In this document: piece after piece, positions 1 through 26,340 of the stretch
Position numbering within the stretch: position 1 is the first letter of the stretch
Layout: every line of letters begins with the position of its first letter
NCBI GenBank assembly: GCA_025450375.1
Contig: JANWHO010000225.1
Span: 1 to 26,340 of the forward strand
Length of the DNA stretch: 26,340 nucleotides
Reading direction: 5' to 3'
DNA from: Chloroflexota bacterium
GTDB taxonomy: Bacteria > Chloroflexota > UBA5177 > JANWHV01
Made by a program: the position numbers and the translations under genes
The notes under the pieces: model-generated
Database searches by the model: none
The model's input: only the letters and a program-made list of their open reading frames with translations
What the model was told of the DNA's origin: nothing

Positions 1-687
1 GATACGACCGCGACCGGGAAGTCGGTAGGTCCACCAACCGGTGCCGAAATAGCCGACTTGCTGCAAGCGATCCGCGAAGATCTCGGTGTCCTTGGCGTGG
101 GCCAGAAACACGCGGCCAGCCACGGCATGCAACGCCTGCTCGATATCGATTCCCTGCCAGATCAGGTGCGAGGGGTCAAAGTTGAGACCCAGGTTTGGGG
201 CGGGCGCTAACCCGAAGAACCGGGCCCAACCAGCGGGGGTCGTGGCCACGTAGTCCTGGTGCGGGCCGGGCCAATTTTCTACGATCACCTTGACGTTGCC
301 GCTTGCCGCTCGGGCGGCGAGTGGTCCATACAGGCCCGAGAGTTGGCGGTAATTGTCTTCCTCGGTCGCCTGCTCGTCGCGTCCCGGGAAAGTACATACA
401 AGAGACACGCCGTGCTCGATTGCGGCCTCGACCGTCGCCGCCACATTGGCCTGGTGGCGCGCTCGGGCTTCGCGGTTCGCGTCAAGCAGGTTCCCGAAAT
501 AGGTCAGGGCGCAGACCTCCAGCCCACGTTGCCTGACCGTGGCGATCGCCTCGCCGGCCCGGGCCGGATCGCCGATGTGGCGGGCGACATCCACTTCCAG
601 GGCATCGAAGCCGGCGCTTGCCGCCCAATTGGCGATCCATTCGAGGGGCTGATCGCCGAACACCGCTGTATAGAATGCTATTTTCAC
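1..687 (-). CDS. Sugar phosphate isomerase/epimerase, TIM-barrel (partial, 3' end outside window)
   Basis: The reading frame stays open from a GTG at 687 to the window edge (229 codons), so the C-terminus is missing. The GTG start is chosen because AAAGGTAGG lies about ten bases upstream. The protein begins VKIAFYTAVFGDQPLEW and follows the xylose-isomerase-like (AP endonuclease 2) fold: a strand ending in VKVIVEN (glutamate ligand), then GLNFDPSHLIWQGID (Asp and His ligands), then FLAHAKDTEIF (His ligand). Members of this family use a divalent metal to isomerise or epimerise sugars, inosose or keto-acids. It is the last visible gene of the sugar operon, 73 bp downstream of a second member of the same family. 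The exact substrate cannot be read from the sequence. Family assignment is firm; function within the family is open. Confidence 0.85.
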   Translation of the reverse strand, partial: MKIAFYTAVFGDQPLEWIANWAASAGFDALEVDVARHIGDPARAGEAIATVRQRGLEVCALTYFGNLLDANREARARHQANVAATVEAAIEHGVSLVCTFPGRDEQATEEDNYRQLSGLYGPLAARAASGNVKVIVENWPGPHQDYVATTPAGWARFFGLAPAPNLGLNFDPSHLIWQGIDIEQALHAVAGRVFLAHAKDTEIFADRLQQVGYFGTGWWTYRLPGRGRI

Positions 688-760
688 TGACTGGCCTACC
701 TTTCAACCTCGGGTGCCCCACGAACAACGCGGGGTGATGGAAGAGACGAAGATACGTTGT

Positions 761-1588
761 TCATCGACAAAGCGGCAGCAAGCTCTGGTAGCAGAGCCGC
801 GCCGCTTGACGCGCGGGAAGCGCCCAGAGATCGGCGTTGAACATCTCGATCGAAAACCGGCCCTGGTAGCCAAGTTCCTCCAGACGGCCGATCAGGGCGG
901 GCAAATCGAGGATGCCTTGACCGGGGAGGACGCGGTCGCTATTGCAGTGGCTTAGATCGCCGGGCTTATCGCGCATGTCGTCCAGATGGACATGCAAGAT
1001 GTGCGCCACGCTCTCGGTCGTGAGGTCCGTGAATTTGGTCGGTGTCACATAGTAGTGGGCAGGATCAAAGAGCACGCCTACCCGTGGATTGCCTACCTGC
1101 TCCGCTACCTGTACGGCACTCCGCAGGCTCTTTACCACGGGTGACCAGTTGAACTCGAGGGCGATCCTCACATCCAGGCCCTCCAGCCGCCGCGCCAGTT
1201 CGTGCAGGGCGCCCGCGATCGGTTCGAGCGCGGCAAGGGGATCGGAGAACGGCGCCTCCGGGCCGTCGGTGCCCACAACGAGGGTGCCGCCACCCAGTTC
1301 GTCGATCAACCGAGCGTTCGCAACGTGCAGATCGTGGTTTGCAAGCCGGGCATCCGCCGGGCCGAAGCACGCCACGTGTGTCTCGAAGCCGCCGATGCAG
1401 CGCAAGTCGCGCGCCGCGAACTGCTCGCGCGCCTCGGGCACCGTGTGGCCGCGTGCCAGCCATTCCTTAAGCTGCGGCAAGAAGAGTTCGACGCCGGGAA
1501 AGCCGGCTTCGGCGTAGGCGTCCAGTGCTTCATCCAGGTCACGATGACGCGTGGAAATCGCATTGATGGCAAGTTGATTGGTCTTCAT
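761..1588 (-). CDS. Sugar phosphate isomerase/epimerase, TIM-barrel
   Basis: A 275-residue protein of the usual length for the xylose-isomerase-like TIM-barrel family. Metal-site motifs appear in order: IALEFNWSP (Glu), GVLFDPAHYYV (Asp/His), HILHVHLDDMRD (His) and FSIEMFNADLW (Glu near the C-terminus). The stretch RVLPGQGILDLPALIGRLEELGYQG is typical of hydroxypyruvate-isomerase and IolE-like members. It starts 21 bp after the oxidoreductase gene, so the two are probably co-transcribed. It diverges clearly from the neighbouring paralogue at 1-687, suggesting two successive or different isomerisation/epimerisation steps rather than a recent duplication. Soluble cytoplasmic enzyme; substrate unknown. 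Confidence 0.88.
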   Translation of the reverse strand: MKTNQLAINAISTRHRDLDEALDAYAEAGFPGVELFLPQLKEWLARGHTVPEAREQFAARDLRCIGGFETHVACFGPADARLANHDLHVANARLIDELGGGTLVVGTDGPEAPFSDPLAALEPIAGALHELARRLEGLDVRIALEFNWSPVVKSLRSAVQVAEQVGNPRVGVLFDPAHYYVTPTKFTDLTTESVAHILHVHLDDMRDKPGDLSHCNSDRVLPGQGILDLPALIGRLEELGYQGRFSIEMFNADLWALPARQAARLCYQSLLPLCR

Positions 1589-1609
1589 ATGCTCCTTATT
1601 GCGGTCGGC

Positions 1610-2689
1610 TCAAGACTCAAGGCCAAGATGGCAGCGGTAGATCTCCTCATACAGGCGGATATCGGTCAGGGTGTCCTCGCCACTGGAGAGGAACGGCGTA
1701 CCGCTCCGCATCGCATGTACGAAGGAGGCCGCTTCCTCGCGGAAATGCCATGCTGTCTGCGGCGTCACGACCGGGTAGTGGTAGCCGGCATGCTCGCCTC
1801 CCTCGTAGACTTCCACGCGCGACTGGGCGGGTCGGGCAAACAGAGTGGGCGACCAGACATGGACCCAGCCGTTCTGGAAGTAGACCTGGGTATGCTCGTC
1901 CCACCCGTGGAACGTGCTGCCCGCGCTTTCGATCACACCGCGCACGCCGTCCAACTCCAGTGTGACAAGCCCGGTCATCCCGTCCGGGTCGAGATCGACG
2001 TTCCGCACGCGCGCCCGATCGCCCGCGTCGAGGAGGAAGCGGAGCAGGTTGATATTGTGTGTGTACTGTTGCAAGTAACCTATATAGTGTGAGGCATCGG
2101 CGGCGGGCAGCCACTCCGGCAACTGCTCCTCATAGGGCGCGGGCGGGGCCGCCTCGTCGGTCCTGATCATCCTCGAGCTATCGAGCGTGTTGAGCCAGTT
2201 ACCACAGAAGCCGTGATTGCGTGCGTAGAGCACCGGGCCGCGCGTGCTCTCCGCGCGCCAGCGGCTGATCGTCTCGCGCGCCAACTGATTCCCGGGATCG
2301 TAGCGTTTCATATAGGCGACCATCAGGCGGGCGTTACCGTGGCGAGCCGCCTGGAGGATCCGCTCGGCCTGCGCGATGGAGACCGCCATCGGCTTCTCCA
2401 TGAACACATGCTTCCCGGCCCGCAGCAGATCGGCGGCGATCTCGCCCTGTTGGGCAAAGCCCGCCGAGAGGCCCACTGCCTCTACCTGGGGATCAGCGGC
2501 AAGCTCCAGGTGGCTACTGTACACCGTGGGGATGCCGTAGCGGTCGGCAACCAACCGGGCCAGTCGCGGGCGCATCTCGGCCAGGGCGATCAAGCGACAG
2601 CCCTGGAGCGAGGCGAAGTTGGGGAGGTGCGTGTGCTGCGCCAGGAACCCGCAGCCCACGTACCCCATGCGTAACGGTTCGGAATCCAT
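1610..2689 (-). CDS. Gfo/Idh/MocA-family NAD(P)-dependent oxidoreductase
   Basis: Translates to 359 residues. The start at 2689 (MDSEPLRMGYVGCG) is preferred over an ATG 15 bases upstream, because the ribosome site AAAGGAAGG lies between the two. The N-terminal Rossmann motif is GYVGCGFLAQ (residues 9-18). The family EKP motif, whose lysine is catalytic in relatives, is at 98-100 (FMEKPMAV). The C-terminal alpha/beta domain follows. Such enzymes oxidise or reduce sugars, inositols or keto-sugars, often at C3, together with TIM-barrel isomerases such as the two downstream genes. It sits 43 bp after the second sugar permease. Together the genes look like uptake, oxidation and then isomerisation of a carbohydrate; the substrate is not determinable here. 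Confidence 0.9.
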   Translation of the reverse strand: MDSEPLRMGYVGCGFLAQHTHLPNFASLQGCRLIALAEMRPRLARLVADRYGIPTVYSSHLELAADPQVEAVGLSAGFAQQGEIAADLLRAGKHVFMEKPMAVSIAQAERILQAARHGNARLMVAYMKRYDPGNQLARETISRWRAESTRGPVLYARNHGFCGNWLNTLDSSRMIRTDEAAPPAPYEEQLPEWLPAADASHYIGYLQQYTHNINLLRFLLDAGDRARVRNVDLDPDGMTGLVTLELDGVRGVIESAGSTFHGWDEHTQVYFQNGWVHVWSPTLFARPAQSRVEVYEGGEHAGYHYPVVTPQTAWHFREEAASFVHAMRSGTPFLSSGEDTLTDIRLYEEIYRCHLGLES

Positions 2690-2732
2690 CAACCTTCCTT
2701 TCACGGATTGACGCGGCCGCTCAAGCGGCGGT

Positions 2733-3602
2733 TTATCCCTTCAACGCTCCCGAGGTCAGTCCATTAATGAACTGCCGCTGCATGATCACATAGACCACGA
2801 TCACCGGGACCAGCGCGGTCGAGAGAGCGGCGAAAAGGTAGCCCCACTGGACCGAATAGTTGTAGAAAAACGACTGCAGCCCCAACGGCAGTGTCATGAT
2901 CGACGTTTTGTGAATGAAGATCAACGCCAGGAAAAACTCGTTCCAGGAATTGATGAATTGGAAGATGGTGATCGTCGCCAGCGCCGGCGTCGAGACTGGG
3001 AGGATCACCCGCAAGAAGGACTGCATTTGCGAGCAGCCGTCGATCCTGGCGGCATCCGCTAATTCATGGGGAATCGACTGGAAGTACGCTCGCAGGATGA
3101 AAATGGAGAGCGGCAAGCCGCCGGCCGTGTAGGGGAGAATCAACGCCCAGTACGTATCCATCAGGTGCAAGCGGGACACGATGACATAGAGCGGGATGAT
3201 CGTGACCGGCACTGGCACGATCAGCAGCAGCGCGAACGTGAGGAAGAGCGGTCTGTTGAAGCGAAACTCGAAGGTGGCAAATGCATAGGCGGCGAAGGCT
3301 GCCAATACCACCGTAATGGCTACCGACGCAACGGAGACGATGAGGCTGTTGAGCATGAACGAGGGGATCTGCGCCTCATTCCAGGCATATTGATAGTTCG
3401 CCCACCCCAGATGTGTCGGGAGGCCCCATGGATTGCTGTACATTTCATACGTGGTTTTGAACGAGTTCAGCACCATCGCCACCACAGGGTAGCCCACGAC
3501 CACCGCGCACACCGTGAGCACAAGGTAGCTGAATCCGTCCGCCAGGCGCCGCGCGGCCTTTACACCGAGTGACTTACTCGGCAGTGTCCTGGATGCGTAC
3601 AT
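2733..3602 (-). CDS. Carbohydrate ABC transporter permease, MalG-like
   Basis: A 289-residue inner-membrane protein with about six hydrophobic segments. The EAA loop that contacts the ATPase is present (HELADAARIDGCSQMQSF followed by ILPVSTPAL). The ending, MQRQFINGLTSGALKG, is the classic MalG-type C-terminus. A strong ribosome site (GGAAGGGG) precedes the ATG at 3602. It forms the second half of the transmembrane channel with the permease encoded just upstream (gap 35 bp). CUT1-type sugar importers pair two such permeases with one binding protein and a shared MsmX/UgpC-type ATPase. No ATPase gene is present in this operon. Confidence 0.95.
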   Translation of the reverse strand: MYASRTLPSKSLGVKAARRLADGFSYLVLTVCAVVVGYPVVAMVLNSFKTTYEMYSNPWGLPTHLGWANYQYAWNEAQIPSFMLNSLIVSVASVAITVVLAAFAAYAFATFEFRFNRPLFLTFALLLIVPVPVTIIPLYVIVSRLHLMDTYWALILPYTAGGLPLSIFILRAYFQSIPHELADAARIDGCSQMQSFLRVILPVSTPALATITIFQFINSWNEFFLALIFIHKTSIMTLPLGLQSFFYNYSVQWGYLFAALSTALVPVIVVYVIMQRQFINGLTSGALKG

Positions 3603-3637
3603 GGTTCCCCTTCCTTGTGAGCTAGGCGCGGACCAGG

Positions 3638-4540
3638 CTAGAAGTATCGTTCCTGGCGCAGCAGGCGCATGAGAACCAGAGAGACGACGCTGATCAGAAC
3701 CAGCAGGATATAGGACATCGCCGCCGCGTAGCCGAACTGATTGAACTGAAACGCCTGCGTATAGATGTGGACCATGGCCACGTCAGTCGCATTGACCGGG
3801 CCGCCATCGGTCATCACATAGACCAGATCGAAGACCGTGAAGGCGCCGGCCGTGGCAAGCAACAAGTTGATCATCGTCACCGGCATCAGCAGCGGCAGGG
3901 TGATATGACGGAAGCTCTGCCGGCTGGTGGCGCCATCTATACGCGCGCTTTCGTAGAGTTCATTGGGGATACTCTGCAGGCCGGCCAGATAGATCACCAT
4001 GTGGAAGCCGAACCACTTCCAGATATCCACCACAATCAGCGCCCCCAACGCGAATGACGTATTACCGAGCCAGTCCTGCTTCCAGCCCCCCAAACCCACC
4101 CAGCCAAGCACGGTGTTGAGCAGACCGAAGTTGTAGTTGTAGATCCAGTTCCAGATCAAGCCGACCACGACAAAGGACATGACCACCGGCATGAAGAGGA
4201 TGGTCCGGAAAAACGTCTGGCCGCGCAGCGATCGGTTCAGGAGGACGGCCAGGCACACGGCGAGCAAAAGCTTGCCGACCACTGTCGTGACCGCGTAAAT
4301 CACGTTATGCTCGAGCGACTGCCAGAATCCCTGATCGTGAAATACTCGTGTGAAGTTATCGAAGCCTACCCACCGCGCGGCCTGGAAGCCGTTCCATGAG
4401 AAAAAGCCGATAGCTAGCCCGATGGCGAGCGGCAACAGGGTAAACAACCCAAAGAGTAGGAACGCGGGCGCGATCCACAGATATGGATTGGTCCGGCGCC
4501 ATCGTGGGGTCTGTTTAGAGGTGATGGTAGTAGTGGCCAT
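3638..4540 (-). CDS. Carbohydrate ABC transporter permease, MalF-like
   Basis: Translates to 300 residues. The ATG at 4540 (MATTTITSKQTPRWRR) follows GGGAGAGAAG by a normal spacing, so the longer in-frame extension upstream is not used. A first membrane span (LWIAPAFLLFGLFTLLPLAI) is followed by the typical WVGFDNFTRVF periplasmic segment, several further spans, and the EAA loop NELYESARIDGATSRQSF followed by ITLPLLMPV. It partners the MalG-like permease 35 bp downstream and is preceded by the binding-protein gene (gap about 100 bp). The family role is channel formation for uptake of mono- or oligosaccharides; the actual sugar is unknown. Confidence 0.95.
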   Translation of the reverse strand: MATTTITSKQTPRWRRTNPYLWIAPAFLLFGLFTLLPLAIGLAIGFFSWNGFQAARWVGFDNFTRVFHDQGFWQSLEHNVIYAVTTVVGKLLLAVCLAVLLNRSLRGQTFFRTILFMPVVMSFVVVGLIWNWIYNYNFGLLNTVLGWVGLGGWKQDWLGNTSFALGALIVVDIWKWFGFHMVIYLAGLQSIPNELYESARIDGATSRQSFRHITLPLLMPVTMINLLLATAGAFTVFDLVYVMTDGGPVNATDVAMVHIYTQAFQFNQFGYAAAMSYILLVLISVVSLVLMRLLRQERYF

Positions 4541-4643
4541 ATCGGCTTCTCTCCCACCCGCCGCCGCACACCCAAGGACTCGGAGCGCCCATCGGCCATG
4601 AGGTAGGCGCTCCAATCCGCGGGGAACGTACGGCGATCAGTCC

Positions 4644-5966
4644 TTAGTGGAACTTATATCCAGACTTCAGTAAACCTTCGAATACCGTCTGAATGTCGGC
4701 CGAAACCTGCTTCGCCGTCTTGCTCAGGTTGATGCCGGCCTGGATCCCCTGCTGGAATGCCTGGGTGATCTCCGGTGGCCAGTACCAATCCAGGTAGATC
4801 GACATATTAGGCAGGATCGCCTTTTCCTTCAGCGCCACGGGGTCCGGGCTGCCCTGGGCATGGATATTGGTCCCCAGGGTGGAAAGGCTGTTCTTCACCA
4901 GGTAGGTGTCCGCCTGATCGGTGGTGCAGTAGTCGAGAATCTGGAGGGCGGCCGCCTTCCGGTCCGCGCCGATCTTACTGTAGATACCGAACGCGGCGCC
5001 GGTACCACCGGGGAACTGCCGCTGAACGGTCTTCTTGCCCACCCAGGGGAAGAGCGTGACATCAAGATTCATACCCGGCGGATTCAGCGCGGGCGGCGCG
5101 GCCTGGCGAACCGTGGCGATGATCCCATCATAGTGCAGCCAGAAGGCGGCTCGACCGGTGAGGAACTCGGCCTGAGCCCCAGGAGTATCCAGGCTGAGCA
5201 CATCCGGAGAGAATATCTTATTGCGGGCCAGGTTGAAGATCAAGTCGAGCGCCTCGACGACTTCGGGGTCGGTAAATTTACCATGTCCCTTCAAGGTCGC
5301 CTGGGTTTTTTCAATCGACTTGTTGCCTGTGACCTGCGCGTAGGTTGTGAAAAACCACACGGGCCAGAGGTAGATGTCCTTGCCGTCATGCGTATAGGCA
5401 CTCACCCCTTGCTTGGTCAGCGCCTTACCAACGCTGAGCAGATCGGCATAGGTCTGCGGCGGCGCCAGATGATATTTGTCGAGCAGCGCCTTATTGTAGA
5501 AGATCGGGAAGCCGCCCGTGGACCCGGAAGGAAGCGCCCACAAGGTATTGTTGACCGTGTAGGTCTTAAGGCCAAGAGGCATGAAGCGATTGAGATGCGG
5601 CAGGTTGTTCAGCGGTAAGAGGTCGCCGGCCAGTGCATAACGGCGGAGATCCTGGCCATTCAGGTAGAGCAGGTCGATCTGCTCACCGGCCGCCTGCGCC
5701 GCGGAAAACAGCGCCACGAAGCGTTCCGACGTGAAGCCATGGTTCTGGATCGAAATGCCGGAGTGGGCCTGCTGGAATTGTTTGAACAACTGCGTTGCCC
5801 CAGGCTGCGCGGGCGTGGGGACGATGATCCCGTAGACGTTCATGGTGCCCTGATAGCCACCTGACGCCGCGTGCGCCGCGCGAGGCAACATGCCAGCCAA
5901 GCCGGCGGCCGCGCCTACACTCGCGGTCGTCTTTATAAAGTCGCGCCGTGAGAGATCCGTTTTCAT
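4644..5966 (-). CDS. Sugar ABC transporter extracellular solute-binding protein (family 1), Tat signal
   Basis: Translates to 440 residues. The ATG at 5966 has GAGGTG six bases upstream; a GTG nine bases earlier overlaps this ribosome site and is less likely. The N-terminus carries a twin-arginine signal (LSRRDFIKTTASVGAAAG) and a likely cleavage site after AHA, so the protein is exported folded. The mature part is a family-1 solute-binding protein with characteristic segments PIFYNKALLDKYHL, TYADLLSVGKAL and GRAAFWLHYDG. It should capture the sugar and deliver it to the MalF/MalG pair encoded immediately downstream. No lipobox cysteine is seen; the protein is either soluble or tethered in another way. 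Confidence 0.93.
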   Translation of the reverse strand: MKTDLSRRDFIKTTASVGAAAGLAGMLPRAAHAASGGYQGTMNVYGIIVPTPAQPGATQLFKQFQQAHSGISIQNHGFTSERFVALFSAAQAAGEQIDLLYLNGQDLRRYALAGDLLPLNNLPHLNRFMPLGLKTYTVNNTLWALPSGSTGGFPIFYNKALLDKYHLAPPQTYADLLSVGKALTKQGVSAYTHDGKDIYLWPVWFFTTYAQVTGNKSIEKTQATLKGHGKFTDPEVVEALDLIFNLARNKIFSPDVLSLDTPGAQAEFLTGRAAFWLHYDGIIATVRQAAPPALNPPGMNLDVTLFPWVGKKTVQRQFPGGTGAAFGIYSKIGADRKAAALQILDYCTTDQADTYLVKNSLSTLGTNIHAQGSPDPVALKEKAILPNMSIYLDWYWPPEITQAFQQGIQAGINLSKTAKQVSADIQTVFEGLLKSGYKFH

Positions 5967-5980
5967 CGGTTTCACCTCAT

Positions 5981-5994
5981 CCTTAAGGCTTAAG
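5981..5994. promoter_or_regulatory. Short palindrome upstream of the sugar-binding-protein gene
   Basis: Two CTTAAG hexamers one base apart (CTTAAGGCTTAAG at 5982-5994, preceded by C) make a 13-bp symmetrical site 15-28 bases before the ATG of the binding-protein gene. It could be a secondary operator or simply an AT-rich leader. It does not resemble the larger palindrome at 7185-7204. Function is a guess. Confidence 0.25.
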
Positions 5995-6043
5995 CACCAA
6001 CTCTGGTTGATGCCGACGACGCTGGGCGGACCAACTGTGTAGA

Positions 6044-7144
6044 CTACTTCATGAACACCTCCTCGTATAGCACGGGCGGGCGTTCAGCCCCAGGTCCGGG
6101 AGTGCGCGTGTCAGGTGCTGCTCCCGGCTGGGGTTCCTCCTCGGTGATGGCGGTCGCCACGGTCGAGCGCCGCACAATCAGGGGGGTGGCGAAGGTAAGG
6201 GCGACCCCAGGAAGCGCTGGATTGCGCACCCGATCGAGGATCGCCTGCATGGCGGATGCGCCCATTTCATACAGCGGCTGGGCGATGGTGGTCAGCGGTG
6301 GGTCGTAGAGCGCGGCCATCGGGATGTTATCGACCCCGATCACCGCCACATCCTCGGGGACGCGCTTTCCCTGTTGCTTCAGGGTGGAAATCACGCCGAT
6401 CGCGATCATGTCGTTGCCCGCGACGATCGCGGTAGGCGATGTGGCCAGGGCCAGCAGACGCCGGGCGCCACTCTGCCCGCTCTCCATATCGAAGGCCGCC
6501 GGGATCATCAGCTCAGGGTCAACGCTGATTCCCCATTCGCCCAAGGCAGTGCGGTAGCCAGCGCGACGTCCGGCGCCCGCGGTATCGAGTGGAGCAATGA
6601 CCCCGATGCGTCGATGACCGAGATCCAGCAGATGTTCCGTCGCATCGTAGCCCGCCCGATGATCATCCACATGCACCGTCACTACCTTCTCGTGACGCGA
6701 CCGACTCTCATTGAGCGCCAGATGGACGCCGCCGGCCACGAGCGCCGCGATCTCGGCGATCGCGATCTCGCCCCCGCCGGTAAAAAACAGTCCAGCCACG
6801 CGCTGACGACGAAGGGCCCGGATGTAGGTATCGAGCTTGGTCTGGTCACCATCCGTATTGCAAAGGAAGACCACATACCCCTCGCGGTGCGCCACATCCT
6901 CGGCCCCGCGTACCATCTCGGGCCAGTACGGGTTGGTGATGCTGGGAACCAGGATGCCGATCGTACGGGTGCGCTTGCTGCGCAGGCTACTCGCCAACTG
7001 GTTGGGCTGGTAGTCAAACTCTTTGATGATCTGGCGTATGCGCGCGCGCGTGGCCTCCGAGATGCCGGCCTTATCGTTGATGACCGCGGACACGGTCTGC
7101 ACCGACACTCCCGCGACTCGTGCGATGTCCACGATTGTCGACAT
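6044..7144 (-). CDS. LacI-family transcriptional regulator
   Basis: Translates to 366 residues. The start at 7144 (MSTIVDIARVAGVSVQTVSA) is set by GGAGG six bases upstream. Residues 3-22 form the LacI helix-turn-helix, followed by the hinge helix (PNQLASSLRSKRTRTIGILV) and a periplasmic-binding-protein-like effector domain (TNPYWPEMVRGAED, DMIAIGVISTLKQQGKRVPEDVAVIGVDN). An unusual proline-rich tail of about 35 residues follows the usual family end (FATPLIVRRST). The gene heads the sugar operon, 77 bp before the binding-protein gene, and its own promoter carries a perfect palindrome, so autoregulation plus control of the operon by a sugar effector is the obvious model. Confidence 0.95.
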   Translation of the reverse strand: MSTIVDIARVAGVSVQTVSAVINDKAGISEATRARIRQIIKEFDYQPNQLASSLRSKRTRTIGILVPSITNPYWPEMVRGAEDVAHREGYVVFLCNTDGDQTKLDTYIRALRRQRVAGLFFTGGGEIAIAEIAALVAGGVHLALNESRSRHEKVVTVHVDDHRAGYDATEHLLDLGHRRIGVIAPLDTAGAGRRAGYRTALGEWGISVDPELMIPAAFDMESGQSGARRLLALATSPTAIVAGNDMIAIGVISTLKQQGKRVPEDVAVIGVDNIPMAALYDPPLTTIAQPLYEMGASAMQAILDRVRNPALPGVALTFATPLIVRRSTVATAITEEEPQPGAAPDTRTPGPGAERPPVLYEEVFMK

Positions 7145-7184
7145 TCCGGCCTCCGCCACGTATGGCACCCGCCGTACGGCACCT

Positions 7185-7204
7185 TTACATGAACGTTCAT
7201 GTAA
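7185..7204. promoter_or_regulatory. LacI-type operator
   Basis: TTACATGAACGTTCATGTAA is a perfect 20-bp palindrome centred on CG (AACGTT core), the form expected for a LacI-family operator. It begins one base after the predicted transcription start of the lacI-type gene and ends about 40 bases before its ATG. Repressor bound here would block both initiation and clearance. Confidence 0.8.
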
Positions 7205-7211
7205 GGGCTAT

Positions 7212-7240
7212 ATTTTAGCAATCCCGGGGGTGACTGTCAA
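7212..7240 (-). promoter_or_regulatory. Sigma-70-type promoter of the sugar operon (extended -10)
   Basis: On the minus strand TTGACA (7235-7240) is followed by exactly 17 bases and TAAAAT (7212-7217), with TG one base before the -10 (TGCTAAAAT), an extended -10 element. The predicted start is near 7205, at the edge of the palindrome at 7185-7204. The perfect -35 and ideal spacing make this the clearest promoter in the window. Confidence 0.8.
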
Positions 7241-7405
7241 GCAATCCGCGCCACAGCGCCTCATAGCGTCGCCATTCGCGGACCCACCGCGTCTGCCGCA
7301 ACGCCCCTTCCAGGACCGTACGCGCCTCGCTAGTCAGTTCCATCGCCATCCCGCGCCCCTCCAGACCCACAGGCTACGACCATCTACCTTTCTATGGCAA
7401 TCGAC

Positions 7406-8983
7406 TTAGGTAACAGTTTGTGGCACCTCAAATTCAACCCGCGGGTTCTCACGGCCGAGGTCGGAAAGGATGTCGGTAATTCTCTTGCCAAGCCGATTGG
7501 TGAGCCAGTCACGCTGAAAGGCGGAGCCCGTCGCCACGCGCAGCACCAACCCGTCATCGGCGATCACATGGGTAGGCGCGACCATCTCCCGGTAGCTTCT
7601 TTCCGCGATGGTGGCGGCCAGTTCCTCCCGTACCCGCGCCCAAAGAGGATGATCGTCGGGGCTACAGGCCACGGCGCCATGGCTGGGCGCTCCTCCTGGC
7701 GGTCCCGCCCTCCGTGGCCTTCCGGGCTCAGGAGGAGCGTCCGGATGGACCGTATCGTCGAGAAGCTGGACCAGGCAGGCGAAGAAATACGCCATCGGGT
7801 TACTCGTTATGACGCCAACCTGTAGACTGCCGCGCGTGCGTGCCGCCGCTTCGTGCAAGAACCGGATAAACACTGCTGATTCAAGCCCAGAGCAATCAAG
7901 AAGGTGTACTGCCCGCGTGATGGTCGCCCGATTCGATGCGGCATCACGGAACGTTCGGCGGAGCGGTTCCAGGATCGCCGCCACCGCTTTCTCGGCTTCA
8001 TGCGGCGGCACGTCTGGCGCAACATTCCGCCGCGTGGCACGGGAAGAGGATTTCCGGAATGACCGATTTGGCGCTTGCGGTCGCACCAAGGCGTCGCATG
8101 CGCCGGCGGGACTGGAGTCTCCTGGGGCGATGTGCCCAGTGAGTCCAGCTGGAGACTGGCTATCCTGGGGCGGTGAATCCGGCTTGTCGCGGCATGGCTC
8201 TTCACCGCGGATAGCTGAGCGTAACCGCATCCGTTGGGACGCAAGCAGGGTAATTGGCGCCTTCGCCACAGGCATTGATTCCGCTTGACAGGAGTCGAGT
8301 CGAATCGAATGACTTCTTTTCTGTGTCTTGTCCGCTGGGTGTACGTAGTGTCCGCTACCCAAGACAACCGGTTGGCCCAGACTCGGGACTTGCTGATATC
8401 CGATTTGGGGGACATCAGGCGATGAAACTGGCTCCTTGGCCAACAACGCGACATCTGCCAGCTTCGGCAGGATATAGAGATTTGTTTGCCCGAGGCCACG
8501 CCGGATTACCCGCACCATGCCGCTGTCCTTCAATTCCTTGAGATAGCGGATGACCGCCTTGCGCTCTACACCGAGATCCTCACTTAGGCGCTCTTGCCCG
8601 GGGAAGCAACTGCCCTCCTGCCATGCGTAGCCCAGTAAGAGGGCGTAGGTGAGCTTGGCGCCGTGCGTCAAGCCCCTGGCGAAGAGCAGCTGGTTCGGTA
8701 CAAGCGTAAACCCGGATCGATGAGCGGTGTCCTGGACGACAATGGTAGGGCGGTCGCGATCCTGCTCCTCTCGCGCGGTGGTTCCCCCGGTCCTAGCGGA
8801 CCCTATCCCTGGTGGGCGCCAGGTCAGGGCGACTTGCCCTTGTGCGCACCCCTCGGAGGCGCGCGATTGCTGGCTGGCGTCTGGCCCGCTGGGGTAGTCT
8901 TGCGATTGGTCGGGTGTTGGTCTGGCGGCACGCTCGCGCTCGCATCGCGGACTTCGGTCGCGTATTCTCGCCTGAGCCTGCAC
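7406..8983 (-). CDS. Rep-like protein: winged-helix domain plus DnaA domain-I-like C-terminus
   Basis: The preferred start is GTG at 8983, with GAAAGGGA seven bases upstream (525 residues). The same frame is open to a GTG at 9031, but that has no ribosome site. Residues about 94-172 form a winged helix of the kind found in plasmid replication proteins (LTYALLLGYAWQEGSCFPGQ, LSEDLGVERKAVIRYLKEL, wing MVRVIRRGLGQTNLYIL). A low-complexity linker and a helical region follow. The last 81 residues resemble DnaA domain I (HPLWARVREELAATIAERSY, LVLRVATGSAFQRDWL, RVEFEV). In DnaA this domain binds the helicase and DiaA/HobA-type partners. No AAA+ ATPase lies between. The gene starts just beyond the iteron array, so a role as origin-binding initiator or helicase-loading adaptor is inferred, not shown. 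Confidence 0.75.
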   Translation of the reverse strand: MQAQARIRDRSPRCERERAARPTPDQSQDYPSGPDASQQSRASEGCAQGQVALTWRPPGIGSARTGGTTAREEQDRDRPTIVVQDTAHRSGFTLVPNQLLFARGLTHGAKLTYALLLGYAWQEGSCFPGQERLSEDLGVERKAVIRYLKELKDSGMVRVIRRGLGQTNLYILPKLADVALLAKEPVSSPDVPQIGYQQVPSLGQPVVLGSGHYVHPADKTQKRSHSIRLDSCQAESMPVAKAPITLLASQRMRLRSAIRGEEPCRDKPDSPPQDSQSPAGLTGHIAPGDSSPAGACDALVRPQAPNRSFRKSSSRATRRNVAPDVPPHEAEKAVAAILEPLRRTFRDAASNRATITRAVHLLDCSGLESAVFIRFLHEAAARTRGSLQVGVITSNPMAYFFACLVQLLDDTVHPDAPPEPGRPRRAGPPGGAPSHGAVACSPDDHPLWARVREELAATIAERSYREMVAPTHVIADDGLVLRVATGSAFQRDWLTNRLGKRITDILSDLGRENPRVEFEVPQTVT

Positions 8984-9104
8984 GTTGACGTCCCTTTCTT
9001 CACCTATCACGCGGCGGGAACATACCCGCACCGTGGCGGAACCTGGTGTTCGCCGCCTCTATTCTGACATGTACCACCGGTAGCGCCGTGATGAAGGCCC
9101 GTGG

Positions 9105-9121
9105 TAGATCTAGTAGATCTA
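9105..9121. repeat. Paired TAGATCTA palindromes
   Basis: The octamer TAGATCTA occurs at 9105-9112 and again at 9114-9121, nine bases apart, in the most AT-rich part of the origin region, next to the first iteron and upstream of the Rep-like gene. It could be an operator for that gene or part of an unwinding element. There is no direct evidence for either. Confidence 0.35.
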
Positions 9122-9160
9122 ATAGGGAAGCCGTTTTCTCTGGCTGAGCGTCACACCTCG

Positions 9161-9210
9161 TGAGGGATTCCGCCACAGTCCATGAGGGATTCCGCCACGG
9201 CCCGTGAGGG
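9161..9210 (+). repeat. Tandem 22-bp units sharing the iteron TGAGGG block
   Basis: Two 22-bp units start at 9161 and 9183 with TGAGGGATTCCGCCAC and differ at only three positions near their ends. A third TGAGGG at 9205 begins the next period. The first unit starts inside iteron 1, and the third TGAGGG runs directly into iteron 2 at 9210, so half-iterons are packed between the first two full iterons. Confidence 0.7.
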
Positions 9211-9322
9211 CGTCACATCAGATGAGGGTGAAAAGCACGGTGTCACCGCTCCTTTGTCAGATCCATGCGACCGCGTCACACCTGATGAGGGGCGCCGAGC
9301 GTTTCCCCTTGTCGGAAGGACA

Positions 9323-9331
9323 GGTGGACAA
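9323..9331 (+). promoter_or_regulatory. Candidate DnaA box in the iteron gap
   Basis: GGTGGACAA matches eight of nine bases of TGTGGACAA, the reverse complement of the high-GC bacterial DnaA box TTGTCCACA. It lies in the 187-bp gap between iterons 3 and 4, where a host DnaA site would be expected in an iteron origin. One nine-base match can occur by chance. Confidence 0.4.
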
Positions 9332-9615
9332 TCGGACGGTGCTCTGAGCGATCAGATGCCGCCGTGCCCGGGCAACCGGGCCTTTACGGCTCTCGATGCC
9401 CAGCCGAATGGGCTCGCATACCGTTCATTCGCGCGACACTGTCGGCGGGCGGTAGCAATGCGTCACACCGAATGAGGGATAAAGAGGAAATTCTCACCAA
9501 CGAACAAGGCGGCGTCACACCCGATGAGGGGGATGCGCGCACGGGCATCCAATCAAAACGTCTGCTGCAACAACCCTGACCCGGTGGCGTCACATCCGAT
9601 GAGGGATACCACTGT

Positions 9616-11433
9616 CTAAACCGTCTGTCGCGGCGCACGGCGCTTACTCGCCGCCACCTCTAAGCGATGCCGCCTGGCAATGCCCGCGTACTGATCGGTC
9701 ACCGCCCGGGGCGGCATCACGCGCACCGTGCGGGTGATCCACTCGGCGAACACGGCCGTGGGATTCACCTCCATCACCAGGCGCACGTATTCCCAACTTG
9801 CCAGCACACCGTCCTCCCGCAGGCGGTCCATGGCCCGCTCGAAGTTCTCGATCAATCGCCTGCGCTGTTCTCGGTGCGTCGGAATCTCAATCCCGGTGCT
9901 CTCCAACAGGGTTGTCATATTCCATGGCTGGTCGAAATTGCCCTGTGCCGCTCGGAACCGCCAATGCAGGGCCAGATGAAGACCAATGCGCATGGCGATC
10001 AACTCCACGCCCTGTCTGGGGTTGTAGCGCAGGACGGGAGAGAGCAACACAGCCACGTAGCGGGTACCTTCCTCAATCAGTGGTTTGATCCACTCACCCG
10101 GCGCGATGCGGAAGGCATAGGGAGTGTCCTCCCCCAGTAGGTTGGTTTCGTCCTCCTGCGCCACCTCAAGCAGGCGGGAGCGCACCTTTACGATCTTGCG
10201 GCGACCGCGCGCATCGTACACGACCTGTGGCCCGCGAATGAAGATGGAATTCAGCGCCCAGACATCATTGGCCACCTTCTCCTTTTGTGCTGGTCTATAC
10301 GCGCCCTTGTTGCGCTTGACCCCCTGGAATTCCAGCAGTGCGTTGGCTGTCACCGTGACCTTGGGCATGTGCGCGTCACCGCCGCCGGTGCCGGCAAACC
10401 AGGAGCCAAGCGCGATGGCGAAGGCGCGCACCTTATCGTCGTCCAGACCGAGCACGGCCTCATAGGCCGCCGCTTCCTGCTCGGGAGTCAAGGGGCTCCG
10501 GCCATCGGACGGGTGGAGCAGCACTTTGACCCGATCAGCCTCTGCTACCCCCTCATGCAGTTCCTCGTAATACGGCGGATTGCCGTTGCCGGGGCGCATC
10601 CATCGGCCAGGCATACGCATGGCGCGGAAGGTGTGGGGTAGGAGCGTACTCGAACCGATGGCGACATTATCTTGATCCAGGATTGAGGGGGCCGGCATGG
10701 CGGGACGCGCGGATGGATGTGTCGGTGCGGGGAGCGTCGGTCGTGGCGCTTCTCCCGGCGGCAGCGCGGCAAGCTCGCCCCACCGACGTGGCGGCAGCAT
10801 CAGGGTCCGCACATCGGGCGCTTCGTCGCACAGGGGGTAGTCGGGCGAGGCGTCCCAGCAGAGTTGCTCACCCCGTACGTAGAGCGCCACATACCGCGTG
10901 ACTGGCCGCTGTAGGGCTTGTAGCTCGGGCTGCTGATCCGCTCGCCAGGTCATCCAGGGCAGGAGCTCCTGGCTGGTCTTCTTTTGCAACTTGGTTGGGA
11001 GGACAAACGGCGGCTCGTCCCCGCCAGGCAGGCGGCAGGTGAGAATATGCAAGGAATTCTCGCGTGGGGGCTCGCCGTCCTCCGTCCAGATGAACAGCAT
11101 CGCATTGTGCCATGGATCGCCGGCAAGTGCGCCCCGCTGCTCCCGTAAGGTGACGTACGATCGCCATTGAGCGAAGAACACGTCGAGCATGTCCACGGAA
11201 TGACTGCCCGGCAGCCCCAATTGCTCCAGTGCCTCCAGCACGGCATCGACGTGAGCACGGGCGCCATCCGGATCCGTGGCGAGCTGTTCTTGCGCGCGAT
11301 CCAACTCAGAGCGAAAGGCGCCCAACCCGCCCTTGGTAGTCCCCGCTGCCGCCGTTCTCAGGAGATCGCGAGCATAATCGAGGGCCATCCGCGCCTCATG
11401 GGCAGTGTGTGGGCCGTTATCTTCCTCAGCCAT
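9616..11433 (-). CDS. Uncharacterised 605-residue protein in the initiator position after parAB
   Basis: ATG at 11433 with GGGAAGG upstream. I do not recognise a named family. The first 120 residues are helical and acidic. The middle (about 120-300) is rich in tryptophan and proline. Residues about 330-570 look like a DNA-binding initiator fold: LLEFQGVKRNKGAYRPAQKE, FRIAPGEWIKPLIEEG, then MRIGLHLALHWRFRAAQGNF followed by MTTLLESTGIEIPTHREQRR and MDRLREDGVLASWEYV, a pattern typical of a winged helix. The C-terminus is basic (ASKRRAPRQTV). It follows parB by about 200 bp and ends eleven bases before the last iteron, so its position matches repC in repABC replicons. A role as replication initiator is an inference from place and fold pattern. 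Confidence 0.7.
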   Translation of the reverse strand: MAEEDNGPHTAHEARMALDYARDLLRTAAAGTTKGGLGAFRSELDRAQEQLATDPDGARAHVDAVLEALEQLGLPGSHSVDMLDVFFAQWRSYVTLREQRGALAGDPWHNAMLFIWTEDGEPPRENSLHILTCRLPGGDEPPFVLPTKLQKKTSQELLPWMTWRADQQPELQALQRPVTRYVALYVRGEQLCWDASPDYPLCDEAPDVRTLMLPPRRWGELAALPPGEAPRPTLPAPTHPSARPAMPAPSILDQDNVAIGSSTLLPHTFRAMRMPGRWMRPGNGNPPYYEELHEGVAEADRVKVLLHPSDGRSPLTPEQEAAAYEAVLGLDDDKVRAFAIALGSWFAGTGGGDAHMPKVTVTANALLEFQGVKRNKGAYRPAQKEKVANDVWALNSIFIRGPQVVYDARGRRKIVKVRSRLLEVAQEDETNLLGEDTPYAFRIAPGEWIKPLIEEGTRYVAVLLSPVLRYNPRQGVELIAMRIGLHLALHWRFRAAQGNFDQPWNMTTLLESTGIEIPTHREQRRRLIENFERAMDRLREDGVLASWEYVRLVMEVNPTAVFAEWITRTVRVMPPRAVTDQYAGIARRHRLEVAASKRRAPRQTV

Positions 11434-11501
11434 CCCGGCAGCCTTCCCGCTTCAGCCAATCCACCTTGCTAGTCTCAAAGGGGTTCTGATTCCGATGGAT
11501 C

Positions 11502-11513
11502 GGCGCATGCGCC
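11502..11513. promoter_or_regulatory. 12-bp perfect palindrome between parB and the 605-residue gene
   Basis: GGCGCATGCGCC is perfectly self-complementary and lies in the 200-bp gap between parB and the 605-residue protein gene, about 70 bases before the latter's ATG. It could be an operator. It has no following T-run on either strand, so it is not a terminator. Confidence 0.25.
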
Positions 11514-11619
11514 TGGTGCCCCGTGCTGGCAATTCATGCTTTCTACCACGCCGTCCGACCTTCACCTCGGTTGTCGGTGTCGATACCATGGCGCACCCCC
11601 TGTAGAAACATGAGGGTGG

Positions 11620-11635
11620 TGTCGGATTTCCGACA
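11620..11635. promoter_or_regulatory. parS: parS-like centromere palindrome, copy 1
   Basis: TGTCGGATTTCCGACA on the plus strand (TGTCGGAAATCCGACA on the minus strand): seven-base arms around a two-base centre, starting one base beyond the parB stop codon. An identical 16-mer lies at 13798-13813 upstream of parA. Chromosomal parS sites are also 16-bp TGT...ACA palindromes, and ParB proteins bind such sites next to their own genes. Confidence 0.65.
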
Positions 11636-11636
11636 C

Positions 11637-12770
11637 TCAGCTTGGCCCATCAGCACGTTGCTCTCGTTCAACCATGCCGCGCTCTTGCAGCAGTTCCTGC
11701 AAGGCTACCTGCCATTGCAGATGATATGCCCTGCCGTAGGCAAGGAGGTCGAGTACTGCCTGGAATTCAGGGTCCGGGAAGCGCGCGACCCGGCGCAGTC
11801 CGTCCCGGGCCGCCGCGCGCGCCTCGGCGGCGCCACGACCTACATGATATTGCGCGGAGTGCTCGATTTCGTGCGGTTGATTCTGGTTGGGGACGCCGGC
11901 GTTCCTGGCGCTCGTGTCAACGGGCGTTACAAAGACCGTGGCCGGCTCGTCCGCATCCTGGCCGGGATGGGCGACCGGGATGCCATCCCATTCGGGGAAG
12001 TCGGGTGATCGTGGCGGCAGGCCGTTGTGGGTCACCCTGGCTGCCAGGCGAGCTACGTCGGCCGCCGTGCGTATATGCCGCTGCCGAACGGCGGCCAGGA
12101 TCTCCTGCCGCGCTGGCGGCGGTTGCTTTGCAATGGCGGCGCCGACGCTGGTGTTGATGACCTCACTTCGTACAAGGGTCGCCACTTCCTCGTCGCGCGC
12201 CACGCCGAGCAATTCGGAGATGTCTGAGTGATGGCGCCCGATACGCCTGGCGATTTCACGGGCGGAGAAGCGGTAGGCGCGGCTGATATAGAGGACGGCA
12301 TCCATGAGCTCGGCCCGGGTAAGATCCTCCCGGGCGGCGTTCTCGGTCAATGCGTCGAGATAGGTTTGATCCGCCGACCTTTCCTCGATCACGCAGGGTA
12401 GGGCGTCGATATGGACGCTCACTCCGGGCACACCGCCATCATTCAACAATTGCACGGCCCCGAGGCGGCGGCTGCCGGCGGTGACGATGTAGAATCCGGC
12501 GTTGTCGGGATGCCGGCGCACTACCAGGTTTTGCAGCACATGTCCGGTCTCGGCGATGGACGCCGCCAGTTCCTCAAGATGAGTAATCTGGCGTCGCGGG
12601 TTGTTGGGGTTGGGTGAGAGGCGCTGAATGGGAATCAGGTAGGCGTCGGCCATGCGCTGAAACGACCCCTCCGCTGCCTTGACGTCGTTGTCGTATGGTG
12701 TGCCACCCTGATCGTCGCCCAGGAGATCAGCGGCGAACTGGATTTCCCGCCGCCTCTTAGCCGAGGGCAT
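11637..12770 (-). CDS. parB: ParB-family partition protein
   Basis: Translates to 377 residues. The ATG at 12770 overlaps the end of parA by 14 bp and has AAGGAA upstream; a longer in-frame extension runs backwards through parA and is rejected. Residues 45-145 are the ParB/Srx N-terminal domain (IPIQRLSPNPNNPRRQ, NLVVRRHPDNAGFYIVTAGS, LTENAAREDLTRAELMDAV). Residues about 168-190 are the helix-turn-helix (FSAREIARRIGRHHSDISEL). The CTP-box motif usually written GERR is GSRR here (99-102). The protein should load onto the parS-like palindromes flanking parAB and stimulate ParA for segregation. The C-terminal 100 residues are divergent, as is usual. Confidence 0.92.
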   Translation of the reverse strand: MPSAKRRREIQFAADLLGDDQGGTPYDNDVKAAEGSFQRMADAYLIPIQRLSPNPNNPRRQITHLEELAASIAETGHVLQNLVVRRHPDNAGFYIVTAGSRRLGAVQLLNDGGVPGVSVHIDALPCVIEERSADQTYLDALTENAAREDLTRAELMDAVLYISRAYRFSAREIARRIGRHHSDISELLGVARDEEVATLVRSEVINTSVGAAIAKQPPPARQEILAAVRQRHIRTAADVARLAARVTHNGLPPRSPDFPEWDGIPVAHPGQDADEPATVFVTPVDTSARNAGVPNQNQPHEIEHSAQYHVGRGAAEARAAARDGLRRVARFPDPEFQAVLDLLAYGRAYHLQWQVALQELLQERGMVEREQRADGPS

Positions 12771-13689
12771 CGAAGAGTTCCTTCGCAGCGGCGTCATACC
12801 CCGTGGCGCGCAAATCGACACGCGCGATGCTATTCGCCCGCGGGATAGGGGGAAGCACATGGAGCGGCGCGTAGTGCTGGGCGGCAATCTGTCCGATAAG
12901 CTCAAGCATATCGCGGTGCAAGGCATTGCGCTTTTCCACGATCGTGGGGAGCACGGCCAGCAACCGCAACCGCGGATTGGTCGTGCGGCGCAGTCCCTCG
13001 ATCAGGCGCAGATACTGCGAGAGGTTGGCCACCCCCTGCTTTTCCGCCAGCACTGGCACGACCAGAAGGTCAGCGTCCCGCAACGCATCCAGGGCCGCGA
13101 GCCCGGGCGGTGTGTCGACGAGGACCATGCGATAGCCCTGCGCCGGCGCGGGGACATTGCTTCCCTCCAGTAAGCGTACACCGGGCGCGATCACGTCTGG
13201 ATCGAGGCGCGCAAGGACCGAGAGATTCTGAGCTTCGTCGCGATCCAGGATACATACGGTTGGGTGTTCCGGCGTGCTGCCAAAATGCGCCGCCGCGCGC
13301 GCGGCAAGATAGAGGGTAGTGGTGGTTTTGGCAACCCCGCCTTTCTGGGCGCCGATCGCGAGCGTATAGGTGGTCCGCGGCCTTGGGTGAGCCCCTGGAG
13401 AGGCGGCAGGGCGCGGACTGGACGCCTGCCCAGGCAGCCCCGCCGGTTTCCTGGGCGCCGGGGGCTCGGAGATCACGGCCCGTGGTCTGCCAACGTGTCG
13501 CTCAGTCACCATACCCAAGTCCGCTTTCTCGATCAGCCATTCACGGCCTATCTTGATTGCTGGGAGCCGTTGGCCGCGTATGAGCGCCAGGACGCGAGAC
13601 CGACTGATGGTCAGGGCCTCGGCGACATTCGCCGTACTCAGGAGTTCGGTCGTCCCAGCGCGCGACACCCTACCTTCTTGTGCAGTCAT
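12757..13689 (-). CDS. parA: ParA-family partition ATPase with N-terminal excisionase-type helix-turn-helix
   Basis: Translates to 310 residues from ATG 13689 (MTAQEGRVSRAGTTELL). Residues 15-57 match the MerR/excisionase DNA-binding fold (LLSTANVAEALTISRSRVLA, LPAIKIGREWLIEKADL). A proline-rich linker leads to the ParA/MinD ATPase: deviant Walker A KGGVAKTTT (116-124), the switch region CILDRDEAQN, and Walker B VLVDTPPG. In P1-type ParA an unrelated N-terminal HTH mediates autorepression; here the analogous job may be done by an excisionase-like domain. ATP-dependent DNA binding by ParA drives plasmid positioning with ParB. An open frame continues upstream to 14082 but only reads through the antisense of recD2 remains. 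Confidence 0.92.
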   Translation of the reverse strand: MTAQEGRVSRAGTTELLSTANVAEALTISRSRVLALIRGQRLPAIKIGREWLIEKADLGMVTERHVGRPRAVISEPPAPRKPAGLPGQASSPRPAASPGAHPRPRTTYTLAIGAQKGGVAKTTTTLYLAARAAAHFGSTPEHPTVCILDRDEAQNLSVLARLDPDVIAPGVRLLEGSNVPAPAQGYRMVLVDTPPGLAALDALRDADLLVVPVLAEKQGVANLSQYLRLIEGLRRTTNPRLRLLAVLPTIVEKRNALHRDMLELIGQIAAQHYAPLHVLPPIPRANSIARVDLRATGYDAAAKELFDALG

Positions 13690-13694
13690 GGAAG

Positions 13695-13700
13695 AAACTA
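13695..13700 (-). promoter_or_regulatory. -10 element of parA (possibly leaderless mRNA)
   Basis: TATAGT lies seven bases before the parA ATG on the minus strand, which would place the transcription start at or next to the start codon. No Shine-Dalgarno sequence is visible before this ATG, in contrast with most genes here. No convincing -35 is present. Confidence 0.45.
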
Positions 13701-13731
13701 TACGCGCGGTGGTTGAGTATTGCCAGGGGTT

Positions 13732-13740
13732 TGTGGACAA
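13732..13740 (-). promoter_or_regulatory. DnaA box upstream of parA
   Basis: On the minus strand the sequence reads TTGTCCACA, the consensus DnaA box of high-GC bacteria. It lies about 43 bases upstream of the parA ATG, between the parS-like palindrome and the -10 element. It may couple partition-gene expression to DnaA or replication, or be coincidental. Confidence 0.45.
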
Positions 13741-13797
13741 GATGCATGGATTTTCGCCCTGGCCCGAGCGGTATCCCGTGCAAAAAGGGTCAGATGC

Positions 13798-13813
13798 TGT
13801 CGGAAATCCGACA
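13798..13813. promoter_or_regulatory. parS: parS-like centromere palindrome, copy 2
   Basis: TGTCGGAAATCCGACA on the plus strand, seven-base arms around AA, about 110 bp upstream of the parA start. It is the same 16-bp site as at 11620-11635 but in opposite orientation of the two-base centre. It could also act as a ParB/ParA-controlled operator for parAB. Confidence 0.65.
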
Positions 13814-13850
13814 CCTCCGGGTAAGCATCGCTGTAGCATGGTCGCCCGCG

Positions 13851-14992
13851 TCACCGCCGCAGGGGCCCGATCACGTCCTCGCCTCGCCGGTGACACGGCG
13901 CCGCAACTGGAGCGGTGGACCAGTACGGTGGCCCGCCCGGCCGCAACTGGAGCAGCCGGTGCAGCATCGCGGCTTCCATGCCCGCGAGTTCGGCAAGGCG
14001 TTTGGCGGCGCGACGAGGACGACCCTGGCCCGTTTCGCCCGGGCCAGGGTGACAATGGAGCGCACGGTGAAGCTCTTCCCACAGCCCGGGCCGCCAGTGA
14101 GCACCGCCACCTTCTCGGTCAGGGCCAGACGGACTGCCGCGCCCTGTTCGGGCGCCAGCGTGCTCCTGGTCGTACGCTGCAACCATGTCATAGCCGCCTC
14201 CCAGTCCACACGCTGAAAAGTCGGTAAGCGCTCGGTCGATGCCTGCAGCAGACGGCGGAGTCCGTGCGCCAATGACACCTCGGCGCGGTAGAACGGCACC
14301 AGGTAGACGGCCGGGATTGTCGCGCCGCCCGCAGGGCCTGGGAGATACTCCGTGATTACCCCTTCCTCCTCCGAGAGATCCGTCAGGCAGGTCTCGACAA
14401 GCACCGACTCCACGGTGAGAATCGCCGTTGCGGTGGCGATCAGGGCGGCTTGCGGGAGATAGTAGTGACCTTCGTTGCTGGCCTCCGAAAGCGTGAACTG
14501 GAGTCCCACCTTGACCCGTTGGGGGGCTATCGTGCGGGATGCCCATCGCCTGCGCAATCGTGTCGACGGTCTTGAAGCCGATGGCCCACACATCTCCGGC
14601 CAGCTTGTAGGGCTCGTTCTTGGCCACGGAGATACTGGCGTCCCTGTAGGTCTTATAGATGCGCACGACGAGCGAGGTGGACACTCCCACCCCCTGGAGA
14701 AAGAGCATGACCTCCTTGATCGCCTTCTGTTCCTCCCAGGCCCGACCGATCATCGACGTGCGCTTGGATCCCAAGCCCAGCACCACTCTGGATGCGACTT
14801 CCAGACACCGCGCAGGCGGAGACTCTCGCCCGGCTGTGCGCCAAGCAGGGAGCCGACCACGGTAAGCAGGCCACTGCCGCCCTGTGCGGTGGCGACGCGG
14901 GCGACGGTATAGCCGGTCTCCTCATTGGCGTAGGTGATCCGTTCCAGGACTGCATCGAGGGTCGCAAAATGCACCTGCGGGGCTGTGCTCAT
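13851..14992 (-). pseudogene. recD2: RecD2-type DNA helicase, decayed and truncated
   Basis: Three reading frames together spell parts of the RecD2 (YrrC-like) helicase. From 14992, frame one gives the N-terminal OB region (VLERITYANEETGYTVARVA, LLTVVGSLLGAQPGESLRL). After a jump that skips roughly 60 residues, a second frame (about 14780-14520) gives the helix-hairpin-helix region (IGRAWEEQKAIKEVMLFLQG, DVWAIGFKTVDTIAQAMGI). A third frame (about 14530-14030) holds the ATPase start with Walker A (VAVLTGGPGCGKSFTVRSIV), and the frame then switches back to AAKRLAELAGMEAAMLHRLL. Everything after helicase motif Ia, more than 300 residues, is absent. Multiple frameshifts, an internal deletion and the missing core motifs make this a dead gene. 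Confidence 0.85.
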
Positions 14993-15551
14993 ACTTCTAG
15001 GGTACCAAGAGGCAATAGACCAGTCGGCTTAATCTCTAACCGTATCACCGAATGGCGCCCTTCCAGAAGAGCCAGGACCGCACCCATCCGTCAAAGCTCC
15101 GGTCGGAATGTGTATCCCTCTCCGATGACGCGGTTTGCCTCCGGAGCACGCAGCTTGGGTACGCCCTCCAGGTTCTTGATCCGCGCCAGATCGGCTCGCG
15201 GCGCGCCATGAGCGTCGGGCAGACATCCACGAAGCCTTCCTCCGCTTGGCTGCCGCTGGATCAGCTTAGAGGCTTCTCGATCCTGGTCGTGGAACGCGGC
15301 GCCGGGCAGCTTCATTCGGCGGCCGGCGCGAGTGAATTGCGGGCACGCGAGACCTGGGTCGTACCGAGCGCCGCGAGACCGTGCCAGCTGGAGGGAAACA
15401 TCCAGCTAACGGCTTGCATGCCGCCTCGTCTCCAAAACGGTAGTCAGAACTCGACGCAATAGGTTCCGAAAGGTGATCTCCGGGTGCCCAACTCCTGATC
15501 ATCGGGAGCGGATCGCCGCTCGCTTGATGGCGCCTACACAGGCCCAGCCGA
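14993..15551. other. No recognisable gene (about 560 bp)
   Basis: Several short frames exist on both strands but none has a ribosome site plus family-like sequence. A minus-strand stretch around 15091-15210 (ADLARIKNLEGVPKLRAPEA then NRVIGEGYTFRPEL) looks protein-like and could be the tail of a lost gene; I cannot assign it. No inverted repeats or target duplications of an insertion sequence were noticed. It separates the recD2 ruin from the end of the peptide-type operon and may be a recombination scar. Confidence 0.5.
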
Positions 15552-16745
15552 TCACAGCGGAATGGTCAGGCTCTCCAGGTCGCGGGGGTAGTAGGTGAGC
15601 AGTTCACTGCCATCTTCCGTGATTAGTACCGTGTCGGAGTGGCGGAAGCCGCCCAGCTCGGGCGCGTAGAGACCTGGCTCGACCGCGAACACCATGCCCG
15701 GCTTCAGCACCGTATGATCGCCGATATCCAGGAACGGTCCCTCATGATTGCGCAGCCCTATTCCGTGCCCGGAATGATGCTTCCAGTAGCGCATCAGATC
15801 ATGTTCCTCGTAATAGACGCGTACGGCGCGATCCACGTCGGCGCAGGTCGCTCCCGGCCTGAGCGCGTCGAAGGCCACCTCCTGCGCTGTCTTCATGTGT
15901 CCGAACAAACGTTGCTGCTCGGGTGACGCGGGTCCGATAATCATGGTCCGCTCGATCTCGGAGTTGTAGCCCCACAGTGGGGCCAGCGTGCCGGAGACCA
16001 GCACGTCACCTGGTTGAAAGACCACGTTGTTGGCCATCGCGTGGGGAATCGCCGAATGCCGCCCGACCTGGCCCCGGTAGATCGCGCCGGCGCCTTCCCA
16101 AAACATGCTCTGGGCCCGATACAAGGATCCCAGGGTGTCGATCATGGCCAGCGTCGCCTCGTGGCCGGCGCGCAAGCTTACCTCTGTCTCCGTCGCCCCC
16201 ACCCGCGTGTATCGCTGCAACAGTCGGTGCGCCAGATTGGCCCACTTGACGCTCTCGCGAATGAGCGCCTGTTCGGCGGCGCTTTTCACCATCATCAAAT
16301 CCTCGATGAAGTCGCCGACTGGGATCACTGGATTTCCCAACAACCTGGTCAGCGACGGCCCGCGGTAACCCAGGATCGCGGGGTAGCCATCGAGGTCGGC
16401 GCCGACCCGGTCCGTCACGCCCATCGTGGTAAGCGTGGTCTTGAGCACCTCCATCGGATGAGGGTCGTAGGGATATTCGACGTAGTGATCAACCCGAGCG
16501 AAACCGGTCTGGATCCGCGCGTGCTCGACCTCCAGACTGGGCACGAAGAGCGCTTTCTCTCCCGACCGGTTCATAATGAAGGCGATTGGCCGTTCGGTGG
16601 GGAAGAAGGCGAACCCCGTGCAATACAGGATGTGGAAATTATCGAAGAGCACGGTGCCGTCCAGGTTTTCCGCCCGGAGATGATCGAGCAAAAGGGCGGC
16701 TCGCGCGTCAAACTCGGCGCGGCTGATCTGGATCGAGGGCTGCAT
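15552..16745 (-). CDS. M24-family creatinase/Xaa-Pro-dipeptidase-like protein with altered metal site
   Basis: A 397-residue protein, ATG at 16745 after AAGGAGGAAGC. Residues 1-150 form the creatinase N-terminal domain (LLDHLRAENLDGTVLFDN, ILYCTGFAF); the pita-bread domain follows. Typical M24 metal ligands are D, D, H, E, E. Here the first position reads VLVSG (Ser251 for Asp) and the second NSEIERT (Glu263 for Asp). His327 (HHSGHGIG) and Glu356 (AVEPGLY) are kept, and the last is RHSD (Ser370 for Glu). Creatinase itself is a metal-free member of this fold, so a non-peptidase amidinohydrolase-like or other C-N hydrolase role is possible. Last gene of the peptide-type operon. Family is certain; activity is not. 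Confidence 0.88.
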   Translation of the reverse strand: MQPSIQISRAEFDARAALLLDHLRAENLDGTVLFDNFHILYCTGFAFFPTERPIAFIMNRSGEKALFVPSLEVEHARIQTGFARVDHYVEYPYDPHPMEVLKTTLTTMGVTDRVGADLDGYPAILGYRGPSLTRLLGNPVIPVGDFIEDLMMVKSAAEQALIRESVKWANLAHRLLQRYTRVGATETEVSLRAGHEATLAMIDTLGSLYRAQSMFWEGAGAIYRGQVGRHSAIPHAMANNVVFQPGDVLVSGTLAPLWGYNSEIERTMIIGPASPEQQRLFGHMKTAQEVAFDALRPGATCADVDRAVRVYYEEHDLMRYWKHHSGHGIGLRNHEGPFLDIGDHTVLKPGMVFAVEPGLYAPELGGFRHSDTVLITEDGSELLTYYPRDLESLTIPL

Positions 16746-16830
16746 GCTTCCTCCTTGGCCGGCGCTCCGAGCCGTCCGATAGCTATGGTGACGTGGTGCC
16801 CGCGACCGTTAGGCCGCGAGTATGTATCGT

Positions 16831-18120
16831 CTACTGATCGCCCAGGCAGTCGCTGAATCGATCAAGATGGGCCCGGTCGTGGGCCAGGGTAAGCGAATGA
16901 TGCGAGAGCGCCCCGGCGGACAGCCAGACCCCGCGCTCCAGGGCGCGGGCCGCGAAGGCGGCGTGCATCTCGCGGTTCGCGGCGGCCGCCGTCCGATAGT
17001 CCGTTACCGGCCCAGCGGCGAAGTACCAATGAAAATTGCCGCCGCGCCCGCGAAGAATGGCCGGGATGCCTAATTGGGAGGCACGCCGGACAAAGGTGAC
17101 TTCAAGATATTCGGTAAGCTCCTGAAGCCGCGCCCAGGTCCTTGGCTCCTGAAGTTTGGTCAGACTGGCCACCGCCGCCGCCATGCTCACCGTATGCGCG
17201 TTATAGGTGCCGACCCAGGCACAGGCGCCGCCCGGCGCGCTGGCCATCAGGAAGTCGCGCCGACCGGTCACGCACGCCAGAGGATAGCCGTTCGCGATAG
17301 CCTTCCCAAAGGTCGACAGATCGGGGGTGACGCCATAATACTCCTGGGCCCCGCCCGGCATGACCCGGAAACCGGTCAATAACTCGTCGAAGATTAGCAG
17401 GATGCCTTGTTTGGCGGTAAGCTCCCGCAGCGTGTCTATATACTCCTGGGTAGCTTCGATGTAGCCGATGTCCATCATCACCGGCTCGATAATGAGAGCG
17501 GCCAGCTCATGACCATGGTCGGCAAGCAGTTTCCGCGTCGCCTCGAGGTCATTGAACGGGAGAATCAGGGTCCGCCGGCTCTGCTCCGCGTCGGCCCCCC
17601 GGTGGGTCACGACCGGCAGCGGCCGCTCCGCCGGCCCTGCTTGTGAGAGATCCGGCCACGCGGAAACATAGACATCGCTATGCCAACCATGGTATGCCCC
17701 TTCCACCTTGGCAATCCGGTTCCGCCCCGTCACGGCCCTCGCGATTTCGAGCGCGTGTATCACGGCCTCGGTCCCACTATTGGCGAACCGGACCATCTCG
17801 GCTGTCGGGACACAGGCCAAGAGCAACTCGGCGGCCTGGACGGACCAGCGCGTCTCGCTCCCCGTGGTCACGCCGTCCGCCAGGGCGGCTCGCACCGCCG
17901 CCGTTACGTCCGGATCGCCATGGCCGAGAATAATGGCCCCGTTCCCACACACGAAATCGGTATAGCGGTTGTCGTCAATATCAATCAGATACGGCCCCAT
18001 CGCCTGGCGGAAATACAGCGGATGCGGCGCGCGGGCGCGGGTGTTGGAATGGACCCCGCCCGGTACTCTATCCCGCACCTGTTCGTAAAGCTCCTGGCTG
18101 CGCATCGTCCCCAAGGTCAT
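16831..18120 (-). CDS. Glutamate-1-semialdehyde 2,1-aminomutase-like class III PLP enzyme
   Basis: Translates to 429 residues. The ATG at 18120 (MTLGTMRSQELYEQVRDRVP) follows AAAGGACGAGG; an extension upstream is rejected. Motifs in order: VPGGVHSNTRA near the N-terminus, FANSGTEAVIHALEIARAVT for cofactor phosphate binding, AYHGWH, LLIFDELLTGFR (Asp contacting the pyridine nitrogen) and DLSTFGKAIANGYPLA, with Lys273 as the likely Schiff-base lysine. This is the GSA-aminomutase branch of class III aminotransferases, many of which act outside haem synthesis on beta- or omega-amino acids. Its place among peptide transport and deacylase genes, with no haem genes nearby, favours a catabolic amino-group transfer or aminomutase role. 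Confidence 0.9.
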   Translation of the reverse strand: MTLGTMRSQELYEQVRDRVPGGVHSNTRARAPHPLYFRQAMGPYLIDIDDNRYTDFVCGNGAIILGHGDPDVTAAVRAALADGVTTGSETRWSVQAAELLLACVPTAEMVRFANSGTEAVIHALEIARAVTGRNRIAKVEGAYHGWHSDVYVSAWPDLSQAGPAERPLPVVTHRGADAEQSRRTLILPFNDLEATRKLLADHGHELAALIIEPVMMDIGYIEATQEYIDTLRELTAKQGILLIFDELLTGFRVMPGGAQEYYGVTPDLSTFGKAIANGYPLACVTGRRDFLMASAPGGACAWVGTYNAHTVSMAAAVASLTKLQEPRTWARLQELTEYLEVTFVRRASQLGIPAILRGRGGNFHWYFAAGPVTDYRTAAAANREMHAAFAARALERGVWLSAGALSHHSLTLAHDRAHLDRFSDCLGDQ

Positions 18121-18142
18121 AGCCCTCGTCCTTTCTGGCTGC

Positions 18143-18262
18143 TCACCGCGCGTCGATTGCCAACGACGAAGGCGAATGCATCGCATCATAGAGGTGGGTG
18201 AGAAACGCCTTTTGGTCTTTCATCCGGGCGTGCGCGGCATGAACGACCTGATCGCCAAAGTA
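18143..18262 (-). pseudogene. In-frame continuation of the DUF885-like gene beyond a TAG stop
   Basis: Directly after the TAG at 18263-18265 the same frame runs on for 39 codons to a TGA at 18143-18145. The extension (YFGDQVVHAAHARMKDQKAF and further) looks like the C-terminal helices expected in the family. The TGA leaves only 22 bp, including the ribosome site, before the next gene, matching the tight packing of the operon. The best reading is that the TAG is a recent nonsense mutation (or a sequencing error) and that the ancestral gene ended here. Stop-codon readthrough is possible but unsupported. Confidence 0.6.
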
Positions 18263-19300
18263 CTAAGCGCAGATGAACGGGCCGCGGATCGGAAGCTCGA
18301 TCAATCGCCAGCGCGCCTCGGCCCAGGCTTCATCCCGATAGCGGCGCAGCAACGCCATCCCCTCGTCGCGCCGTCCTTGCGCGAAGAGATGGCCGGCCCA
18401 GACCCCCACGGCGGCGTCCAGGCGGACGATCAGGCGATTGATCCGCTCGGCCTCCGTCTGGTCCCAGCCCACCAGGGTGAGGCCGATTTCGCCGATCCCC
18501 TCGAACAGCGGCGAAGTTGGCGTATCGGTCACCACGAGGAGGCCATCCTCGGTCATCTTTCCCTGCTCGACCAACAACTCACGGCGCAAGATATGGGTGC
18601 TATGGCCGGGATACGCCTCATGGCAGGCCAGGTGCTTCAAGTCCTCGTGCGTGAACTGGATGTCGAGGTTGATGCGCACGAACCGGCCCACGTATTCGCA
18701 GTACGCGTTGTAGGATAGTCCACCCTCACCTTCCACGTGAAACTGAAAATCGTCCGGGAGGGGAAAGAATTCGCGGTGAACCCATTGGCGTGCCTCATCC
18801 ATATAGCGCGTGAGGGTTGGGATGACCTGATCGCGCGGGACGGCGCGGCTGGCGCGAAAGGCGGCAATCATGGCGGCGGTTTCGCCGCTAAGGCCCGCCG
18901 CGCGGAGACTTTGATCGAGATCATGCAACAGCGGCTCGAGATCGGGGGGACTTACCGAAATCCCAAGCAAGGAGCCCGTCAGTTCCTCATAGGGGATAGC
19001 CTGCCCTTCTTGCCAAAGGCAAAAGGTTTCTATCGCGTGCAGGTAATCCTGAAAATACCGGACGCGGCCCGTCGTCAATCCCAGGGAGTCCACCTCACGC
19101 TCCAGTTCCTTGACCATGGCACGCGCCTGGGCATAGCTGGTGATCGGCGTGGGCGGCGTCCGTGAGAGATTGATCGCCACCCAGCCCTCGCGGGCCAGAC
19201 CCTCGAGATCGGGCGGCAGTACGCTCCGATAGAGCGCGTCGATGCCCAGGACCAGACCAACCAGGCGCCGCGCGAAGTCGTGCTCCGCCGATCCGATCAT
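18263..19300 (-). CDS. DUF885-like putative zinc metallopeptidase, possibly C-terminally truncated
   Basis: A 345-residue protein whose ATG overlaps the stop of the preceding deacylase gene by four bases (ATGA), implying translational coupling. The key motif is HEAYPGH at 227-233, the signature of DUF885 proteins, whose fold resembles M1/M32-type gluzincins; a downstream FEGIGEIG (267-274) may supply the third ligand. Full DUF885 proteins reach about 550-600 residues, so this is a short variant lacking much of the usual N-terminal part. The frame is closed by a TAG after FICA, yet family-like sequence continues beyond it. Predicted cytoplasmic; no signal peptide. A peptidase or related hydrolase acting on the imported compound fits the context. 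Confidence 0.75.
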   Translation of the reverse strand: MIGSAEHDFARRLVGLVLGIDALYRSVLPPDLEGLAREGWVAINLSRTPPTPITSYAQARAMVKELEREVDSLGLTTGRVRYFQDYLHAIETFCLWQEGQAIPYEELTGSLLGISVSPPDLEPLLHDLDQSLRAAGLSGETAAMIAAFRASRAVPRDQVIPTLTRYMDEARQWVHREFFPLPDDFQFHVEGEGGLSYNAYCEYVGRFVRINLDIQFTHEDLKHLACHEAYPGHSTHILRRELLVEQGKMTEDGLLVVTDTPTSPLFEGIGEIGLTLVGWDQTEAERINRLIVRLDAAVGVWAGHLFAQGRRDEGMALLRRYRDEAWAEARWRLIELPIRGPFICA

Positions 19301-20223
19301 GACAGCGCCTCCGCCGTTTGCAGGTCACCGACCATGAAGCCGTAGTCGCCCGGCTCGATGCGATGGGCCGTGGGATGGGTCAAGATCATGACTCCTTGTT
19401 CAAGCGGGCAGCGCATTTCCTCGAGGAGGGCGAAGCTGAGCGGGCTCACCACTCGGCCCAACACCTCACCCTTGGTCACCTTCGCTCCCACCATATCCAC
19501 CACCGGGACGAAGAGCCCACCCTGGCGCGGGCGGACGATGTCGATGCGGTGGAGTAGGGTCTGTGGCGGCAACGAGAATTGGCGCTCGGGCAGCATGCCC
19601 AGCTCGGCCAGGACATTTTTCAGCCCGGCCAGGCCCTGGAGGGCGAAGGGCTCCTGGGGGACAAGGCCCCCGCCCAACTCGACCACCACGGTTTGGATCC
19701 CGGCTTCCAGGGTTACCTCGCTGGTCGTCCCGGTGTAGGGATGCGCCGGTTGGAACAGATAGGGGCGGCCAAAGGCGCGGGAAAGCGCCGGAGCATTGAG
19801 CAGGTAGACGTAATCGACCACGGGGAAGAGTCCCCCGGCATGCAGATCGATATGCACGTCGATTTTGCGGAGAAATTCGGTCGTGATCGTGTGGGCCAGC
19901 TGCTCGGTAAGCCAGCCGTCCGGGTCGCCGGGAAAGACCCGATTCAGATTGAGCATGTCAAGCGGCGTGTTACGACTAAAGCTCTGGAAGGCAAGGGGGT
20001 TGGCCAGGGGCAGGAGCAGTAGGCGGCCTTTCAGGGCTGCCAACGCCTGGTCCTCGGCCAGGCGCCGTAGAATCTCCACGCCGATCCCTTCGTCACCATG
20101 GATGGCGGCGGAGATACCGACCGTCGGGCCTCCGCCCGTGCCTTGCAATTCATGTAAGGGCAGGATGAGCGGTTGCCCGCTAGCGAGGTTGGTTATTTCG
20201 ATTGGATGGTAGGTATGCCGCAA
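19297..20223 (-). CDS. Succinylglutamate desuccinylase/aspartoacylase-family deacylase
   Basis: Translates to 308 residues from a TTG at 20223 (reads MRHTYHPIEITNL), chosen because AAGGAG sits at 20231-20236, seven bases upstream; the frame extends further back but would overlap the permease gene. Zinc ligands are seen as HGDEG (His42, Glu45) and HIDLHAGG (His128), with the substrate-binding segment LNLNRVFPGD at 91-100. A beta-rich C-terminal part (RPRQGGLFVPVVDMVGAKVT, GEVLGRV) is standard for the AstE/AspA-like subgroup. Such enzymes cleave N-acyl groups from amino acids or related amides. It lies between the permeases and the DUF885-like gene and probably acts on the imported substrate. 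Confidence 0.9.
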   Translation of the reverse strand: MRHTYHPIEITNLASGQPLILPLHELQGTGGGPTVGISAAIHGDEGIGVEILRRLAEDQALAALKGRLLLLPLANPLAFQSFSRNTPLDMLNLNRVFPGDPDGWLTEQLAHTITTEFLRKIDVHIDLHAGGLFPVVDYVYLLNAPALSRAFGRPYLFQPAHPYTGTTSEVTLEAGIQTVVVELGGGLVPQEPFALQGLAGLKNVLAELGMLPERQFSLPPQTLLHRIDIVRPRQGGLFVPVVDMVGAKVTKGEVLGRVVSPLSFALLEEMRCPLEQGVMILTHPTAHRIEPGDYGFMVGDLQTAEALS

Positions 20224-20230
20224 TGGTCTT

Positions 20231-20236
20231 CTCCTT
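20231..20236 (-). promoter_or_regulatory. Ribosome-binding site fixing the TTG start of the deacylase
   Basis: AAGGAG on the minus strand, seven bases before TTG at 20221-20223. No ATG or GTG in frame at a suitable distance competes with it, so this site decides the start and shows the gene uses a rare start codon. Confidence 0.65.
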
Positions 20237-20267
20237 CGGTATGACCAGGGCGCCTCGCGGTCCTGGC

Positions 20268-21128
20268 CTATCGCCGCGCGAGCTTCGGATTGAGGCGGTC
20301 GGTCAGCCCGTCGCCCACCAGGTTGAAGCCGAGCACGGTCCACATGATCGCGATCCCGGCGAAGGTCGAGAGATTGGAATCCTGACTGAGGAAGCGCAGG
20401 CCGTCGGCGGTCATCAAGCCCCAGCTCGCCGTCGACGGCTGGACGCCGAGGCCCAGGAAGTCGAGCGAGGCTTCCGCCACAATCGCCGCGCCGACCCCCA
20501 GGGTTGCCAGCACCACGATCGGTCCGGCGATATTGGGCAGCAGGTGGCGCAGCATGATGCGCCCATGCCCAGCCCCCAGGGCCCGCGCCGCCTCGACATA
20601 GAGTTCCTCTTTCACGCTCAGGGTGGTCGCGCGCACCAGGCGGGCATAGCTGGTCCAGTAGGCCAGGGCGAGGGCGATCACTACGTTCTCCGCCGAGGGG
20701 CCCAGGGCGCCCACCAGGGCCAGGGCCAGGAGAATGATCGGGAAGGACAGGACGATGTCGCTCACCCGCATCACCAGCATATCCAAGGGGCCGCCGAAGT
20801 AGCCCGCCAGCAGGCCCAGCGTGGCCCCGATCAGCGCGGTCAGCAGGACCGAACTGAAGCCCACTTCCAGGGAGATGCGCGAGCCATAGATCACCTGGGT
20901 CAAGATGTCCCGGCCATAGTTGTCAGTACCGAGTAGGTGTTGCGAGGATGGCGGCGCCAGATTATTGAAGATGTCCATCTTGTTCTCGGGGTAGGGCGCG
21001 ATGAAGGAGGCGAAAATGGCGGCCACGACCACCACGCCAACCATGGCCAGCCCCAGCCAGAGCCCGGCATGCCGCCGGAGGGCGCCGGCCACCTTATTGA
21101 AGCCGAATCCTCGGATTGACCAGCCCAT
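20268..21128 (-). CDS. Dipeptide/oligopeptide-type ABC transporter permease, DppC-like
   Basis: A 286-residue membrane protein. Its ATG lies 35 bases inside the end of the preceding permease gene, so the two are translationally coupled. The N-terminal span (LWLGLAMVGVVVVAAIFASF) is followed by the DppC hallmarks HLLGTDNYGRDILTQVIYGS and RVSDIVLSFPIILLALALVG, the EAA loop YVEAARALGAGHGRIMLRHL, and SLDFLGLGVQPSTASWGLM. It ends in RLNPKLARR, also typical. It pairs with the DppB-like protein. Family members import di/oligopeptides, but also nickel, glutathione, opines or amides; the substrate is unknown. Confidence 0.95.
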   Translation of the reverse strand: MGWSIRGFGFNKVAGALRRHAGLWLGLAMVGVVVVAAIFASFIAPYPENKMDIFNNLAPPSSQHLLGTDNYGRDILTQVIYGSRISLEVGFSSVLLTALIGATLGLLAGYFGGPLDMLVMRVSDIVLSFPIILLALALVGALGPSAENVVIALALAYWTSYARLVRATTLSVKEELYVEAARALGAGHGRIMLRHLLPNIAGPIVVLATLGVGAAIVAEASLDFLGLGVQPSTASWGLMTADGLRFLSQDSNLSTFAGIAIMWTVLGFNLVGDGLTDRLNPKLARR

Positions 21129-22074
21129 ATGCCAGATCCACCACCAGGTTAACTATGGCGAACATCAGCGCGATGACCAGCACGCACCCCTGGACCACCG
21201 GGAAGTCGCGGGCCAGGATGGCGTTCACCGCCAACCGCCCGAGGCCGGGCCATGCGAAGATCGTCTCGACAATCACCGCGCCGCCCAGCAAATAGCCAAA
21301 CTGCAGGCCGATGATCGTAATGACCGTGAGCAGGCCGTTGCGCAGGGCATGGCGCCAGATAATGAAGCGCCGTTTTAGTCCCTTGGCGCGCGCGGTCCGA
21401 ATATAATCCTGTCCGAGCGCCTCAATCATCGCCGATCGCACCATCCGCGTGACCACGCCAACCCCGGAGAGGCCCAGGGTAAGGGCGGGCAGCAACAGGT
21501 GCGAAAACAGCGCCGAGAGGGGACCGGAATCCCCACTCGCCAGCGAACTGAACGCTGGGCCCAGGGCGGGGCCGATCCCAAATGATGGAAAGAGCCCGAG
21601 GTCCAGGGCCAGGATCTGGACCAGAAGTGTGCCCAGCCAAAAGACCGGCATGGAGGTTCCCAGTTGGGCTAAAGCCATGGCGGCATAGTCCAGGATACTG
21701 TTGCGGTAGACCGCCGATGCCACGCCGAGCGGAATGCCGATCAGCAGCGTGATGATCATCCCCGCGATGGCTAACTCAACCGTATTGGGGAACGCGAAGC
21801 CAATCAAGCTGCTCACGCTCTGGTGCTGGGTCAGCGAGGTGCCTAGATCCCCGTGAGCAAGCTGGCCCACATAGCTGAAAAACTGCTGCCAGAGCGGCTG
21901 GTCAAGGCCGAGCTGGTGGTTGAGTTGGGCGACCTGGGCCGCGCTGGCGTCGGAGCCCAGAATGACCAGAGCGGGATTGCCGGGAATCAGATGGACGATC
22001 AGAAAGACAAACAGAGTAATGCCCAGGATCACCGGGATGAGGAGCAGGAGGCGCTTCAGACAATAGTTGATCAT
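21094..22074 (-). CDS. Dipeptide/oligopeptide-type ABC transporter permease, DppB-like
   Basis: A 326-residue protein with the DppB N-terminus (LLLLIPVILGITLFVFLIVH then LIPGNPALVILG), the segment LAHGDLGTSLTQHQSVSSLI, about six membrane spans, and the EAA loop IRTARAKGLKRRFIIWRHAL. GGGAG is about ten bases before the ATG at 22074. It follows the binding-protein gene by 62 bp and overlaps the DppC-like gene. Together they should form the import channel. The cognate DppD/DppF ATPases that usually complete such an operon are absent; the next genes are metabolic enzymes. Confidence 0.95.
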   Translation of the reverse strand: MINYCLKRLLLLIPVILGITLFVFLIVHLIPGNPALVILGSDASAAQVAQLNHQLGLDQPLWQQFFSYVGQLAHGDLGTSLTQHQSVSSLIGFAFPNTVELAIAGMIITLLIGIPLGVASAVYRNSILDYAAMALAQLGTSMPVFWLGTLLVQILALDLGLFPSFGIGPALGPAFSSLASGDSGPLSALFSHLLLPALTLGLSGVGVVTRMVRSAMIEALGQDYIRTARAKGLKRRFIIWRHALRNGLLTVITIIGLQFGYLLGGAVIVETIFAWPGLGRLAVNAILARDFPVVQGCVLVIALMFAIVNLVVDLAYGLVNPRIRLQ

Positions 22075-22136
22075 GGCCGCTCGCTCCCGTTAGTCGCGAG
22101 GGGGCGCGGCGGCGATCCCGCGCCCCCTGCCGTACG

Positions 22137-23708
22137 TCACGATGACAGCCAGACCTTTTCCAGCGGCTGCATGGAACCGGTGCGGTTGGTCTGGTAGCCA
22201 TGGACATTCTGCTGGGTGATGGCGACCCATCCCTGAGTGGTGAGCATGATCCACGGCAGATCGTGATTCAGAATCGTCCAGGCGCGCACATACAAGGCCT
22301 TGCGCTTGGCGCGATCGCTTTCCTGGCGTGCCTGTTGCAGAAGCCGGTCCACCGCTGGGTTGGAGTAGCCGCTCCAGTTATTGGTACCGGTCGTGGTAAA
22401 GCCCTGATACATCCCGCGATCGGGGTCATACAGATTGAGGGCGCCGATGATCCCGATCTGGAAACGGTGCGCCTGGACGTTGCCCAGGAAGGTGGGCCAA
22501 TCACTCTGCACCACGTTCGCCTTGATGCCCGCTTGCTGGAGCACGTTTTGCAGATAGGTGAGAATCTCGACCCGATTGGGATCGTTATAGGTCGAGAGGG
22601 TTATGGATAACTCATGGCCATTCTTGGCCAGTATCCCACTGCCGTCCTTCTTCCAGCCATCCTGGGCCAGAATGCGCGCCGCTTGTTGTGGATTAGCGGC
22701 CGGAGCCTGAATGGACGTGTCAAAGGCCCAGGTGCCGGGAAGCAAGGAGGTGGCCGCCGCCTGGTCGATGCTCCGGAAAAACTGCTGGGCAATCGCCCTG
22801 CGATCCACGAGGAGGTTGAGCGCCTGGCGCACATGCAAGTCACTGAGCATGGGGTCACGCATGTTGAGCGGCAAGTAGAGGATACCGTCACCGGTTTCTT
22901 CCTGGATAGTCACGTTATGGTCCTGCCTGAGGCTGACCACATCCTGCGGCGGCAGGGGTGAGGTGATCAGATCGAGCGAGTGGGACTTGAGCGCCGTGAC
23001 CTGTGCCGTATTGTCAGGCATGACATAGAACACGATTTCGTTAAGGTACGGCGAAGTGCCGTAGTAGCCGGGGTTTCGAGTCAAGTCAATTTTGTCATTG
23101 CGCTGCCACGCATGCAGGACATAGGGACCAGTGCCGATCGGATGAATGGCGAAGCTGGCGTTATTCGGCGTACCGGCCGGGACAATGCCCATCGAGAGAT
23201 AGCTCAGAAGGGGCGCGTACGGATAGTGCAAATTAAATTGCACGGTGTATGGGTTGAGGGCGACCACGTTCTTGATCGGCGTATAGAGTTGTCTCTGCGG
23301 GGAGTTGAGACGCGGATCGATCAGCGTGGTATAGGTGTAGACCACATCCTTGGCGGTAAACGGCTGCCCATTGGAAAACTTCACCCCTTGCCGCAGATGG
23401 AATACCCAGGTGGTGGGGTTGACCGACTTCCATGAGGTCGCCAGATCCGGGATAGGCGTAAGACTGTTGTCGATGGATACCAGCCCATTGAAGATCAGGC
23501 TGTCCACGGCGAAGGCCGAGGTGTCTTGATACAGCCGCGGATCCAGCGTGCCCGCGTCGACCGGGAGCGCGACCCTCAGCATTCCCCCACGAACGGGCGC
23601 CGCGCTTACGCGCGTGCTTGTCAAGGGGGCCGGACCCATGCCGGCGAGTGCGCTCGCGAGAACCGCGATGACACCTGCCATCCGCATACCGCGCGACAAT
23701 CCTAACAT
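22137..23708 (-). CDS. Peptide-type ABC transporter substrate-binding protein (SBP family 5)
   Basis: Translates to 523 residues. The ATG at 23708 is picked because TTAGGAG lies seven bases upstream; longer frames lack a site. The N-terminus is a signal sequence (MRMAGVIAVLASALAGMGP) with likely cleavage after SAA. Family-5 landmarks follow: LRVALPVDAGTLDPRLYQDT, VFHLRQGVKFSNGQPFTAKD (the typical FxLRxGxxFxDG box), IGTGPYVLHAW, and VRQALNLLVDRRAIAQQF. No lipobox cysteine is obvious. It captures the substrate of the Dpp/Opp-type importer and is the first structural gene after the IclR regulator. Confidence 0.95.
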   Translation of the reverse strand: MLGLSRGMRMAGVIAVLASALAGMGPAPLTSTRVSAAPVRGGMLRVALPVDAGTLDPRLYQDTSAFAVDSLIFNGLVSIDNSLTPIPDLATSWKSVNPTTWVFHLRQGVKFSNGQPFTAKDVVYTYTTLIDPRLNSPQRQLYTPIKNVVALNPYTVQFNLHYPYAPLLSYLSMGIVPAGTPNNASFAIHPIGTGPYVLHAWQRNDKIDLTRNPGYYGTSPYLNEIVFYVMPDNTAQVTALKSHSLDLITSPLPPQDVVSLRQDHNVTIQEETGDGILYLPLNMRDPMLSDLHVRQALNLLVDRRAIAQQFFRSIDQAAATSLLPGTWAFDTSIQAPAANPQQAARILAQDGWKKDGSGILAKNGHELSITLSTYNDPNRVEILTYLQNVLQQAGIKANVVQSDWPTFLGNVQAHRFQIGIIGALNLYDPDRGMYQGFTTTGTNNWSGYSNPAVDRLLQQARQESDRAKRKALYVRAWTILNHDLPWIMLTTQGWVAITQQNVHGYQTNRTGSMQPLEKVWLSS

Positions 23709-23939
23709 CCGACGTCTCCTAAGAATAGCTATGATGATCTCATGAGCGGCGAGGAGAGAAGGTCTCATCAACTAACCTTGGCCCCATCCCGCCACCGCGC
23801 ATCCAGGGTCGCCCTACCTGTGCTCCACCATCCCTCCTTACATCCGCCCGATCTCGGCGCCCCAAGGCTATGTCCATCGTTTCGTCCCAGGATTCCGCCC
23901 CGCGGCATGGCGGAGCCGGCGCCGTGGGCCGCTCCTCCA
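23709..23939. other. 231-bp gap between the IclR regulator and the binding-protein gene
   Basis: No gene seen. The length suggests a separate promoter/operator for the transport genes. A TCATGA core near 23740 and AT-richer sequence at 23720-23745 are visible, but no promoter with good -35 and -10 boxes could be identified. Confidence 0.35.
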
Positions 23940-24764
23940 TCACATGGCCAATCGCAGCAGTGGAGAGGCTGGCGGATAGCTGCCCGCGTAGCCACACTTG
24001 ATGGACGTATCCTTGGCCGCCGCCATAACGGCGCTGACGAGCAGTTCGTAGTTCTCCTCGAAGCGGTCGGTCGGTACCGAGAGCCCGTACGCCCCTATGG
24101 GAAACGCGCGCTCATCAAAATACGGGGCTCCAATGCAGCATACCCCTCTGGCCATCTCCTCGCGATCGATAGCGCAGCCAAGTCGGGCCGTCGTGGCAAG
24201 ATTGCTCAGCAGCCCCTCGATATCGGTGAGCGTATGCGCGGTCAACTTGGGCATGCCGCGACTGGTGAAGTAGGCCCGCACCAGCTTGTCCGGGAGAAAG
24301 GCCAGAATGGCCTTGGTGGAGGCGCGGGCATGGGCATTCTGGTCATAGCCGATCTCCAGGCTGCGCGCATGGAGCGCGCGTTTGGGTTCCAGATACCATT
24401 GGACCACGATTTGCTCCCGGTACCAGCCGCAGACGCAGGTGGTTTCATTGACGGTCTCGTGTAACTCGCGCAAGATCGAGAGCACCTTCAAGTCTGGAGT
24501 CAGCCGAGAACGCAAGCTATCCTGGAGAAAGGCCACCCGCCCGTTGAGATCGTATTGGCCGCCAGGCAGGCGGACCACGTAGCCTTCCTCCTGCAAGGTG
24601 CGGAGTAGGTGATAGCAGGTGCCTTGGCGAATGCCCATGCGCTTACTGAGTTGCTTGGCGGTGATTTGCCCATGCTCGGCCGCCACGACCTCAAGCACGC
24701 GCAATCCACGTTGTAAGGTGGTCAGGGATCGTCGCGCGGTTGGCTGCTCTGCTTGAGCCTGCAT
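23940..24764 (-). CDS. IclR-family transcriptional regulator
   Basis: A 274-residue protein, ATG at 24764. The N-terminal winged helix spans about residues 13-75 (TTLQRGLRVLEVVAAEHGQI, ITAKQLSKRMGIRQGTCYHL then LRTLQEEGYVVR), followed by the IclR effector domain (RELHETVNETTCVCGWYREQ, HARASTKAILAFLPDK, IDREEMARGVCCIGAPYFDE). The effector domain usually binds small carboxylates or aromatic acids and acts as repressor or activator. It heads the peptide-type operon, 231 bp before the binding-protein gene, and is the likely pathway-specific regulator. The match to the family is strong throughout and the length is normal. Confidence 0.93.
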   Translation of the reverse strand: MQAQAEQPTARRSLTTLQRGLRVLEVVAAEHGQITAKQLSKRMGIRQGTCYHLLRTLQEEGYVVRLPGGQYDLNGRVAFLQDSLRSRLTPDLKVLSILRELHETVNETTCVCGWYREQIVVQWYLEPKRALHARSLEIGYDQNAHARASTKAILAFLPDKLVRAYFTSRGMPKLTAHTLTDIEGLLSNLATTARLGCAIDREEMARGVCCIGAPYFDERAFPIGAYGLSVPTDRFEENYELLVSAVMAAAKDTSIKCGYAGSYPPASPLLRLAM

Positions 24765-24808
24765 GTACCACTCTCATGTTAACGGAACGACCCAAGCGGA
24801 TGCTTCCC

Positions 24809-24838
24809 AGTCTATGAGCGCGCAATCAGCACTGTCAA
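24809..24838 (-). promoter_or_regulatory. Promoter of the iclR-type gene
   Basis: On the minus strand a perfect TTGACA (24833-24838) is followed after 18 bases by TAGACT (24809-24814), four of six matches to the -10 consensus. The predicted start lies about 40 bases before the regulator ATG. It is close to the junction where the truncated parB ends (24901), so the operon has its own promoter just inside its boundary. Confidence 0.55.
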
Positions 24839-24900
24839 CTCAACCGCTCGACTTTTCGACTATGTGCAACTTTAGGCGAACCTGTGAGGTCGGAGCCGCA

Positions 24901-25377
24901 TTATCCCGGCGCAAGCCGCAGGACGGCCTCCATCACCTCGGCGCGACTGAGATCTTGCCGCGCCATGTTCTCGGCCAGGGTGTCGGCAAAGGCATCCGAG
25001 TCTACCTCGTCCGCGACGCACGGAAGCGTCGCCACCCACTGCTGACTGGCGGGAAGATCCCCTTGGTACACAAGGAGAGCGGCCATCAAGCGGCGCGACC
25101 CGGCAATCGTTACATAATAGCCAGGCCGCTCGGGGTCGCGCCGCACCACAAGCGGTTGCAGGAGGCCCCGATCCCCGGTTGAGGCCGCGAGATCCGCCAA
25201 ACCCTCGAAGGACTTCCGAGGGTTATCTGGATTAGGGGCAATACGCTCGATGGGAATCCGCAGGGCGCGAGACATGGGGACAAACGAGGCATCGGCGGCG
25301 GTGATCGGCCCGGTGCCTGACTCCTCAAGCATCTGCCGGACCAGCAGGTCAGGGCGCGAGCGAGGCGATGAGGCCAC
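24901..25377 (-). pseudogene. Truncated second ParB (N-terminal domain only)
   Basis: 158 residues from a GTG at 25377 with AAAGGAG seven bases upstream. The ParB N-terminal domain is complete (LRIPIERIAPNPDNPRKSFE, LQPLVVRRDPERPGYYVTIA, GSRR, LAENMARQDLSRAEVMEAVL), then the frame ends in LRLAPG and TAA exactly where the helix-turn-helix begins in the full-length ParB at 11637-12770. No continuation of the DNA-binding domain is found in other frames up to 24840. The GTG lies within the end of the upstream parA remnant, as in the intact pair. It is a paralogue, not a copy: the two share pattern but many residues differ. It is probably a remnant, though a short stable protein remains possible. 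Confidence 0.75.
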
Positions 25378-25560
25378 CGAATATCTCCTTTGCCGGCGCG
25401 TCATAATCCGGCGCGCCAAGGTCGTACTGCGCGATGCGGGCGCGTCGGGGAACGGGCGAAAGCATGGTCAAGGGCGGCCGATGCGCTGCCAAATGTACTG
25501 GTCCAGTAGGAGTTCTCCGTTGCTCAGTCCCAGACGCGGCGCATAACGAAGGACAAGGTT
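25349..25560 (-). pseudogene. Remnant of a second ParA (C-terminal end, frameshifted)
   Basis: The final frame ends LTMLSPVPRRARIAQYDLGA then PDYDAPAKEIFGGLIASLAP, which aligns position by position with the end of the intact ParA (HVLPPIPRANSIARVDLRAT, YDAAAKELFDALG). Just upstream (about 25471-25560) another frame reads VLRYAPRLGLSNGELLLDQ and breaks at a TGA at 25468-25470, consistent with a frameshift in the preceding helices. Walker A and B regions are missing; nothing ParA-like is found to the right of about 25560. Confidence 0.65.
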
Positions 25561-26039
25561 GCTGCTCAAAATTGCCGGGCGACGCGCGGAGGAGCGATGA
25601 ATCCGGATGAGCCCGGACGCTTCCCTTCATGGGGATTGTGGCTTACGAAAAGTACGTGCTGAGCGGAGAGGTGGGTATTCGCGACTCTGGCGAGCTTCGC
25701 GTCTGGGGGGATTGGACAATCCGTCGAGACGCGGTAGCCCATGTGCCGAGTTGAGAGGGCAACTGCACATAGTGAGATACCCTCCCTTGTTGTTAGTTGG
25801 TTGGGGCTGGCGAGCATGGGTAGAGGAGTTATTTACTATGTGCAGGAACGGTCAAAGGCCCCGCGCACGCCCGGTTGTGCCGCCTGGATTTCGGACTATA
25901 GCGGATCGCCGTCATTGGATGGTACGGGATACGCAAGATCACCTATCCTTTGTCCTGAGCGCACAACTCGTTTAGGGATCGAGCCCCAACAGTACCTGGG
26001 TAGCCTTTTGCGCCCACGCGGGGGAGTTAGCTGTCTGCC
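25561..26039. other. No recognisable gene (about 480 bp)
   Basis: Short frames on both strands show no family resemblance and no good ribosome site. The stretch lies between the parA remnant and the kinase remnant and probably consists of decayed or shuffled sequence. Confidence 0.45.
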
Positions 26040-26272
26040 GGCAGGATAACCGTGAATAAGCAGAATTTGGTGCAGGCGATCGGAGTCGGCCAGTACGGTG
26101 AGCGTGTCGGCCTCTCCGTTTGGCGGGCCGGTCCCGATAACAAGATCGCGCCCGAAGCGCGCAGCCAATAGACGCATCTCCTCCGGTCAAGCGCGCCGTC
26201 GCGCCCCGCCGCTATAGCCTGGGCTGTCGCGGTCATGCGCTCCAGCGGTCGGAGGGCACACCCGGCCACCAA
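26040..26272 (-). pseudogene. Sensor histidine kinase remnant (HAMP joined to ATPase edge)
   Basis: From 26272 the minus strand reads LVAGCALRPLERMTATAQAI then AAGRDGALDRR, a HAMP-type linker that normally follows the second membrane span. Around 26177 a second frame continues MRLLAARFGRDLVIG and LTVLADSDRLHQILLI, the segment that normally precedes the N-box of the kinase ATPase domain. The phosphoacceptor histidine domain (about 80 residues) between them is gone, and after LLIHGYPAG the kinase pattern is lost. The gene is therefore an internally deleted, frameshifted fragment. The membrane region to its right is replaced by unrelated sequence on the plus strand. Confidence 0.6.
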
Positions 26273-26340
26273 TCGCTCTCTCCTTCGGGAGGAACTGGCG
26301 CGAATCCGTGTCGCCGGCTATGCGGTCGATGACGAGGAAC
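26271..26340 (+). pseudogene. Fragment of an IclR-type effector domain, running off the right edge
   Basis: On the plus strand the frame beginning at 26271 reads NRSLLREELARIRVAGYAVD then DEE, a very typical part of IclR-family effector domains (the REELARIR...GYAVDDEE box preceding the GVRCIAAP segment). No IclR DNA-binding domain lies to the left; the upstream sequence is antisense to the kinase remnant. It may be a 5'-truncated gene or the visible part of a fragment. The rest lies outside the window. Confidence 0.6.

What the first reader, a model, noticed from the sequence alone, without database searches (positions are those of the whole stretch)
11620..13813. Identical 16-bp palindromes bracket parAB: a parS-like centromere pair
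TGTCGGA-(2 bp)-TCCGACA occurs one base after the parB stop and about 110 bp upstream of parA. I noticed no other full copy in the window. Length and TGT...ACA ends match the format of chromosomal parS, but the arms are different, so this would be a distinct ParB specificity. Placing one site on each side of the operon is an unusual layout.
Basis: partly seen in the sequence, partly recalled or inferred. Interest (0 to 1): 0.75.

Follow-up and report, generated by a model that had tools for sequence, protein, structure and literature searches.

The report
Plasmid centromere sites flanking parAB
Two copies of a 16-letter DNA palindrome on either side of a bacterial plasmid's partition genes are very probably the docking sites of its own ParB protein, with a sequence different from the usual one; the layout itself turns out to be ordinary.

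Summary
TGTCGGA-nn-TCCGACA occurs twice, at 11620-11635 and 13798-13813, one base after the parB stop and 108 bp before parA; no other site lies within 3 mismatches. Only 6 of 3000 simulated windows contain any repeated 7+2+7 palindrome.

Relatives support the parS reading. The same arms sit at parAB in two IMG/VR lineages and, with one outer base changed, in Nitrosococcus plasmids. Of 25 parAB loci (window included), 11 carry a repeated 16-bp palindrome within 600 bp, against 0.06 expected; all 11 have a GA-nn-TC core and six have sites on both sides. In two Skermanella plasmids the only two copies flank parAB. Arm bases follow ParB recognition residues in 12 pairs (position 2 with residue 173, position 5 with 178). 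The window's E178/G5 fits; its His173 is new. Some viral loci do not fit.

Most likely a type I ParABS centromere pair of non-canonical specificity beside an iteron origin. The "unusual layout" claim fails. Binding was not measured, and the rest of the replicon could not be read.

The parts
11620..11635 (.). parS-like palindrome, site 1, one base downstream of the parB stop and about 187 bp upstream of the rep start
   Evidence: exact match
13798..13813 (.). parS-like palindrome, site 2, inverted copy of site 1, 108 bp upstream of the parA start
   Evidence: exact match
11637..12770 (-). parB (377 aa): ParB_N domain, ParB-type helix-turn-helix, long low-confidence linker, C-terminal helices
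   Evidence: (PF02195)
12195..12239 (-). ParB residues 178-192 (GRHHSDISELLGVAR): turn and recognition helix; H181, E186, R192 correspond to Caulobacter 173, 178, 184
   Evidence: alignments; helix 181-192 in the model; residues 169-188 invariant in two 80-82% relatives
12757..13689 (-). parA (310 aa): N-terminal HTH_17 domain plus deviant Walker ATPase (KGGVAKTT)
   Evidence: PF12728, PF13614, PF01656
13697..13726 (-). weak sigma-70-like promoter match before parAB; site 2 lies about 70 bp upstream of its -35 box
   Evidence: 9 of 12 matches; 2 such matches found in the region, 0.5 expected by chance
9616..11433 (-). putative replication initiator (605 aa, no Pfam family), same strand as parAB
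   Evidence: role inferred from the adjacent iterons
9148..9610 (+). iteron array (GCGTCACACCnGATGAGGG-like, at least 5 copies): likely replication origin (inferred)
   Evidence: families D1-D3
7406..9031 (-). second replication-type protein (541 aa, HTH_36 and DnaA_N domains)

Best explanation
The two palindromes are the centromere (parS-type) sites of the ParABS partition system encoded between them, on an iteron-type plasmid or megaplasmid of a Chloroflexota bacterium. A ParB dimer binds each 16-bp site, one helix-turn-helix per half-site. It most likely then loads as a CTP-dependent clamp and spreads over the par-rep region, and ParA-ATP on the nucleoid pulls sister plasmids apart. The arms belong to a parS class with a G-A-nn-T-C core (usually GACGTC) read by plasmid ParBs. 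Within that class, arm base 2 tends to follow the residue at Caulobacter position 173 and base 5 residue 178. Shown here: the sites, the domains, recurrence of the arms at other parAB loci, and the residue-base agreement in 12 pairs. Inferred: binding, spreading, segregation and any role of the sites in regulating parAB or rep.
For: Two perfect copies bracketing parAB: 6 of 3000 simulated windows have any repeated 7+2+7 palindrome. In IMG/VR, 4 of 115 loci with these arms had a ParB-profile hit within 1.5 kb; one (L053) is a ParB_N-methylase fusion and is discounted, leaving L014, L114 and L095. With scrambled arms it was 1 weak hit of 120. L014 and its apparent near-copy contig have all four of the contig's copies in a 2.3-kb stretch at parAB; L095 has two copies 12 and 72 bp after parB, the first with one mismatch. 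Nitrosococcus watsonii and N. halophilus plasmids, reached through ParB similarity and not through the motif, have AGTCGGACGTCCGACT as their only two copies, one inside and one after parB. Of 25 parAB loci, 11 have a repeated palindrome family against 0.06 expected. Among 420 residue-base pairs tested over 12 ParBs, the best two are 173 with base 2 (permutation p 0.001) and 178 with base 5 (p 0.0025), both reported DNA-contact positions (PMC7383237 passages). The window's E178 with G5 matches L014 and L259. ParAs of L014 and L259 have no N-terminal HTH, so ParA is an unlikely reader of the site there. The window ParB model matches ParB, Noc and KorB structures (Caulobacter ParB 6t1f E 6e-12; over the DNA-binding domain Noc-NBS 6y93 TMt 0.72, E 0.004, and KorB-operator 1r71 TMt 0.73, E 0.007).
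Against: No binding data. The window's ParB is divergent: no Pfam HTH_ParB match and at most 38% identity beyond two close relatives among the hits. It has His at 173, paired with G, seen in none of the other 11 ParBs, and AA/TT where those 11 were entered with a C at base 8. The class was found through relatives of the L095 ParB: none of the 5 tested plasmid loci reached with the window's own ParB (L263, L264, L307, L311, L313) gave a family, and in all 14 of 25 loci gave none. In the residue-base test p values are not corrected for 420 comparisons, n is 12, the proteins share ancestry, and L014 and L095 were picked because they carry the arms. K173 pairs with T2 in two loci but G2 in a third. 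In 80 further viral ParB_N loci a looser script reported a repeated pair in 12; three of them (L324, L337, L371) have R173 beside GACGTC-core sites with T at base 2, against R-with-G if those sites are read in the same register. Arms alone are not diagnostic: three IMG/VR contigs (G005-G007) have several TGTCGGAATTCCGACA copies and no ParB_N hit.
Confidence: 0.88

Rival explanations
1. The palindromes are operators, bound by the HTH_17 domain of ParA or by another plasmid regulator, that co-repress the parAB and rep transcription units. Each site lies upstream of a minus-strand unit: parA (108 bp) and rep (about 187 bp).
For: ParA carries an N-terminal HTH_17 domain. Both sites precede a gene on the same strand.
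Against: GTCGGA-type sites occur where ParA has no N-terminal HTH (L014, L259). Four other loci have copies inside parB (L014, L258, L259, L394), a poor place for an operator. Arm bases tend to follow ParB residues. Site 2 is about 70 bp upstream of the promoter-like match before parA.
Confidence: 0.06
2. ParB does bind the sites, but their main job is gene regulation in the manner of RK2 KorB, coordinating replication and partition, with the centromere elsewhere on the replicon.
For: Site 1 lies between parB and rep. The KorB DNA-binding domain is among the structural matches (1r71, TMt 0.73). Only 26 kb is visible; the same ParB is on a 67.5-kb contig.
Against: Only two copies in the window, both at parAB. 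In seven relatives' whole plasmids copies lie in the par region, except 1 of 4 in A. argentinense p5. A partition and a regulatory role are not exclusive.
Confidence: 0.05
3. They are RNA hairpins or transcription terminators at the ends of the upstream recD2-like gene and of parB.
For: The strands can fold short stems with a 4-nt loop at the site. On the minus strand a run of five T begins 11 nt after site 2.
Against: No intrinsic terminator is called at either site, no comparable T-run follows site 1 and folding is not exceptional (z -1.2 to -1.9). Two exact copies of the arms and their recurrence at other parAB loci are not explained.
Confidence: 0.01

Closest known systems
Chromosomal ParB-parS (TGTTTCACGTGAAACA, sequence recalled) and Noc-NBS
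   Same: 16-bp palindrome with TGT/ACA ends; ParB_N plus helix-turn-helix protein; residue 173 linked to half-site base 2 (R with G, Q with A), as in the passages of PMC7383237, which number that base 1.
   Different: Arms CGGA instead of TTCA; contact residues Q162, K171, S172, R173, N178 (and G201, R204 by a gapped alignment) are replaced; centre AA/TT instead of CG.
GACGTC-core parAB loci of Azospirillaceae, Tistrella and Nitrosococcus plasmids
   Same: 16-bp palindromes, mostly repeated, just upstream of parA, inside parB, just downstream of parB, or on both sides; GA..TC core; in the seven plasmids searched whole, copies almost confined to the par region.
   Different: ParB at most 28% identical over the alignment; CG or near-CG centre; of five relatives' ParAs scanned, two have HTH_31 and three no HTH match, none HTH_17.
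pB171 par2 (parC1-parA-parB-parC2) and repABC parS
   Same: Centromere sites on both sides of the operon (pB171: construct genotypes in passages of PMC4270457 list the parts in that order; flanking recalled) or inside and beside it (PMC9040568, sections 3 and 7).
   Different: pB171 ParB is a ribbon-helix-helix protein (recalled); repABC carries rep in the same operon and has GTT..AAC-type sites (site form recalled).
RK2 KorB and its operators
   Same: Plasmid ParB-fold protein with HTH; structural match to its DNA-binding domain (1r71).
   Different: KorB operators are shorter and scattered as long-range repressor sites (recalled; of PMC11790492 only the listing and start of abstract were seen); here there are two sites, both at parAB.

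Membership tests
Type I ParABS partition system | ParA-type deviant Walker ATPase | tested here: met
   AAA_31 and CbiA above cut-off; KGGVAKTT motif
Type I ParABS partition system | ParB with ParB_N (CTP-binding) domain and a DNA-binding HTH | tested here: met
   PF02195 at 40 bits; GSRRLGA and ENAAREDL resemble recalled CTP-site motifs; HTH by alignment and fold. Pfam HTH_ParB itself did not match.
Type I ParABS partition system | parA and parB adjacent, same strand | tested here: met
   parA 12757-13689 and parB 11637-12770 overlap by 14 bp
Type I ParABS partition system | Repeated palindromic site at the operon | tested here: met
Type I ParABS partition system | ParB binds the site; the site is needed for stable inheritance | not testable with these tools
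   needs a binding assay and a plasmid-loss assay
Type I ParABS partition system | Site largely confined to the par/origin region of its replicon | tested here: inconclusive
   True in the 26-kb window; no genome held. In relatives' whole plasmids: all copies in the par region in 6 of 7, 3 of 4 copies in the seventh.
Canonical chromosomal parS | TGTTTCACGTGAAACA consensus | tested here: not met
   The palindrome differs at positions 4-6 of each arm and in the two central bases (canonical sequence recalled)
Canonical chromosomal ParB DNA reading | ParB-parS contacts Q162, K171, S172, R173, N178, G201, R204 | tested here: not met
   A, R, H, H, E, S, A at aligned positions, the last two by a gapped alignment; G170 is kept. 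Contact list from PMC7383237 passages.

The most novel reading that the evidence does not exclude
Plasmid ParBs with GA-nn-TC-core centromeres follow a simple readable code: residue 173 sets arm base 2 (Q-A, R-G) and residue 178 sets base 5 (E-G, R-C), with 184 perhaps setting base 4. The Chloroflexota ParB is a separate lineage that uses histidine at 173 to read G and has lost the CG centre, an independent route to the same arms as in Nitrosococcus plasmids and IMG/VR elements.
Probability: 0.35. Interest if true: 0.65.

Novelty: new member of a known kind. Interest (0 to 1): 0.45.

Why it matters
How many mutually exclusive ParB-parS pairs exist, and what sets their specificity, decides which replicons can share a cell. 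This gives a Chloroflexota plasmid pair and, more usefully, a set of about a dozen natural ParB-site pairs in which two recognition residues agree with two arm bases. It is directly testable by binding assays and could supply orthogonal pairs for DNA labelling.

Tried and rejected
Genome-wide counting of the site: no genome is held for the window. Reaching related Chloroflexota genomes: two genome-contig scans, with ParB and with the Rep alignment, found no relative; a taxonomic search centred on a Herpetosiphon plasmid was not accepted. Viral contigs with ParB: no relative; with the ParA alignment: 13 loci, not pursued.

L053 was first counted as a ParB neighbour; its ORF is a ParB_N-methylase fusion with the palindrome inside, so it is discounted (the methylase part read by eye). 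L055, L064, L083 and L042 have ParB-like ORFs 2.5-5 kb from the site and are not counted as support. A second motif scan (GTCGGACGTCCGAC, 45 stretches, 7 already held) gave no further parAB loci: the 38 new loci had no ParB- or ParA-profile hit at E 1e-4. Three of the 12 disagree with R173-G2; this was weighed on rechecking and lowered the novel case from 0.40 to 0.35. Terminator and hairpin readings were rejected.

Rows dropped before counts. Of 29 plasmid ParB regions fetched, 7 were left out because no adjacent parA was annotated or the record lacks usable annotation (L253, L257, L265, L308, L309, L310, L312); the other 22 plus the window, L014 and L095 make the 25. From the residue test (12 proteins) I left out near-duplicates L304 and L394, and L250 and L251, whose palindromes are imperfect. 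Sites for L252 and L263 rest on a perfect GACGTC palindrome inside parB without a family, and that of L262 on copies partly outside the 600-bp limit. Half-sites were chosen by me, as one 8-base half per locus, so minor site variants (for example GACATC centres) were not entered.

Full report
What is there. The protein listings give 26,340 bp as the contig length for the window's own proteins, so the window may be a whole contig; an identical ParB is on a 67.5-kb contig of a MAG labelled Chloroflexota bacterium. The minus strand carries parA (12757-13689; HTH_17 plus ParA ATPase) and parB (11637-12770; ParB_N), then a 605-aa putative initiator (9616-11433) and an iteron array (9148-9610). TGTCGGATTTCCGACA lies at 11620-11635 and its reverse complement at 13798-13813; nothing else in the window comes within 3 mismatches. 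Any repeated perfect 7+2+7 palindrome appears in 6 of 3000 simulated windows, and any repeated 7-bp-arm palindrome with spacer 0-8 in 42 of 3000.

First test: do the arms occur at other parAB loci? The pattern has 115 stretches in IMG/VR, and 107 of them show no ParB-like ORF, so single hits mean little. The strong cases are L014 with the apparently near-identical L114/L090 contig, where all four TGTCGGACGTCCGACA copies of the contig lie at parAB (two inside parB, one 32 bp before parA, one about 875 bp before parA), and L095, with two copies 12 and 72 bp after parB, the first with a mismatch. The fourth locus (L053) is a ParB_N-methylase fusion and is discounted. So the motif-based support rests on two lineages.

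Second test: ParB relatives found without the motif. I fetched 29 plasmid regions: 16 through the L095 ParB, 9 through the window's ParB, 3 through L259 and 1 through L014. Of 25 parAB loci tested (22 plasmid loci, the window, L014, L095), 11 have a repeated 16-bp palindrome family within 600 bp of parAB; the summed chance expectation is 0.06. All eight plasmid families came through L095 or L259; none of the five tested loci reached with the window's own ParB had one. Nitrosococcus watsonii pNWAT01 and N. halophilus pNHAL01 carry AGTCGGACGTCCGACT inside and after parB, their only copies at up to 1 mismatch in 39 and 66 kb. Skermanella mucosa pSM-3 and S. rosea pSR-3 carry TATTCGACGTCGAATA, in S. 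rosea with one mismatch at one site, once on each side of parAB and nowhere else in 308 and 329 kb at up to 1 mismatch. In the A. oryzae plasmid all 5 copies lie within 4.6 kb, in A. argentinense p5 3 of 4 are at parAB, and in Indioceanicola all 4 within 3.1 kb. Sites on both sides of parAB occur in 6 of the 25 (window, L256, L258, L261, L304, L306).

For 12 ParB-site pairs I tested 420 pairs of alignment column and half-site base. The top two are Caulobacter-equivalent residue 173 with base 2 (Q with A in 4 of 4; R with G in 4 of 4; K with T in 2 and G in 1; the window's H with G) and residue 178 with base 5 (E with G in 3 of 3, the window included; R with C in 4 of 4; five proteins with other residues). 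Residue 184 with base 4 is third. Permutation p values are 0.001, 0.0025 and 0.003, uncorrected. Passages of Jalal et al. 2020 (PMC7383237) name 173, 178, 184 and 201 as DNA-contact or specificity positions, with R173 linked to parS G and Q173 to NBS A at that base (their base 1). The cautions are real: n is small, ancestry is shared, and L014 and L095 were selected by their arms. L259 was not, and it also has E178 and GTCGG. Among 80 further viral ParB_N loci a looser script reported repeated pairs in 12; three of these (L324, L337, L371) have R173 with T at base 2, against the code if they are ParB sites in the same register.

Structure. The AlphaFold model of the window ParB is modest overall (pLDDT 65.6, pTM 0.36) but the ten-residue blocks of residues 41-250 score 71-92. 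Foldseek finds Caulobacter ParB first (6t1f, E 6e-12) and, lower down, the DNA-binding domains of Noc on NBS (6y93, TMt 0.72) and KorB on its operator (1r71, TMt 0.73). Helix 181-192 is the recognition helix; residues 169-188 are invariant in the two 80-82% relatives.

Mechanism. The best reading is that ParB dimers bind the two inverted sites and, by analogy with known ParBs, load as CTP clamps and spread across par and rep near the iteron origin, for segregation by ParA. Site 2 lies about 70 bp upstream of the promoter-like match before parA and site 1 lies between parB and rep, so a regulatory side role is possible. ParA is an unlikely reader of the site: ParAs of L014 and L259 have no N-terminal HTH although their sites share the GTCGGA arms.

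What is known. Different parS sequences for different replicons, and sites beside or inside par operons, are established (PMC9040568, abstract and sections 3 and 7; pB171 genotypes in PMC4270457 passages). I found no paper describing a GACGTC-core plasmid parS class or a Chloroflexota parS of this kind in searches, which cover only open-licence PMC text and were judged from listings, abstracts and the passages named (also passages of PMC9178275 and PMC13342612). The window locus is a new member of a known kind; the residue-base agreement is the part a specialist would want to test.

Noticed in passing
window 7185-7204: Perfect 20-bp palindrome TTACATGAACGTTCATGTAA just upstream of a gene that reads by eye as LacI-type (6044-7168, minus strand); probably its operator.
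   Followed up: no
window 24901-25630: Remains of a second parAB: a ParB_N fragment whose frame ends before the HTH, and a frame resembling the C-terminus of ParA P0030 by eye.
   Followed up: partly
window 13851-14786: A RecD2-like helicase is split over two overlapping frames (HHH_RecD2 in one, AAA_19/AAA_30 in the other): a broken gene or a sequencing frameshift.
   Followed up: no
L067/L070, L046/L048/L074, L027: Three IMG/VR contigs carry 2-4 exact copies of TGTCGGAATTCCGACA with no ParB_N match (records may be fragments); another regulator may use nearly the same arms.
   Followed up: partly
L324, L337, L371, L390: Viral ParB_N proteins have pairs of palindromes such as GTGCAGACGTCTGCAC nearby; three have R173 with T at base 2, unlike the plasmid set.
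   Followed up: no
L262:1363-1414 and L262:3894-3909: Indioceanicola plasmid unnamed3 has TGTAAAACGTTTTACA twice upstream of parA and a one-mismatch copy 17 bp after parB: another flanking layout with a different core.
   Followed up: no
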